Part shown: positions 1 to 64,000 of the stretch, one piece after another
How positions within the stretch are numbered: position 1 is the first letter of the stretch
Layout: every line of letters starts with the position of its first letter
Assembly: GCA_013203185.1 (NCBI GenBank)
Contig: JABMOS010000113.1
Coordinates: 1-64,000, forward strand
DNA from: Fidelibacterota bacterium
GTDB taxonomy: Bacteria > Fidelibacterota > UBA8477 > JABMPR01
Length of the DNA stretch: 64,000 nt
Direction: 5' to 3'
Notes under the pieces: generated by a model
What the model was told of the DNA's origin: nothing
The model's input: only the letters and a program-made list of their open reading frames with translations
Databases searched by the model: none
Program-made: the position numbers and the translations under genes

Positions 1-565
1 ACATGATATCGCAGCACGATGAGGTGTTTGCTTAATATGTTGGATGCGCGGAAAGTGTCTCTTATTTTTTAAGCGATCTTGTCCGAATTACTTTGACGAC
101 TTACAACCCACTTAACATTCTTGAAAAATCTGCGCCAACATTTGATAGACTAATAAACTGGTTTTTCTTATTTTTAAACATCTCACCGCTCCTTATGCAT
201 TTTTTGCTTGGCCCATATTACATAAAGAGATCTAATTTGGCATAGGGGGATTCCTGATAATGGTGGGGGATTTCCCCCATACTGGGAAAATATTCGATAA
301 AACGTGTGAATAAGCCCGATATAATATAATATTATGACGTATATGGTTGTTATGCCCCAATTTTATCAAATAATTTGGGATTCAACCTATCAAAAGCCTA
401 TTGACAAATGTCGTGGTTATCAAGAATGGGTTGCTAAACCCCAGTTAAGTGATCAAGCCTTCGTGTAATTGATAATTCAGGGTAATCTTCCTTCTCATTA
501 TGCTTCCCCTCTGCATCAATAACGAAGTAATTATCAGGGCTTGTAAACACCAATACTGGCTGAGT

Positions 566-1129
566 CTAATTGAGAATAAGTTTGATGACCAACACGACAA
601 TAGATAGGAGAGCACCGACAGCCAGTGATAAATAGCTCAGCCGCAGAAGTTCATACTTCTTTTGCAAGACCACGCCTATTTGATATAAATCCTGTACCAT
701 CAAACGCCGAGCTGCTTCATTGTTGTTGACTGTATCCATCATGTAATCGGTATACTCTTTCTGACTGAATGAAGCAAAAAAACCAAAAAAGAGCGGGTTG
801 GGCATTTGTGAGGGCTGGGTGTAGACTTGACCGCGCTTGAAGCGGGGCAAAACAACTAGGATTGCCAGAAAAAAAGATATAAAGACTGTCAGAGCCAGTG
901 CACTTATGGGGTAAAAATAACTATCGTCCATAAATTCGGTGGAAAACATTTGCGATTGGATAACTGAAAAGAAAATTAAAGCGAAACCAATTATTATATT
1001 GGCTTTTTGATCGGCTATCATACTCAGCGTTACCTGGTGTTGTTGTGCCGTCCTAAGCGTGTGAATGATATCCTGCTGAGTATTTGGATCAATTTCTATG
1101 GGATCTTCTGGATCTCTAATTTTAGTCAT
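566..1129 (-). CDS. Pycsar effector-like (PycTM/DUF5706-type) membrane protein
   Basis: 187 aa; N-terminal 'LSMIADQKANIIIGFALIFFSVIQ' helix after an adaptor segment, second TM, 'NPLFFGFFASFSQKEYTDYM...KYELLRLSYLSLAVG' and final TM, the layout of DUF5706/PycTM proteins. Confidence 0.7.
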   Translation of the reverse strand: MTKIRDPEDPIEIDPNTQQDIIHTLRTAQQHQVTLSMIADQKANIIIGFALIFFSVIQSQMFSTEFMDDSYFYPISALALTVFISFFLAILVVLPRFKRGQVYTQPSQMPNPLFFGFFASFSQKEYTDYMMDTVNNNEAARRLMVQDLYQIGVVLQKKYELLRLSYLSLAVGALLSIVVLVIKLILN

Positions 1130-1391
1130 GGGCTAGCTTTCCTATATTATCTTATCGTGTTGCATATCTAAAATAATCCGTCGATACATGATAAAATAGG
1201 TATTAGTGCTGGATGTTAAAATGCTATACTAGAATTACTATATTGCTGTCTAAATAATTTGGCTGGCAATATTTTGATATTTTTCAATAAGCTCCACCCA
1301 AGAAAAGAAGCTTTGTATTGTAAATCAAAAACTTTAAATAAAATCTTCCACAAAGGGATGAGCATCATTCTTAGGAGAAAGGTATCAAATC

Positions 1392-3332
1392 ATGATGGCG
1401 ACAGATAGAAGTAACACCTACAGGTCAAGACGTACGGGATTGATTCTCTTCTTATTGATATTCTCAGTTACAACTGCCTTTGGCGGAGAGCCAAAGTATG
1501 ACTATCGCATTGATTTGAAGACTATCAAGAAGAATCGATTTCAAGTCGAATTATTCTGCGAGTCCTTTAGCCAGGATACACTTGTCTACCATTTTCCATG
1601 GATAATTCCAGGAACCTACGAGGAAGCCAATTATGGCAAATTCATTCATAAACTGGCTGCATATGATCAAAATGATGAACGCATCAAGGTCAAAAAACAG
1701 GGTAAAAATACATTTATTATCACCCCTGCGACTCACATCAAATCCATTAAATACTGGGTCAGTGCTACCTGGGATAGCAAAAATCCCCGGACCATCTGGC
1801 CTATGGCCGGTACAGGGATTATTGAGGATCGAGTATTTGCCATAAATGCAGGAGGAGTATTTGGATATTTTTCTGGTGAAGAAGAAAAGGCTGTAGATAT
1901 GCATTTTGTTTATCCAGAACATCTTTATGCCATGACTGTTTTGGAGCAGGATTCCAAATCAGCAGGAGAGGTGTTGATATCAACTTCAGATTATCATGAG
2001 CTTATTGATAGTCCTATTCTCTTTGGAAAGCCCGATACAAGCAGCTTTAATATATATGACACAGACGTAATGATTGGTTTTGCCCATGAGACTGATGATA
2101 CAAAGAGAGCTGCCGGTATTTCACAGACACTTGATGCCTCCATGGCAGCCATTGAATCATACATCGATACCCTCCCAGCAGAGGAATATGCTTATCTTAT
2201 TTATTATGCCAATGAATATGGATTAGGTAAAATCCTGGATAATCAAAGATTTGTCATTCTAAAGGGTCTCATATATTTGATTCGGAACGGACTCCCTATT
2301 GGGGGGGCACTGGAGCACAACAAGTCCTCATTTTATTACCTCCCTGATCCTGGACCAGGTTACACTGAGAACATATCTGAGGTTATCGAGGATATTTCCA
2401 TACATGAGTTCATGCACATTTTAACGCCCCTCAATCTCAGGACACAGCACATTCACAACTGGGACTACACAGAGCCAGTTATGTCGAAACATTTATGGCT
2501 CTATGAAGGAGTTACAGAGTATATGTCCCTGATCATTCAGGTCAATGGTGGTATGCTTACACCCAAGGAATTCATCGCATGGCGGATGGAGAGTAAGATT
2601 CGGAATGGAGAAAAATTCCCCTTCGAAGAAATGAGCTTTACTGAAATGTCCACGGGTGTCCTGGAAAAACCATACAAGAAAAATTACAATCAGGTTTATC
2701 AGCGTGGTGCCGTGCTTGGTATGCTGCTGGATATAGAAATTATCCGACTCACAGAGGGGCGGAAGCGTCTCATCGATGTCATGTATGAACTTATCGATGA
2801 TTATGGCCAAACCAGACCCATGGATGAAGACATGGTATTCGAGCTATTTACTGAGAAGGTGCATCCCGACCTCAGAGACTTTTTCACAAAATATATTGAA
2901 GGCCGAGAAGCGTTGCCTTACCAGGAGATACTACAGCATGTTGGCGTTATTTATGAAACAGATACCACATTATCATTACCCCGTCATCCCCTGAGAGATA
3001 ATGGGGGCAAATACACAAATATTTCCTTGGGGGGCAAACGGAATATTAAAAAAGTTGGTAAGAAAGATGAGATTGGCTTTCAGGCAGGCGATAAAGTAGA
3101 TCGAAATTTTTACTTCGATACCTACTTTGACGATTTTGGTAACCCCCTGCCAGAAGAGATGATGGTTACCTTTGAAGTCGAAAGGGATACAACACAAATC
3201 ACCCTCTCAGATTCAATAAGTTACAAGGAGGAGGAAGTCTTTCATCAATTGCGGATCATGAAAGAGATGACTCCCCTGCAGTCCAAATATTTTAATATCT
3301 GGTTAGGGTTTGAGCCTATAGCGACTGAATAG
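1392..3332 (+). CDS. M61-family (glycyl aminopeptidase-like) secreted metallopeptidase
   Basis: Signal-like N-terminus; zinc motif HEFMH (HEXXH) in 'EDISIHEFMHILTPLNLR'; 'WLYEGVTEYMS' downstream Glu region; M61-type N-terminal domain. Confidence 0.85.
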   Translation: MMATDRSNTYRSRRTGLILFLLIFSVTTAFGGEPKYDYRIDLKTIKKNRFQVELFCESFSQDTLVYHFPWIIPGTYEEANYGKFIHKLAAYDQNDERIKVKKQGKNTFIITPATHIKSIKYWVSATWDSKNPRTIWPMAGTGIIEDRVFAINAGGVFGYFSGEEEKAVDMHFVYPEHLYAMTVLEQDSKSAGEVLISTSDYHELIDSPILFGKPDTSSFNIYDTDVMIGFAHETDDTKRAAGISQTLDASMAAIESYIDTLPAEEYAYLIYYANEYGLGKILDNQRFVILKGLIYLIRNGLPIGGALEHNKSSFYYLPDPGPGYTENISEVIEDISIHEFMHILTPLNLRTQHIHNWDYTEPVMSKHLWLYEGVTEYMSLIIQVNGGMLTPKEFIAWRMESKIRNGEKFPFEEMSFTEMSTGVLEKPYKKNYNQVYQRGAVLGMLLDIEIIRLTEGRKRLIDVMYELIDDYGQTRPMDEDMVFELFTEKVHPDLRDFFTKYIEGREALPYQEILQHVGVIYETDTTLSLPRHPLRDNGGKYTNISLGGKRNIKKVGKKDEIGFQAGDKVDRNFYFDTYFDDFGNPLPEEMMVTFEVERDTTQITLSDSISYKEEEVFHQLRIMKEMTPLQSKYFNIWLGFEPIATE

Positions 3333-3388
3333 CTGCACTGGACCCCCTGGGAACCATTTCTAGTTAATATTTTGAAGGGAGGAGTAAA

Positions 3389-3949
3389 ATGATAAGACTG
3401 GGGCCAAAAATTGTACTACTAATTACTTTGCTTCCACTTTTTGGGAATTTTCAGCTCATTGCCCAAGGGGTTACTCTCTTTTATGATGGCAACAAATCAA
3501 TTCGAAATTGCAGGATCATTGAAGTCTCAGAGCTGGAAGTTAGCGTTGAGTACACACCCTTTCTTCCAGGTGTTTATGTGAGTAGGAATTTGACTTTAGA
3601 CTCCATTATTGGAATTCGCGAATTCAGCCGATCAAACAAATATGCTCCCTACCTCATGCTCCTTGGAAGCTACCTGGCTGTGAAGTACTTCATGCAGGAT
3701 CCCGTTCCTCGATCAGAGAAAACCCTGAGTGAGAGATTTGCCACCTGGTTAGATGAACCCCTTAACTTTCTGTCCAGTGTATGCATTGGTGGGAGTACGG
3801 GCTACATCGCAGGTTACATTTTGCTCGGAGGGAATCGTGAATTGATCGTGTTGAAGAAATTATCGAGCTCAGAAAAGCAAATGGCCCTCACCCCTCACAT
3901 TAAGCCCTCAATGCGCGGGGGACATCCAAAGGAGAGTGACAAGCCGTAA
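3389..3949 (+). CDS. hypothetical exported/membrane protein
   Basis: 186 aa ORF with RBS GGGAGGAG upstream of ATG; signal-like N-terminus and two hydrophobic segments. Confidence 0.6.
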   Translation: MIRLGPKIVLLITLLPLFGNFQLIAQGVTLFYDGNKSIRNCRIIEVSELEVSVEYTPFLPGVYVSRNLTLDSIIGIREFSRSNKYAPYLMLLGSYLAVKYFMQDPVPRSEKTLSERFATWLDEPLNFLSSVCIGGSTGYIAGYILLGGNRELIVLKKLSSSEKQMALTPHIKPSMRGGHPKESDKP

Positions 3950-4032
3950 TTTCAATCCTATCGTTATGTATAAGCATTTTTTAAAGTATATTGCCTTGAT
4001 TCAGTCTAAATGGAATATTAAGTAGTGGAATT

Positions 4033-4407
4033 ATGAACGATCATGTAGAAAACTCAAATCTTTCTGGAGATATTGACCCCTTATTTCTTTCGCGTCTGGA
4101 AGATTTAGGAGGATCAAAATTAGCCAATGAACTAGTCAATATGTATCTGATTAGAGGATCTCAACTCCTGGATACAATCTCAGCGGGATACGAGGCTAGA
4201 GATTTCGGAGTGGTTAAAAATGCAGCCCATTCACTCATCTCAAGTGCCGGGAATTTAGGAGGGAAAAAAGTCTCCAGCCTTGCAAAATTGATTGAAACCG
4301 CAGCAATTGAGGAACAATTTGATCAAATGCCTGAGCTTCTGGCTAACCTTAGCTCCACACAAGAAGCCTTTCAGCAATATTTAAGAGGAGCCATTGGGAA
4401 CATATGA
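4033..4407 (+). CDS. Hpt-domain phosphotransfer protein
   Basis: 124 aa; 'VVKNAAHSLISSAGNLGGKKVSSLAKLIE' is a canonical Hpt motif (AHxLxSSAxNLG). Confidence 0.85.
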   Translation: MNDHVENSNLSGDIDPLFLSRLEDLGGSKLANELVNMYLIRGSQLLDTISAGYEARDFGVVKNAAHSLISSAGNLGGKKVSSLAKLIETAAIEEQFDQMPELLANLSSTQEAFQQYLRGAIGNI

Positions 4408-4775
4408 AAAGAATAGCTATCGTAGAGGATAACCCAGACAATCTCATGTTAGCGGAAGCCATTCTTGGGTCACTCTACGACATTGTAAGTTATGAGAATG
4501 GAATAGATGCTCTTGACGGTTTGCCAGAAGCGAACGTTAGTCTGGTATTACTGGACATTTCTTTGCCACGTATGGATGGCGTCGCCGTGTTGGAATCAAT
4601 GCGTCTGGATGACAAATTGAAACACCTACCAGTAATCGCCCTCACTGCCCATGCCATGGTCGGTGATAGAGAGAAATATATGGAGAAGGGTTTTGATGAA
4701 TATTTTACCAAACCCATTGTCGATTTCAATGCTCTCATCGAATTGGTTGAACGCATGATCGATACGGTTCATTAA
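4404..4775 (+). CDS. single-domain response regulator (REC)
   Basis: 'IAIVEDNPDN', 'LVLLDISLPRMDG', 'PVIALTAHAM', 'EYFTKPI' motifs; ATGA overlap with the preceding Hpt gene. Confidence 0.92.
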   Translation: MKRIAIVEDNPDNLMLAEAILGSLYDIVSYENGIDALDGLPEANVSLVLLDISLPRMDGVAVLESMRLDDKLKHLPVIALTAHAMVGDREKYMEKGFDEYFTKPIVDFNALIELVERMIDTVH

Positions 4776-4789
4776 GGGAAATTCACTCC

Positions 4790-7700
4790 ATGTTGATGCT
4801 GGCTGAACTACTCTTTCTGCTCACCTCGCTGGCACTTCTTGTCTTCCTCGTCATCCTTGGTGAACGTTTTCGACTCCACGTCCAAAAGGGGTGGTATGTA
4901 ATCATCGCAGCATTTTCCCTGCTGTTTATCGGTGCCTCAGTTGAATTTTTCGACAGTTTTGAACAGAGCTCTCTCGCTGACTCCCTAAATACTCCCCTCA
5001 TTCAAATTGGTGTGAAGTATTTTGCCGGATACGCACTGGGATTATTATTGCTTCTGGTAGGGCTGGTTCTCTGGGCACCTACAGTTGTTGCATCACGTGA
5101 GAGATACCTCCTCCGAATCAAGAATAGCGAACGCCGTTATCGACTGCTTACGGAAAATGCCAGTGATATGCTGGCTGAGCACGAATTGGATGGGAACTTC
5201 AGTTTTGTAACTCCGGCATCTACTTCAATCGTAGGATATTCAGCTGAAGAGCTCATTGGTCACTCCATCTATGACTATGTGGACCCGGATCAGTTAGAGT
5301 TTATCCAATCTGAACATAAGCGAATATTAGAGTCCAACGACCCGATTCCTGTCACCTATCAGTTTCGACATAAAGAAGGACACTATATCTGGTTGGAATC
5401 TTCCACCAGGATATACCAACCCTCAGAAGATGAAGAACCCAGAATTCTCTCTGTCAGCCGCGATGTTTCACAACGCGTGGAATTTGAAGCAAATCTTCAA
5501 AAGCTAAATGCTTCCCTTGATGAGCAGCAGCGCAGGGTTCGCCTTCTATATGAGCTTTCGGCCAGCACAGATCTTTCTATTGAGGAGCAATTGGAAGCCA
5601 CCCTGAAAGCAGGTCTTGAGAATCTGGGAATGGAACTGGGAATAATTAGCCGAATTCAGGAAACGGAATATAAGGTATTGCACTTTTATCCCGAATCCTC
5701 TGGATTGTCTCAAGGGCAAATTTTTGACTTGGGTGATACGTATTGTAGCATAGCTCTGATTGCCAAAGATATCGTAGCAATTGATGAAATGAAATCATCT
5801 GAATTCGTTTCCCATCCATGCTACAAAGCCTTTAACCTTGAATCCTATATTGGCGTACCCATAACTGTAAATGATAAATCCTATGGAACGCTGAATTTCT
5901 CACGTTCTAAACCCAGAGATATTCCGTTTACTGTATCTGACCAGGATTTTGTCCGATTAATGGGGCAATGGGTGAGTCGAGTTATCGAGCAGGACAGAGC
6001 TACCAGGGAATTGCAAAGGAGCGAAGAAAAATTTAGAGCGGTAGTTCGATCAGCCGTGGTTGGCGTGATCACGATGGATGCTTATGGCACAATTGAAAGC
6101 TACAATGATTCTGCTCAACAGATGTTTGGATATTCTGTGAAGGAGGTCCGAGGAAAAAACATAAAAATGCTCATGGGTCCTCCTGAATCAGATGAACATG
6201 ATATGTACCTCACAAATTATAGAGAGGGTCGTCCACGCAAGAAAATTGGAGAATCCCGTGAAGTAGTGGGCCGCCGGAAAAATGGTGATATTATTTACCT
6301 GGATCTGGGGGTCAATGAAATCAAAATCGAGGGGAATCGATTTTTCACGGGCACTTTTCGAGATATCACAGAGATGAAAAAAGCAGCTGATGATTTAGCC
6401 AATGCCCACTTGCAGCTTAAGAGTGTCTTTAATTCTGCAACCCAGGTGGGAATTATTGCCACGGATATAGAGGGTAAAATTACCATTTTCAATCCTGGAG
6501 CAGAACGCATGCTGGGATACACCAGCGATGAAGTCTTAGGTAAAGAATCTGATATCTTTCATCTTGAATCTGAGGTGAAACAAAGGGCAAAGGAGTTGAG
6601 AAGACAACTTGGCCGCCCGATTACTGGTTTTGATACGTATGTGGCCTTGGCAAAGTTGGGTGGTTACGCCGAAAAAGAATGGACCTACGTTCGCAAAGAT
6701 GGCAGTCAACTAACTGTAGATTCAGCAGTAACGGCAACCAGAGATACTTCTGGAGAAATAACAGGTTTTCTCGGAATCGCCCTTGATATTACTCAAAGGA
6801 AACGTGGTGAGGAAGCGCTCCGATTGGCGAAATCTGTTGCTGAAGAAGCCAACAGGACAAAAAGCGAGTTTCTCACAAATATGAGTCACGAACTCAGAAC
6901 ACCACTGAACTCAGTAATTGGATTTTCAAACATCATTTTGAGAAATACTGAATCAAAGTTGGATGATAAGGAAATTATCTATCTCGAACGAATTCAAGCC
7001 AATGGAAAGCATCTTCTCGAATTGATCAATGATATCCTTGATCTTTCCAAAGTTGAAGCTGGTAGTATGGACCTGGAAATTGTTAGTATCAACGTAGGTG
7101 ACCTAATCCGAGATCTTATTGGTCAGGTTGAGAGTCAGGTTGCTCAAAAACCGGTTAATCTTGTTGAAGTTTTTCCAGAGAAGATAATTGAGATCCAAAC
7201 CGACCCAGGAAAGCTCAAACAAATTATTCTGAATCTGGTTTCAAACGCCATAAAGTTTACGGATGAAGGCGAAGTGAAAGTTGAGGTCATTACACATCCT
7301 GTAACAAATCGGCCCCTCTCTATCAGTGTAATTGACTCTGGGATCGGAATTCCAGAGGATCGCATCGGTCATATTTTTGATGAATTTGAACAGGTAGATT
7401 CCAGCACCCAACGTAAATATGGTGGTACAGGATTGGGTCTATCCATTAGCCGTGCCCTCTGCCAACTCATGGGGTATAGCTTGGACGTTAATAGTGAAGT
7501 TGGCAAGGGGTCGACATTCAAAATTTCAATACCCCTGAATGATCCCGTAGCACGAGTAGAAGAGTCCATTCGCCAAACGACTCGTGCTTCAGATCGAGCA
7601 TCAGGTTTGGAGACGGATGGAAGCTTCAAAGGGAAACATATTCTACTTGTGGATGACGATCCTGATTCGCTGACTCTCCTCACACATTACTTGAAAGATA

Positions 7701-8359
7701 CTGAATGTGAGCTGGAAACAGCACCCTCCACTGCTGCTGCTATGACTGCGGTGAAACGTCGAAAACCCGATCTCATCACACTGGACCTCAGGATGCCAGA
7801 CGAGACTGGTGATGTTTTCCTGGCAGCACTAAGGGCAAACAAAGAATATGCTGATATTCCAGTGGTGGTAGTGAGTATCGTGGCGCGGGAAAATCGAGGT
7901 AAATTACCAGGCGCTACAGATTTCGTGCAAAAACCAGTAAATCAGCATGACCTTCTATGGGCTATCCGTAGAAATATTCAAAAGGCCCCGTGTTGTGTAC
8001 TACTGGTAGAAGATGATGCAGATATGAGGGATCTTATCTCCGAATACCTATCAGATCTTCAACTTGAACTCAGGACTGCAGGAAATGGTCAAGAAGCTCT
8101 TGATATTCTTGAAGATTATGTCCCTAATTTGATACTTCTTGATTTAAAAATGCCAGAAATGGACGGGATGAAATTTCTAGAAGTATTAGAGACCAGCACC
8201 AGCCATACCATGCCGCGTGTCATGATAATTACAGGTAAAAATTTAAGTCCCCAAGAAGAACTCTTGATAAAAAATGATGGCATCACTATTATCAGGAAGG
8301 ATCAAGATTTTGAAAAAGAGCTCAGGCACCAAATGCTAAACATATTTTTAGAAAAATAG
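4790..8359 (+). CDS. hybrid sensor histidine kinase (TM-PAS-GAF-PAS-PAS-HisKA-HATPase-REC-REC)
   Basis: H-box 'FLTNMSHELRTPLNSVIGFS', N/G boxes 'NLVSNAIKFTDEG', 'DSGIGIPEDR', 'GGTGLGLSIS'; two receivers 'HILLVDDDPDSL', 'CVLLVEDDADM'. Confidence 0.95.
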   Translation: MLMLAELLFLLTSLALLVFLVILGERFRLHVQKGWYVIIAAFSLLFIGASVEFFDSFEQSSLADSLNTPLIQIGVKYFAGYALGLLLLLVGLVLWAPTVVASRERYLLRIKNSERRYRLLTENASDMLAEHELDGNFSFVTPASTSIVGYSAEELIGHSIYDYVDPDQLEFIQSEHKRILESNDPIPVTYQFRHKEGHYIWLESSTRIYQPSEDEEPRILSVSRDVSQRVEFEANLQKLNASLDEQQRRVRLLYELSASTDLSIEEQLEATLKAGLENLGMELGIISRIQETEYKVLHFYPESSGLSQGQIFDLGDTYCSIALIAKDIVAIDEMKSSEFVSHPCYKAFNLESYIGVPITVNDKSYGTLNFSRSKPRDIPFTVSDQDFVRLMGQWVSRVIEQDRATRELQRSEEKFRAVVRSAVVGVITMDAYGTIESYNDSAQQMFGYSVKEVRGKNIKMLMGPPESDEHDMYLTNYREGRPRKKIGESREVVGRRKNGDIIYLDLGVNEIKIEGNRFFTGTFRDITEMKKAADDLANAHLQLKSVFNSATQVGIIATDIEGKITIFNPGAERMLGYTSDEVLGKESDIFHLESEVKQRAKELRRQLGRPITGFDTYVALAKLGGYAEKEWTYVRKDGSQLTVDSAVTATRDTSGEITGFLGIALDITQRKRGEEALRLAKSVAEEANRTKSEFLTNMSHELRTPLNSVIGFSNIILRNTESKLDDKEIIYLERIQANGKHLLELINDILDLSKVEAGSMDLEIVSINVGDLIRDLIGQVESQVAQKPVNLVEVFPEKIIEIQTDPGKLKQIILNLVSNAIKFTDEGEVKVEVITHPVTNRPLSISVIDSGIGIPEDRIGHIFDEFEQVDSSTQRKYGGTGLGLSISRALCQLMGYSLDVNSEVGKGSTFKISIPLNDPVARVEESIRQTTRASDRASGLETDGSFKGKHILLVDDDPDSLTLLTHYLKDTECELETAPSTAAAMTAVKRRKPDLITLDLRMPDETGDVFLAALRANKEYADIPVVVVSIVARENRGKLPGATDFVQKPVNQHDLLWAIRRNIQKAPCCVLLVEDDADMRDLISEYLSDLQLELRTAGNGQEALDILEDYVPNLILLDLKMPEMDGMKFLEVLETSTSHTMPRVMIITGKNLSPQEELLIKNDGITIIRKDQDFEKELRHQMLNIFLEK

Positions 8360-8362
8360 AGC

Positions 8363-9892
8363 ATGGAAGAATTTCAAAAAGTTTACCTGCAAAAAATGGG
8401 ATCGAGAATTGAGGCCTTAAGGGCTGCTGGGAAAGGGCTCTCATTCAATTTCGAAGAATCGGCTATTTCTGCAAGACGGTTAGCCCACTCTCTTCGCGGA
8501 TCAGGTGCAACTTATGGATTCCCGAGAATTAGCGAACTCTCGGCTGCTTTAGAAGATGCTGCCGACGATATGTTGGCCGAATCACTGGCCCACCTGATTG
8601 CCCATCTTCAGGAACTATATGATGGAACACGAACTGATCGTGAAAAAATCCTGGTTGTTGATGACGCTGACGAGATAAGGTTGATGTTGGGGGTCATCTT
8701 ACAAAAGCAGGGATATGAGGTGACGACTGCTGAAACGGCCCAGGAAGGCATGGACTTTCTTGCAAAAGAGTCATTTGATGTCATGATATTAGATTTGGTC
8801 CTACCTGACATGGATGGCAGGAATTTTCTTATCAAGCTGAGAGAGGATCATCGTACAGCCACCTTACCAGTCCTGGTTCTTTCTGCAAAAAACAGTCCGC
8901 AAATTAAAGCCGAATGTTTTGCCCTGGGTGCAGACGACTATTTTGAAAAACCGCTTGATCCTGCCTTGCTGACCACCAGGGTTGCAGTCACATTGCAACG
9001 CAGTCGCAACCTGGAAAAGCAAACACGCTTTGATCATCTCACCAACCTTCCAAACCGGGCAGCTTTTTCGGAGAATTTTGAATCCCAAAGTAAACTGGCA
9101 AATCGTGAGGATACGCCACTCTGTCTGGCCATGCTTGATTTAGATGAATTCAAAAAAATAAACGATGAATATGGACATATGGTTGGTGATGAAGCACTTC
9201 GTTATGCGGCGACTCAGATTCGAGAGAAATTGCGACAATCAGATTATGTGGCCCGCTGGGGTGGGGAAGAGTTTGCAGTGCTGTTACCTGCTACCCTTGA
9301 AAATGAGGGGAAGGCTGCCCTGACCAAGGCGCTTTCCCATTTAAATCATTTTCCACTGGTCACAAAAACCGGGGCATCAATTTCCATCTCTTTTTCAGGT
9401 GGTGTCTACCAAGTAAAACCAGGTGATGGTCTGGAGCAGGCCCTTTCACAGGCGGATGCAGTGCTGTATCAGGCGAAAGCAGGTGGTAGAAACTGTATCA
9501 TGGCTTCCGAGGACGAAATTGAGATTAGACCTACCAGGATTCTACTGGCAGAAGATGATGAACTCACAGCAGAATTTATACTCCATCGATTGCGCAAGGA
9601 TGGTTTCCAAATTGATCACTTCGATCGTGGTGATGCAGCTCTGGAGGCTGCACGGAAATCAAAATACGATCTGGCCATTTATGATGTAAAAATGCCAGGA
9701 ATGGAAGGCTTTGAGCTTCTGCAAAGAACCCGAGGGGACTCCATGAACCAAAAAACCCCAGTGATAATGCTGACTTCCATGGGCAGTGAACAGGATATCA
9801 CAAGAGGTCTTAAACTGGGGGCAAACGACTACGTATTAAAACCATTTAGTCCTATGGAGTTACTTGCCAGAATCCGACGCCTGTTGAAATGA
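8363..9892 (+). CDS. Hpt-REC-GGDEF-REC protein (diguanylate cyclase)
   Basis: N-terminal Hpt-like 'SARRLAHSLRGSGATYGFPRI'; REC 'DVMILDLVLPDMDG'; 'RWGGEEFAVLLP' with RQSD (RxxD I-site) five residues upstream; C-terminal REC 'DLAIYDVKMPGMEG'. Confidence 0.93.
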   Translation: MEEFQKVYLQKMGSRIEALRAAGKGLSFNFEESAISARRLAHSLRGSGATYGFPRISELSAALEDAADDMLAESLAHLIAHLQELYDGTRTDREKILVVDDADEIRLMLGVILQKQGYEVTTAETAQEGMDFLAKESFDVMILDLVLPDMDGRNFLIKLREDHRTATLPVLVLSAKNSPQIKAECFALGADDYFEKPLDPALLTTRVAVTLQRSRNLEKQTRFDHLTNLPNRAAFSENFESQSKLANREDTPLCLAMLDLDEFKKINDEYGHMVGDEALRYAATQIREKLRQSDYVARWGGEEFAVLLPATLENEGKAALTKALSHLNHFPLVTKTGASISISFSGGVYQVKPGDGLEQALSQADAVLYQAKAGGRNCIMASEDEIEIRPTRILLAEDDELTAEFILHRLRKDGFQIDHFDRGDAALEAARKSKYDLAIYDVKMPGMEGFELLQRTRGDSMNQKTPVIMLTSMGSEQDITRGLKLGANDYVLKPFSPMELLARIRRLLK

Positions 9893-10260
9893 GCTATTCG
9901 CTATTAATCATAGATGATGACGAAGATATCCGCCTGATTCTAAACTCCGTTCTTGCATCAATTGATAGCCTGACCGTTTTTGAGGCAGCTGATGGGGCGA
10001 CGGCGCGCGAGATGATGCAGAATCAAAAGATTGATGGTATCATTTTAGACTACCAATTGCCTGATATGAGTGGTGAAGAGTTGTTGGGAATAATTAAAAA
10101 CCCCTTATCATCCGATCAACCTGCTGTGGTCATGCTCTCTGCCAGAGATGATAAAGATTTGGTTGAGAAGTGGCTTGGTATGGGAGCAAAGGCAGTGCTA
10201 AGAAAACCATTTAACCCTTTTGAACTCCTCGGGCAGCTTAGGACTCAACTTGAATTCTGA
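9889..10260 (+). CDS. single-domain response regulator (REC)
   Basis: 'LLIIDDDEDIR', 'GIILDYQLPDMSG', 'AVLRKPFNP'; ATGA overlap with preceding gene. Confidence 0.92.
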   Translation: MSYSLLIIDDDEDIRLILNSVLASIDSLTVFEAADGATAREMMQNQKIDGIILDYQLPDMSGEELLGIIKNPLSSDQPAVVMLSARDDKDLVEKWLGMGAKAVLRKPFNPFELLGQLRTQLEF

Positions 10261-11389
10261 ACAATTTCTAAAATATTTGAAGCAGGTGCATGCCTATTTA
10301 AATGGATTGAGCGAAGAATTCTTTTCCCATTTTGAGAAACTTCCACGTCTTGAAATAGCCCTGCAAATACTCATCCTCACAGTGGTGTTTCTCTTTGTAA
10401 CCACCATCATTATTGCAGTTGGTGTAGTCTTGCTGCGGATGAAAAATAATATCCTCTCAAATAGATATTCCCGGCTTGAGAAGAGCTGGGAGGGGCAAAT
10501 TATGGAAATTCTTAATGATGATGACAATGAAGAATATCCAGAGATGGAGATCAAAAGGAGAGACAGGGATTTCTTTGTTCAATATCTCTACCGGTTTGCA
10601 TCCCGATTAAGAGGTCAGGACCTCCAAATTATTAAGGACCTTGCTGCCCCATATTTGCCCATGATTGCCGGGAAATTGGAGAGTGGATATCCTGAGTTAC
10701 GTGCTCGAAATATCAATATCCTGGCTACCTTGGGATTTCCAGAATATATTGATCCTATCATCCACGCACTGCAAGAAGACGCTCCCATTGTAAAGATGGC
10801 CGCAGCGAGAATTTTAGCCCATGCAGATTACCCAGAGCATATCGATCTCATTCTTCCTGAGCTATCACATTTTGATGAGTGGAGCATGAACTTCCTCTCC
10901 TCAATGCTAGCTGAAATGGGACCATCCATTGCTCCACGCCTGCGGATAGAACTTCTAAATAGAGAAGCTTCAGTTCGAGTAAGAATCGCATCAGCAGAAG
11001 CCTTGCGACAAATCGGTGATTTGGCAGCACCAGACGCCGCAGCCAGGGTTTTAGAAACTGGTGATGACCCGGAGCTAAGTGCAACTTGTTTAAAGATATT
11101 GCGGGACATGGGAACCCCTCGACATCGACCGCTTTTGCTGGACCTGGTTGGGTCACCTGAGGAGATTATCCGCATTCACGCCCTCTCAGCCCTTGGCTCT
11201 ATTGGCTTAGAATCTGATGCTGCTATTATGCTTAAAGGTCTGGACGATCCCTCAAGTTGGGTAGCCTTGCAAGCTGCAAGAGCCTTACATCAGATAAAAA
11301 ACACCAAATTGCTTGAGGAAATCGCTACTTCAGATCACTTCAGAGCTTCAATTGCTCAGCAGATTCTCGCGGAGGTCAATGGCTTATGA
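10220..11389 (+). CDS. membrane-anchored HEAT-repeat protein
   Basis: N-terminal TM then repeated 'ARNINILATLGFPEYIDPIIHALQ', 'VRIASAEALRQIGDLAA', 'IRIHALSALGSIG' HEAT-like units. The given start is TTG; the true start is uncertain (possibly TTG 10250). Confidence 0.8.
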   Translation: MNSSGSLGLNLNSEQFLKYLKQVHAYLNGLSEEFFSHFEKLPRLEIALQILILTVVFLFVTTIIIAVGVVLLRMKNNILSNRYSRLEKSWEGQIMEILNDDDNEEYPEMEIKRRDRDFFVQYLYRFASRLRGQDLQIIKDLAAPYLPMIAGKLESGYPELRARNINILATLGFPEYIDPIIHALQEDAPIVKMAAARILAHADYPEHIDLILPELSHFDEWSMNFLSSMLAEMGPSIAPRLRIELLNREASVRVRIASAEALRQIGDLAAPDAAARVLETGDDPELSATCLKILRDMGTPRHRPLLLDLVGSPEEIIRIHALSALGSIGLESDAAIMLKGLDDPSSWVALQAARALHQIKNTKLLEEIATSDHFRASIAQQILAEVNGL

Positions 11390-12822
11390 CCATTCTTATC
11401 CGTTCGTTGGAGTTTTTGTTGGAAGGGTTCAACTATGTGGTATTGGCCTACTTCCTCCTTCTGAATTTCTTTTACCTGTTGACAACAATTTTTGCTTTTT
11501 TTGCTTTAAGATCCTATGCTCGACGCATGGAGGCAGTAGATCTGCAATCATTGATGGCGAAAGCCGGGGTGCCTCCTGTAACCCTTTTTGCACCTGCTTA
11601 CAATGAAGAAGCCACTTGTGTGGAATCTATCCGGGCACTATTGGCCCTGAACTATCCCGAATATGAAGTCCTGGTGATTAACGATGGATCCAAGGATTCC
11701 ACCATGGAACAGCTTATTAATGCTTTCGAGCTAAAACCCGCAGCGCGATACCAGGTTGCCGATATTAAGGCAGCAGCTGTTCGAGGTATTTACCGCAGCG
11801 AGTATCAACCAAATTTGTGGGTTATTGATAAGGAAAATGGGGGTAAGGCAGACGCTTTGAATGTGGGGATAAATTATTGTCGCACCCCCCTCTTTTGCGC
11901 AATGGACGCCGACAGTATTCTGGAAAGAGACGCACTCATTCGTATTGTGCGACCCTTCCTGGAAGATGCCCATACAGTAGCAGCTGGCGGGATTATTCGA
12001 ATCGTAAATGATTGTACCCTGAAGCGTGGTACTTTGACAAAAATCAGATTGCCGAAAAACATTTGGGCCAAATTTCAAGTTCTGGAATATTTACGAGCTT
12101 TCCTTTCAGGTCGTATGGGATGGAGTGCCATGAACGCGACCTTGATCATTTCTGGGGCTTTTGGTATGTTTAAGCGCTCTGCTGTGGTTGCCGTTGGTGG
12201 CTATGCCCATGATACCGTAGGTGAAGACATGGAATTGGTGGTTAAGCTTCATCGCTATCATCTTGAGCGCAAGCTACCCTACACCATCTCATTTGTTCCG
12301 GATCCTGTAGCCTGGACAGAATGTCCAGAATCGACTAAAATTCTGGGACGTCAGCGCGACCGTTGGCAAAGGGGACTATTTGAAGTCCTTTCCCGGCACA
12401 GAGTGATGCTACTTAATCCAAAATACGGGCGAATAGGCATGTTTGCCTTCCCCTATTTCTATTTTCTGGAAATGTTGGGACCCGCTATTGAGATGCCTGG
12501 CTATATCACTTTTCTCATTGCCCTCATCTGGGGATCTATTTCATACACTTATATGGCAGCCTTCTTTGTTGTAGCATTCATTTTTGGTGTGGCGCTCTCA
12601 CTATTTTCAGTGGCACTTGAAGAGCTTACTTTCAGACGCTATCCTCGAACCAGAGATCTATTTCAACTATTCTTTCTCGCCGTTATTGAGAATTTTGGGT
12701 ATCGTCAACTCACCATCTATTGGCGAATGCATGGATTTATTTCTGCACTTCGAAAAGTTGAAGGATGGGGCAAGATGGAGCGCAAGGGCTTTGCCACAGC
12801 GCCAGATGAAAGCGCGAAATGA
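11386..12822 (+). CDS. family 2 processive glycosyltransferase (polysaccharide synthase)
   Basis: 'PAYNEEATCVESIRALL', 'NDGSKDST', 'MDADSIL', 'GAFGMFKR', 'EDMELVVKLHR', 'RQRDRWQRGL' (QxxRW), flanking TM helices. Confidence 0.92.
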   Translation: MTILIRSLEFLLEGFNYVVLAYFLLLNFFYLLTTIFAFFALRSYARRMEAVDLQSLMAKAGVPPVTLFAPAYNEEATCVESIRALLALNYPEYEVLVINDGSKDSTMEQLINAFELKPAARYQVADIKAAAVRGIYRSEYQPNLWVIDKENGGKADALNVGINYCRTPLFCAMDADSILERDALIRIVRPFLEDAHTVAAGGIIRIVNDCTLKRGTLTKIRLPKNIWAKFQVLEYLRAFLSGRMGWSAMNATLIISGAFGMFKRSAVVAVGGYAHDTVGEDMELVVKLHRYHLERKLPYTISFVPDPVAWTECPESTKILGRQRDRWQRGLFEVLSRHRVMLLNPKYGRIGMFAFPYFYFLEMLGPAIEMPGYITFLIALIWGSISYTYMAAFFVVAFIFGVALSLFSVALEELTFRRYPRTRDLFQLFFLAVIENFGYRQLTIYWRMHGFISALRKVEGWGKMERKGFATAPDESAK

Positions 12823-14018
12823 TCAAGATAAATACTGAAAAGATTCTAGAATTCATCACCCGACCCCTCGAAGTTGTGATCTTAAGATATATCTTTATTT
12901 TCATAATAGCAGTTCCGTTGGGCATGTATCTGATGTGGGTTTTCTCTTCAAAGCACGAGCTTGAAATTGTTATTGTGAACAAATCTGTTACCGATAACAA
13001 AAACGCAGAGCTGCGCTCATTGACCTGGGTTTTAAATCATGAACGTATTGTGAAGGCTTCTCATGAATTTTACCAGTCGGATTCCAATTATTTTGGATTC
13101 TACCCCCGATTGGGTGGTGACTTTTCAGTTCGTGATTTTCATGCTTACGACTCACTGGAAATAATCAACCTGGTCAACAATTCTGACCTGCTTTATCTCA
13201 CTGATTCATACGGCGTTTACACACATGATTACGGCGTTGATCTAAACAAGCCCAATCGTCTATTATATGGTGGTTTTAACCGCAGTGATCTTGATGTGTT
13301 AAAAGAGTTCCGTGCTCAAAAGAAACTGATATTGAGTGAGTTCTCTCTTTTCGCCCCTCCCACTGGTCGGAGTATACGAGATTCACTCCAGACTATTCTG
13401 GGGCTAAAATGGTCAGGCTGGACGGGCCGTTACTTTCTATCGCTTGATTCCACAGCGCATGGGGATTTACCAGAATGGGTGGTTAATCTATATCATCAAA
13501 AATATGGGCCAGAATGGCCATTTTTTGATTCAGGTATCGTCCTGGTCAGAGGAGATGATATTGTGATTCTTGAATACGGTACCCATTTGATTCAAGAAGC
13601 ACCAATTATTGAGACACAAACTATTAACGCCAAGACATATGGACTGCCCCCATCCGTCCCGTATCCTTTCTGGTTTGATATTGTAACATCCCCTGAGCGG
13701 AACAACCAAATAATATCCATTTTTCATTTGGAGGTGAATGAACGTGGCGACGCTCTCCTCAATGCCCACAATATTCCCAAAATGTTTCCTGCGGTGTTGA
13801 AAGAGACCACGGGCGAACATCCATTTTATTATTTTGCCGGTGACTTTTCAGATAATCCAGTTCTTACAGTGACAGCCTATTTTAAGGGCATTAAGCGGTT
13901 CCATAAGTTCTTTTACAATGAAAAAAATGTTGAGGATCGTCGTCAATTCTCCTGGCGATTCTATCGACCTTTGATTACCAACATTCTTCGGAATGAAGTG
14001 AAACGACTAAACCGTTAA
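12819..14018 (+). CDS. uncharacterised membrane-anchored protein co-transcribed with the glycosyltransferase
   Basis: ATGA overlap with the glycosyltransferase stop; one N-terminal TM; 'LLYLTDSYGVYTHDYG', 'LKWSGWTGRYFLSLD' motifs; family not confidently identified. Confidence 0.7.
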   Translation: MIKINTEKILEFITRPLEVVILRYIFIFIIAVPLGMYLMWVFSSKHELEIVIVNKSVTDNKNAELRSLTWVLNHERIVKASHEFYQSDSNYFGFYPRLGGDFSVRDFHAYDSLEIINLVNNSDLLYLTDSYGVYTHDYGVDLNKPNRLLYGGFNRSDLDVLKEFRAQKKLILSEFSLFAPPTGRSIRDSLQTILGLKWSGWTGRYFLSLDSTAHGDLPEWVVNLYHQKYGPEWPFFDSGIVLVRGDDIVILEYGTHLIQEAPIIETQTINAKTYGLPPSVPYPFWFDIVTSPERNNQIISIFHLEVNERGDALLNAHNIPKMFPAVLKETTGEHPFYYFAGDFSDNPVLTVTAYFKGIKRFHKFFYNEKNVEDRRQFSWRFYRPLITNILRNEVKRLNR

Positions 14019-14149
14019 AGCTATTTTATTAATGAAAATTAACCCTTGTTGGTACAATTTGGTTTGGTAGAATTAGATACCCATCTCACCCATTTCCACT
14101 ATTTTAAATTAGCATCATTAAAACCGATTCAATAATACTGAGGTTACTC

Positions 14150-15493
14150 ATGAATAGATATTTTAAAAAGCTTGGACTGGTACTTTTTCTTTTTGGTCTG
14201 ATTTCCATTCGGATTTATGCCTGGGAAATACACACACTGATCGCTCAACCCGTATTTTCCTCAATGGATGAAGTGGTATCAGCTGAGGATGTCCTTGTCA
14301 CGAGTTTGGAAGAGTTTCTTATCCTCGCGGAGCTGTATCTAGAAGAAACATTACAGGAAGAAGAGATGTGGGCAAGAAGCAATTTAGAGTTTTATGCCCC
14401 GCTACCAGATTCCCTGGCCTTTAAGGCCACCAATGATGTAGAAAGCGTACGCCAAAGATTTGCCCGGGCCATCAGAATCAATCCCCAGTCAAAATTGATC
14501 TCATACTTGCAATTGGTTCCCGGTGCTAAACCAGGGACGCGTAACATTTTGGTTCCCGAAGATGTAACGCCACTGAAAGAGAATGATGGGTTTTACAATG
14601 TTACTTTTGTTAAGCTGGCACCTGGAGATAGTATTGACCCCCTCAGCGTCCTCGTTTCTGCAAACCATGAACCTGATCTCGGTCTTGACATCGGTCTTTA
14701 TGAAAACAATGACACGGATTGGGGTAAGTATTATGGTATGGGAACACAGCCCTTTGGAGATGCAAAACTCGAATACGGTTCACAGGCTCCCATTCACATG
14801 GGTCTTTATCACGAAGCTGCTTTGATCAACATGGTGGCTCCATTTGTAAAAGATTGCTATCCAGAATATAGAATCCACCTTTACAAGACACTCTCTGAGC
14901 TTGCCTTCAGTCTCGGTCATGATTATTGGGGATGGCGCTTTATGGGGTGGGGTCTGCATTATCTTGCAGATCTGACACAACCTTATCATTCCCGAGCTTT
15001 GCCTGGTGTTGGCACATTTAAGATGTTGGTCATGAATGTTATGGATATGATGGGTCGAAGCCGTATGAAGGATGATGCAATTCGGTTGGTCTCAAACAGA
15101 CATATGGCCATTGAGCTTCTGGAAAGGCAGCTTTTGGAACGGGCATATCTTGAAAATGACATGGACTATCTCCACATAAAAACCCTCTCTGCAGAAAGGG
15201 TCATTCCTGAATATATGGATTTATTTCCCCGCGAAATTATTACCAAAAAAGCTGCTGCCAGGTCCAAGAAATTGGATAAAATCATCGCAAAGAATTTCCC
15301 TCATCAATTGGTATCTGACCCCAATTATAAACTGGGAGATTTTGCAGGGAAGAATGAATTGGTGGATGTTCTTAACAATTCTGGAAATCCAGAAGCCCTT
15401 AAGCGCCTGGAAACGGAACTCAATGATATCCTCATCGATTTTTCTGTCTATGGTCGCAGCTACGCCAGGAGTATCCTTTCTCAGACCCCCTGA
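14150..15493 (+). CDS. secreted phospholipase C / S1-P1-nuclease-like zinc hydrolase
   Basis: Signal peptide then 'WEIHTLIAQ'; 'MGWGLHYLADLTQPYHS' metal-binding His/Asp pattern of the zinc PLC / S1-P1 fold. Confidence 0.65.
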   Translation: MNRYFKKLGLVLFLFGLISIRIYAWEIHTLIAQPVFSSMDEVVSAEDVLVTSLEEFLILAELYLEETLQEEEMWARSNLEFYAPLPDSLAFKATNDVESVRQRFARAIRINPQSKLISYLQLVPGAKPGTRNILVPEDVTPLKENDGFYNVTFVKLAPGDSIDPLSVLVSANHEPDLGLDIGLYENNDTDWGKYYGMGTQPFGDAKLEYGSQAPIHMGLYHEAALINMVAPFVKDCYPEYRIHLYKTLSELAFSLGHDYWGWRFMGWGLHYLADLTQPYHSRALPGVGTFKMLVMNVMDMMGRSRMKDDAIRLVSNRHMAIELLERQLLERAYLENDMDYLHIKTLSAERVIPEYMDLFPREIITKKAAARSKKLDKIIAKNFPHQLVSDPNYKLGDFAGKNELVDVLNNSGNPEALKRLETELNDILIDFSVYGRSYARSILSQTP

Positions 15494-15686
15494 TCTTTAT
15501 TCCCCGGGGGGTGTAGCACCTTGAGACCACCACCGAAGTTTTCTTCTAAAATGAACAGATGATTATGGAATCAGCACCTCTGTTGAATCATATTCTACGC
15601 TCAATCTTGAGGGGGGATTTCAAAATCTAAAGCTTCCCCATAGCAAGAGTATTTTATTTTTTATTGCTTCTACAAGGGTACTTACC

Positions 15687-16913
15687 ATGTCCAAAAAATT
15701 CCAGCTCTTATTAATCCTCTCCATGCTTACTTCGATGCTTATCTCCCAGGAAATTTCAAAAAATGATGCTCCCAATCTGTACATAGATTGTCGCTCATGT
15801 GATATGAACTATATCCGCACCGAGCTGGATTATGTGAATTATGTCATTGATCGCAATGATGCTGATCTTTTTATCATGATCACCTGGCAAAGCACAGGTG
15901 GAAACGGTCGCAAATACACCATGACCCTGGAGGGACGCGAACGATTTGAAGGTCTGAGGGATTCTTTAACCTATGTGACGGATCAAGAGATGTCTGAAGA
16001 TGAGATTCGAGAAAAAACGTTGAAATGGCTCAAGCTTGGAACCGTGCGTTTTATAAACTACACCCCACTGGCAGATGAAATAAAAATAAGTTTTGATACA
16101 AATATGCCAATGGAACAGCCCTCAGATAATTGGGATTATTGGGTGTTTGAATCTAGCCTTAATGGATGGTTTGATGGCCAATCCACATATAGCAACACCA
16201 ATGCACATTGGAGTTTTATTGCCCGGCGGACCACAGAAGCATGGAAGCTGAGGTTCCAGCTCAGGGGATCCTACAATGAGGAACGTTATACCATCGGCGA
16301 GGATGAATATGTCAGTATTAGAAGAAATCCCGGTTTCAATTCTATGGTCGTAAAGGGTATTTCAGACCATTTCTCAGTGGGGTTCAGAGCAGGAGCATTT
16401 ATTTCTACCTATTCAAATCTAGATCAGGCTATCTGGGTCAATCCCACGCTAGAGTATAACATCTTCCCTTATCAGGAATCTACCCGCCGGGAATTTCGAT
16501 TTCAATATGTTGTGGGATGGAACATGAACGATTACCATGAGACTACCATCTATGATCAAAACGAGGAAAAACTCCTTAAGGAAGCCCTGGAAATCGATTT
16601 TGAATTGCATGAAGCCTGGGGTTCTGCCGAGTTAAATATTGAAGGCTCCCATTATTTCCATGATTTCAACAAGAACCGACTGGATTTAAGGGGCGAACTC
16701 TCCTTGAAGATATTAAAGGGCTTTTCTTATAATATTCACGGTGGTTATTCCCTCATACACGATCAACTCTCCCTTCCCAAAGGCGAGGCCAGCCAGGAGG
16801 ATATTCTGCTCCAAACCCAGGAACTTGAAACTCAGTATAGCTATTGGGGTTCAATGGGTATCAGCTACACTTTTGGCTCTATTTACAACAATATTGTGAA
16901 TCCCAGATTCTAG
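15687..16913 (+). CDS. uncharacterised exported protein with N-terminal 'DCRSCDMNYIRTELDYVNYV' domain and probable beta-barrel C-terminus
   Basis: 408 aa, signal peptide, alternating aromatic/polar strands to 'SYTFGSIYNNIVNPRF' (terminal Phe). Confidence 0.65.
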   Translation: MSKKFQLLLILSMLTSMLISQEISKNDAPNLYIDCRSCDMNYIRTELDYVNYVIDRNDADLFIMITWQSTGGNGRKYTMTLEGRERFEGLRDSLTYVTDQEMSEDEIREKTLKWLKLGTVRFINYTPLADEIKISFDTNMPMEQPSDNWDYWVFESSLNGWFDGQSTYSNTNAHWSFIARRTTEAWKLRFQLRGSYNEERYTIGEDEYVSIRRNPGFNSMVVKGISDHFSVGFRAGAFISTYSNLDQAIWVNPTLEYNIFPYQESTRREFRFQYVVGWNMNDYHETTIYDQNEEKLLKEALEIDFELHEAWGSAELNIEGSHYFHDFNKNRLDLRGELSLKILKGFSYNIHGGYSLIHDQLSLPKGEASQEDILLQTQELETQYSYWGSMGISYTFGSIYNNIVNPRF

Positions 16914-17061
16914 CCTAAACATACCAAAAATTACTCCCTCCCTTGAGCTGGCACGTGTCATTCAATTGGGAATATATCAATTCCATATAGAGTTTAATCA
17001 AATTGATGTCTTTTTAGGCCGAGAAGGTGTAGGGCTCATCCATGTATATGACTGTATATAT

Positions 17062-17098
17062 TGCATATAGGTGCCACAGGTACCTGTTGGCATATGCA
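17062..17098. promoter_or_regulatory. imperfect long palindrome upstream of DUF5916 gene
   Basis: TGCATAT-agg-TGCC-ACAGGTACCTGT-TGGC-ATATGCA with perfect CAGGTACCTG centre. Confidence 0.4.
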
Positions 17099-17242
17099 TT
17101 GACATAATAAGGTGCATGATTCTCGTGGGTAGAACCAACTATGCATTTATTAAAACCTATCTGAATCGTGGTTATCTCACATACATGACACCTGTGGGAA
17201 ACTGAAAAGATATTGACACCGAGCACACATATTGGGATTATT

Positions 17243-19915
17243 ATGAAATATGCCATTTTCTTTCTCGCCATTTTTGCAAGCCTGTTTGCCTATGAAGAAC
17301 CTTATGATCCAAACAACTACAGAGAACGTGAAGTCAAGGCGATCAAGGTTTCTGAACCGCTAATAATTGATGGTCACCTGGACGAGGCCCTCTACCAGGG
17401 TACCAGCTACTCTGATTTTATTCAGTACGAACCCTTCAATGGTGCCAAAGCAGGGCAGAAAACAGATCTGTGGATTGCCTATGATGATGCAGCCATCTAC
17501 GTGGGGGCACGCATGTGGGATACTAGTCCTGATTCAGTTGTAGGAAGAATTGGGCGCCGTGATGCCTATCTCAACTCAGATATTTTTGAAGTTATCATTG
17601 ATTCATATCATGATAAACGATCAGGTTTTTCGTTTCAGATTAATCCAGCTGGTTCCATGAGAGATGAAGTGTATTTCAATGATTCCTGGACTGATGATTC
17701 CTGGGATGGTATCTGGGAAGGCAAAACCAGAATAGATGATAAAGGTTGGACGGCGGAGATGAGAATTCCTCTTTCCCAGCTAAGGTTTAGCGAAAAAGAA
17801 GAATATGTCTGGGGTATTCTCCCCACACGGTACATCCAGCGAACTGGGGAGTGGGATTACTTTGTTTATTTTCCCCTCAATGAGAGTGGTGCCATGAGCC
17901 GAACGGCAGATCTGACTGGAATTAGAGATATTCATCCGCCCAAACGAAGAGAATACTTGCCATATATTACAGCCAGCGCGAGCAATCTACCCACCCGAAA
18001 AGACAATGCATTTATTGAGGGGAAAGACAGTGATTTTGGATTCGGGGCTGATGTGAAGCTGGGAATTGGTGCAAATCTCACAGTGGATGCTACTATTAAT
18101 CCTGATTTTGGCCAGGTAGAGGCTGATCCCTCCTCAATCAACTTGTCAGATTTTGAAACATATTATGATGAGAAAAGACCCTTCTTTCTAGAAGGTCGAA
18201 GCATCTTTCGTTTTGGCAATGGAGGTCCTACAAACAACATTGGTGTCAATTTTAGTGAGCCAAGTTTCTTTTATAGCCGCCGTATTGGTCGTCCACCCCA
18301 GGGCTATGTATCCTCCACACCATCTGATTCTCTCGATCATCCGTCTGAGACTAGGATTTTGGGTGCTGCCAAAATCAGTGGAAAAATTGGTGATAATTGG
18401 TCGGTTGGCGGTCTTTCTGCCCTTACAAATCGTGAACATGCCCGGTACTATGAAAATGGAGAAATAATAGAGGAGCAGGTTGATCCCTTTACCAGCTACA
18501 ATCTTATTAGAACGCTAAGAGAAATGGACAATGGACGTTATGGCTTGGGCTTGATAGGAACCATGACCAATAGATATATGGATGGGATTGGCTTGTATGG
18601 CGACCAGGATTCTGAACATGGGTCTACTGAACTGCTCTCCGACCAGGCACTAGGTCTCGGTGTTGATGGTTGGGCATTTCTAGGTGAAGATAGGGGCTGG
18701 GCCCTCGGTGGTTGGGGAGGCTTTTCTCAAGTGAGTGGTTCAACGGAACGGATGATTAGACTCCAGCATAGTCCCAGTCATTATTTCCAGCGTCCAGATG
18801 CCAATCATGTTGAACTTGATTCTTCAATGACATCAATGGCTGGTTCTGCAGGTCGCATTAAGCTTAACAAGGAGGGTGGCCGGGTTCAATTTAACGCAGC
18901 ACTTGGATGGGTATCACCAGGCTTCGAATCCAATGACATGGGGTTGGCTTTTTCCTCAGATGTGATCAACAAACATATCAATGTGGGCTATAGATGGCTG
19001 GAGCATGGTACCTATGTTCGGTCAGCCAGCGCCAGCATTCTCTACGCAAATAACCATGATTTTGAAGGAGTTAAAACAGCCGATGTCATTTTTAGCATGG
19101 CATCCCTTCGCTTTGTTAATTTTTGGAGCCTGAATATGAATGGTGGCTACTCCTTTGAGGACCTAAACAATAGAGCACTCAGGGGAGGACCACGAGTTCC
19201 TGAAGCTGCCGGGGCATTTTTTGGTGCAGGTCTAAACTCGGACTACCGAAAAGATATATCCTATTCATTTTCCATGGATTGGGGTGCAGACCAGGATGGT
19301 GGAGACGAACTTGGTTTATCCATGAATCTGAATATGAAGCTAGGTGATCAACTAAATCTATCCATAGGACCATCTATTTACTGGGAATCAGATATGGCTC
19401 AGTACATCACAGCCGTGGATGATCCCGCCAATACTGCAATGTATGGGAAACGCTATATCTTTTCTAAATTGGATCAAACGGTAACCTCCGCTGATATCCG
19501 TATTGATTACCCCATCACGCCTCGCTTTAGTCTGGAAGGCTATTTCCAGCCCTTTATTGCCGTAGGTGACTACTCTGGATTTAAAGAGTACAAACGGCCT
19601 GAATCTTCGGAGTTCCTTGTCTATGGTGAGGAAGGATCAACCATAGATGAAAATTATCTCATTGATCCAACAGGTGGTGATGATGCAGATGCCTTCACAC
19701 TTTATAATCCTGATTATAATTATAAGGCCCTCGTGGGAACCATGGTATTGCGCTGGGAGTTTTCACCAGGCTCCACCATGTTCCTGGTCTGGACTCACAA
19801 CGGCTCAGACTTTCAGAACCATGGCACCTATGATTTTGCTAAAGATTTTAAGCGATTGATAAAATCAGAGGCAGACGATGTATTCGCCTTAAAATTCTCG
19901 TATTGGTTTGGGTAG
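17243..19915 (+). CDS. DUF5916/CBM9-like outer-membrane beta-barrel protein
   Basis: 'KAIKVSEPLIIDGHLDEALYQG' CBM9-like start, 'INPDFGQVEADPSSINLSDFETYYDEKRPFFLEGRSIF' family hallmark; C-terminal strand ends 'LKFSYWFG'. ATG 17243 preferred over 17213 because it precedes the signal peptide MKYAIFFLAIFASLFA. Confidence 0.88.
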   Translation: MKYAIFFLAIFASLFAYEEPYDPNNYREREVKAIKVSEPLIIDGHLDEALYQGTSYSDFIQYEPFNGAKAGQKTDLWIAYDDAAIYVGARMWDTSPDSVVGRIGRRDAYLNSDIFEVIIDSYHDKRSGFSFQINPAGSMRDEVYFNDSWTDDSWDGIWEGKTRIDDKGWTAEMRIPLSQLRFSEKEEYVWGILPTRYIQRTGEWDYFVYFPLNESGAMSRTADLTGIRDIHPPKRREYLPYITASASNLPTRKDNAFIEGKDSDFGFGADVKLGIGANLTVDATINPDFGQVEADPSSINLSDFETYYDEKRPFFLEGRSIFRFGNGGPTNNIGVNFSEPSFFYSRRIGRPPQGYVSSTPSDSLDHPSETRILGAAKISGKIGDNWSVGGLSALTNREHARYYENGEIIEEQVDPFTSYNLIRTLREMDNGRYGLGLIGTMTNRYMDGIGLYGDQDSEHGSTELLSDQALGLGVDGWAFLGEDRGWALGGWGGFSQVSGSTERMIRLQHSPSHYFQRPDANHVELDSSMTSMAGSAGRIKLNKEGGRVQFNAALGWVSPGFESNDMGLAFSSDVINKHINVGYRWLEHGTYVRSASASILYANNHDFEGVKTADVIFSMASLRFVNFWSLNMNGGYSFEDLNNRALRGGPRVPEAAGAFFGAGLNSDYRKDISYSFSMDWGADQDGGDELGLSMNLNMKLGDQLNLSIGPSIYWESDMAQYITAVDDPANTAMYGKRYIFSKLDQTVTSADIRIDYPITPRFSLEGYFQPFIAVGDYSGFKEYKRPESSEFLVYGEEGSTIDENYLIDPTGGDDADAFTLYNPDYNYKALVGTMVLRWEFSPGSTMFLVWTHNGSDFQNHGTYDFAKDFKRLIKSEADDVFALKFSYWFG

Positions 19916-19945
19916 TAAACTGCCTGAACAATTCATTGGACATAC

Positions 19946-19981
19946 GAAAGAGGGGCCGGCTTAGCTGGCCTCTTGCTTTTT
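19946..19981 (+). terminator. imperfect intrinsic terminator after DUF5916 gene
   Basis: AAGAGGggCCggcttagctGGCCTCTT followed by GCTTTTTATC. Confidence 0.5.
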
Positions 19982-20039
19982 ATCTTCCCCTGTCCGTATG
20001 ATGGTTTAGTTTTGTCCTAAACTAAAATAGGGGTAAAAA

Positions 20040-21020
20040 TTGGAAAAGTACAATTGGGGCATTATTGGAACGGGGACCATCTCTAATCTATTTGCTGAAG
20101 GTTTGACCACTCTGGATCACGCCTGTATATATGCCGTGGGTTCCCGCAATCAAGCAACGGCAGCGTCCTTCGCAGAGAAATGGCAGATCAGCCAGGTATA
20201 TGATTCATATGAAATTTTGTTTGCCGATCCAGAAGTGGACGTTGTCTATATAGGTACGCCCCATAACTTTCATTTTCAAAATGTTCGAGATGCATTGAAT
20301 GCCGGTAAACACGTCCTTTGTGAAAAACCCTTCACGCTCAATGGGGTAGAAGCTCGCGAGCTGGTTGCGCTGGCACGCCAAAAAAATCTGTTCCTCATGG
20401 ATGCCATGTGGAATCGCTTTCAGCCCTGGTTTCAGGTCGTAAGTGATCTTTTAAAGGAAGAGCGCTTAGGGGAGTTGTTGCACTTTAAGGCTGATCTTTC
20501 ATTTCGATTCGATGTAGGGGCAGAACACAGAATCTATAATCGAAATCTTGGAGGAGGATCTCTCCTGGATCTTGGAGTATATCCCATTGCCCTGGCTTCG
20601 GCATTTATGGGAAAACCCACTGAGATAAAAAGTATGGCACATCTGTATCATACCGGAGTAGATGATCAGGTCTCCATGCTATTTGGGTACACATCTGGGG
20701 CAACAGCTGAACTGGGGTGTTCCAGTCGCTATTTATCCAAGAATAATGCAACGATCCATGGTTCCAGGGGATTTATAGAAATTCACGGCATGATCATTCG
20801 ACCAGAGAAAATCACCATCCATGAACAAGGGCAGGAGATCGTTGAAATTGAAATGCCCTATACCTCAAATGCCTACCAGTATGAAGCCCAGGCTGTCATG
20901 GAAATGCTTGAGCAAGGCAATACTGAACATCCCCTCATGCCCCTGGACGAGACCATTGAAATCATGGATACCATGGATGAGATCAGGGCAAGTATCCGGG
21001 TTGCCTATCCTGGGGAGTGA
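20040..21020 (+). CDS. Gfo/Idh/MocA-family oxidoreductase
   Basis: 'WGIIGTGTISNLFAEGL', 'VDVVYIGTPHNFHFQNVRDALNAGKHVLCEKPFTLN' (EKP motif), 'GGGSLLDLGVYPI'; TTG start. Confidence 0.93.
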   Translation: MEKYNWGIIGTGTISNLFAEGLTTLDHACIYAVGSRNQATAASFAEKWQISQVYDSYEILFADPEVDVVYIGTPHNFHFQNVRDALNAGKHVLCEKPFTLNGVEARELVALARQKNLFLMDAMWNRFQPWFQVVSDLLKEERLGELLHFKADLSFRFDVGAEHRIYNRNLGGGSLLDLGVYPIALASAFMGKPTEIKSMAHLYHTGVDDQVSMLFGYTSGATAELGCSSRYLSKNNATIHGSRGFIEIHGMIIRPEKITIHEQGQEIVEIEMPYTSNAYQYEAQAVMEMLEQGNTEHPLMPLDETIEIMDTMDEIRASIRVAYPGE

Positions 21021-21305
21021 CACCGCACAAGACCATTTGATGCTATAAAACACACCCAAACTAGAACATGAAAGTATTTTAATCTTCAAGTAAAATCCAT
21101 ATTCAGTAACTATAGACCCTAAAGTGTTGATTATTTAGGAATAATGTGAGGAGAATGAAGGTAGCCCTGTAGCCTGCTCATATTTTTAGTAAAGACTACC
21201 CTGTTGTTTATAGAACACTCCTCTCTATATTTCATTGTTCAAAAGTTTTTTAGTAACCTGGGACAATGCTTTACAAAGGCACATATTGTGTCATGAGCAT
21301 AGCGG

Positions 21306-21321
21306 TGGCATTCTTTTTGCG
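21306..21321 (+). promoter_or_regulatory. sigma-54 (-24/-12) promoter
   Basis: TGGCAT-TCTTT-TTGCG: matches TGGCAC-N5-TTGCW core with exact GG-N10-GC spacing; 255 nt upstream of the 6-heme cytochrome ATG. Confidence 0.75.
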
Positions 21322-21378
21322 ACATTTTATGCGTTCCATTTTAGTCCTGAATTACAGTTTTACAGATTTTTCTCAAGA

Positions 21379-21447
21379 ACCAAATAATCTACCCGCCTCG
21401 AGATTTGCTTGAATGGCTTACAATCAAGCGATTTGGTGGGTTTTTTT
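21379..21447 (+). promoter_or_regulatory. attenuator-like mutually exclusive hairpins with T-tract in cytochrome leader
   Basis: ACCCGCC (21391-21397) pairs GGTGGGT (21435-21441) with inner GCTTGA/TCAAGC, followed by T7; alternative ACCAAAT (21379-21385) / ATTTGGT (21431-21437) shares the same GGT. Confidence 0.45.
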
Positions 21448-21490
21448 AGAATAAATAGTTGCTGATGGTGACTATTTTTATCATCAAGAG

Positions 21491-21508
21491 ATTCCAATAT
21501 CTTGGAAT
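21491..21508 (+). promoter_or_regulatory. second leader hairpin
   Basis: ATTCCAA-tatc-TTGGAAT with partly complementary flanks TATCATCAA / TTGATA. Confidence 0.45.
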
Positions 21509-21576
21509 GTTTTGATAGGATTTCTCAAACGTAGGAAAAATTGAAAATAACAATAGAAGTTAACATGGAGGAAAAA

Positions 21577-22644
21577 ATGAGTAAAAGACTAAACTTGTTT
21601 GCCATTTTGGTTTTAGCCCTGATGGTGATGTTTACAGTTAGTTGTGAAGGACCTGCTGGCGAAATGGGTCTTACTGGTGCTGATGGTGCTGTTGGTGCTG
21701 ATGGTGCCGATGCCCAGGTAACTTGTCTATCATGTCACGATAGCGATACAATGCTTGATAACCAGCTAGAATTAGCTCGTTCACAGCATGGTCTTGGTGA
21801 TGTTGCAGTAGGTTATGCCGGTGGACGTGCTGGATGTGCCCAGTGTCATTCACATGAAGGATTTGTCGAGTGGGCCACCACAGGTACAATTGGTGATGCA
21901 AACTATACAACACCTTCACCATGGCAATGTTCAACCTGTCACGGGTTGCACAGAACCTTTACAGAAGAATTTGATGAAGCTACAGATTACGCATTACGCG
22001 TAAATGATCCAGTTGTAGCCATGTTTGATGAAACTGTTACTCTGGACATTGATCCTAGCAGTAACCTTTGTGTCAACTGTCACCAATCACGTCGTGGTTA
22101 TGACAGTATGGTAGACGAGGGTGGCCTTACTGGTACACTCACTAGCTCACATGCTGGTCCCCATCATGGTCCACAAGCCAACCTGCTTTCTGGTAACAAT
22201 GGCTCCATGGCTGGCGAACCTTTCGCCCCCCATTTGGGAGCTGGTTGTGTTGGATGTCATATGACTGAAGCTACTGGTGATGAAACCAATATCAATGGCG
22301 GACATACTTTCTGGGCAGTTGCTGAGAAATGTAATGACTGTCATACTGGTCCAGACGTTGTTTTCGATGCCAGCCGTGATTCTGAATTCGAACACGAAGG
22401 CTATTACGACTACAAAGGTTTCCAGACTGAGATAGCTGACAAGCTGCACGAGCTGGGTGGTTTACTGGTTACAGAAGGTATTCTGGACAGCACCCATTCA
22501 ACAGTTCCAGGAACGTATGATATTGATACATACAAAGCCTGGTGGAACTACATCTTTATTGCAGAAGATCGCAGCCACGGTGTTCACAATCCATATTGGA
22601 CTGAATCACTATTGGATGAGGGTATTACTGCTCTTACACCATAA
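21577..22644 (+). CDS. 6-heme c-type cytochrome lipoprotein with N-terminal collagen-like Gly-X-Y segment
   Basis: ATG 21577 with GGAGGAAAAA RBS; lipobox-like 'MFTVSC'; seven Gly-X-Y triplets 'GPAGEMGLTGADGAVGADGAD'; six CXXCH (CLSCH, CAQCH, CSTCH, CVNCH, CVGCH, CNDCH). Confidence 0.85.
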   Translation: MSKRLNLFAILVLALMVMFTVSCEGPAGEMGLTGADGAVGADGADAQVTCLSCHDSDTMLDNQLELARSQHGLGDVAVGYAGGRAGCAQCHSHEGFVEWATTGTIGDANYTTPSPWQCSTCHGLHRTFTEEFDEATDYALRVNDPVVAMFDETVTLDIDPSSNLCVNCHQSRRGYDSMVDEGGLTGTLTSSHAGPHHGPQANLLSGNNGSMAGEPFAPHLGAGCVGCHMTEATGDETNINGGHTFWAVAEKCNDCHTGPDVVFDASRDSEFEHEGYYDYKGFQTEIADKLHELGGLLVTEGILDSTHSTVPGTYDIDTYKAWWNYIFIAEDRSHGVHNPYWTESLLDEGITALTP

Positions 22645-22663
22645 GCAATCTTTATATGATTGG

Positions 22664-22692
22664 AAAAACCCCACTTCGGTGGGGTTTTTTTT
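22664..22692 (+). terminator. intrinsic terminator after 6-heme cytochrome
   Basis: AAAAACCCCAC-TTCG-GTGGGGTTTTTTTT, perfect 11-bp stem with tetraloop. Confidence 0.93.
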
Positions 22693-22862
22693 GCCCACTG
22701 GACATTGAGCTGTCATCCTGATTCGTCACACTGAGGCTCCCTGTGGGGAGTAGCTTTACGAGCGTAGCCCCATCGAAGTGTTGTGACCCGCACTCCCTTG
22801 GCTTCGTCCAGCCTACGCTTCCTTCGACGTCGCTCAGGATGACGCTACGGCGTGGCAAGGTA
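22692..22862. repeat. dispersed non-coding repeat, copy A
   Basis: Contains 'GTCATCCTGA', 'TTCGTCACACTGAGGCTCCCTGTGGGG', 'CCCCATCGAAGTG', 'CTTCGACGTCGCTCAGGATGAC'; shares words with copies B and D. Confidence 0.7.
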
Positions 22863-23068
22863 GCCTCAGCCTTCTCTGCAAAATATCCAATCACTTCTCC
22901 ATAGTACCTCATATCATATCAGCTTAGTTTAGAGGCAAACTTACGATTGTCATAAAACTGAAGATTCCATTTCACGTATGTGGAACGAGATAAACAAAAT
23001 GCTAATATGAATTTAATATGCGAAATTAATGTGAGCTGGATGAGCGTTATTAATGGCTTCATGAGATA

Positions 23069-24817
23069 ATGCAGAAATTTAGACTCAATTCAAACTCTAT
23101 TATCGCCTTTTCCTTGGTGCTGGTATCCAGTTTTGTTTTTCTGGTAATAAAATTCTATCAGACCGCCCTTTCGGAAGCTACCTCCTACCATCAGCAGCTC
23201 CAGTCAGAAATGGCAAAAACAGCCACTGCCAGTATGACCAACTACTTCGAGCATCTCACCGATGACCTTCATCTGTTTTCACAGCTGGGTTTAGAGAATG
23301 TTGACGTTTTACAATACTCCAATCAGTTGGGTACTGAAGGAATCAGTTCATGGTTCACTCTTGATGATAATTTTAATATTGAGAAAATAGGAGGGAAGGC
23401 ACTTTCTCAATGGGTAGCCGAAGAACTTCGTATCCTGTCCATTAATGCGTTCGATCCTAGCCATGGACGCGGTCCCGAATCCCGAACCATTTTCTCACCT
23501 GTATACCCAGACAATTTGGATTCTGAAGACCCTCCCTACCATTTCCTGGTCATTTTTCTACCTGAGCGGACTTCACAGCCAGATTACCCCTTAAATCCCG
23601 TGGTCCGGAATATGGGATTATTAATAAGTTTTGATTGGTTAATGGAAAAATTTGTCACACCCCTAAAATTGGGTAAGGATGATTTCGCCTGGGTCATGGA
23701 TAATGGTGGTCGACTCATATATCATCCAAATCATGAAGAAATGCTCCTGCACAATATCAGGGATATTCAGGAGGATTGTGCGGAATGCCATAGTTCCTTC
23801 AAGATCCAGGAACGAATGATACTGGAGGGGTCAGGAAGGGCAAAATATATCATTGAAGGGGAGCCAGAAAAAATTATGGCCTATGAGCCCATACAATATG
23901 GTGGATTAAAGTGGGTCCTAGCTATTTCAACCTACTCTCCCTCTGTGGCCCGAGATGTTCTGAGAAACTCCATTGCCATATTTATCTTATCAGGCGTATT
24001 TCTGCTCCTCCTCATTATTACTGGTGGTTCACTTTACTATTTAAACATAAAGCGCGTGTTAGCAGATCAGGCTAAAAAGCGGATTAGCGAAGTCCAGCGT
24101 ATCCAGGAAAAGCTGGATCAGGCAACCAAACTGGCCTCCCTGGGAGAGTTGATAGATTCAGTTGCACATGAAATAAACACCCCCACTGGGATCATTTCAG
24201 CAGTAGCGGATGGGATGATTCTAAATGAAGACCTTGGTGAGGATTCCAAAGGTGAAATGCACGTCATTAAGAAGCAGGTCCATAGAATAAAGGATTACAC
24301 GAGGCGGCTACTGGGATATTCTAGGGTCATGCCTTTCAGGCCAGAGGTAAATGATATCCTGGATCTCATCTCCGAGTGCCTGTTTTTGGTTGGTCCCAGG
24401 TTGAACGCAAAAAAGGTAGTGGTTATTAACGAATTACCCGAAACCTGGCCATCCTTCACTTTTGATCGACCCAGGCTGGAGCAGGTCATCATCAATTTAC
24501 TCAACAATGCCATAGATTTTGTTGGGTCCAAGGGCCGGGTTACTCTACGTATTGAAAACAGAGATGAAGAATCCTCCCTGGGGCTGCAAACCTGGCATGT
24601 TTTATCTATCGAGGACAACGGGGCTGGAATTCCAGCAGCAGATATCCCAAACATTTTTAAACCTTTTGTGAGCAATAAGCCTGGATCACAAGGTACGGGT
24701 TTGGGCTTATCCATTTCAAAATCTATTGTTGAAAGACACAGCGGTCGCCTGGAAGTGCAGAGTTCGCCAGGTGAGGGCGCCACCTTCCTAATCTATTTAC
24801 CAGCGGATAAATCATGA
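23069..24817 (+). CDS. sensor histidine kinase with CXXCH-containing periplasmic (Cache-like) sensor domain
   Basis: Two TM segments flank ~280 aa containing 'DIQEDCAECHSSFK'; H-box 'LIDSVAHEINTPTGIIS'; N/G boxes 'NLLNNAIDFVG', 'DNGAGIPA', 'GTGLGLSIS'. Confidence 0.92.
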   Translation: MQKFRLNSNSIIAFSLVLVSSFVFLVIKFYQTALSEATSYHQQLQSEMAKTATASMTNYFEHLTDDLHLFSQLGLENVDVLQYSNQLGTEGISSWFTLDDNFNIEKIGGKALSQWVAEELRILSINAFDPSHGRGPESRTIFSPVYPDNLDSEDPPYHFLVIFLPERTSQPDYPLNPVVRNMGLLISFDWLMEKFVTPLKLGKDDFAWVMDNGGRLIYHPNHEEMLLHNIRDIQEDCAECHSSFKIQERMILEGSGRAKYIIEGEPEKIMAYEPIQYGGLKWVLAISTYSPSVARDVLRNSIAIFILSGVFLLLLIITGGSLYYLNIKRVLADQAKKRISEVQRIQEKLDQATKLASLGELIDSVAHEINTPTGIISAVADGMILNEDLGEDSKGEMHVIKKQVHRIKDYTRRLLGYSRVMPFRPEVNDILDLISECLFLVGPRLNAKKVVVINELPETWPSFTFDRPRLEQVIINLLNNAIDFVGSKGRVTLRIENRDEESSLGLQTWHVLSIEDNGAGIPAADIPNIFKPFVSNKPGSQGTGLGLSISKSIVERHSGRLEVQSSPGEGATFLIYLPADKS

Positions 24818-26208
24818 AACAAATAGGTCCACGTATTCTGATTATTGATGATGAGCAAGATTTTCTAGAAGCAACGGCCAATCTTCTCCGTCGCCTCGAT
24901 TTCGAGCCAATGACAACCAAAGATGTACACTATGCATTGGAGCTTATCGAAAGTCAGAATTTTGATCTTGTTCTATGTGATCTGCAAATGCCAGACCTGG
25001 ATGGTCTGGAGATGTTAAAGCGAATCCGCATGTATGCTAAAGATCTGCCTGTGGTCATCATCTCAGCCTATGGAACTATTGACAGGGCTGTTGCCTGTAT
25101 CAAGGCCGGAGCATATGAATTTATTGAAAAACCGTTTGAAGTGGATCATCTCAAAGTGGTTATCGACAGGGCTTTGCAATTCTCAAACCTAATAGAAGAA
25201 CGACAATCCCTCCTGCAGCAACTCAAAGACAAATACAAATTTGAAAATATTATTAGCAAAAGTGACGTGATGCTTAAGATTTTCAAATTGATTGAAACCG
25301 TTGCCCCAACTGATGTCAATATACTCATTACTGGTGAGAGCGGGACAGGGAAGGAACTGATTGCACGAAGTATACATACACGGAGCAAAAGACAGGCAAA
25401 ACCCTTTGTACCAATGAATTGCGGAGCACTCCCTGAAAATCTTTTTGAATCTGAACTTTTTGGATATGAAAAAGGCGCGTTCACAGGTGCCGATCAAACA
25501 AAAATTGGATTATTCGAATATGCTAATACAGGGACCTTTTTCCTTGATGAAGTCTGTGAGATGGCCCATTCCCTACAAACAAAGTTTTTACGCGTGCTAC
25601 AAGAAAGGGAATTGAGAAGATTGGGGGGGCATCTCCAGATACCCATAAATGTCCGTATTATTTCAGCTACTAATTGCTCACCTGATAAAATACTTGGTGA
25701 AGATCGATTGCGGGCCGATTTGTACTATCGATTGAATGTGATTCATATCCATATACCGCCTCTGCGTGAGCGAAAGGGTGACATCCGATTGCTGGTAAAT
25801 CATTTTGCCAAAAAGTCCATGGTGACAACAGGCAAAAAGAAACTCAAATTTTCAGCAGAGACACTTTCTCTTCTGGAAACATATAATTGGCCAGGGAATG
25901 TCCGTGAATTGGAAAATGTGATTGAGCGGTTGGTGGCTTTAAGTGATGATACTGTTATTCAGAGTGCCCATCTTCCAGAGCAATTCCACAGCTTGGAGCC
26001 AACGCAAGAAAATTTTGACTCCCTGTCCTTCAAACAGGCCCGCACCCGTGAAATAGATAAGGTAGAACAACGCTATCTGAAATTCCTCCTTCGCAAACAC
26101 AAAGGAAATGTGACGCGTATCGCCGAGGAAGGGGATATGACCAGACGGAACACGTATCGATTGCTACAAAAACATAACATCGATCCTGAGGATTGGCGAC
26201 TGCTATAA
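24814..26208 (+). CDS. sigma-54-dependent NtrC-family response regulator
   Basis: REC 'LVLCDLQMPDLDG'; Walker A 'GESGTGKELIA'; 'GAFTGA' sigma-54 contact loop; 'NWPGNVRELENVIERLV'; Fis-type HTH at C-terminus; overlaps kinase stop. Confidence 0.96.
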   Translation: MKQIGPRILIIDDEQDFLEATANLLRRLDFEPMTTKDVHYALELIESQNFDLVLCDLQMPDLDGLEMLKRIRMYAKDLPVVIISAYGTIDRAVACIKAGAYEFIEKPFEVDHLKVVIDRALQFSNLIEERQSLLQQLKDKYKFENIISKSDVMLKIFKLIETVAPTDVNILITGESGTGKELIARSIHTRSKRQAKPFVPMNCGALPENLFESELFGYEKGAFTGADQTKIGLFEYANTGTFFLDEVCEMAHSLQTKFLRVLQERELRRLGGHLQIPINVRIISATNCSPDKILGEDRLRADLYYRLNVIHIHIPPLRERKGDIRLLVNHFAKKSMVTTGKKKLKFSAETLSLLETYNWPGNVRELENVIERLVALSDDTVIQSAHLPEQFHSLEPTQENFDSLSFKQARTREIDKVEQRYLKFLLRKHKGNVTRIAEEGDMTRRNTYRLLQKHNIDPEDWRLL

Positions 26209-26311
26209 TTCACCCTGTCACTTTTTAGTCACAGTGAAATAAAAATTCACACGTCGACGTAACTCCATATAAAACAGGTCAATAAAGCGGTAATAGCGAG
26301 GTATTTTGGCT

Positions 26312-26340
26312 GATTAATGTCCCACTAGTGGGAATTAATC
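26312..26340. promoter_or_regulatory. long palindrome, candidate enhancer-binding-protein site
   Basis: GATTAATg-TCCCACTAGTGGGA-ATTAATC: perfect 14-bp core TCCCACTAGTGGGA, arms extended by GATTAAT/ATTAATC with one extra base. Confidence 0.6.
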
Positions 26341-26402
26341 ACGTCTCTGACACGGCATATAAACACAATATAAACAGTATAATAAGACACGATGCTAATT
26401 AC

Positions 26403-26418
26403 TGGCATGCAAATTGAG
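26403..26418 (+). promoter_or_regulatory. weak candidate sigma-54 promoter of the multiheme/Rieske operon
   Basis: TGGCAT-GCAAA-TTGAG; GG present but the -12 GC is GA; 50-65 nt upstream of ATG 26468 and ~75 nt downstream of the palindrome. Confidence 0.35.
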
Positions 26419-26467
26419 ATATAAGGGGAAACTCCACAATTTTATTTCAATTAAGCTGAGGTATATC

Positions 26468-28123
26468 ATGGCAAAAAATTCCACCGATTCGTCATCCTCC
26501 CAGGTGATTGACTACTTAAAAGATCTGGATCAAAGAGTCTCCCATCTAGAAGCAGCGATGAAACCGTATATCAAAACGACGGAAGATCGTAGCCAGGGTG
26601 GTATTCAGGAGCGTGGTGATGGAAAACCAGATGCTTTTGAAATTCACATTGGTGAATATTGGTTTGCTTATGTAGGTATAGCTATTTTGGTCATTGCTTT
26701 TGTGTTTATGCTAAGCATGCAATGGAACAATTTGCATCCTGTTCTGCCCAGCATAATGGGGGCCGGAATTTGTGGAGTCATGATTGGTGCAGCGCTATAC
26801 ACCAAAACATCTTTCAAATTTATCTCATTAAATCTCTGGGGTGCTGCCTTCGTAATGAGCTTTATCTCAGCCCTGCGCTTGTTCCATTTCGGGGATCCGA
26901 GTTTATTGGCATCAGGGTACCTGGAGGATACTATCCTGACTGTCCTTTGTTTAGGGCTTGTAGCCTTTGCATACAGTAAGCGGTCTCCCTATCTATATTC
27001 AATCGGGTTAACCCTGTTGCTTCTCGCCGGATTGGTCATAAACATACCTGCGTGGACCTTAAATCTGAATGCCCTGGTTGCTCTGGGTATCATCTTCTAT
27101 TCCCGTGAATTAGAAGATCCTGCAATATTCGTATATGGTACTATCGCAGTATATGCTGCCCATCTCGTCTGGATGTTAGGTAATCCTGTGATGACTGGTG
27201 GGTTTGAGTCCCTGGCACAACCGGTCTGGAACCAAGTATATCTGCTGGTGTACGCACTGATCTTTTCCCTGATCCTCATTGTCACTGATCCCGAAAAGAT
27301 TGCCAAAAAGTATGTTGTCGTCAATGCCATGGCCAATGGGGTATTGGCCTTCGTACTCTTCAATTTGTCCTGTACGCTTGGTGATGTAACACCAACGATA
27401 ATGCCTAAAATCCTCTTTTTTGTTGTTTTCTTTGGTCTGGCTCTCGCCTTTTGGAAGCGCCTGGAGATTAATTTTTCAATGGTGCTCTTTACACTACTTG
27501 CACATGGCACCATCAGTATAGGATTTGTACAGACCGTAGCCTCACCCGACATTTATGTCATTCTTATCTGGCAGAGTTTATTGATGTTGGCCAATGCGCT
27601 CTGGTTTAGTTCACAGTTCATAACCATATCAAATTTTTTGCTCTATATCGTGCTATTCCTGGCCTATACGGCTGCAAGCGGATTTGCCGGGATCATCAGT
27701 GTGAGTTTTGGTTTTGTGGCCCTGTTTAGTGCCAGATTACTTCGTGCCTTTGAAATTCGTTTGGGTTCATCATACAATGTTCTGATCAACTTCTATCTGG
27801 CCATTACCTTTGTGTCACTTCCTTTTGCACTTTGGAAAGCTATCCCCCATGAGTGGGTTGCCTTCCTTTGGTTGGGCGTCACACTTCTATACTATGGCCT
27901 AAGTTTGATGCTCAAGAGTCAAAGATATCGATGGATGGGTCATCTGACCCTGATTGCAACACTTGTCTACACCATTTTGCAGGCAACCATGGGCATGGAG
28001 CCAGCACAACGGATTCTCACGTTCCTGGCCCTGGGAGTTGTTCTCATCACCGTCTCTGGTGTCTACACACGTATCCGGAAACAAGGTTCTATTAAGATGG
28101 AATCAACTCAAGATGGACAGTAA
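26468..28123 (+). CDS. DUF2339-like multi-spanning membrane protein
   Basis: Coiled-coil N-terminus 'VIDYLKDLDQRVSHLEAAMK' then 'EIHIGEYWFAYVGIAILVIAFVFML' and many TM helices. ATG 26468 with GAGG RBS preferred over TTG 26414. Confidence 0.7.
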   Translation: MAKNSTDSSSSQVIDYLKDLDQRVSHLEAAMKPYIKTTEDRSQGGIQERGDGKPDAFEIHIGEYWFAYVGIAILVIAFVFMLSMQWNNLHPVLPSIMGAGICGVMIGAALYTKTSFKFISLNLWGAAFVMSFISALRLFHFGDPSLLASGYLEDTILTVLCLGLVAFAYSKRSPYLYSIGLTLLLLAGLVINIPAWTLNLNALVALGIIFYSRELEDPAIFVYGTIAVYAAHLVWMLGNPVMTGGFESLAQPVWNQVYLLVYALIFSLILIVTDPEKIAKKYVVVNAMANGVLAFVLFNLSCTLGDVTPTIMPKILFFVVFFGLALAFWKRLEINFSMVLFTLLAHGTISIGFVQTVASPDIYVILIWQSLLMLANALWFSSQFITISNFLLYIVLFLAYTAASGFAGIISVSFGFVALFSARLLRAFEIRLGSSYNVLINFYLAITFVSLPFALWKAIPHEWVAFLWLGVTLLYYGLSLMLKSQRYRWMGHLTLIATLVYTILQATMGMEPAQRILTFLALGVVLITVSGVYTRIRKQGSIKMESTQDGQ

Positions 28124-28160
28124 TACGAAATTTAAATTTCCGAAATTGAGGGGAGGTCTG

Positions 28161-28910
28161 ATGAATAATTGGATCAGCAAAATTCCTGAACAGATCAAAT
28201 TGTTAGCAGTGGTCGTGACGGTCATTATAACTGCATTTCTCATTGTTCGACCTATGCTGATACCAGCGGGATTCGGGGAACAGGGACATTTTAGAAGTGG
28301 TGCCTTGAATGATGCGGTTGCTGTACAATTTAAGTATGCAGGGAAAGCAAGTTGTGTTGAATGTCATGATGATATGACAGACATGCTGGCTGGTGGATAT
28401 CATAAAAAACTAAGCTGTGAGGTCTGTCATGGACCCCTGGCGGGACATATTGATGATCCAGATGAAAACACCCCCAGTTTTCCGAGAGAACGTACGCTTT
28501 GCCCTGTATGCCACGAATATCTCTCTTCGCGACCAACAGGGTTTCCCCAAATAGTCAGCCAATCACATAATTCACTGAAGGCCTGTATATCCTGTCATGA
28601 ACCCCATGACCCTGTACCCCCTGATGTTCCCAGCCAATGCTCTGCATGTCATGGTGAAATTTCACGGAGTAAAGCTGTATCACACCATGTGGATATTGAG
28701 TGTGAATTTTGTCATACCACACCGGAGCTACACAAAACTTCACCTCGTCAATATCGACCGAGTAAACCCCAGAATCGCGAATTTTGCGGTCAATGTCACA
28801 CGAAGAATTCAAAGCATAATACCAAAGCTCCCAGGATTGATCTTGCCACACATGAAACACGCTATGATTGCTGGCAATGCCATTATCCACACCTACCGGA
28901 GGCAAGATGA
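28161..28910 (+). CDS. 8-heme membrane-anchored c-type cytochrome
   Basis: ATG 28161 after GGGGAGG; N-terminal TM; eight CXXCH motifs (CVECH, CEVCH, CPVCH, CISCH, CSACH, CEFCH, CGQCH, CWQCH). Confidence 0.88.
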   Translation: MNNWISKIPEQIKLLAVVVTVIITAFLIVRPMLIPAGFGEQGHFRSGALNDAVAVQFKYAGKASCVECHDDMTDMLAGGYHKKLSCEVCHGPLAGHIDDPDENTPSFPRERTLCPVCHEYLSSRPTGFPQIVSQSHNSLKACISCHEPHDPVPPDVPSQCSACHGEISRSKAVSHHVDIECEFCHTTPELHKTSPRQYRPSKPQNREFCGQCHTKNSKHNTKAPRIDLATHETRYDCWQCHYPHLPEAR

Positions 28911-29689
28911 AAAATAGTATTACATCCAAAAGACGTGACGTCCTGAAAACCATGGCCGGCTTTGCTGCCAGTTTATTGGTCCCAAAAGTTGTGCGAGGAG
29001 AGAAAGCTTCGGCGAAGCCTTTTGACTGGGCCGATGACTCAATCCATTATGACCCACATGATCATAAATGGGGCATGGGAGTAGATATCGACAAGTGTAT
29101 TGGCTGCGGAAGATGTGCTAATGCCTGTAAAATTGAAAATGATGTTCCCAAAGAACCATTTTTCTTTCGTACCTGGGTGGAACGTTATGAGGTTCATGAA
29201 AATGGTGAGACCACGATAGACTGTCCTAATGGTGCCGTCGATGGTTTCGAGAAGAAATCTGGGGATGATGATGTTCTCCGTAGTTTCTTCGTACCAAAAT
29301 TATGTAATCATTGTGAAAACCCACCTTGTGTCCAGGTATGCCCAGTAGGAGCGACTTATCAGTCAGCAGATGGCGTCGTATTAGTAGATGCTGATTATTG
29401 TCTGGGTTGTCGCTATTGTATCCAGGCTTGCCCCTATGGAGCTCGGTTTTTACACCCAGTAACCAGAACAGCAGAAAAGTGTACTTTCTGTTATCATCGA
29501 ATTGTTCGAGGTGAAGAACCTGCCTGTGTGGAAGCATGTCCCACAGAAGCCAGAATATTTGGGGAGCTGGACCAGAAGGCCAGTCCCTTACATCGCTTCA
29601 AACGGATGAATCACATTGGTGTACTCAAGCCTGCCCTGAACACAGAACCCAAAGTTTTCTATGCGAATCTAGATATGGAGGTTAAGTGA
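28907..29689 (+). CDS. Tat-exported 4x[4Fe-4S] ferredoxin-like subunit (PsrB/HybA type)
   Basis: Tat-like 'KRRDVLKTMAGFAASLL'; Cys clusters 'CIGCGRCANAC', 'CNHCENPPCVQVCP', 'CLGCRYCIQACP', 'CTFCYHRI...CVEACP'. Confidence 0.92.
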   Translation: MKNSITSKRRDVLKTMAGFAASLLVPKVVRGEKASAKPFDWADDSIHYDPHDHKWGMGVDIDKCIGCGRCANACKIENDVPKEPFFFRTWVERYEVHENGETTIDCPNGAVDGFEKKSGDDDVLRSFFVPKLCNHCENPPCVQVCPVGATYQSADGVVLVDADYCLGCRYCIQACPYGARFLHPVTRTAEKCTFCYHRIVRGEEPACVEACPTEARIFGELDQKASPLHRFKRMNHIGVLKPALNTEPKVFYANLDMEVK

Positions 29690-29691
29690 TC

Positions 29692-30909
29692 ATGGAAGAA
29701 ATAGTTCAACATTTAACGCCGCTTCTAGATCAAGTCACCGGCTACATTTATCCTAATGAAATAGAACTTCACTGGGGTTTATTGGTTGTGATATACCCAT
29801 ATCTAACTGGTTTGGTGGCAGGTGCTTTCATCCTGGCATCATTGGTTAAAGTCTTCAATGTTAAAGAGCTTCAGCCCACCTATCGACTGTCTCTGCTGAC
29901 AGCTCTGGCTTTTATCGTCATTGCACCACTCCCACTCCTTGCCCACTTGGGACACCCGGAAAAATCGTTTGAAATTTTCCTCACACCCAATGTGAACTCT
30001 GCCATGGCTATGTTTGGATTTGTCTATGCCTGGTATCTCATGGCGGTATTGCTCCTGGAACTCTGGTTCGACTTCCGTCAGGATCTGGTTACCATGGCCA
30101 ATGAGAGTAAGGGTTTTAAAAGATTATTCTATCGGACAATTTCGCTCTTTTCCAAAGATCTTTCCGAAAAAGCAATCGCATTTGATCACAAGGCAGTTCG
30201 CGTGATAACCATAATAGGTATTCCATCTGCCTTTTTACTCCATGGATATGTTGGTTTCCTGTTTGGTTCTATCAAGGCCAATCCCTGGTGGTCCAGTGTG
30301 CTGATTCCCATTGTATTTTTGTTCTCCGCCATTGTATCTGGAGTGGCTTTGGTCATTTTGCTCTACATGGTAATTACTCCGCTCCGAAATAAAGTCGTAG
30401 ACATGTTATGTCTGGACAAGTTGGCGAGCTATTTATTCTATATCATGATCGTTGATTTCTCCCTGGAAATATTGGATTTCATTCATCGGGTCTATGAGTC
30501 TGAAGAATCCATATCAATTTTGGCGTCATTGGTGCAAAATAAGCTCTTCTCTAGTCTGGTAATCATGCAGGTGCTGATGGGAATGATTTTACCCCTCTTC
30601 ACAATTGCCGCAGTCAAAACATTCAAAGTGCCAGCTGATCTAAGAAAATTGCTGTATTTCATTTCGGCTATACTGGTTCAAGTGGGAATTTTTTCAACTC
30701 GCTGGAATGTGGTCATTGGGGGACAGCTCTTCTCAAAGAGTTTCATGGGTCTCACCACTTACAAAATGACATTCTTTGGTCTGGAAGGGCTCCTGGTTTC
30801 CATTGGACTCTTGATCATGCCCTTCATCATTTTGTGGATACTCATAAAAATACTGGATCCATGGCGATCAGAAGATGCAGCCTTATCCACCCCTACCACT
30901 GGCCAATGA
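29692..30909 (+). CDS. NrfD/PsrC-family quinone-interacting membrane subunit
   Basis: 'ELHWGLLVVIYPYLTGLVAGAFILASL', 'HLGHPEKSFEIFL', multiple TM helices; follows the FeS subunit. Confidence 0.88.
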   Translation: MEEIVQHLTPLLDQVTGYIYPNEIELHWGLLVVIYPYLTGLVAGAFILASLVKVFNVKELQPTYRLSLLTALAFIVIAPLPLLAHLGHPEKSFEIFLTPNVNSAMAMFGFVYAWYLMAVLLLELWFDFRQDLVTMANESKGFKRLFYRTISLFSKDLSEKAIAFDHKAVRVITIIGIPSAFLLHGYVGFLFGSIKANPWWSSVLIPIVFLFSAIVSGVALVILLYMVITPLRNKVVDMLCLDKLASYLFYIMIVDFSLEILDFIHRVYESEESISILASLVQNKLFSSLVIMQVLMGMILPLFTIAAVKTFKVPADLRKLLYFISAILVQVGIFSTRWNVVIGGQLFSKSFMGLTTYKMTFFGLEGLLVSIGLLIMPFIILWILIKILDPWRSEDAALSTPTTGQ

Positions 30910-30941
30910 TCTATGAGCACTAATAAACTAGGAAGAACTAT

Positions 30942-31382
30942 ATGAAATACGGTAGAAGAGAATTCATAAACACATTGTTGGGCGCTGGTGGTATTGGTGG
31001 ATTGGCATCCATTCTTTATCCAGTATTTCAGTTCTTGGTACCACCTGAAGTGACTGAACCACAGGTAAGTTCCCTAAAAGTGGGCGCTGTGGGAGACTTC
31101 CCCGTAAATAGTTCGAAAATTGTGAGATTCGGCAGGGTCCCTGTGATTCTAATACGTTCTGATAGAGACACATTCAAAGCGTTGGCAGCGACTTGTACAC
31201 ATCTCGATTGTATCGTCCAGTATAATCAGGCCAGGAAACAGATAATTTGTGCCTGCCATAATGGTGTTTACGATCTTTCTGGAAAAAATATTTCTGGCCC
31301 ACCCCCCAAGCCGCTAGCTGTCTATTCTGTTTCAATAGTGGATGATCAGGTAATGATTACTCAGGAAAAGGATTTGGCATGA
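30942..31382 (+). CDS. Rieske [2Fe-2S] protein
   Basis: 'CTHLDC...CACHNGVYDLSGKNISGPPPKPL' Rieske ligand motifs; N-terminal TM/Tat-like anchor. Confidence 0.94.
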   Translation: MKYGRREFINTLLGAGGIGGLASILYPVFQFLVPPEVTEPQVSSLKVGAVGDFPVNSSKIVRFGRVPVILIRSDRDTFKALAATCTHLDCIVQYNQARKQIICACHNGVYDLSGKNISGPPPKPLAVYSVSIVDDQVMITQEKDLA

Positions 31383-32458
31383 AACCGACTTTGAAACAAA
31401 GTATGTTTCGCTGGCTGGATGACCGGCTAGACATACAACCATTGGTTGATATGATGGATCATAAGAAGGTACCCATCCACTCCCATACCGTGTGGTATTA
31501 CATGGGTGGTGTAACCCTCTTCCTCTTTATGGTGCAGGTCTTTACAGGCATTTTACTATTGATGTATTATCGACCTGGTGAAGAAAGCGCCTTTGAGAGT
31601 ATGCAATTTATTCTTACTGAAGTCAAATTTGGGTGGCTCTTTAGAAATGTCCACGCCTGGTCAGCGAATCTCATGGTGCTGTTTGCCTTCATCCATATGT
31701 TCAGTGTGGTATTCACGAGAGCTTTCACAACACCGAGGGAACTCACCTGGGTCTCAGGGTTTATTTTGTTGTTACTTGCCATGTTTTTTGGTTTCAGTGG
31801 ATACTTGTTGCCCTGGAATGAATTGGCATTCTTTGCTACCAAGGTTGGGACAGATATTGTGGGAGCCGTTCCCCTTGTTGGTGAGCAATTAAAAGTGATT
31901 ATTCGCGGAGGAGAAGATGTAACTGGAGCCACATTATCGAGATTCTTTGGTCTCCATGTGGCCATTCTTCCAGCTATAACATTTTTGATACTCAGCTTTC
32001 ATTTGCTCTTGGTTCAGAGACAGGGGATAAGTGAGCCACGACACTTCAAAGCCTTGGCAGAAGAAAAAAAGCGCTATATGTCGTTTTTCCCGGATTTTGT
32101 CCTTAGAGATGCCCTCCTCTGGTTAATTATCAATATTATCGTTCTATCTCTGGCTGTTTTCTACCCCTGGGAATTGGGATTGAAAGCCGATGCCCTGGCC
32201 TCAGCGCCCATGGGTATAAAACCTGAGTGGTATTTCATGTTCATGTTCCAGACGCTAAAGGTGATTCCTCCACATGTCTGGTTTATTGAGGGTGAGACCT
32301 TTGGAATTTTGCTCTTTGGAGGTGCCGCCCTGTTATGGATGGCTGTCCCATTCGCCCGTTTTAGAGGGAAGCAAATCGTTGATTCAAAATGGATTACGAT
32401 ACTTGGTATATTTACTATTACCTACATGGTGGTCTTGACGATCACCGGATATTTATAA
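31379..32458 (+). CDS. cytochrome b (fused b6 + subunit IV-like)
   Basis: His pairs 'VHAWSANLMVLFAFIH' and 'LHVAILPAITFLILSFH'; 'PRELTWVSG', 'GYLLPWNELAFFATKV', C-terminal 'KPEWYFMFMFQTLK' (PEWY); ATGA overlap with Rieske gene. Confidence 0.95.
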   Translation: MKPTLKQSMFRWLDDRLDIQPLVDMMDHKKVPIHSHTVWYYMGGVTLFLFMVQVFTGILLLMYYRPGEESAFESMQFILTEVKFGWLFRNVHAWSANLMVLFAFIHMFSVVFTRAFTTPRELTWVSGFILLLLAMFFGFSGYLLPWNELAFFATKVGTDIVGAVPLVGEQLKVIIRGGEDVTGATLSRFFGLHVAILPAITFLILSFHLLLVQRQGISEPRHFKALAEEKKRYMSFFPDFVLRDALLWLIINIIVLSLAVFYPWELGLKADALASAPMGIKPEWYFMFMFQTLKVIPPHVWFIEGETFGILLFGGAALLWMAVPFARFRGKQIVDSKWITILGIFTITYMVVLTITGYL

Positions 32459-32469
32459 GCGAGCATGAT

Positions 32470-33732
32470 ATGAAGCGAACACGAATAATTAAGCAATATC
32501 TTCTGATTTTCGCCGGAATTACCCTGTTGGGTACAGCTAACCTTTTGGCCGAATCAAAAGTAAATACCTGCCTGGATTGTCATGTGGAGAATGATATCAT
32601 GCCCGGGGATTTCCTCGAGGAAGATGTCCACCAGCATTCGGAAATTTCATGTGCCGGTTGCCATGGCGGTGACCCAGAGGCAGAAGATATGGACGAATCC
32701 ATGTCAGCAGATGCTGGATACATCGGGATCCCATCGCGACAAGAAATGCCAGCTTTTTGTGGGAAATGTCATAGCAAAATTGAATATATGCGGGTTTTCC
32801 AGCCTCGTATTCCAACGGATCAGGTAGATCAGTATTATACGAGTACCCACGGTAAAAAGCTGCTCAGCGGTGATAAAAAGGTCGCCATGTGCAGCAGCTG
32901 TCACACCTCTCATGGCATCTTGCCAGCTAAAGACACACGGTCCAGCGTTCATCCATTCAATATCCCGCAAACATGTAATCAGTGTCACGGAGATGCCGAT
33001 CTCATGGCGTCCACTTCCCATGGAACCAGTCAGTATGAAGATTATGCTGGAAGCGTTCATGGTAAGGCCCTTATTGAGCGAAGTGATACTGGGTCACCAG
33101 CATGCAATGATTGCCATGGAAATCATGGAGCAGCTCCTCCAGGTGCAGAATCCATTAGCCATATCTGTGGATCCTGTCACCTGAATAACATGGAATTTTT
33201 TAAAACTTCCGTTATGGGGCAGTTATCAGAATCGGCTGATTATCATAGTTGTGAGCAATGTCATGGGAATCATTCAATTTCTGAACCGTCTGATGAATTA
33301 TTGAATGTCAATGAGTCATCCCTCTGTCTGGAGTGTCATAGCGATGGTGATGAGGGATATGTAGCCGCTGAAGCCATGTATACTCAAATTAGACAGACAG
33401 ATAGTCTCTATCAGGCCGCGATTATCCGCTTGAAAGATATTCAGATCAAAGGGATGAATGATGTGGATATTCAATATGTTCTTAAAGATGCAAAGCAAAA
33501 CCTGATACAGCTAAGAACCATGGTCCATACCTTCGATCCAGTACAGGTCAAAGAAAAGGCTGCTGAAGGAAAAGAATTATCAGCTGAGGCAATCTCATTA
33601 GCTGGTCTGGAAATCAGTGAATTTAATCAACGTCGTATGGGCTTTGGCATATCTACTCTTGCTTTTGTCCTCCTCGCTTTTGCTGTTTTCCTGAAGATTA
33701 GGCAGATTGATAGTAACAAAAAGTCAGACTAA
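32470..33732 (+). CDS. 9-heme c-type cytochrome with C-terminal TM
   Basis: ATG 32470 with signal peptide; nine CXXCH (CLDCH, CAGCH, CGKCH, CSSCH, CNQCH, CNDCH, CGSCH, CEQCH, CLECH); terminal TM 'LAFVLLAFAVFLKI'. Confidence 0.88.
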   Translation: MKRTRIIKQYLLIFAGITLLGTANLLAESKVNTCLDCHVENDIMPGDFLEEDVHQHSEISCAGCHGGDPEAEDMDESMSADAGYIGIPSRQEMPAFCGKCHSKIEYMRVFQPRIPTDQVDQYYTSTHGKKLLSGDKKVAMCSSCHTSHGILPAKDTRSSVHPFNIPQTCNQCHGDADLMASTSHGTSQYEDYAGSVHGKALIERSDTGSPACNDCHGNHGAAPPGAESISHICGSCHLNNMEFFKTSVMGQLSESADYHSCEQCHGNHSISEPSDELLNVNESSLCLECHSDGDEGYVAAEAMYTQIRQTDSLYQAAIIRLKDIQIKGMNDVDIQYVLKDAKQNLIQLRTMVHTFDPVQVKEKAAEGKELSAEAISLAGLEISEFNQRRMGFGISTLAFVLLAFAVFLKIRQIDSNKKSD

Positions 33733-33766
33733 ATAGAGACATCAAACAAGCGTGAAAGGAGATCCA

Positions 33767-34330
33767 ATGCGACTCATTCCAAGCATAGTATTTTTACTGA
33801 TGGGAAGTCTCATTTTTGCCCAGGATGCCGGACCAGAATTTGTCGGCAATAAAAAATGTAAAATGTGTCATAATAAAACCGAGAAGGGTGCCCAATATAC
33901 CAAATGGGAAACAACAGGACACGCCAACACCTTCGATATATTGCTTACCGACGAGGCCAAGGCAATAGCAAAAAAGAGGGGATTGAAAACCACACCAGAT
34001 CTTGCTGGAGAATGTCTGCAGTGTCATGTGACTGGTTGGGGAACGCCTACGGGTTATCAACTCGAAGTGGATGAAACGGACAAAAGGGCGGTTTCCCAAA
34101 ACAATGCTCTGAAGTCGGTGGGCTGTGAGGCCTGTCATGGTGCCGGTAGTTTATATAAGGGTAAAAAGGATATGCTCGCCATTGAAGCGGGCACACTTGA
34201 TGGTGCTACTCTTGGGTTGGTGAAACCCACAGAACAAACCTGTCTCGGTTGTCATAACGATAAATCACCGACATTTAAACCATTTGATTTTAAGGAACGC
34301 TCTGCTAAAATTGCGCATAGGTATCCTTAA
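33767..34330 (+). CDS. tetraheme c-type cytochrome (c554-like)
   Basis: ATG 33767 after AAAGGAG; signal peptide; four CXXCH (CKMCH, CLQCH, CEACH, CLGCH). Confidence 0.85.
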   Translation: MRLIPSIVFLLMGSLIFAQDAGPEFVGNKKCKMCHNKTEKGAQYTKWETTGHANTFDILLTDEAKAIAKKRGLKTTPDLAGECLQCHVTGWGTPTGYQLEVDETDKRAVSQNNALKSVGCEACHGAGSLYKGKKDMLAIEAGTLDGATLGLVKPTEQTCLGCHNDKSPTFKPFDFKERSAKIAHRYP

Positions 34331-34352
34331 TTTTAAAATTGGAAGACTTGCC

Positions 34353-35360
34353 ATGGTAAAATCACTTATAGTTGCTTGTATTTTGGGAGTTGGCTTGTTT
34401 CTTCCTGGAGAGATTCTTTATGGTGCGGATGGGGATACCTTCCCAGAAATTCCTGAAAATATTTCTCTAGAATCGCTGAAGAATATCTTTCAGCAGGTGA
34501 ATTTCCCCCATCGCGATCATGCCCATATGTCAGCCATGGGGGAGGGTTGTGTTACCTGCCATCATTATGCAGATGATGATATTTATGACCCTTGTGCAGA
34601 TTGCCATACCAATGACCCCGATGATCTGAACAATGGTATTCCCTCTTTGAACGCTGCGTTTCATCGCAAGTGTTTGAATTGCCATCGCGGATGGAGTGTA
34701 TCAAATGTTTGTGGTACCTGCCATGTGAAACAAGGTGAAGAGCAAACGGTTGGATCACCCATAATTGCCGCAGCAAAGGATCGGATTAAGTATCCAATAA
34801 TTGTGAATTATGTAACCCCCAAGGCAGATGGCCAGAGGGTAAGTTTCCGACATGCTCAGCATGTCGAGATGTTTCGCTTCAAATGCGCAACCTGCCATAC
34901 CAATGAAAACTGTGCAACCTGCCATGGTGCGCAACAAGTACCAGAGATTCTGTCAGGGAGCTCTGAAATTCATCATTTCCCGTGCAGTAAATGCCACGAT
35001 GTGAATGCCATTCCAGGCTGCGAAAAATGTCATCGAGCACAGGCTTCAGAGGGGTTTACCCACTCACTCACTAGTTTCCCGTTGAAAGCCTTCCATGCTG
35101 AACGCAATTGTACGGATTGTCATGATGCAAATACATCAGTAAAAAAACTCAATAAGACTTGTACAAATTGCCATGAAAATTTTGAACTTGGCAGTTTTGA
35201 TCATGCAGCAACAGGGTTGATTCTGGAATTAGGGCATGAGGAGTTCGAGTGTTACGAATGTCACCTGAATGAAGATTTTAGCAAGCCACCATCCTGTTAT
35301 GATTGCCATGAAGATGACATGAAATTCCCTGAGGATTTACCAGGAACTAGATTGGACTAG
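34353..35360 (+). CDS. 12-heme exported c-type cytochrome
   Basis: ATG 34353 with signal peptide MVKSLIVACILGVGLFLPG; twelve CXXCH motifs counted. Confidence 0.87.
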   Translation: MVKSLIVACILGVGLFLPGEILYGADGDTFPEIPENISLESLKNIFQQVNFPHRDHAHMSAMGEGCVTCHHYADDDIYDPCADCHTNDPDDLNNGIPSLNAAFHRKCLNCHRGWSVSNVCGTCHVKQGEEQTVGSPIIAAAKDRIKYPIIVNYVTPKADGQRVSFRHAQHVEMFRFKCATCHTNENCATCHGAQQVPEILSGSSEIHHFPCSKCHDVNAIPGCEKCHRAQASEGFTHSLTSFPLKAFHAERNCTDCHDANTSVKKLNKTCTNCHENFELGSFDHAATGLILELGHEEFECYECHLNEDFSKPPSCYDCHEDDMKFPEDLPGTRLD

Positions 35361-35394
35361 TAGAAATTAATCATATTCTCACCAGTCATTAATG

Positions 35395-35428
35395 AAGAAG
35401 GTCGGTATCACACCGACCTTCTTTTTTT
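35395..35428 (+). terminator. intrinsic terminator of multiheme operon (convergent site)
   Basis: AAGAAGGTCGGT-ATCAC-ACCGACCTTCTT + T-tract, 12-bp stem. Confidence 0.93.
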
Positions 35429-36212
35429 ACAAATTATGACAGGCGTAACAGAGATTTTCTTTGGGGAGTCTCAAAAAGTGCTGGTTCTCCTCGCTGCCTT
35501 CATAGACAACAGCATCAATCCCAAGCGAGCCATGAATGTAGTGGCAGGTGTGGCATTGAATTTCATTAGACGGGGATAAAGGGAGCTTAATATTGTATTG
35601 CTTCTGAGTCTTCTCGTATTGCTTAAATGTTGCCTTTTTTGACGTGGTGATATTCTTTCCATAGTGGTTTTGCTCATGGGTATGAAGGGCATGACACTTG
35701 TTGCATGTTGATTTCATGTCAGCGTGCATCTCTGCAGCAATCAATGGGTGATCCGTAGCTGTTGGTTGGCGAGCATGACAGTGGAGACAAACGGTACTGT
35801 TTACACTGCCGTCCTCTCTCAGTTGCTGGTGAGGATTTATTTTAATATAGTTTTCTTTTGAATGACAATTATAGCAAAACTCCAATTCCCTGCGGTAGGG
35901 TCCTCCTCTTAAAAAGGCACGATTTGATCGGGTTTGCTTTTTACTGCTGGCATGGCAGGTAAAACATGTCATCTCTGAATTAATTGAAAGTGGAAAATTC
36001 TTAGGCACCGCCATCTGAGGACTCTTGGGATCTAGGTTGAACATGGGGTGGATTAAGGCATTGATAGCCTCGGTAGAGTGACATTCAACACAGTCCCAAT
36101 CTTCACTGAGACCAGCAGCATGCGGGTTGGATTTGTCAGGATAAGTGGTCTTCAATTGCGCAGTAGTAGATGATAAACTGATTAGAAATATTAGCATTAA
36201 ATGGAAGACCAT
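35427..36212 (-). CDS. 7-heme exported c-type cytochrome
   Basis: Seven CXXCH (CVECH, CFTCH, CYNCH, CLHCH, CNKCH, CHTCH, CYACH); internal Met (36212) gives signal peptide MVFHLMLIFLISLSSTTAQ; ORF track start is 36245. Confidence 0.85.
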   Translation of the reverse strand: MVFHLMLIFLISLSSTTAQLKTTYPDKSNPHAAGLSEDWDCVECHSTEAINALIHPMFNLDPKSPQMAVPKNFPLSINSEMTCFTCHASSKKQTRSNRAFLRGGPYRRELEFCYNCHSKENYIKINPHQQLREDGSVNSTVCLHCHARQPTATDHPLIAAEMHADMKSTCNKCHALHTHEQNHYGKNITTSKKATFKQYEKTQKQYNIKLPLSPSNEIQCHTCHYIHGSLGIDAVVYEGSEENQHFLRLPKENLCYACHNL

Positions 36213-36370
36213 ATGTATACGCAAAGTCAATCTCCTGTCTGGCACGTTTTACCACAATTGTTAATGCTGCGAAGGTTCCAACGAGGAAATATACATTGGC
36301 ACCACAGTTTTACAACGTGGATTATATATCTGAAGCCATTGAGTTTACTTGTGGGGTCGTAAGCAGCTGT

Positions 36371-36615
36371 GGCTTCGAGGGCCTCAGCCACCGATACCGT
36401 TTCTGGACATTGATCTTTCATCCATATTCGTCACACTGAGGCTCTCGAAGTGCTATGACCTACTACACCTTTGGCTTCGAGGACCTCAGCCGCCGGTGTT
36501 ATCCCGGACATTGAGGCTCCCTGTGGGGGCGTAACTCGCAGAGTGAAGACCCATCGAAATGTCTATTCCTTAACCCCTCAACACCCTTGACATCGACCAG
36601 CTCAGCCATCGGGGA
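36371..36615. repeat. dispersed repeat, copy B, with internal ~101-bp tandem duplication
   Basis: GGCTTCGAGGnCCTCAGCCnCCG...GGACATTGA at 36371-36413 and again at 36473-36514; 'TTCGTCACACTGAGGCTC', 'TTGAGGCTCCCTGTGGGG' shared with copy A. Confidence 0.75.
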
Positions 36616-36633
36616 AGCTGTAAATAACAGGGC

Positions 36634-36668
36634 AAAAAAAAGCAGCTGGTCGAAACCAGCTGCTTTTT
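36634..36668 (-). terminator. intrinsic terminator of the sulfur-relay operon
   Basis: AAAAAGCAGCTGGT-CGAA-ACCAGCTGCTTTTT, 14-bp stem; minus-strand T-tract 36634-36641. Confidence 0.92.
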
Positions 36669-36689
36669 GATAAATCATGTATATTAATT

Positions 36690-37208
36690 CTAGGTGAAAA
36701 TGATGGATGCTCCTGCCGAGCGTTCATAAAACTCACCCACGGTCAACACAGAGGAAACCTGATCACACAGATCATCCTTTGTCAGTTTGAACATATCCAT
36801 GGCCAGCTTGCAGGCGAAGACTTCACCACCTGCGTCCGTGAACATTTCCAGGAACTCAGGAATGGTGGGAATATCGAGATTCTCCATCTCATTCTTCATC
36901 ATCCAGGTGGCAAAGTTGGAGACACCTGGGATAGCTCCAAGAAGTGTAGGGAAGGGCATGGTGATGGGCATTTTTAGCATAGGCATGGCCATATTCATGG
37001 CAGGATTACCCACAGTTGCCACCTTCAATGAATTCTGGGTTTTCTTGATTAGAGCACCCAGGCCGAAGAAGGTGAAAAATATGGAGGCTTCCATGCCTTC
37101 CATACGGGCACCATTTCCCATAACAAGCGCAGGATAAACGTCTACCAGAGAACCCTTGGAGACAATTAAGGAAACTTTTTTGATTGGTTCAGGTTGTTCA
37201 CTCATCAT
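36690..37208 (-). CDS. DsrE/DsrE2-family sulfur-relay protein
   Basis: 'KVSLIVSKGSLVDVYPALVMGNGARMEGMEASIFFTFFGL' and 'GGEVFACKLAMDMFKL' DsrE2-type Cys motif. Confidence 0.85.
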   Translation of the reverse strand: MMSEQPEPIKKVSLIVSKGSLVDVYPALVMGNGARMEGMEASIFFTFFGLGALIKKTQNSLKVATVGNPAMNMAMPMLKMPITMPFPTLLGAIPGVSNFATWMMKNEMENLDIPTIPEFLEMFTDAGGEVFACKLAMDMFKLTKDDLCDQVSSVLTVGEFYERSAGASIIFT

Positions 37209-37217
37209 GATTCTCCT

Positions 37218-37535
37218 TTAGATACAGCCCTGGGGTTTTCCCAAACCTGCGATTTTTGCAGCCTTTTTCGCTGGACCACCAGGGAAAAGGGCATAGAGTT
37301 CCTTGGTAGGAACAATGTTCAGTTTATTCATTTTGCGAATTGAAGGCGCTGTGCCATTTTCTTCAAATTCTTTACGCATAAAGTTGAGGACTTCCACATG
37401 ACGATCTGTCAAGGGGTCAATCCCTTCTTCTTTGGCAATAGCTGCAGCCAGATCAAGGTTCCAGATCTTGTGGTCGGTTAGGAATCCTTCTGCATCGACT
37501 TCAACAGATATTCCAGCAAGTTCTTTTGTAGTCAT
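37218..37535 (-). CDS. TusE/DsrC-family protein
   Basis: 'VEVDAEGFLTDHKIWNLDLAAAIAKEEGI', 'LTDRHVEVLNFMRKEFEENGTAPSIRKM', C-terminal 'GLGKPQGCI' penultimate Cys. Confidence 0.92.
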   Translation of the reverse strand: MTTKELAGISVEVDAEGFLTDHKIWNLDLAAAIAKEEGIDPLTDRHVEVLNFMRKEFEENGTAPSIRKMNKLNIVPTKELYALFPGGPAKKAAKIAGLGKPQGCI

Positions 37536-37548
37536 TTTATTATCTCCT

Positions 37549-38226
37549 TTAAATAGTTTTTGATTCTTGATTAGAAAAAGTTTTCATAAATGCGATGATA
37601 AAGCCCAGACCCCGTTTCATTTCAGGCGTGTTGAGCTCCCGCATGGCCTTCCAGATTGAAACTTCCTGGATATCGTCTACCTTCATTTTATCGAATACAG
37701 TAATGGCATTTTTAACAGCTCCCATCATCTGTGGTTGTGTGACCGTCCGGAGAGTTTCCAGAATTGGGACAATATTATCGGCCAGCAGCCTCACATCCTC
37801 AGTTGAAAAATGCTCAACTACATTATCACTTATGTGGACTGCTTCTCTGGCAAATTCGAAATATTTTGCGCGATCAAGCTTATCCAAGGTATCCAGAGTA
37901 TCTCCGAATAATTCTTTCCCGATGGGTTTGAAATCTTCAAAGAAATCCAGGGCACTTTCCAGTTTGGCAATCACTTCGGTTATGTTGTTGGTATTCCGCA
38001 CGATGAGTTTTACCAAGTGCAGGAAATCTCCTGTTTTAACAAAGGGAGCGATTTCTTCAAACTCTTCAATGGCACCAGCGAATAGGTCTTTGGCAACTCT
38101 TGTGAGATCTTCTTTGAGATCTTCCATTTCCTGGCGCTGCCGTTTCACCTGTGCTAATTCAGCAGTAATACCATCCAGAGTGGTTTGGATTGCGGCGAGT
38201 TGAGCAGAAATGTCACTGCCACTCAT
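37549..38226 (-). CDS. DUF1641-like protein
   Basis: 225 aa helical protein; C-terminal 'TPEMKRGLGFIIAFMKTF' typical of DUF1641; sits between SQR and TusE genes. Confidence 0.75.
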   Translation of the reverse strand: MSGSDISAQLAAIQTTLDGITAELAQVKRQRQEMEDLKEDLTRVAKDLFAGAIEEFEEIAPFVKTGDFLHLVKLIVRNTNNITEVIAKLESALDFFEDFKPIGKELFGDTLDTLDKLDRAKYFEFAREAVHISDNVVEHFSTEDVRLLADNIVPILETLRTVTQPQMMGAVKNAITVFDKMKVDDIQEVSIWKAMRELNTPEMKRGLGFIIAFMKTFSNQESKTI

Positions 38227-38227
38227 G

Positions 38228-39457
38228 TCAGGCTCGCTTTCCAGCCATCAACATATGTGATTCTATTGGGAGCTCAGCTCCCTTCAGCAGCAGATTCCAG
38301 TACATCCAGCGGAACATCATTTTGCCATAGTGGTTCATTCGGGTTTCTTCAAGCAGGGAAAAGGGACCAACACCCGGTAGAGGAAACTTGCCAGGGAGAG
38401 GCTCGGTATCATAGTTGAAATCGATGAGAATTCCCTTCCCAAAGCCAGATTCAATGTAGCAATTGGCATGTCCATCAAATTTACCTCTCAATGGTCTGCC
38501 ATCGATATAACTCAGCAGGTTATCCTGGAGAATATCTGCTTGAAAGTGGGCTACGGATCCAGCTTTAGAGCTGGGTAGATTTGTGGCATCACCAATCACA
38601 AAAATATTGTCATTTGCCAGTGATTGAAGCGTGAATTTATCTGTGGGAATGAAGTTCAACTCATCACCCAATCCCGACCTGGCAATAAGATCATCACCCA
38701 TATTTGTGGGGATGGTTACCAGTAGATCATAGTCAATAGTGGTTTCATCCCAGGCTACGAGTTTGTTGTTTTCCCAATCCACCCTGCCAGTACTGAATTC
38801 TGGTGTGAGACTGATATTCTTCTTGTTGAGAAATTCGCCAAAAACCTTGGATGCCTTGGGTTTTGTAAAAGCACCAGGCAGAGGTGTCACAAACTCAATA
38901 TCCACCTTGTCGCGAATACCCTGTTCAGTAAACCACCAGTCCGCCAGAAAGACGAATTCCAGAGGCGCTACTGGACATTTGATAGGCATCTCAACAATGT
39001 TGAGAACCATCTTCCCACCTTCCCAATATTTTAGAAACTGTTGGAGGGCCACAGCACCTTCTACGGTATAAAAATCGAATACGTTTTTATGCCAGCCACC
39101 TTCATGCATACCTTCGGTCTCAGCAGGATTAATCTTGGTGCCAGTTGCTACCAGGAGAATATCATACGTTAAGACTTTGCCCCCATCGAGGATAACCTGG
39201 TTCTTATCTGCCTGAATCAAATCGATTTTGGAGAAAATGACATTTACACCAGGAGGGAAGAAATCTCTCTTGGGCTTGATAACATCTCGTCGATTGTAGA
39301 TTCCAAATGGAATAAAGAGGAACCCTGGCTGGTAATAATGGGTTTCATATTGGTCAACTATGGTGATATCCCATTCTTCTTTATTGAGAACTGCGTCCAT
39401 TTTATTGAGCATCATTGTGCCGGCAGTACCAGCTCCAAGGATAAGTAGTTTCTTCAT
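38228..39457 (-). CDS. sqr: sulfide:quinone oxidoreductase family FAD protein
   Basis: 'KKLLILGAGTAGTMMLNKM' dinucleotide fold, 'LLVATGTKI', 'NIFVIGDATNLPSSKAGSVAHFQADIL', C-terminal 'GMLLKG'-like tail; Met at 39457 preferred over 39514. Confidence 0.85.
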   Translation of the reverse strand: MKKLLILGAGTAGTMMLNKMDAVLNKEEWDITIVDQYETHYYQPGFLFIPFGIYNRRDVIKPKRDFFPPGVNVIFSKIDLIQADKNQVILDGGKVLTYDILLVATGTKINPAETEGMHEGGWHKNVFDFYTVEGAVALQQFLKYWEGGKMVLNIVEMPIKCPVAPLEFVFLADWWFTEQGIRDKVDIEFVTPLPGAFTKPKASKVFGEFLNKKNISLTPEFSTGRVDWENNKLVAWDETTIDYDLLVTIPTNMGDDLIARSGLGDELNFIPTDKFTLQSLANDNIFVIGDATNLPSSKAGSVAHFQADILQDNLLSYIDGRPLRGKFDGHANCYIESGFGKGILIDFNYDTEPLPGKFPLPGVGPFSLLEETRMNHYGKMMFRWMYWNLLLKGAELPIESHMLMAGKRA

Positions 39458-39573
39458 GCTTTTTGCTCCAGTATTGTTGAAAAGGGCAACAAGATCTGAC
39501 TTTCTAAGATACAAAGATTATACATTTGCTTTTTCAGTCTTGTGTCATGGTTGCTATGGTAAATAATCAGCAT

Positions 39574-39602
39574 CATTTGATACTGATTATCAGTAACAAA
39601 TG
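39574..39602. promoter_or_regulatory. 29-bp near-perfect palindrome upstream of SQR operon
   Basis: CATTTGATACTGAT-T-ATCAGTAACAAATG: 14-nt arms, one mismatch, 1-nt spacer; 117 nt upstream of the predicted SQR start. Confidence 0.6.
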
Positions 39603-39956
39603 TTATACCAAACTATTGTATGTATCAAAAAGGTTGTTATCGCTAAAGTAATGAAATCTCTAATTTTGCATCTTCAAGTACATATCTCATGCCCGTGGAC
39701 GATGAAGGGGTATTTGGGACCGGATTAGGATGATAAGCGTAACTAGTCGAGAATCTCTAAATGCAATAAAAATAGAGAGTAATAACAGTCTGACACACTG
39801 AGAATTAGGTGGGGATTACCCCAGGAATCAATGTTGATTGCTCTTCGCAATCGTTGGTTATGGCAGGTGCATCAGTTAAAGAATTTGAGTCATTCTCAGC
39901 AAAAATTAAAAGAGTTTCATGTTCTTAGATTTCAGGTACGCCATTCTAATATTGAG

Positions 39957-42251
39957 TCAGCCGGGAGAATTGCTTCGTATTAGCAGCCCCGCCGCACCAT
40001 AAAGAATCAATGCAACTCCTAGTCCTATTGAGTACCCCCAGCTAATCACAAGGAGGATGGTGATGGTTGAACCCAGCACTGAAGCTGCCCCGTTCACTGC
40101 AAAACTCCAATCCACCAGTGGTCCAACATGTCTCACACCCTTGGGAAAAGGCATGCCCATAAAGAAACCCAGGGGACTAACAAGAAGAATGGTGGCCACA
40201 ATTCTTATCCCTTGTCCAAAATTGCCAAATATGAACACGATGTATCTGAATAAGACGATATCCAGGAAAATCCACGCGATAATTGCCAGGAAAACCACTT
40301 TCGATTCAAATGTTGAGGAGTAGCGACTTCCAATACCTGAACTTATGAGGAGGGTCATGAGAATTGCTGCCACACTATACACTGAAGGACCAACCAATAG
40401 GGTGAATTGCTGCATGAGAATTAACTCTACAGCCATATAGCAAAATCCAATAAGAGCAAAATAGCCGTAGTTAGAGAGGGAAAGGCTTGGTCCCTTCTTT
40501 AAATAGGGAATAAGAGTGATGGGAAAGATAAACAAAATGACCACCATTATGATAATTACAACAATCAATTTTGTCAGGGGGAAGCCCCTGAATTCATAGG
40601 GGAGCAATCTAGCTTCCTTATCAAAACTCAGATTCTTCCAAAGTCCCATTTGAGCGGCAAAGGGTCGGTTATCACTATTGGGAGAAATATCAATAGCCAG
40701 GGAATCGGCCACTTCTTTCCAACCCAGATCTACAATTCTCTGGTAGATATTATCCTTCAGGGAATCCACAGCGGGATAAACGAGATGTATATCCTCATAG
40801 TTTTCCTCGGTGATATCTCGCAGAGCGACCTGCAAGAAGTCAGTCTCAAGGGGTCTTTTTGAAAGCAAGAGAACCTTACGACGCATCTGGGGTAAATTGT
40901 ATACGGCAATGTGCGATTTTGGCTTCTCAACGCCCAGAATATCCAGAGCTATCAGGGACTCACTCACCAGTCGAGGCATATAGAATTGATGTTCCATCAT
41001 GAGATATCCTGAATCAGATAAGGCGATCCAGTAATCCTGAAACGCTTCCGTGGTAAACAGGTAATTTTCAGCCAATGCAAAAGATCCTGATGCAAGAGCA
41101 GCAAAGGTATTGGAACTCAATGAGTAGATCACATCAAAATGAGAAGGATGCCGGCGAATAAATGCCCGTGCATCTTCCGAAACGACTGTAACTCTTGAAT
41201 CTTTGTAAAAATGACTCGTGTACTCAGGCAAAGTCACCAGCTCCGATGAAAGGGTGTCAGTATATGAGCTCAGATATCCATGAGGATCCCCTTCAGTCAG
41301 CATTTTGTTAAACCATGGGTTGACCTCCACAGCATGAACTTCAGCAGCACCTTCAACCAATGCCTGGATGACATCGGAACCACCTCCAGCTCCCAGAGAT
41401 AGAAATCTGCAGGCTTCGAACTGACGAATTAAATCACCTGCAGGAATACCCCACATGTCTTCTGACCCACTGTCAGGCAAACTGAAGTCTCCATCAAAAC
41501 CGTACACAGGTGTATTGGCTGCATTGTCAATCACCATTCCTCTTGCTTCATCACCTGGATAGGCGAACATCTTAATCTGTGCCATGGCATCCCAGTGCTG
41601 GTAGATACTTGGGAGACGTTCAGGTTTGGCTGACTTCAGCAGTGAGTGGCCATTATAACTGGCACCAATTGCCAGCAGGACCAGTATACCGGGTAGGAGC
41701 TTTAATAACCTGTTGCTATTTAGCATAGCAGCCATAAATATTGGAATACTGACCAGAAAGGTAGCCACTGGAGTGCTAAAAATATTCATTGATACAATGG
41801 CTCCAATCACCCCAAGTCCGGCACCTAGAAGATCAGCCATATATAAATTGGAGATATTGGTGTGAAAGCGTTTAAACAGAATCGCCAGAGCGATGCCGCA
41901 GAAATAAAAGCTGGAGCTGAGAATGAGAATGACCAGTATGAGTTTTCCCAGCATAGCCAGACTACCGGTAAGAGTTGAGAAACTCATTCCGAGACGGTAG
42001 ACCAGGGGAGGACCGAGGAGGATCATAACCCCACCTAAGAGCAGGCTATTTCGCATACTTCTCATCGTATCCACTTTGGGGATCACGCGCAGTGTCAAGG
42101 CCCCCAAACCAAGACCGAGAATGGCCAATGATAGTACCAGAAAAGCGAATGTGTAGAAAAACTCTGCTGCCAGGATACGGGTCCAGATTAATTCAAGTGA
42201 TAGTAGTGAAAATGATAGTAGTGCAACGGTGTAGGTTTGTTTGCGATCCAT
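39957..42251 (-). CDS. membrane protein with central spermidine synthase-like (SAM-binding) domain
   Basis: N- and C-terminal TM bundles flanking 'FLSLGAGGGSDVIQALVEGAAEVHAVEVNPW' and 'DARAFIRRHPSHFDVIYS'; Met 42251 preferred. Confidence 0.8.
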   Translation of the reverse strand: MDRKQTYTVALLSFSLLSLELIWTRILAAEFFYTFAFLVLSLAILGLGLGALTLRVIPKVDTMRSMRNSLLLGGVMILLGPPLVYRLGMSFSTLTGSLAMLGKLILVILILSSSFYFCGIALAILFKRFHTNISNLYMADLLGAGLGVIGAIVSMNIFSTPVATFLVSIPIFMAAMLNSNRLLKLLPGILVLLAIGASYNGHSLLKSAKPERLPSIYQHWDAMAQIKMFAYPGDEARGMVIDNAANTPVYGFDGDFSLPDSGSEDMWGIPAGDLIRQFEACRFLSLGAGGGSDVIQALVEGAAEVHAVEVNPWFNKMLTEGDPHGYLSSYTDTLSSELVTLPEYTSHFYKDSRVTVVSEDARAFIRRHPSHFDVIYSLSSNTFAALASGSFALAENYLFTTEAFQDYWIALSDSGYLMMEHQFYMPRLVSESLIALDILGVEKPKSHIAVYNLPQMRRKVLLLSKRPLETDFLQVALRDITEENYEDIHLVYPAVDSLKDNIYQRIVDLGWKEVADSLAIDISPNSDNRPFAAQMGLWKNLSFDKEARLLPYEFRGFPLTKLIVVIIIMVVILFIFPITLIPYLKKGPSLSLSNYGYFALIGFCYMAVELILMQQFTLLVGPSVYSVAAILMTLLISSGIGSRYSSTFESKVVFLAIIAWIFLDIVLFRYIVFIFGNFGQGIRIVATILLVSPLGFFMGMPFPKGVRHVGPLVDWSFAVNGAASVLGSTITILLVISWGYSIGLGVALILYGAAGLLIRSNSPG

Positions 42252-42465
42252 GTTCCCCTCAGAAGTCAAATTGTATCATACAGATGCTGTTGGATGTTTA
42301 ATGCGACGCTTCTCCACATGCTGAATATGGATTCAATATAAATTGCTTGATAACCCATTTTGATAATCTTCGACCAGTGGTATTTTTATTCGGCAGAAGG
42401 TTTCGCAATGCGATATGCATTGCATTGTCCATGGGCTTGAGGTACTAGCTGCAGGGATCGTTGAG

Positions 42466-42915
42466 CTACGGAAATTGAAGACAGTTATTCAACCACTCCT
42501 GGATCTCACAGTTTCCCTGAATGAGAGCATCAATGGTGCAGGCGGCTTGAGCCAGGGCTTGGGTCGTCTCTACATCTTTATAAGTAATATCCATTTCCAC
42601 CCACAGCATTTCAATGTCACCATGGAGGTTGGCAACTGCAGCAGCAGAGGTAAATGCATAAACGAGGTCTTGCCCTGATCGGTTTCGACGTCCTGCAATC
42701 TTGATTCTTATTGTATGACCCAATTCAGGATGTTCAAAGATATCAATGCTGATGAGTTCTGGACCACCTCGGTTTAACTGAAAATATTGTTTAATGCAGT
42801 GGGGGATTTGCACGTCTTGTAATTGAGCAGAGAGGAGGAGTGGGAACAGACATATTAAGAAAAATAAATATACAGATTTAATAATTGTGTACCCCCTGAA
42901 TAGGTAAAACATCAT
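42466..42915 (-). CDS. small secreted protein, tandem paralog B
   Basis: Signal peptide; clear similarity to the adjacent ORF; shared C-terminus 'CTIDALIxGNCExxxWxxxCLQFP'. Confidence 0.75.
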   Translation of the reverse strand: MMFYLFRGYTIIKSVYLFFLICLFPLLLSAQLQDVQIPHCIKQYFQLNRGGPELISIDIFEHPELGHTIRIKIAGRRNRSGQDLVYAFTSAAAVANLHGDIEMLWVEMDITYKDVETTQALAQAACTIDALIQGNCEIQEWLNNCLQFP

Positions 42916-42939
42916 CTGAAAATTTTTGAAAAGACTAGG

Positions 42940-43359
42940 TTATGGGAACTGTAGACAATCCTTCCACCATTTTTCGGTTTCGCAGTTCCCAATTATTAGC
43001 GCATCAATGGTACAATTCGCAGGTGCCAGAGCCACGGTTGTCTCGGCCCCTCTAAAATTAATATCCATCTCCACCCAAAGGAGTTCAAAGGGTCGCTCAG
43101 CCATATTGGCCACAGCAGCAGCAGCTGCGAAGGCAAAAGCCAGATCCTTGGCACTTTTATTTCGGCTTGCGATGATGTTTATTTTGATGGCACGACCTGA
43201 TTGACGATGATTTAACACTTCGGTTGAAATGAGTTCGGGACCCAGACGATTCATCTGAAAATAGGTTTGAATAGACGCAGGAATCTGAGCGTCAGAAATC
43301 TTTGCTTCTAAAAGAATTGGAAGCAAAACAAGCGGAATGAGTATTGAGTAGAATTTCAT
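42940..43359 (-). CDS. small secreted protein, tandem paralog A
   Basis: Signal peptide; 'GPELIS', 'LLWVEMDI', 'CTIDALIIGNCETEKWWKDCLQFP' shared with paralog B. Confidence 0.75.
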   Translation of the reverse strand: MKFYSILIPLVLLPILLEAKISDAQIPASIQTYFQMNRLGPELISTEVLNHRQSGRAIKINIIASRNKSAKDLAFAFAAAAAVANMAERPFELLWVEMDINFRGAETTVALAPANCTIDALIIGNCETEKWWKDCLQFP

Positions 43360-43539
43360 AATTAAAGCTCCCCAGTGTGATCAGTACTTTTCCAGATACC
43401 AACCGTGCCAAGTTTACATCCGGACTGTTCAATTCTCCAAATTAAATATACTATAGATTAAAGGAGTTGCATTCATGATTTGGAAGACCCACCTCCCAGC
43501 TTAAATTTCATGATAACTACTCCAAGGGGAAACTCATTA

Positions 43540-43671
43540 ATGACCGGATTAGCTCACATAGACAGTCCCATGTTGCTATTGGAAAAAGTCATCAATCAAT
43601 ATGGTTTCGGTGGAGCTCGCGATATTCTTCAAGAAATATCAATACTATTACGTGGTGAGAGGAACAAATGA
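43540..43671 (+). CDS. candidate 43-aa microprotein translationally coupled to hemerythrin
   Basis: AAGGGGA RBS ~10 nt before ATG 43540; stop TGA overlaps hemerythrin ATG (ATGA). Short, so tentative. Confidence 0.4.
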   Translation: MTGLAHIDSPMLLLEKVINQYGFGGARDILQEISILLRGERNK

Positions 43672-44078
43672 TGGTATTTATAGAATGGAAAGATGCGTAT
43701 TCAGTCAACATTGCTGACATTGATAAGCAGCACAAACATTTGATAGATATCATCAATAGGCTGCACTCGGCGATACTTTCAGGCAAAGACAGTGAGGCAC
43801 TAAGCTACATAATGACTGATTTGGTTTATTACACGATTTATCATTTTGAAACTGAAGAAAAATTCTTCGATGAACATAATTATCCACAATCAGAACAACA
43901 TAAAAACGAGCATAAAGATTTGGCCCAAAAGGTAGCCGTCTTAAAGCAGAAGCATGACAGTGGAGAAAAAGTCTTAAGCATCGATGTGATGAGCTTTCTA
44001 AGAGAGTGGCTTCAAGATCATATCTTAGGTTCTGATGCAGAGTTTGGTCCTTACCTGAATAACAAAGGGGTGCATTAG
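43668..44078 (+). CDS. bacteriohemerythrin
   Basis: 'DIDKQHKHLIDIIN', 'YHFETEEKFFDEHNYPQSEQHKNEHKDL', 'WLQDHILGSD' diiron ligands. Confidence 0.94.
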   Translation: MMVFIEWKDAYSVNIADIDKQHKHLIDIINRLHSAILSGKDSEALSYIMTDLVYYTIYHFETEEKFFDEHNYPQSEQHKNEHKDLAQKVAVLKQKHDSGEKVLSIDVMSFLREWLQDHILGSDAEFGPYLNNKGVH

Positions 44079-44270
44079 CGTTCCAACTCCATCCAAAATG
44101 TTGAGCGCTCTAGGTGATTGTTGAATTTTATCAAAATGGCTCAGGCCAGGATCGAAAAAGCCAGGGTGAATGACATTGATCACGGGATTGAAACCTATTT
44201 GGTAAAATAATAGCGATAATCAAATCCTGCGGCTTAGTTTGACTCTCGTGTTATTTGAAGGAGTGAAAAA

Positions 44271-44675
44271 ATGCAAGTATTAGTCTGGGAAGAGAGATTT
44301 AGTGTAGGCATTCGGGAATTCGATCAACACCACAAGATTTTGTTTGAAATGATCAATTCACTCATTTTTGCCCAAGAGGATGGTAGAGATCCTGATATTA
44401 TAAAAAATTCTCTAGAGCAATTGCGCAGCTATACTATTTTCCATTTTGTAGCAGAAGAAGCCATGATGAAGCACTTTGAATTCGAAGGCCTGGATGAGCA
44501 TATTGCTGAGCATGAAACACTCCTTCAACAAGTTGTCGAATATCAAGACAGAATTGCTGCAAATGATGGCGTCACCATAGACGAGGTCCTTAATTTCCTT
44601 GCAGGTTGGTTGCTGGACCATACACTTGGGCTGGATCAGCTTTACGGACCCTACCTCACTCGGTTTACAGATTAA
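44271..44675 (+). CDS. bacteriohemerythrin
   Basis: 'EFDQHHKILFEMIN', 'FHFVAEEAMMKHFEFEGLDEHIAEHETLL', 'WLLDHTLGLD'. Confidence 0.94.
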   Translation: MQVLVWEERFSVGIREFDQHHKILFEMINSLIFAQEDGRDPDIIKNSLEQLRSYTIFHFVAEEAMMKHFEFEGLDEHIAEHETLLQQVVEYQDRIAANDGVTIDEVLNFLAGWLLDHTLGLDQLYGPYLTRFTD

Positions 44676-44706
44676 ACCCGGATTAATGTCGGCTTACCCT
44701 GTTTAT

Positions 44707-44895
44707 TCAATCTTGGAAAATTTCTTCAATTGAGAGTTCAAATACCCGAGCCACTTTGAAAGCCAGGGGGAGACTGGGATCAAATTTCCCCGTCTCAATG
44801 GCATTCACCGTTTGCCTCGAAACTTCAAGAGCCTCAGCTAACTGAGCCTGCGTCCAATCCCGCTCCGCCCGAAGTATCTTTAGCCGATTTTTCAT
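44707..44895 (-). CDS. XRE-family HTH regulator (short, YgzD-like)
   Basis: 'RDWTQAQLAEALEVSRQTVNAIETGKFDPSLPLAFKVARVFELSIEEIF'. Confidence 0.93.
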   Translation of the reverse strand: MKNRLKILRAERDWTQAQLAEALEVSRQTVNAIETGKFDPSLPLAFKVARVFELSIEEIFQD

Positions 44896-45314
44896 CTGTA
44901 GCGCCTATTCCCGGTGAAGAGACCGAAGGCATATGATAGCGACATGAGTAAGACGAGATGTGATATTTCTGGCTGGAAGCCAATGAGGTGGGCATCTTCA
45001 AGTAATTCATAACTGAGACCAGCTACAACTCCAACACTCAATGATAGTGCGGTCGCCTCGAGTTGTATCTTTTGCTGCATCTCATCCAAACCCCTTAAAT
45101 TATGTTTATTGGCTATGATCCAACCAATGCCAAATCCCAGATTCACCAGGATTGCCAGTAGATTTGGTAACGTATCTGACTGCCAGATAAATGTAGGTCC
45201 GAAAGCGGCCAGGGCCATGCTTACCACCCAGGCAGCTGTCCAATAACCCAGGCGGAGCGTATTTTGTTTTAGTCGGCTGGTCCATTTGCCGGTTTCGTTT
45301 GTTGGTGTATTCAT
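44892..45314 (-). CDS. four-TM membrane protein paired with XRE regulator
   Basis: 140 aa, hydrophobic segments, 'NLRGLDEMQQKIQLEATALSL'; 4-nt overlap with the regulator gene. Confidence 0.75.
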   Translation of the reverse strand: MNTPTNETGKWTSRLKQNTLRLGYWTAAWVVSMALAAFGPTFIWQSDTLPNLLAILVNLGFGIGWIIANKHNLRGLDEMQQKIQLEATALSLSVGVVAGLSYELLEDAHLIGFQPEISHLVLLMSLSYAFGLFTGNRRYR

Positions 45315-45347
45315 CTGTATGGTTCCCTTGTCATTATGTTAAGTTTC

Positions 45348-45383
45348 CTTGACTAAATTAGACCTAATTAGGCATAAGTCAAG
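45348..45383 (-). promoter_or_regulatory. nested inverted-repeat operator/promoter of XRE-membrane protein pair
   Basis: CTTGACT...AGTCAAG arms enclosing CCTAATTAGG; minus strand reads TTGACT-N17-AATTTA, so the palindrome lies in the -35/-10 spacer. Confidence 0.5.
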
Positions 45384-45493
45384 TACACTTTACAAAAAGA
45401 TTAGTATGCTTGATATTTATCTTCGCACAAATGCCAGAGCCTAGTGCACAAATTGATTAACATCTCCACGCAGAAATCATTAGTTTTCCATCC

Positions 45494-46531
45494 ATGAAGA
45501 TGCTTAAGCGACTTGTCCTGTTTGTCATTGCCCTTTTTGCCTACCTCATTTTGCGAGAGATGCTCAACTTCTATGTCCTGGCCTACACGGCGAATCCCTA
45601 TCTGGGCTATCTGGTTCTTATCATTCTGGTTTCTGTTTTGGTTTACTTCGTGGTAATCCCTTTGTACAGAATCAGCAGAATCAGTGGTGATCCGGGTCCC
45701 GTTTGGAAAAAACGCAAAGAGGCCGAGCTCATGGAAATGCGTCTCCAGCGCAGAGCAAACAACAAGTTTCTCACGGAACTTGGATATGTTAATCCAACTT
45801 CAGGGACAACCCTTGAACGTTATGAGCTTTCGACAAACGAGCTGTCTCAGCGTTGTGACAAGATCAGACGAAAATATGTGGTTCATCTGTTTTACAGCAG
45901 TGCCGTATCCCAGTACGGTTTTATTGATGCAATTCTCATCTTTTCAGCCAACGTTAACCTGATCAAAGAGATTTTTACCCTCTATACAGGCCGTGCTTCA
46001 GGTAGGGACCTGTGGCATATCATGAAGCAAATCTACTATTCCATTGCCATCGGGGGATCCGAGGGAGTGGAATTTGCCGTGGAAGAATTGATCTCCAAGA
46101 TGGGTTCTGACACCCTGAAAAGTATTCCCTTCTTTGATAAGGTCATGGCGTCCATTGCCAGCGGCTTTACCAATGCCGTTTTATTGTCACGTATTTCATT
46201 GATTACCGAAAACTACTGCAGAATGACTTATATAGAATCGACACGCGATCTTTCCCCGGATCCCGGACAAATTCTGTCTTCAACCAAATCCATTGTCCAG
46301 GAACCCATTCGCCATATCAAAGCGCAGCTGAATGATATAGCCAAACAAAAGGCCATAGACTTCTCGCGCTACGCCGTTAATCCAACCAGAACGGTCATCG
46401 AAAAAGCCATTGATAGATTCAGGTCGCAATCTGATGAGGAAGAAACCGAATCTGTTAAGAGAAGTATTGCCATAGGGCTGAACCCCCTGAAATATTTCAG
46501 TCTGCGCAAAGAGCGTAGGTCCAAAAAATAA
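45494..46531 (+). CDS. DUF697/YcjF-like membrane protein
   Basis: N-terminal TM pair and 'IDAILIFSANVNLIKEIFTLYTGRASGRDLWHIMKQIYYSIAIGGS' DUF697-like region. Confidence 0.65.
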   Translation: MKMLKRLVLFVIALFAYLILREMLNFYVLAYTANPYLGYLVLIILVSVLVYFVVIPLYRISRISGDPGPVWKKRKEAELMEMRLQRRANNKFLTELGYVNPTSGTTLERYELSTNELSQRCDKIRRKYVVHLFYSSAVSQYGFIDAILIFSANVNLIKEIFTLYTGRASGRDLWHIMKQIYYSIAIGGSEGVEFAVEELISKMGSDTLKSIPFFDKVMASIASGFTNAVLLSRISLITENYCRMTYIESTRDLSPDPGQILSSTKSIVQEPIRHIKAQLNDIAKQKAIDFSRYAVNPTRTVIEKAIDRFRSQSDEEETESVKRSIAIGLNPLKYFSLRKERRSKK

Positions 46532-46539
46532 TCCCATCT

Positions 46540-46735
46540 GTCTTAGCGAGCACGTCGGCAAGCTTAGCGTAGGCTCTACGAAACAATCTCCTAATCCCTG
46601 GCAAACGGATAGCTTAGAGATCGCCGCGCTGCGCTCGCGAAGACGTATAAGGAACAGCCCAATCTCAAACCTGGTGGACATTACGATAAACTCAATGTCC
46701 GGGTATTGAGGCTGTCGAAGGGGTAGGCTGGTCCT
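46540..46735. repeat. dispersed repeat, copy C (divergent)
   Basis: GGACATT-acgataaactc-AATGTCC hairpin flanked by CAGCC.../TTGAGGCTG; 'TTGAGGCTGTCGAAGG' word family. Confidence 0.5.
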
Positions 46736-46987
46736 TTACACGACAAAATAGTTTAAATCGGAGATTATCCATTTTGGTTTAGATTGTCCTGGTCTGAAAG
46801 GGCTGTAATTATGAGCGCGGGGAGAACTATTATCAAACAAAAACCAGAGACAAAATGCATGAAAACATCCGATTGCTATTGCAGCTTGATAATTTGTGAC
46901 TATTATAGTCACGTTAGTATGAGTTACTCTGAATTATCCTACCAAATTTCAATCCCAAAAAAATACAAATATTTATTGAGGTAAACC

Positions 46988-49660
46988 GTGGCCAGTGTAA
47001 ACATTCATCAAGATACCGATCCCCAGGAAACCAGTGAGTGGCTGGATTCTCTAGCAGCTGTCTTTGAACAGGAGGGTGTTAATCGAGCCCATTTTCTGGT
47101 AAATGAACTTATCGATTATGCCAGTCGGCATGGTGTGCGACTCCCCTATAGCCCCAATACATCCTACCTGAATACTATTCCTGTTTCCCAACAGTCTCAA
47201 TTTCCTGGCGATAGGGATATTGAACGTCGTATCAAATCAATTGTACGCTGGAATGCCATGGCCATGGTGGTTCGTGCTAACAAAGCCAGTGACGGCATTG
47301 GTGGTCACATCTCCACCTATGCATCTTCAGCCACCTTACTTGAAATCGGTTTTAATCATTTTTTCAGATCAGCCACCGATGAGTTTGGTGGAGATCTTGT
47401 GTATTTTCAAGGTCATGGATCACCGGGAATTTATGCCCGTGCCTTTTTAGAAGGCCGCCTCAGCGAACAGGATTTGGTTAACTTTCGTCGTGAATTAGCA
47501 GATGGCGGTGGGCTGTCCTCGTATCCACATCCCTGGCTGATGCCCAATTTCTGGCAGTTCCCAACGGTATCAATGGGTCTGGGTCCCCTGCAGGCTATTT
47601 ATCAGGCGCGCTTCATGCGCTATATGGAAAACCGCGAACTGATTCCACGAAGTGATCGCAAAGTCTGGGCTTTCCTGGGTGATGGTGAGATGGATGAACC
47701 AGAATCACTGGGAGCCATTACACTGGCCTCTCGCGAAAAACTGGACAACCTGATTTTTGTTGTAAACTGTAACATGCAGCGACTGGACGGTCCTGTCAGA
47801 GGTAATGGCAAAGTGGTCCAGGAACTGGAAGGTGCCTTCCGTGGTGCTGGCTGGAATGTCATTAAAGTGATCTGGGGTTCAGAATGGGATGAACTGCTGG
47901 CCAAGGACAAAGATGGTATTCTGGCCAAACGTATGGAAGAAGTCGTGGATGGTGACATCCTCAAATATATCGTTGAAGGTGGCTCATATATCCGCGAGCA
48001 TTTCTTTGGTGCCTATCCTGAACTACTTGAGATGGTAAATCATCTTAGTGATGAAGACTTGGAAAAATTAAAACGAGGTGGACATGATCCTGCTAAGGTT
48101 TATGCCGCTTATGCTGAAGCATTGGCCCATGTAGATCAACCTACTGTAATCCTTACCAGTACGGTTAAAGGGTATGGAATGGGTGAGGCCGGGGAAGGTA
48201 AGAATATTACCCATGGTCAGAAAAAGCTCAATGAGAATGAACTGAAAGCTTTCCGCAGCCGTTTTGGAATCCCTATTTCTGATGAAGATGTCACTAAAGC
48301 ACCCTTTTACCGTCCAGATGAAGATTCTGAAGAGATCAAATATCTAAAGGCGCGCCGAGAAGCATTGGGTGGACATTTTCCAGCCAGACGGAGCTCTGCA
48401 GAGCCCACAATAACACCGGAGTTGTCTGCATTCAAAGCCGCTCTGGAAGGCACCGGAGATCGTGCACAATCTACAACCATGGCCTTTGTTCGCATACTCT
48501 CCATGTTGACCAAGGATAAGACCATGGGCAAGCGGGTCGTACCCATCGTTCCTGATGAAGCCCGTACTTTTGGTATGGAGTCTCTATTTAGAAGTCTGGG
48601 TATCTATTCCAGCGTGGGCCAGCTCTATGATCCTGTGGATTCGGATCAATACCTATACTATCGAGAAGATATCAAGGGGCAAATCTTAGAAGAGGGTATT
48701 ACCGAAGCAGGTTCTGCAAGCTCCTGGGTTTCAGCAGCTACGTCCTACAGCACCCATGGTGTCAACATGATGCCATTTTATATTTATTACTCCATGTTTG
48801 GCTTCCAGAGAGTGGGAGACATGTTCTGGCTGGCTGGTGATATTCGTGCCAGAGGCTTCCTGTTGGGAGCAACAGCTGGTAGAACCACACTAAACGGAGA
48901 AGGTCTCCAGCATCAGGATGGTCACAGTCTGCTTGCCGCTGCAACCATACCCAATTGCCGTGCTTATGATCCTGCGTACTCCTACGAAATTGCAGTCATT
49001 ATTCAGCATGGTATGAAACGAATGATGCAGGACCAGATTGATGAATTTTACTATCTCACACTGGAAAATGAACCCTATATCCATCCAGCTATGCCCAAAA
49101 ATGCCGAAGAAGGCATTATTAAGGGGATGTATCAGCTCTCAAGCACTGGCAAAGCCAAAGCAGATATGCATGTTCAACTGCTGGGTTCAGGTGCAATTCT
49201 GGGTGAGGTGTTGGCTGCTGCAGAAATCCTCAAGAAGGATTGGAAAGTGACTTCAGATATCTGGAGTGTCACAAGTTATTCAGAACTGAGATTGGATGCT
49301 CAGGATGCCCAACGCTGGAATCGTCTCCATCCCACAAAGGAGAGACGCAAAGCCTACGCCTGTCAGCTCATGCATGATATGGTGGGGCCTGTGATTGCAG
49401 CTTCAGATTACATCAAGCTGGTTGCTGAACAGATATCCATTTTTATCGATAAGCCCTTTATTGCTCTGGGAACCGATGGATTTGGACGAAGTGAATCCAG
49501 GGAAAATCTCAGGAAATTCTTTGAAGTTGATCGGTATTCCATAGTAGTTACAGCACTCTTTCAATTACAAAAAATGGATGTGATAAAAGGTGATATCGTG
49601 GCCAAGGCCATCAAAAAATATAAAATCCAAACTGAATCAGATAATCCAGTCAAGCGTTGA
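46988..49660 (+). CDS. aceE: pyruvate dehydrogenase E1 component (homodimeric)
   Basis: 'GHISTYASSATLLEIGFNHFFR', 'DLVYFQGHGSPGIYARAFLEGR', TPP motif 'GDGEMDEPES...NCNMQRLDGPVRGN'; GTG start with GAGG RBS. Confidence 0.97.
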   Translation: MASVNIHQDTDPQETSEWLDSLAAVFEQEGVNRAHFLVNELIDYASRHGVRLPYSPNTSYLNTIPVSQQSQFPGDRDIERRIKSIVRWNAMAMVVRANKASDGIGGHISTYASSATLLEIGFNHFFRSATDEFGGDLVYFQGHGSPGIYARAFLEGRLSEQDLVNFRRELADGGGLSSYPHPWLMPNFWQFPTVSMGLGPLQAIYQARFMRYMENRELIPRSDRKVWAFLGDGEMDEPESLGAITLASREKLDNLIFVVNCNMQRLDGPVRGNGKVVQELEGAFRGAGWNVIKVIWGSEWDELLAKDKDGILAKRMEEVVDGDILKYIVEGGSYIREHFFGAYPELLEMVNHLSDEDLEKLKRGGHDPAKVYAAYAEALAHVDQPTVILTSTVKGYGMGEAGEGKNITHGQKKLNENELKAFRSRFGIPISDEDVTKAPFYRPDEDSEEIKYLKARREALGGHFPARRSSAEPTITPELSAFKAALEGTGDRAQSTTMAFVRILSMLTKDKTMGKRVVPIVPDEARTFGMESLFRSLGIYSSVGQLYDPVDSDQYLYYREDIKGQILEEGITEAGSASSWVSAATSYSTHGVNMMPFYIYYSMFGFQRVGDMFWLAGDIRARGFLLGATAGRTTLNGEGLQHQDGHSLLAAATIPNCRAYDPAYSYEIAVIIQHGMKRMMQDQIDEFYYLTLENEPYIHPAMPKNAEEGIIKGMYQLSSTGKAKADMHVQLLGSGAILGEVLAAAEILKKDWKVTSDIWSVTSYSELRLDAQDAQRWNRLHPTKERRKAYACQLMHDMVGPVIAASDYIKLVAEQISIFIDKPFIALGTDGFGRSESRENLRKFFEVDRYSIVVTALFQLQKMDVIKGDIVAKAIKKYKIQTESDNPVKR

Positions 49661-49667
49661 CAAGGGT

Positions 49668-49765
49668 GTCATCCTGAGGTGTCACACTGAGCTCGTCGAA
49701 GTGCTCTCGAAGGATAGACACAAAGAGGAACTATATTATGCTTCGTCAGGCTCAGCAAGACGTAA
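49668..49765. repeat. dispersed repeat, copy D, between aceE and aceF
   Basis: 'GTCATCCTGAGGTGTCACACTGAGCTCGTCGAAGTGCTCTCGAAGGAT...GCTTCGTCAGGCTCAGCAAGAC'; same word family as copies A/B. Confidence 0.7.
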
Positions 49766-49822
49766 ACAGAGATTTTTTGGAAAAGTATCAGATATTCATA
49801 ATGATTGAAGAGAGAAATTGAT

Positions 49823-51085
49823 ATGCTAAAAGAAATAATCATACCGGATCTTGGGGAAGGCATTGATAGTGTTGAAGTCGGCGAGATTAATGTCAAACCG
49901 GGTGATCATGTAGATGTCGGTGATATACTTGTCCTTCTTGAAAGTGACAAGGCCTCCATGGAAATTGAAGCAGAGATTGCTGGAACCATAAAAGACGTAC
50001 GAATTACCACTGGTTCTGAAGTCAGCACCAATACTATCCTGGCCACCATTGAAGCAGATGAAGCTGAAGAAGAAACAGCTCCTGAGCCAGAAGAAGTTAA
50101 GGCTGAGAAAAAACCTGCTAAAAAAGCTCCGGTGGAAACTCCAGTCGAGGAGGAACTTCCCAAAGCACCTATTGAAGTTCCTGTGACCAAGCGCCGTGTT
50201 ATCCCTGCCAGCCCTTCTGTGCGCAGGTTCGCCAGAGAATTGGGTGCGGACCTCAGTCAAGTTAGTGGAACGGGTCCCAAGGGTCGTGTCCTTAAAGAGG
50301 ATGTCCAAAATTTTGTCAAGAGTCGTCTAAGTGGCGCACCTGCTATTGGTCTAAGTAGAGCACCACAACCTGAAATTGATTTCAGTCAGTGGGGTGAAAT
50401 CGAAACAGTACACCTGAGTAAAATCCGTCGCGCAACTGCAGTGAATCTGCAAAATGCCTGGCAGACTATTCCCCATGTGACCCAGAACGATGAGACAGAT
50501 ATTACAGAATTGGAAGCTTTCAGGCAGGTGTATAAGCATGCCGTAGCCAAGGATGGTGGTAAACTGTCTATTTTGCCCTTTATCATGAAAGCGGTGGCCA
50601 ATGCCCTCAAGGAATTTCCAGACTTTAACAGTTCACTTGATGCACACGGTGAAAACCTAATTCAGAAAAAATATATCCATTTGGGAATTGCTGTAGATAC
50701 GCCAAATGGTTTGGTTGTGCCGGTTATCCGTGATGTTGACAAGAAAAGCTTGAGTGAACTTGCTGTGGAACTGGTGGATGTGAGCACCCGAACCCGGGAT
50801 CGCAAAATTAAACCTGCTGAACTGGTTGGAGCTACTTTCTCCATCTCAAGTCTCGGCGGCATCAGTGGAACTGGTTTTTCACCCATTGTCAATCCGCCTC
50901 AGGTTGCTATCCTTGGTGTTTCACGATCCAAGATTCAACCAGAGTTTGATGGCTCAGAGTTCCAGCCATGTCTCATGCTACCTTTTTCCCTATCCTATGA
51001 TCACAGGGTAATTGATGGTGCAGCAGCAGCCCGGTTTACAAAATTTATCGCTGATGAATTGAAGGCGATTAAAAATTTATTTTAG
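49823..51085 (+). CDS. aceF: dihydrolipoamide acetyltransferase (PDH E2), single lipoyl domain
   Basis: Lipoyl motif '[13 protein letters not shown]'; E3-binding '[36 protein letters not shown]'; catalytic '[15 protein letters not shown]'; ATG 49823. Confidence 0.96.
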
Positions 51086-51100
51086 TTTCAGGAGTCATAG

Positions 51101-52516
51101 ATGTCTAAATCCCTTCATGCTGATGTAGTCGTTTTAGGTGCAGGTCCAGGAGGTTATGCTGCTGCATTTCGCGCAGCTGATCTTGGTAAAACTGTCATTC
51201 TCATTGATAAGGACAAGACCCTGGGTGGTGTTTGCTTAAATAGAGGGTGTATTCCTTCTAAAGCCCTACTCCATCTGGCAAGGGTGAAATCTGAAAGTTC
51301 CGAAGTGAAAAGCTTTGGTCTCACATTCGCAGAGCCGGAATGGGATCTTGAAGCAGTCAAAAAGTGGAAGAACGAGCGAGTCGTTGGGCGCTTAACCAAG
51401 GGCATCGCAGCCCTGGCCAAAGCCCGAAAGGTCCAAACTGTAACTGGTTCAGGTGTATTTACATCTCCAACGAGCATTGAAGTCACTGGCTCTGATGGTG
51501 TCGTTAAAATCACATTCGAGGATGCCATTATTGCAGTAGGCTCTCATCCCACAAAGATTCCTGGTTTTCCTGAAGATCCCCGGATTATGGATTCAACGTC
51601 AGCTCTTGATCTAGATGGTGTACCTGAAAACCTGCTCATTATTGGTGGGGGATATATCGGTCTTGAAATGGGCACGATCTATTCAGCTCTTGGATCAAAG
51701 GTCACTGTCGTGGAATTTATGCCCAATTTGCTTCCTGGTGCCGATCCTGATGTGGTCAAGCCCCTGGAAAAAAGATTGATGAAAGATTTTGCTTCTATCC
51801 AGACCAGTACCAAAGTTTTGAGTATTGAACCCCACAAAGAGTATCTGGCAGTGAATATCGAAGGCAAATCCGGACCTGAAACTTTGAAGGTTGATAAGGT
51901 CCTGGTAGCTGTAGGCCGTCGTCCCAACACTTTTGGAAGTGGCTTTGAAGACATCGGTATTGATATTGATGAGCGCGGATTCATCAGGGTTGATGAAAAA
52001 CGTCAAACCAATATTCCTCATATTTACGCCATCGGTGATATCACCGGGGATCCCATGCTAGCTCATAAAGCAACCCATGAGGGCAAAGTGGCCGCAGAAG
52101 TGATTTGTGGTCAACCAGCTGCCTTCGATGTATCCATTATTCCTGCAGTTATCTTTACAGATCCAGAGATAGCCTGGGCTGGTTTGACAGAAACTCAAGC
52201 CAAAGAGCAAGGGATAGAATATGACAAGGGTGTCTTCCCCTGGTCTGCCAGTGGTCGTGCACTCGCTCTTGGACGTACAGAAGGATTCTCAAAAGCTCTA
52301 TTTGACAAAGAGAGTGGTAAATTGATTGGGATGAGTATTGTAGGTACCAATGCCGGCGATTTAATCGCTGAAGCGGTTCTGGCTATGGAGATGGGGGCTG
52401 ATGCAGAAGATATTGCTCTCATTATTCATCCTCACCCAAGTTTATCTGAATCTGTTGGGAATGCCGCCGAGATCGTTGCTGGTAGTATTACTGATCTATT
52501 TGCACCAAAGAAATAA
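51101..52516 (+). CDS. lpdA: dihydrolipoamide dehydrogenase (E3)
   Basis: 'VVVLGAGPGGYAAAFRAADLG', redox motif 'GGVCLNRGCIPSK', 'YAIGDITGDPMLAHKATHEG', C-terminal 'HPHPSLSE'. Confidence 0.97.
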   Translation: MSKSLHADVVVLGAGPGGYAAAFRAADLGKTVILIDKDKTLGGVCLNRGCIPSKALLHLARVKSESSEVKSFGLTFAEPEWDLEAVKKWKNERVVGRLTKGIAALAKARKVQTVTGSGVFTSPTSIEVTGSDGVVKITFEDAIIAVGSHPTKIPGFPEDPRIMDSTSALDLDGVPENLLIIGGGYIGLEMGTIYSALGSKVTVVEFMPNLLPGADPDVVKPLEKRLMKDFASIQTSTKVLSIEPHKEYLAVNIEGKSGPETLKVDKVLVAVGRRPNTFGSGFEDIGIDIDERGFIRVDEKRQTNIPHIYAIGDITGDPMLAHKATHEGKVAAEVICGQPAAFDVSIIPAVIFTDPEIAWAGLTETQAKEQGIEYDKGVFPWSASGRALALGRTEGFSKALFDKESGKLIGMSIVGTNAGDLIAEAVLAMEMGADAEDIALIIHPHPSLSESVGNAAEIVAGSITDLFAPKK

Positions 52517-52531
52517 GCATCTGAGGGGATA

Positions 52532-53185
52532 ATGTCAAACTTCCGAATCATTGATATTGAACAATGGGAGCGGAAGGAACAATTCGATTTTTTTAAGGGA
52601 TACGACAACCCGTTTTTTGGGTTGACTGCAGATATAGACGTGGGCAAACTTCTTGAATATACCCGTCTTCGCGGTCACTCATTTTTCGCTGCTTATTTGT
52701 ATATTTCTCAACTTCAGGTAAATAAAATTAAAGAATTCCGTTACCGGATAGTCGAAAACCAGGTAGTGGATTATGCAAAAATTTCAGCTGGCTCCACCGT
52801 TCTTAAGTCCAATGAAGTCTTCACTTTTTGCTATTTCGATTATATGGAATCTTTTAAGGCATTTGAAGCTCATGTTCTGGAGCAAATTGAAGCCTGTCGC
52901 CAGCCGGAAAGCCTTCTAGACGACCAAGATCATAATTTAGCCCAGGTGCATTACTCAGTAATTCCATGGGTCCATTTTAGGGGGTTTAGTCACCCTAGAA
53001 ACTATGGAAATGGGGACAGTATCCCCAAAATTGTATTTGGAAAATATTTAGATGACCATGGGTCTATAACCATGCCAATTTCAATAGAGGCTCATCATTC
53101 CCTCATGGATGGATTTCACATGGGACAGTATTTTGAAGGCTTTCAGTCTTGTGCTAACTTGCCCGAAAATTTTTTAGAAGGCTAA
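52532..53185 (+). CDS. chloramphenicol acetyltransferase-like acyltransferase
   Basis: CAT-family active site 'EAHHSLMDGFHMGQYFE'; 'NPFFGLTADIDV'; begins 15 nt after lpd. Confidence 0.88.
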   Translation: MSNFRIIDIEQWERKEQFDFFKGYDNPFFGLTADIDVGKLLEYTRLRGHSFFAAYLYISQLQVNKIKEFRYRIVENQVVDYAKISAGSTVLKSNEVFTFCYFDYMESFKAFEAHVLEQIEACRQPESLLDDQDHNLAQVHYSVIPWVHFRGFSHPRNYGNGDSIPKIVFGKYLDDHGSITMPISIEAHHSLMDGFHMGQYFEGFQSCANLPENFLEG

Positions 53186-53187
53186 AC

Positions 53188-53643
53188 TTGGAATATAATC
53201 TAATTCAGCATGGAACCGATGCCTACGAAGCATCCCTGAAATTAAGGCATCAAATCCTCAGAAAACCTATTGGGATGGATTTGTTTGACGGCTCATATGA
53301 TGACTTGAGCCAGGAGTCACGATATTATCACTTCGGTGCATTTGATGATAGTGGAGAATTGATTTCCAGTGTCATTGGTATTCCTACAGCGACCCATGAA
53401 GTGCGGATCAAGCAGATGGTTGTTGCCGAGAGTCACCAGAACCAGGGTGTAGGCAAAAGACTTTTCATGGCCTTTGAAGCCTATCTTTTAAATCTTGGAT
53501 TTCAGGTTTTTATTCTTCACGCACGGATGAGCGCCCATGGGTTTTATTTGAATATGGGATATGCAATTATGGGCAATGAATTCCAGGAAGTTGGCCTACC
53601 ACATTATAAGATGAGTAAAACCTTTAGACCTCATCCTGACTAG
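53188..53643 (+). CDS. GNAT-family N-acetyltransferase
   Basis: 'IKQMVVAESHQNQGVGKRLFMAFEAYLLNLG' acetyl-CoA-binding motif; 'NMGYAIMGNEFQEVGLPHYKM'. Confidence 0.93.
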   Translation: MEYNLIQHGTDAYEASLKLRHQILRKPIGMDLFDGSYDDLSQESRYYHFGAFDDSGELISSVIGIPTATHEVRIKQMVVAESHQNQGVGKRLFMAFEAYLLNLGFQVFILHARMSAHGFYLNMGYAIMGNEFQEVGLPHYKMSKTFRPHPD

Positions 53644-53656
53644 TCTTTTTCGCATT

Positions 53657-54259
53657 TTACTTCCCCTTACGCAGCGAAAAGAAATTCAGTCCACTCCCAC
53701 GCTTGGCACTTCGCCGTTTTTGCGAGATTGGGAAGGTCCCTTCAGACACTGCTTTAACATCTTCAATTGAGTAAAAAGCCTTGGGGTTAAAACGTTTTAC
53801 CTCATCAATAGTGGTTTGGAGATCCCTTCGGGCAACAATACTATACAGAAGTTTAACAGGACCTTGGGCGCCGGTAGCATCCACCACGGTGATCCCCAAT
53901 CTTTTCTCTCTGAAGAAGCTCACTAGCGCATCAGCGTTTTCGCGTGTGATTATTCTCAGAGCAACTTTCCCCACATAGAGATGGCGCTCAATGGCAATCC
54001 CAACATAGTTCCCAGCGGCAAAGCCAGCAGCATAGAAGACAAAATAGAAGGGAGAACTCAGGTTCTTCATTACATTTGAAATAACGACCAGCCAGATGAA
54101 GACCTCAAAAAACCCCAGTAGAGATGCAAGCGTTTGAACGCCTCGGGCGACAAATAATATTCTGATTGTGCCCAGACTAACATCAACAATTCGAGCCAAA
54201 AATATTAGTATAGGTAAAATGATGTACGCAAACCACCAGACTTCAAGCCAGGCTTCCAT
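53657..54259 (-). CDS. UPF0316/DUF2179-type membrane protein
   Basis: 'ARIVDVSLGTIRILFVARGVQTLASLLGFFEVFIWLVVISNVM', 'GFAAGNYVGIAIERHL', 'VTVVDATG'-type C-terminal domain. Confidence 0.85.
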   Translation of the reverse strand: MEAWLEVWWFAYIILPILIFLARIVDVSLGTIRILFVARGVQTLASLLGFFEVFIWLVVISNVMKNLSSPFYFVFYAAGFAAGNYVGIAIERHLYVGKVALRIITRENADALVSFFREKRLGITVVDATGAQGPVKLLYSIVARRDLQTTIDEVKRFNPKAFYSIEDVKAVSEGTFPISQKRRSAKRGSGLNFFSLRKGK

Positions 54260-54281
54260 GATTAACTCCAGTCCAGGTCGG

Positions 54282-56753
54282 TTATTTTACGAGCAAGCAT
54301 TTTCCTGAAAGTTCCTGATTGCCCAAGGTTGCTTTAAAAATGTAGACGCCACTGGGGAGATTGTGTGCTTCCCAATTGAGCACGAGGCCGCCCGGTCTGG
54401 CGTCTTGTTTCAACCTATCCACTTCACGACCATCCAGACTATAGAGTCGTAACTCAAGGACACCAGCTTCCTGAATGCTGAATCTGAAGCTTGTACTGGC
54501 GTTAAAGGGGTTAGGGAAATGATCCTCTAAGTGAAAGATGTTAGGATTGATTTGTGGGGTATCAATGACATCACTAGAAATAAAGTTCACTCTGAAGTCA
54601 TCAAAATAGATACTTCCTGCGTCCTTATTGTTGTCATCCGTTTCAGCCAGATAAATTTTAGTCCAGGTGATGGGAAAACTAAGGATTGCATTTGAGTTGC
54701 CCCAGTGAGGCGTTGCTTCAGTGAGCATAACAGCAATTTCTCGCCACTCATTATCCCAATTGATACCAGGAGCAGCGTCAGTGAAATTTAGGATGAATTT
54801 CTCATCTGAGGCGTTTTTAAACTCACCTCGAATCCAGTGGGCAGAATTGTCGCCATAAACCTGTATTGAGACTGACTCTGGTGTTCCAGAAATAGGTATA
54901 TTGCAATCCATGTAAAGCACACTGGTACCACCGGTAACAAGGTTATAATTCAATTTTCCAGAAGTAGGTGACGAAACAAATTGTTCTGTATCTGGGACGA
55001 AGCTGCATTCTGACAAGTTTATGACTGCGCCACTGAGGGTAAAGTTGTTGGTATTGTCAAAATTGTCCAGAATGACCGATGTGGAAGTGCCAACCATGAG
55101 AGGTACTGACCCGCTCACACCATGATATGATGCTTCAATTGAGCCCGATCCAGCATTCAGTGCGTGGACTGCGCCATCAACTGATATGGATGCGATCTCA
55201 GGCGTTACCCACCAATCATATGAATCATAGTCAACCTGGATCAGATTTCCAAAACCATCCCTGGCTATGGCACTCATGAGCTGAATATCATCAACTTCCA
55301 GTACAACTGGATCAGGAGTAAGCACGAGACTGGCAATATCCGTCACATGAACCAGCATGGTATCGCTAATAACACCATGTTGAACATAAAGCAACCCGCT
55401 TGCCTCAGTGGAGGAAGCTGAGAAAAGACCTGTTTCTGATATTGAGCCAATAAGGGAATCGCATGACCAGAGAACTGAATCGCTATTTATGGTAACCGGG
55501 TTATAGTAGGTATCGGTTCCTGTGACTTCAAATTGGATCTGACTTTCCACCAGGGAAAACGTTTCTTCCCAGGGCAAATTAATACAAGCCAGTGGCCCCG
55601 TGGGTGCCTTTGAAATAGCCATGAGAGCGTTTGCCACAGAACGTTCTCCACCAGCATCAGAGGGGCTGCTTACCACTTCGCCGCGTACCACCATGGCCGT
55701 TGATCCACCACCATCCAGGTTAATTCCCTGATAGATACCCCACTCCAGCATGTAGTCTGCGAGTTCAAAAAGACTCATACCTACACTATAGCCTCCTTGG
55801 CGGCCATCAACTGTAAAGAAATAAACCACACTACTATCTGCGCTAAATCCCACAGCTGTTCTAGGATGGCGGTCATGAGCGAAACTGGAGCCCACAGATT
55901 CAGCTTCCCATTCAACACTCCTGACGCCATTCCTGATAATACGTGGAGTCCCACCGATGAGTTCTTGTAGAATATTATTTTCTGCAGGGTGAAGCAGTAA
56001 TTGGATAGCCAGGGTATCCCCGACAAAAATGGAGTCATTGAGAAAGTCGCGTGCAAAGCCATGGCCTGAAAGTACGGCGCCCATATTTGTTGGGATGGGC
56101 ATATTTCCAGATTCTGCTCCCATGAGGCTGTCTTTAGAAGTTACCACGGCATATTGTGGGGCATTGATACCTGGAGGGGGGTGAATAAACTGGACACTAA
56201 TTTCTGTGCCCCACTGATTGGTACCAGTCGAAGCCCCATGATAGTGGTTATAGATAGTGAGCTGATTCTCTTGTCTCACTTCATTTACACCGTCGATGGA
56301 AATATTAGAGGAATTATTTTTAACAACTTGACCATTGTAATCCAGGATATTAATAAATGGTTTTTTAGATGCTGTCAGAGCGAACACAGAACGTGGATAC
56401 GGTCGCTTGAGCAGGGTGCGGTTCACTATCTGGGCTCCAATGGGTACACCTCCGCTGGCATAAAAATCCCCGTTTATGGCCCCAATGACGGTATGACCTG
56501 GGGCATTGGTGCGATTTGCCATGGATGAGGTTCGTTCATTGCCTTCTATAGCATCAAAAGCCTTTACTGTTTCAAGGGTATTCATTGTATCGGCTAGATC
56601 AACCTCAAGGATTTGAATATGCCAGGGACCAACGGGCAGGTATGCATGATGGTGAATAATACCGGGACCAACAGGTCGACTGGTAAGCTCCTGAGCAGCC
56701 AGGGAGATAAATGAAAGTGCAGTAAGCATTATCAGTAGTGATGATTTTTGCAT
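54282..56753 (-). CDS. secreted phosphodiester glycosidase (NAGPA/DUF2233-like) with T9SS/FlgD-like C-terminal domain
   Basis: 'HPRTAVGFSADSSVVYFFTVDGRQGGYSVGMSLFELADYM...INLDGGGSTAMVVRG'; C-terminal 'FPNPFNASTSFRFSIQEAGVLELRLYSLDGREV...GVYIFKATLG'. Confidence 0.88.
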   Translation of the reverse strand: MQKSSLLIMLTALSFISLAAQELTSRPVGPGIIHHHAYLPVGPWHIQILEVDLADTMNTLETVKAFDAIEGNERTSSMANRTNAPGHTVIGAINGDFYASGGVPIGAQIVNRTLLKRPYPRSVFALTASKKPFINILDYNGQVVKNNSSNISIDGVNEVRQENQLTIYNHYHGASTGTNQWGTEISVQFIHPPPGINAPQYAVVTSKDSLMGAESGNMPIPTNMGAVLSGHGFARDFLNDSIFVGDTLAIQLLLHPAENNILQELIGGTPRIIRNGVRSVEWEAESVGSSFAHDRHPRTAVGFSADSSVVYFFTVDGRQGGYSVGMSLFELADYMLEWGIYQGINLDGGGSTAMVVRGEVVSSPSDAGGERSVANALMAISKAPTGPLACINLPWEETFSLVESQIQFEVTGTDTYYNPVTINSDSVLWSCDSLIGSISETGLFSASSTEASGLLYVQHGVISDTMLVHVTDIASLVLTPDPVVLEVDDIQLMSAIARDGFGNLIQVDYDSYDWWVTPEIASISVDGAVHALNAGSGSIEASYHGVSGSVPLMVGTSTSVILDNFDNTNNFTLSGAVINLSECSFVPDTEQFVSSPTSGKLNYNLVTGGTSVLYMDCNIPISGTPESVSIQVYGDNSAHWIRGEFKNASDEKFILNFTDAAPGINWDNEWREIAVMLTEATPHWGNSNAILSFPITWTKIYLAETDDNNKDAGSIYFDDFRVNFISSDVIDTPQINPNIFHLEDHFPNPFNASTSFRFSIQEAGVLELRLYSLDGREVDRLKQDARPGGLVLNWEAHNLPSGVYIFKATLGNQELSGKCLLVK

Positions 56754-56989
56754 GAGATTTTCTCCCGTTGGGCTAGGTCTGACATCTGATTTGTATCATG
56801 AGTTATCCAACTCCCTTGTCTGCAAAACTGATGAATGAAAAGAATTTATACTTTTATTGAAGGTGGCCGTAGGGTCCTCAAAATTTGATTTAATTTTCAT
56901 TATATTTTCTCTAATGGTGAGAATATAACCTCGCAGAATTTTGTTTGTAGGAGTTTGTTAATTTTATTCACAAATTGAGTTTAGAAAAA

Positions 56990-57015
56990 AAGCCACCATT
57001 AATGGTGGCTTTTAA
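56990..57015 (-). terminator. intrinsic terminator after outer-membrane protein gene
   Basis: AAAAGCCACCATTAATGGTGGCTTTT palindrome, minus-strand T-tract follows. Confidence 0.85.
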
Positions 57016-57034
57016 TGTGAGATGTTTGGATTTA

Positions 57035-58273
57035 CTAAAAGGTATAGACCAAATCAGCACAAACACCAAGGGTTCCATACAAATCATTGAAGATCATTTG
57101 GGGTCCTGTTATCCAAAAGGTATTGTTAACCAGGATATCCAATTGGAGATCACCATAATTAAAGCCCATCCCGGCCTTGTAACTGTAGGCACCATTACCA
57201 CCCAGGGAGAATGTTGAGTAAGTATCCTCATCATCTTGACTGCCAGAGACGTAGACATTTTTTGTGCTGGTGAATCCCAGAGTTGTGATTTGTCTCTCCA
57301 TTCCAAATCTTAGGGTAGTGTATTTTAGCTTGGCTTCCAGCCCAATATTCAAAATTGGGGCAACAAGACCAAAGCTCATATCAGTATCTGTTGATTCTGA
57401 TCCACTCAATTTGCCTTCATCTGACATTCGTGAGAAAAACAAAGAACCCCCAAGGCCATAGACCAGAAAAATTTTGTCGTCGGCCAAGTTCTGATTGTTA
57501 AATACTCTATAGGTAGAATTAATGGCGAATTGATTGTCAGATTCGTCTTCTAATTTCGTATTAGCGCTAGTGTATTCACTGGATCCTCCTTGGTAGGCTA
57601 AACCAAATACAGCATAACTATTGTCAAAGAAAAACAGGCCTGAATTTGATCGTGCTTTCACTTGTAGGGCAAAACTGAGTTTACTGGATTTCCCCTCTGC
57701 GCTGGTGCTTGAACCGCCAGATTCATAATCACCAGTAAAACTACCATGAGGTGTTGGTGCAAGGCCCAGGAGACTATTAATGTTGCTTGGAGTCAAACCG
57801 AAGGAGAGGGAAGTTGAAAGTTCCATCTCCTTTGTATCAACCCCATATTCGAGGTCAACCATAATATTTGTCTGGCTCAACTTTTCTTCGCTGGTAGTCG
57901 GAGTGGTTTCTTTATCATCATCAACTTCAGTTTGGCTGGTAATCCCAAAGCGGGCACCCATACGCACAGCTGACCGTGGACCAAGACTTCGAATGATGTT
58001 GAAGTAATCATCTTGCTGGAGACTTCCACCGTAGAAACCCCAGGATTTGGCCGAGTCACCAACGACGAGCAGATAATTTGGGTTCGCAAGATGAATATCT
58101 TGGAAATAGATAAGATTCATGTCGTTTATCCTCTGTGGAAACAACTGAATGGACGCATCATCACCTGGCAGCATATAAGGATTATTCCCCAGTGCCTGGA
58201 CGCGCTTATCAGTGGCATCAAGAGTTGAAATAGCAACAAGCAGGATGAGACTCATGACGAGCTTTTTTTTCAT
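57035..58273 (-). CDS. outer-membrane beta-barrel-like protein
   Basis: Signal peptide; 'ALGNNPYMLPGDDASIQLFPQRINDM' then amphipathic strands; C-terminus '...CADLVYTF' (terminal Phe). Confidence 0.7.
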   Translation of the reverse strand: MKKKLVMSLILLVAISTLDATDKRVQALGNNPYMLPGDDASIQLFPQRINDMNLIYFQDIHLANPNYLLVVGDSAKSWGFYGGSLQQDDYFNIIRSLGPRSAVRMGARFGITSQTEVDDDKETTPTTSEEKLSQTNIMVDLEYGVDTKEMELSTSLSFGLTPSNINSLLGLAPTPHGSFTGDYESGGSSTSAEGKSSKLSFALQVKARSNSGLFFFDNSYAVFGLAYQGGSSEYTSANTKLEDESDNQFAINSTYRVFNNQNLADDKIFLVYGLGGSLFFSRMSDEGKLSGSESTDTDMSFGLVAPILNIGLEAKLKYTTLRFGMERQITTLGFTSTKNVYVSGSQDDEDTYSTFSLGGNGAYSYKAGMGFNYGDLQLDILVNNTFWITGPQMIFNDLYGTLGVCADLVYTF

Positions 58274-58550
58274 TTGTTTACCCCCTTATGGTAAGTGTGG
58301 TTTAGCTCTAATTCGTCACATGATAATACGAAAATCTTTAATCTCATATCCCGAATTTTTTTTTTTGAGCCCTGTGATATGGATCTATTGGTGACAAATA
58401 ATATCATGATAAGCTACTATTAATAAGCGTTTTATGAAAAAATATTCATTCTATAAATACAGTATTTGTAACTACCGACCTTCACACTATATTCCTCACG
58501 CAAATACTGAGAAAAATGAATCATTTAAGACAAATTCTATCATGAATTTC

Positions 58551-58571
58551 CGCTGTGTAATCTACACAGCG
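58551..58571. promoter_or_regulatory. perfect inverted repeat upstream of hydrogenase operon
   Basis: CGCTGTGTA-atc-TACACAGCG, 9-bp arms. Confidence 0.6.
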
Positions 58572-58595
58572 TTCTCATTTGAATTCTTCTCAATG

Positions 58596-58610
58596 TCAGA
58601 TTCAATCTGA
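58596..58610. promoter_or_regulatory. second perfect inverted repeat upstream of hydrogenase operon
   Basis: TCAGATT-C-AATCTGA, 7-bp arms. Confidence 0.5.
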
Positions 58611-58672
58611 TCTTTTGCCATCATTCTGATGAAAAAGCCAAGGCGTTAACAATAGCTGGAAAGGGTAAATGA

Positions 58673-59818
58673 ATGGGACAACTATTAACATCCGATGAAT
58701 CCTTAGACATATCCATCTCAGAGGAGCTGGAAGCACAAGGAGTTAGCCGACGAAACTTTCTGAAGTTTTGTACTGCCATCACTGCTGCCATGGGTCTACC
58801 TGCAAGCATGGTTGCCAGGGTTGCAGAAACTATTACAAGTCCAACCCGGACTCCTGTGATTTGGTTGCACTTCCAGGAATGTACGGGTTGTACAGAATCA
58901 CTTTTGAGAGCAACACATCCAACTGTTGAAGAATTGGTTTTGGATATGATCTCTCTTGACTATTCAGAGACCCTGTGTGCTGCGGCAGGCCATCAGGTTG
59001 AAAAATCCCTTAATGATTCAGCGACATTGAATGAAGGTAAATACATCCTCGTAGTGGAAGGCTCAATTCCAGTAAAAGAAGATGGTATTTATTGCAAGAT
59101 TGCTGATAGAACTGCGTTGGACATCTTGAAAGATTATGGAAATCGGGCTGCTGCTGTTGTGGCCATCGGATCCTGTGCCTCCTGGGGTGGTGTTCAATCT
59201 TCAAGCCCAAATCCCACTGGAGCAACTGGTGTACACGAAATTATTACAGACAAGCCAGTCATCAACCTTCCTGGTTGCCCTGCAAGTCCGTATAATTTGC
59301 TCTCAACGATTCTGTATTATCTGACTCTGGGCAAACTTCCCCAATTAGACAGCAAAGCTCGTCCAAAATTTGCTTATGGCCGTCTCATTCATGAACATTG
59401 TGAACGTCGTCCTCATTTTGATGCAGGTCGTTTTGCTTTGCAATTTGGTGACGATGGGCATCGTGAAGGCTACTGCCTTTACAAACTGGGATGTAAAGGT
59501 CCCGAAACCTTTAACAATTGTTCCTCCATTCTATATGGTGATGTGGGTTCAGGCGCCTGGCCTGTTGGAACGGGCCATCCTTGTTTTGGTTGTTCAGAAG
59601 AGGGTGTGGGATTCACCAAGTACATTCACGAACAATCTGAAGTATTTACCGATACACCACCTGCATCATACGCACAAATCTCTGGTGACAAGGCCGGTGG
59701 CCTCACTGTGGGTGGCGCTGCTGTCGCAGGAGCCGTGGGAGGTGTCATTGTTGGTGCCAGTGCTATGGCTGCTAAAAAGATGAAGGCAGAAGAAACTGCT
59801 CCGGAATCAGACGCATAA
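58673..59818 (+). CDS. hybO: [NiFe] hydrogenase small subunit (membrane-bound uptake type)
   Basis: Tat motif 'SRRNFLKFCTAITAAMG'; 'FQECTGCTESLLRATHPTVEELVLDMISLDYSETLCAAAGHQ'; FeS Cys motifs; C-terminal hydrophobic anchor. Confidence 0.97.
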   Translation: MGQLLTSDESLDISISEELEAQGVSRRNFLKFCTAITAAMGLPASMVARVAETITSPTRTPVIWLHFQECTGCTESLLRATHPTVEELVLDMISLDYSETLCAAAGHQVEKSLNDSATLNEGKYILVVEGSIPVKEDGIYCKIADRTALDILKDYGNRAAAVVAIGSCASWGGVQSSSPNPTGATGVHEIITDKPVINLPGCPASPYNLLSTILYYLTLGKLPQLDSKARPKFAYGRLIHEHCERRPHFDAGRFALQFGDDGHREGYCLYKLGCKGPETFNNCSSILYGDVGSGAWPVGTGHPCFGCSEEGVGFTKYIHEQSEVFTDTPPASYAQISGDKAGGLTVGGAAVAGAVGGVIVGASAMAAKKMKAEETAPESDA

Positions 59819-59825
59819 GGAGTTT

Positions 59826-60800
59826 ATGATGAACCTTGAACGACGAGATTTTTTAAAGGTTCTTTCGGTCGGCGCGTTGACTGCTGGTAATGTCACAAGC
59901 GTATTCGCTGATATTAGAAAGACACTGTCTGCAGATGCTGTTGGTATTCTGTATGATGGTACGATCTGTATAGGCTGCAAAGCTTGTGAGGCTGCTTGTA
60001 AACAGTACAATGATATGCCGCCTGAAAGCGGAAAATTAGAAAAAGCTCAAGGCGTTGATGGAATCTGGGATGAATCCTATGATCTATCAGAACAAACCTT
60101 GAATAAGATAAAGCTCTACGAACATGGTAGTGCCTTAGAACGCAATCGCGAGGAAAACGGCTTTGCTTTTGTGAAGAAAGCCTGCATGCATTGTGTGGAT
60201 CCAGATTGCGTATCCGCATGCCCGGTAACAGCGCTGACAAAAAATAGTGCAACCGGTGTTGTGGAATATGATAAGGATGCTTGCATCGGATGTCGCTATT
60301 GTATGGTAGCTTGCCCCTATAATGTGCCGAAATTTGAATACGCCAAAGCCATTCCTGAAATTCAGAAATGTCAAATGTGTGATCATCGTCAGGCTGAGGG
60401 TGGCATCCCTGCCTGTTGTGAATTTTGTCCCACAGGTGCATCGCTTTTTGGTAAGGTGACTGACCTTCTGGAAGAAGCCCGAAAAAGAGTCAAACTGACA
60501 GCTGGTACTTCCTATGAATATCCCATGCGTAGTCTGGCAGAGGGTGATGTTAGTCCCAAAAAGGTCGCAAAATATATAAATTATATATATGGTGAAAAAG
60601 AAGGAGGCGGAACTCAGTATCTACTTCTTTCAGCTATTCCCTTTACAAAACTGGGCTTACCAGAAGTTTCTGAGACATCATCTGCATCCAGGTCTGAGGG
60701 TATCCAGCATGGAATCTACAAGGGCATGATCGCTCCGGTAGCACTCCTGGGTGGATTGCTTTATGGTGCCTATCAAACAACTAAGAATGCAGAAGAATAG
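59826..60800 (+). CDS. hybA: hydrogenase HybA-like 4Fe-4S subunit
   Basis: Tat 'ERRDFLKVLSVGALTAG'; 'CIGCKACEAACKQYN', 'CMHCVDPDCVSACPVTAL', 'CIGCRYCMVACPYNVP'. Confidence 0.95.
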   Translation: MMNLERRDFLKVLSVGALTAGNVTSVFADIRKTLSADAVGILYDGTICIGCKACEAACKQYNDMPPESGKLEKAQGVDGIWDESYDLSEQTLNKIKLYEHGSALERNREENGFAFVKKACMHCVDPDCVSACPVTALTKNSATGVVEYDKDACIGCRYCMVACPYNVPKFEYAKAIPEIQKCQMCDHRQAEGGIPACCEFCPTGASLFGKVTDLLEEARKRVKLTAGTSYEYPMRSLAEGDVSPKKVAKYINYIYGEKEGGGTQYLLLSAIPFTKLGLPEVSETSSASRSEGIQHGIYKGMIAPVALLGGLLYGAYQTTKNAEE

Positions 60801-60809
60801 GAGCTGACT

Positions 60810-61949
60810 ATGCACGAAAACAAAGCTCTCGGCGGCAGACTGCTCACCAAGCCATTCTGGGTTCTATTAGGTTTGGCCATGATAGCCGGTTTACTCCTTA
60901 TCAAACGGTTTCTCTTTGGGATTGGTGCTGTTACCAATCTATCAGACGGATATCCATGGGGTATCTGGATTGTTTATGACGTTTTAGTGGGAACGGCCCT
61001 GGGTTGCGGTGGATATTCCATCGCCCTCCTGGTGTATATCTTTAACAAGGGAGAATATCATCCCTTAGTTAGATCCGCTTTAATGACCAGTGCCTTTGGG
61101 TATACCCTTGCTGGTGTATCAATTTTTATCGATATCGGTCGCTACTGGCAGATGTATAACGTATTTCTGCCCTGGCACATCAATCTGAACTCAATCATGT
61201 TCGAAGTAGCAGCCTGTATTGGTGCCTATGTGTTTGTCCTTTGGATTGAGTTCTCACCGACCTTCCTGGAACATCGGCAATCACTTGAAAAGAAAAAGAA
61301 ACTCAACAAGATACTCTTTTTCTTCATTGCCCTGGGGGTATTACTACCCACCATGCATCAGTCCAGCCTGGGTTCATTGATGATCATTGCTGGTGAAAAA
61401 CTATCACCGATCTGGCAAACTGGCTGGTTACCCTTGTTGTTCTTGATGTCAGCCATCACCATGGGATATGCTGTTGTCATTTTTGAATCCCTATTTTCAG
61501 CTGTCGCGCTCAAACGACCTCTGGATGAAACACCCATACTAGGAAAACTAAGTGGGATTATGATTCCTCTCTTGGTGCTATTCCTATTGCTACGATTTGG
61601 CGATCTCATGTGGCGAGGACAGTTGGGAAATATTTTTAATGATGGAATGTTAGGAGCGGTCTTCGTTGTTGAAAATCTATTATTCCTGATTCCTATTTTC
61701 ATGTTGGCCCCAGCGAAAAATCGTATGCATGCCACAACTTTGTTCTGGTCTTCTGGATCCATGATCCTGGCAGGAGCGCTCTATCGTTTTGACACCTTTC
61801 TGGTAGCGTTCAATCCTGGTATTGGATATCACTACTTTCCATCAGCATCAGAAATCTTGATCACAGTTGGTATCATCTCCATTGAGATCTTGGCTTACCT
61901 GATATTCGTCAAAAAGCTCCCGGTATTACCGGCAATCAAACATTCATAA
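60810..61949 (+). CDS. hybB: NrfD-family hydrogenase membrane subunit HybB
   Basis: 'LSDGYPWGIWIVYDVLVGTALGCGGYSIALLVYIFNKGEYHPLVRSAL', 'HQSSLGSLMIIAGEKLSPIWQT'. Confidence 0.95.
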   Translation: MHENKALGGRLLTKPFWVLLGLAMIAGLLLIKRFLFGIGAVTNLSDGYPWGIWIVYDVLVGTALGCGGYSIALLVYIFNKGEYHPLVRSALMTSAFGYTLAGVSIFIDIGRYWQMYNVFLPWHINLNSIMFEVAACIGAYVFVLWIEFSPTFLEHRQSLEKKKKLNKILFFFIALGVLLPTMHQSSLGSLMIIAGEKLSPIWQTGWLPLLFLMSAITMGYAVVIFESLFSAVALKRPLDETPILGKLSGIMIPLLVLFLLLRFGDLMWRGQLGNIFNDGMLGAVFVVENLLFLIPIFMLAPAKNRMHATTLFWSSGSMILAGALYRFDTFLVAFNPGIGYHYFPSASEILITVGIISIEILAYLIFVKKLPVLPAIKHS

Positions 61950-61973
61950 ACTGAAGATATGAGGATTATATAA

Positions 61974-63680
61974 ATGAGTAAAAGAATCGTAGTTGATCCG
62001 GTCACTCGCATAGAGGGACACTTAAGAATTGATTGTGATATTAAGGATGGCAAGGTTGCTAAAGCCTGGTCATCAGGCCAGATGTGGCGTGGGATTGAAA
62101 CCATTCTAAAAGGTCGCGATCCACGGGATGCCTGGGTCTTTACCCAAAGAATCTGTGGTGTATGTACCACTGTGCATGCCATTGCTTCCGTACGAACGGT
62201 TGAAAATGCACTGGAAATGGAAATTCCTGTTAACGCACAGTTTATCCGCAACATGGTCATTGCTGCCCATGGTATTCACGATCATATCGTGCATTTCTAT
62301 CATCTATCCGCTCTGGATTGGGTAGACGTTGTGTCGGCCCTGTCTGCTGATCCAAAAGCTGCCTCAAAACTTGCTCAGAGTCTGTCTGACCATCCCAATA
62401 ATGGCTGGCAGGAATACAAGGCGGTACAGGATAAGTTGAAGACATTTGTGGGATCAGGACAATTGGGTATTTTTGCCAATGGTTACTGGGGTCATCCCGC
62501 CATGAAATTACCACCAGAGGTCAATCTCATAGCAGCAGCCCATTATCTGGAAGCCTTCGAGATTCAGAGAAAAGCAAACCAGATCACAACTATCCTGGGA
62601 TCAAAAACACCTCATATCCAGAACCTGGCTGTAGGTGGCGTTTCCAATCCTATTAACCCTGACAGCCAAGCTGCTTTAAATATGGAACGACTGCAGATGG
62701 TTAAAGGTCTCATGGATCAATTGAAATCCTTTATCTACAATGCCTATATCGTGGATGTAGCTGTCGTCGCATCCTTCTATCAAGACTGGCTAGGTTATGG
62801 TTCAGGTGTAACGGATTATCTCTCCGTACCCGACTTTCCAACTGATACCAAGGGAACCCAATTTGGTACTCCAGGTGGATATATCCCTGGTGGAGATATT
62901 AGCAAACTCAAACCAATCACTTCCTTCCAGGACAAGTTTTTCCGTGACGGTGTCAAGGAAAGTGTGAAGCACTCATGGTACAAGGGTGAGGGGAATTTGC
63001 ATCCGTATAAGGGTGAAACTGAACCCCATTATACTGATTTTGAAGATGATGGTAAATATAGTTGGGTGAAAGCGCCAACATTCCTGGGCAAACCAGCCCA
63101 GGTCGGACCTCTGGCTAATGTGCTTAACATGTATGCCCAAGGTCATGAGACAACGCAGAAAGTTGCCGGTGTTGCCTTTGCCAAGATCAAGGCCATCACA
63201 AAATCTAAATCTGATATACCAATCAGTGTTCTCCATTCTACGCTGGGTCGCCACGCTGCCCGCGCTATTAGAACTGCCGTACTTTTTGAAGAACTTGAGA
63301 AAAATTACAATCTCTTGATAAACAATATTGCCGGTGGTGATTTTGAAACCTTTAACCCACCTGTCTTTCCAAAGGGCGAGCAACAGGGTTTTGGTTTTCA
63401 TGAAGCCCCTCGTGGTGTGCTATCACATTGGATTGTTATTAAAAATGGTAAGATCGAGAATTATCAAGCCGTGGTACCTTCCACCTGGAATGCAGCACCT
63501 CGGAATGATGATGATGCAGTAGGCCCCTATGAGGCATCCCTCGTGGGTAATCCCATTGCAGATGAAGAAAAACCATTAGAGGTACTACGGACAGTACACT
63601 CCTTCGATCCTTGTCTGGCATGTGCAATTCACCTGCATGACAACAAACGGAAGAATATTTCGAAAGTCCATGTCCTCTAA
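61974..63680 (+). CDS. hybC: [NiFe] hydrogenase large subunit
   Basis: 'VVDPVTRIEGHLRID', 'RICGVCTTVHAIASV', C-terminal 'DPCLACAIH' plus cleavable tail 'LHDNKRKNISKVHVL'. Confidence 0.98.
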   Translation: MSKRIVVDPVTRIEGHLRIDCDIKDGKVAKAWSSGQMWRGIETILKGRDPRDAWVFTQRICGVCTTVHAIASVRTVENALEMEIPVNAQFIRNMVIAAHGIHDHIVHFYHLSALDWVDVVSALSADPKAASKLAQSLSDHPNNGWQEYKAVQDKLKTFVGSGQLGIFANGYWGHPAMKLPPEVNLIAAAHYLEAFEIQRKANQITTILGSKTPHIQNLAVGGVSNPINPDSQAALNMERLQMVKGLMDQLKSFIYNAYIVDVAVVASFYQDWLGYGSGVTDYLSVPDFPTDTKGTQFGTPGGYIPGGDISKLKPITSFQDKFFRDGVKESVKHSWYKGEGNLHPYKGETEPHYTDFEDDGKYSWVKAPTFLGKPAQVGPLANVLNMYAQGHETTQKVAGVAFAKIKAITKSKSDIPISVLHSTLGRHAARAIRTAVLFEELEKNYNLLINNIAGGDFETFNPPVFPKGEQQGFGFHEAPRGVLSHWIVIKNGKIENYQAVVPSTWNAAPRNDDDAVGPYEASLVGNPIADEEKPLEVLRTVHSFDPCLACAIHLHDNKRKNISKVHVL

Positions 63681-64000
63681 CCCCGAGGTGGTCGTCCTCG
63701 GCCTGGGTAATATCCTCATGGAAGATGAGGGTGTTGGTGTCCATGCCGCAAACCACCTCCAAGAGCATTACCACTTTGAGCCAGAAATCGAGATCGTTGA
63801 TGGGGGAACCAGCGGTCTCGATCTTCTGCCTTTTTTTGGACCAGAAAAATCTATATTAATTATTGATGCTGTTAATTTTGATATGGAGCCAGGTACTGTT
63901 GGTAAGCTAGAAGACGATGCAATCCTCGCTCAATTAGATCCCAAAATTTCACTTCATCATTTGGGTCTTTCCGATCTCATCAGTATCGCCGAACTTACTG
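63670..64000 (+). CDS. hybD: hydrogenase maturation endopeptidase (partial, runs off right edge)
   Basis: Not in the ORF track (no stop in window). ATG 63670 overlaps hybC; translates 'MSSNPEVVVLGLGNILMEDEGVGVHAANHLQEHYHFEPEIEIVDGGTSGLDLLPFF...LIIDAV...HHLGLSDL'. Confidence 0.95.
   Translation, partial: MSSNPEVVVLGLGNILMEDEGVGVHAANHLQEHYHFEPEIEIVDGGTSGLDLLPFFGPEKSILIIDAVNFDMEPGTVGKLEDDAILAQLDPKISLHHLGLSDLISIAELT

Follow-up and report, generated by a model that had tools for sequence, protein, structure and literature searches.

Why does the message of a multiheme cytochrome of marine Candidatus Neomarinimicrobiota start with an untranslated leader of about 245 nt behind a sigma-54 promoter? 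The leader lies in a stretch of 64,000 nucleotides, which we call the window, and an earlier note on this DNA had described it as attenuator- or riboswitch-like. All of the strings quoted by that note were found where it had placed them, and it was right about the sigma-54 box and about the length of the leader, given a transcription start predicted near 21332. The locus is laid out as follows.

21280-21290, no strand assigned: palindrome CACATATTGTG, upstream of the sigma-54 promoter, a candidate activator site with a putative function
21306-21320, forward strand: sigma-54 (-24/-12) promoter TGGCATTCTTTTTGC, which matches the consensus and is kept in 11 of the 12 orthologous leaders
21332-21576, forward strand: leader (5' UTR), its start predicted 12 nt past the GC of the -12 element
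21567-21571, forward strand: Shine-Dalgarno sequence GGAGG, invariant among the aligned leaders
21577-22644, forward strand: secreted multiheme c-type cytochrome with a collagen-like GxDG stretch (Pfam Cytochrom_c3_2, Mtrc-MtrF_II-IV_dom and Cytochrome_C7), its start codon at 21577
22667-22692, forward strand: terminator 3' of the cytochrome gene, AACCCCACTTCGGTGGGG-T8, with the same layout as the leader hairpin
23069-26208: Cache-type histidine kinase and NtrC-type regulator, neighbours of the cytochrome

Sigma-54 itself is encoded in the genome of the window. In the leader of species G010, the box carries TTGA in place of TTGC. The 20-nt bin that holds the palindrome (21272-21291) has an identity of 0.93-0.94 over 7 species, and three blocks further upstream of the promoter (21058-21096, 21117-21135 and 21195-21251), with identities of 0.72-0.86, are also candidate regulator-binding sites. 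The genome contains 14 consensus sigma-54 sites, and only the one of the cytochrome is followed within the next 300 nt by a terminator-like hairpin. The neighbouring kinase and response regulator were considered as a dedicated partner of this promoter and rejected: only 5 of the 12 species that bear the leader have a close orthologue of the regulator, so the adjacent pair may not be the dedicated activator. The sensor part of this kinase carries a CxxCH motif (CAECH). With a terminator of its own, the cytochrome gene probably forms a unit by itself.

Within the leader, the elements that matter for its function are these.

21367-21378, forward strand: TTTTTCTCAAG motif, 5' of the terminator and almost unchanged throughout alignment A2
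21379-21385, forward strand: ACCAAAT, the 5' strand of the antiterminator proposed earlier, not conserved
21391-21441, forward strand: terminator hairpin with arms ACCCGCC (21391-21397) and GGTGGGT (21435-21441), -22.2 kcal/mol, with covariation
21441-21447, forward strand: T7 tract that abuts the stem and marks the predicted premature 3' ends, T7-T8 in 10 of the 12 orthologous leaders
21453-21490, forward strand: post-terminator block AATAGTTGCTGAT..GACTATT..ATCATCAAGA, with 0.75-0.85 identity and no codon-phase signal
21491-21508, forward strand: second hairpin ATTCC-(8 nt)-GGAAT, ATTCCAATATCTTGGAAT, with 0.89 identity and 93% of cells paired

The segment 21391-21447 has the sequence features of an intrinsic terminator, namely a stable hairpin with a G+C-rich base that is directly followed by a U-tract, and it lies between the sigma-54 box and the start codon, a layout that is the same in 10 species. 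In the window, the outer arms contain one G.U pair and the inner stem is GCTTGA/TCAAGC. The 81 nt around the hairpin fold more stably than their shuffles (z of -3.4), and the hairpin is the most stable of the ten sites in the 64 kb, on both strands, at which a hairpin is followed by T6 or longer; shuffled 64-kb windows give 0.1 site as strong per window over both strands. A simple terminator scan missed it, as it allowed only loops of 3-8 nt. Terminators of the leader style are also found elsewhere within the window. The hairpin was also considered as the terminator of the upstream Gfo/Idh gene, which lies more than 370 nt away, and this was rejected because the leader persists where that gene has decayed to a 65-residue remnant (L063) or was not found (L067).

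The conservation of this leader is that of a genus. Nucleotide and protein searches found it in 12 of 19 species, always before the orthologue of the cytochrome of the window; 7 species are without it, and some of the genomes are incomplete. The covariance model R1, which was built on seven leaders and left out the window's own sequence, recovers a single copy from each genome of these 12 species, and scores the window at 82.7 bits (E 9e-12). In the rest of the order and phylum (199 genomes, about 180 of them outside the genus), R1 gives only weak matches that are likely due to chance, none of them convincing, and it gives no convincing paralogous leader in the same or in other genomes. Elsewhere in the order, three loci of another family (L036, L037 and L038) have a sigma-54 box, TGGCAT(T/C)AATGTTGC, about 300 nt upstream of this cytochrome; long leaders behind sigma-54 are thus met again across the order, there without a T-run terminator. 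In a sister genus (L032, genome G019), a different hairpin, GTACGTCATT-GGAA-ATGGCGTGC-T5, precedes the start of the cytochrome by about 150-190 nt; it occupies the very start of the leader, after the sigma-54 box, with a 13-bp stem and a TTCTCAAG motif farther on, and it is possibly an independent leader terminator.

The pairing of the terminator stem is kept among these orthologues. When the arms are anchored at ACCC and GGG plus the T-run, the four base pairs that adjoin the T-run are paired in 44 of 44 cells over 11 orthologues, compared with 22-25 in slid registers. A model-based alignment of 12 sequences, which is fitted to the structure, has 88% of its cells paired, and in 7 pairs both partners have changed, six of these pairs belonging to the terminator stem and one to the second hairpin; this was matched in 0 of 500 shuffles, and its slid registers are 25-54% paired. 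The trend is the same in the seven-sequence MAFFT alignment (92.8% paired; 7 of 500 shuffles). RNAalifold misses the terminator on the raw MAFFT alignment A2, in which T7/T8 moves the right arm by one, and the arms were re-anchored. Thus, the part of the earlier proposal that paired ACCCGCC with GGTGGGT ahead of seven T, and called this terminator-like, is borne out: the structure is above chance and its stem pairing is kept through covariation.

The terminator is not equal in all species. Its energies differ between orthologues, and the G012 segment is no stabler than its own shuffles (z of -0.15). The leaders of G004b and G010 have no T-run; since both species keep the leader, termination is not essential everywhere. 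One could then propose that the hairpin does not terminate at all and instead stabilises the 5' UTR or acts as a spacer in it, within a conserved leader that acts on mRNA stability or translation. This would suit the G010 leader, whose stem (AACTCTC/GAGAGTT) is intact despite the missing T-run, and also the fact that no part of the leader is more conserved than the post-terminator block, but in 10 species a run of T7-T8 directly abuts the stem, and the complementarity of the leader, TTTTTCTCAAG motif included, to the Shine-Dalgarno sequence does not exceed that of shuffles. We hold this explanation to be unlikely.

How the rest of the leader evolves is best judged against drift. Four-fold synonymous sites of the neighbouring genes retain an identity of only 0.30-0.51 between the window and its relatives, which is near saturation, while the leader 3' of the terminator is at 0.74-0.97 and the promoter with the upstream palindrome at 0.79-0.94; the stretch 21371-21430, to which the loop and the 5' strand of the proposed antiterminator belong, is at only 0.48-0.55. 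Judged from this comparison, the leader is under selection, and the pattern of identity and drift indicates that the terminator stem is kept by pairing and the post-terminator block by sequence. The same profile bears on the idea that promoter and terminator make a separate small RNA of about 115 nt, bounded by the start at 21332 and the U-run at 21447, with the cytochrome expressed from read-through or from a downstream start. Such an RNA would be compact, and the return of high identity past the terminator would fit. However, most of its body is precisely the drifting 21371-21430, unlike a typical trans-acting small RNA, and no convincing promoter was found past the terminator, where promoter-like sites do not exceed their frequency in shuffles. 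A separate small RNA is therefore improbable.

Several other elements of the leader were looked at. The second hairpin, which the earlier note placed closer to the ribosome-binding site, is conserved, is lengthened in the window by flanking pairs (21484-21515) and has one pair changed on both sides among the 12 sequences; it ends about 60 nt before the Shine-Dalgarno sequence, however, which it leaves uncovered. Two copies of TTTCTCAA lie in the leader (21367-21378 and 21522-21529), one on either side of the terminator, and are nearly invariant in the genus. Sequestration of the Shine-Dalgarno sequence by these two copies, suggested by consensus folds, was rejected, being no stronger than in shuffled leaders. 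An open frame past the terminator (MTIIIIK..) was rejected as a leader peptide, as it has no Shine-Dalgarno sequence in most species and no codon-phase signal.

Is the terminator then controlled by a switch within the RNA? The earlier note had proposed that ACCAAAT pairs with ATTTGGT (21431-21437) and thereby excludes the terminator. All 7 of these pairs form in the window species only; elsewhere 2-4 of 7 do (4 of 7 in the closest relative), and over ten other orthologues 30 of 70 cells are paired, which is the level of slid registers. An exact complementary run of 7 nt has a P of about 0.04 in shuffles, and a 7-bp run that allows G.U is found in 84% of them. The antiterminator would fold at -17.3 kcal/mol against -26.4 for the terminator, and is thus 9 kcal/mol weaker. 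We rejected it, with pairing at chance level in the relatives and a weaker fold. No other upstream complement to the right arm of the terminator lies at a shared place among the orthologous leaders. As ACCAAAT:ATTTGGT is unconserved and the terminator arms have no shared alternative partner, the mutually exclusive pairings are unsupported, and no mutually exclusive antiterminator structure of an alternative-fold attenuator is found here. By the earlier note's own refuting condition, a lack of covariation in homologous leaders, the outcome is split: covariation is seen for the terminator and not for the switch.

The suggestion of a riboswitch fares no better. Such an element, responding to heme, a metal, a redox cofactor or a cyclic dinucleotide, could govern the conserved terminator, and multiheme cytochromes are targets of GEMM-Ib riboswitches in Geobacter (PMC6456294). 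But the leader has no Rfam match at gathering level and only chance matches at permissive thresholds, the terminator is the sole pairing in the consensus fold from the start to the T-run, the sequence from TTTTTCTCAAG to the right arm drifts, and there is one copy per genome at a single locus in a single genus. A metabolite riboswitch is thus very unlikely, and the riboswitch label of the earlier note is unsupported.

Known systems help to place this leader. In the GEMM-Ib leaders of Geobacter multiheme cytochromes, cGAMP is thought to stabilise the antiterminator (PMC6456294); here too a terminator lies in the leader of a multiheme cytochrome gene, but there is no GEMM or other Rfam match and no conserved aptamer, and one copy per genome compares with 17 GEMM-Ib in G. 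sulfurreducens. The nasF operon leader of Klebsiella oxytoca has an intrinsic terminator and is under attenuation control by NasR, an ANTAR protein (PMC3369936, PMC7496416). Our leader resembles it in having an intrinsic terminator before a metabolic gene, and differs in the type of gene and in the tandem hexaloop hairpins. An ANTAR leader has two of these, with A at position 1 and G at position 4, the second overlapping the terminator, and none were found at a conserved place in 10 leaders. Because the defining RNA features of both types are missing, the leader is filed under neither. Protein-dependent antitermination of the ANTAR (NasR/EutV) or LicT/BglG type, in which a leader likewise runs into an intrinsic terminator before a respiration or assimilation gene (PMC3369936, PMC3369931), is most improbable in view of the lack of hexaloops at a conserved place and of the search for CAT_RBD proteins of the LicT/BglG kind (CAT-RAT antitermination), found in 0 of 23 genomes of the order and in 4 controls. 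ANTAR proteins gave no match in the 23 or the 199 genomes, and the control genomes gave none either. Ribosome-mediated attenuators also place a leader terminator upstream of a metabolic gene; unlike them, this leader contains no conserved translated ORF with a ribosome-binding site, and the frame past the terminator has no codon-phase pattern.

The explanation that we favour, with moderate confidence, is that transcription from the sigma-54 promoter is attenuated in the leader, by a device specific to this genus. Direct observations are the consensus match of the promoter, the hairpin with its T-run, their conserved position and pairing and the selection on the leader, and a course of events can be proposed. 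Sigma-54 polymerase would start near 21332. Once about 110 nt had been transcribed, the hairpin 21391-21441 would form in the nascent RNA, with U7 behind it, and some or most of the polymerases would stop near 21444-21447 and release an RNA of about 115 nt. Only those polymerases that pass this point and enter the post-terminator region, which is strongly conserved, would then yield the cytochrome. The nasF promoter is likewise sigma-54/NtrC dependent, which gives that operon two-layer control. We infer that termination at the leader hairpin occurs in vivo; that read-through is regulated we also only infer, because the search turned up neither a conserved antiterminator nor a sensor domain. 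ACCAAAT is not the site through which the regulator acts; a factor acting in trans is more likely, either a small RNA or a protein that binds RNA, and its target may be TTTTTCTCAAG. Alternatively, read-through is a fixed partial leak. Both protein-only antitermination and constitutive partial termination are possible. We would go further only tentatively: the TTTTTCTCAAG motif, the terminator and the post-terminator block might be the target of an undescribed trans-acting antiterminator, through which a single outer cytochrome, itself evolving rapidly, would answer both to the sigma-54 signal and to a second one, respiratory or redox in nature, an idea that we rate as rather doubtful.

The cytochrome itself has only about 40-50% amino acid identity in most leader-bearing relatives (L062, L063, L066 and L067 among the orthologues), compared with 74-88% for the Gfo/Idh protein, 82% for the kinase and 74-98% for the flanking genes overall. 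Behind a promoter and a leader that stay fixed, this gene thus either evolves unusually fast or has been replaced. In G010 the cytochrome is close (68%) though its leader has diverged.

The second, post-initiation layer of control that the earlier note suspected is plausible, given that in 10 species a conserved intrinsic terminator lies at a constant position between promoter and gene, even if the switch pairing proposed for it is unsupported. The terminator and the post-terminator block merit experiment, and the switch pairing should be dropped. Judging from the full-text literature on Marinimicrobia that mentions riboswitches, post-initiation control appears to be undescribed for the Neomarinimicrobiota (SAR406). 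If the terminator works, premature ends could be sought directly in metatranscriptomes of oxygen-minimum zones. Beyond switching the cytochrome gene on, the cell probably controls it at a second gate: with a working terminator, the cytochrome would be gated twice, by enhancer-dependent initiation and then by termination, and the cytochrome so gated is far more diverged than its neighbours.
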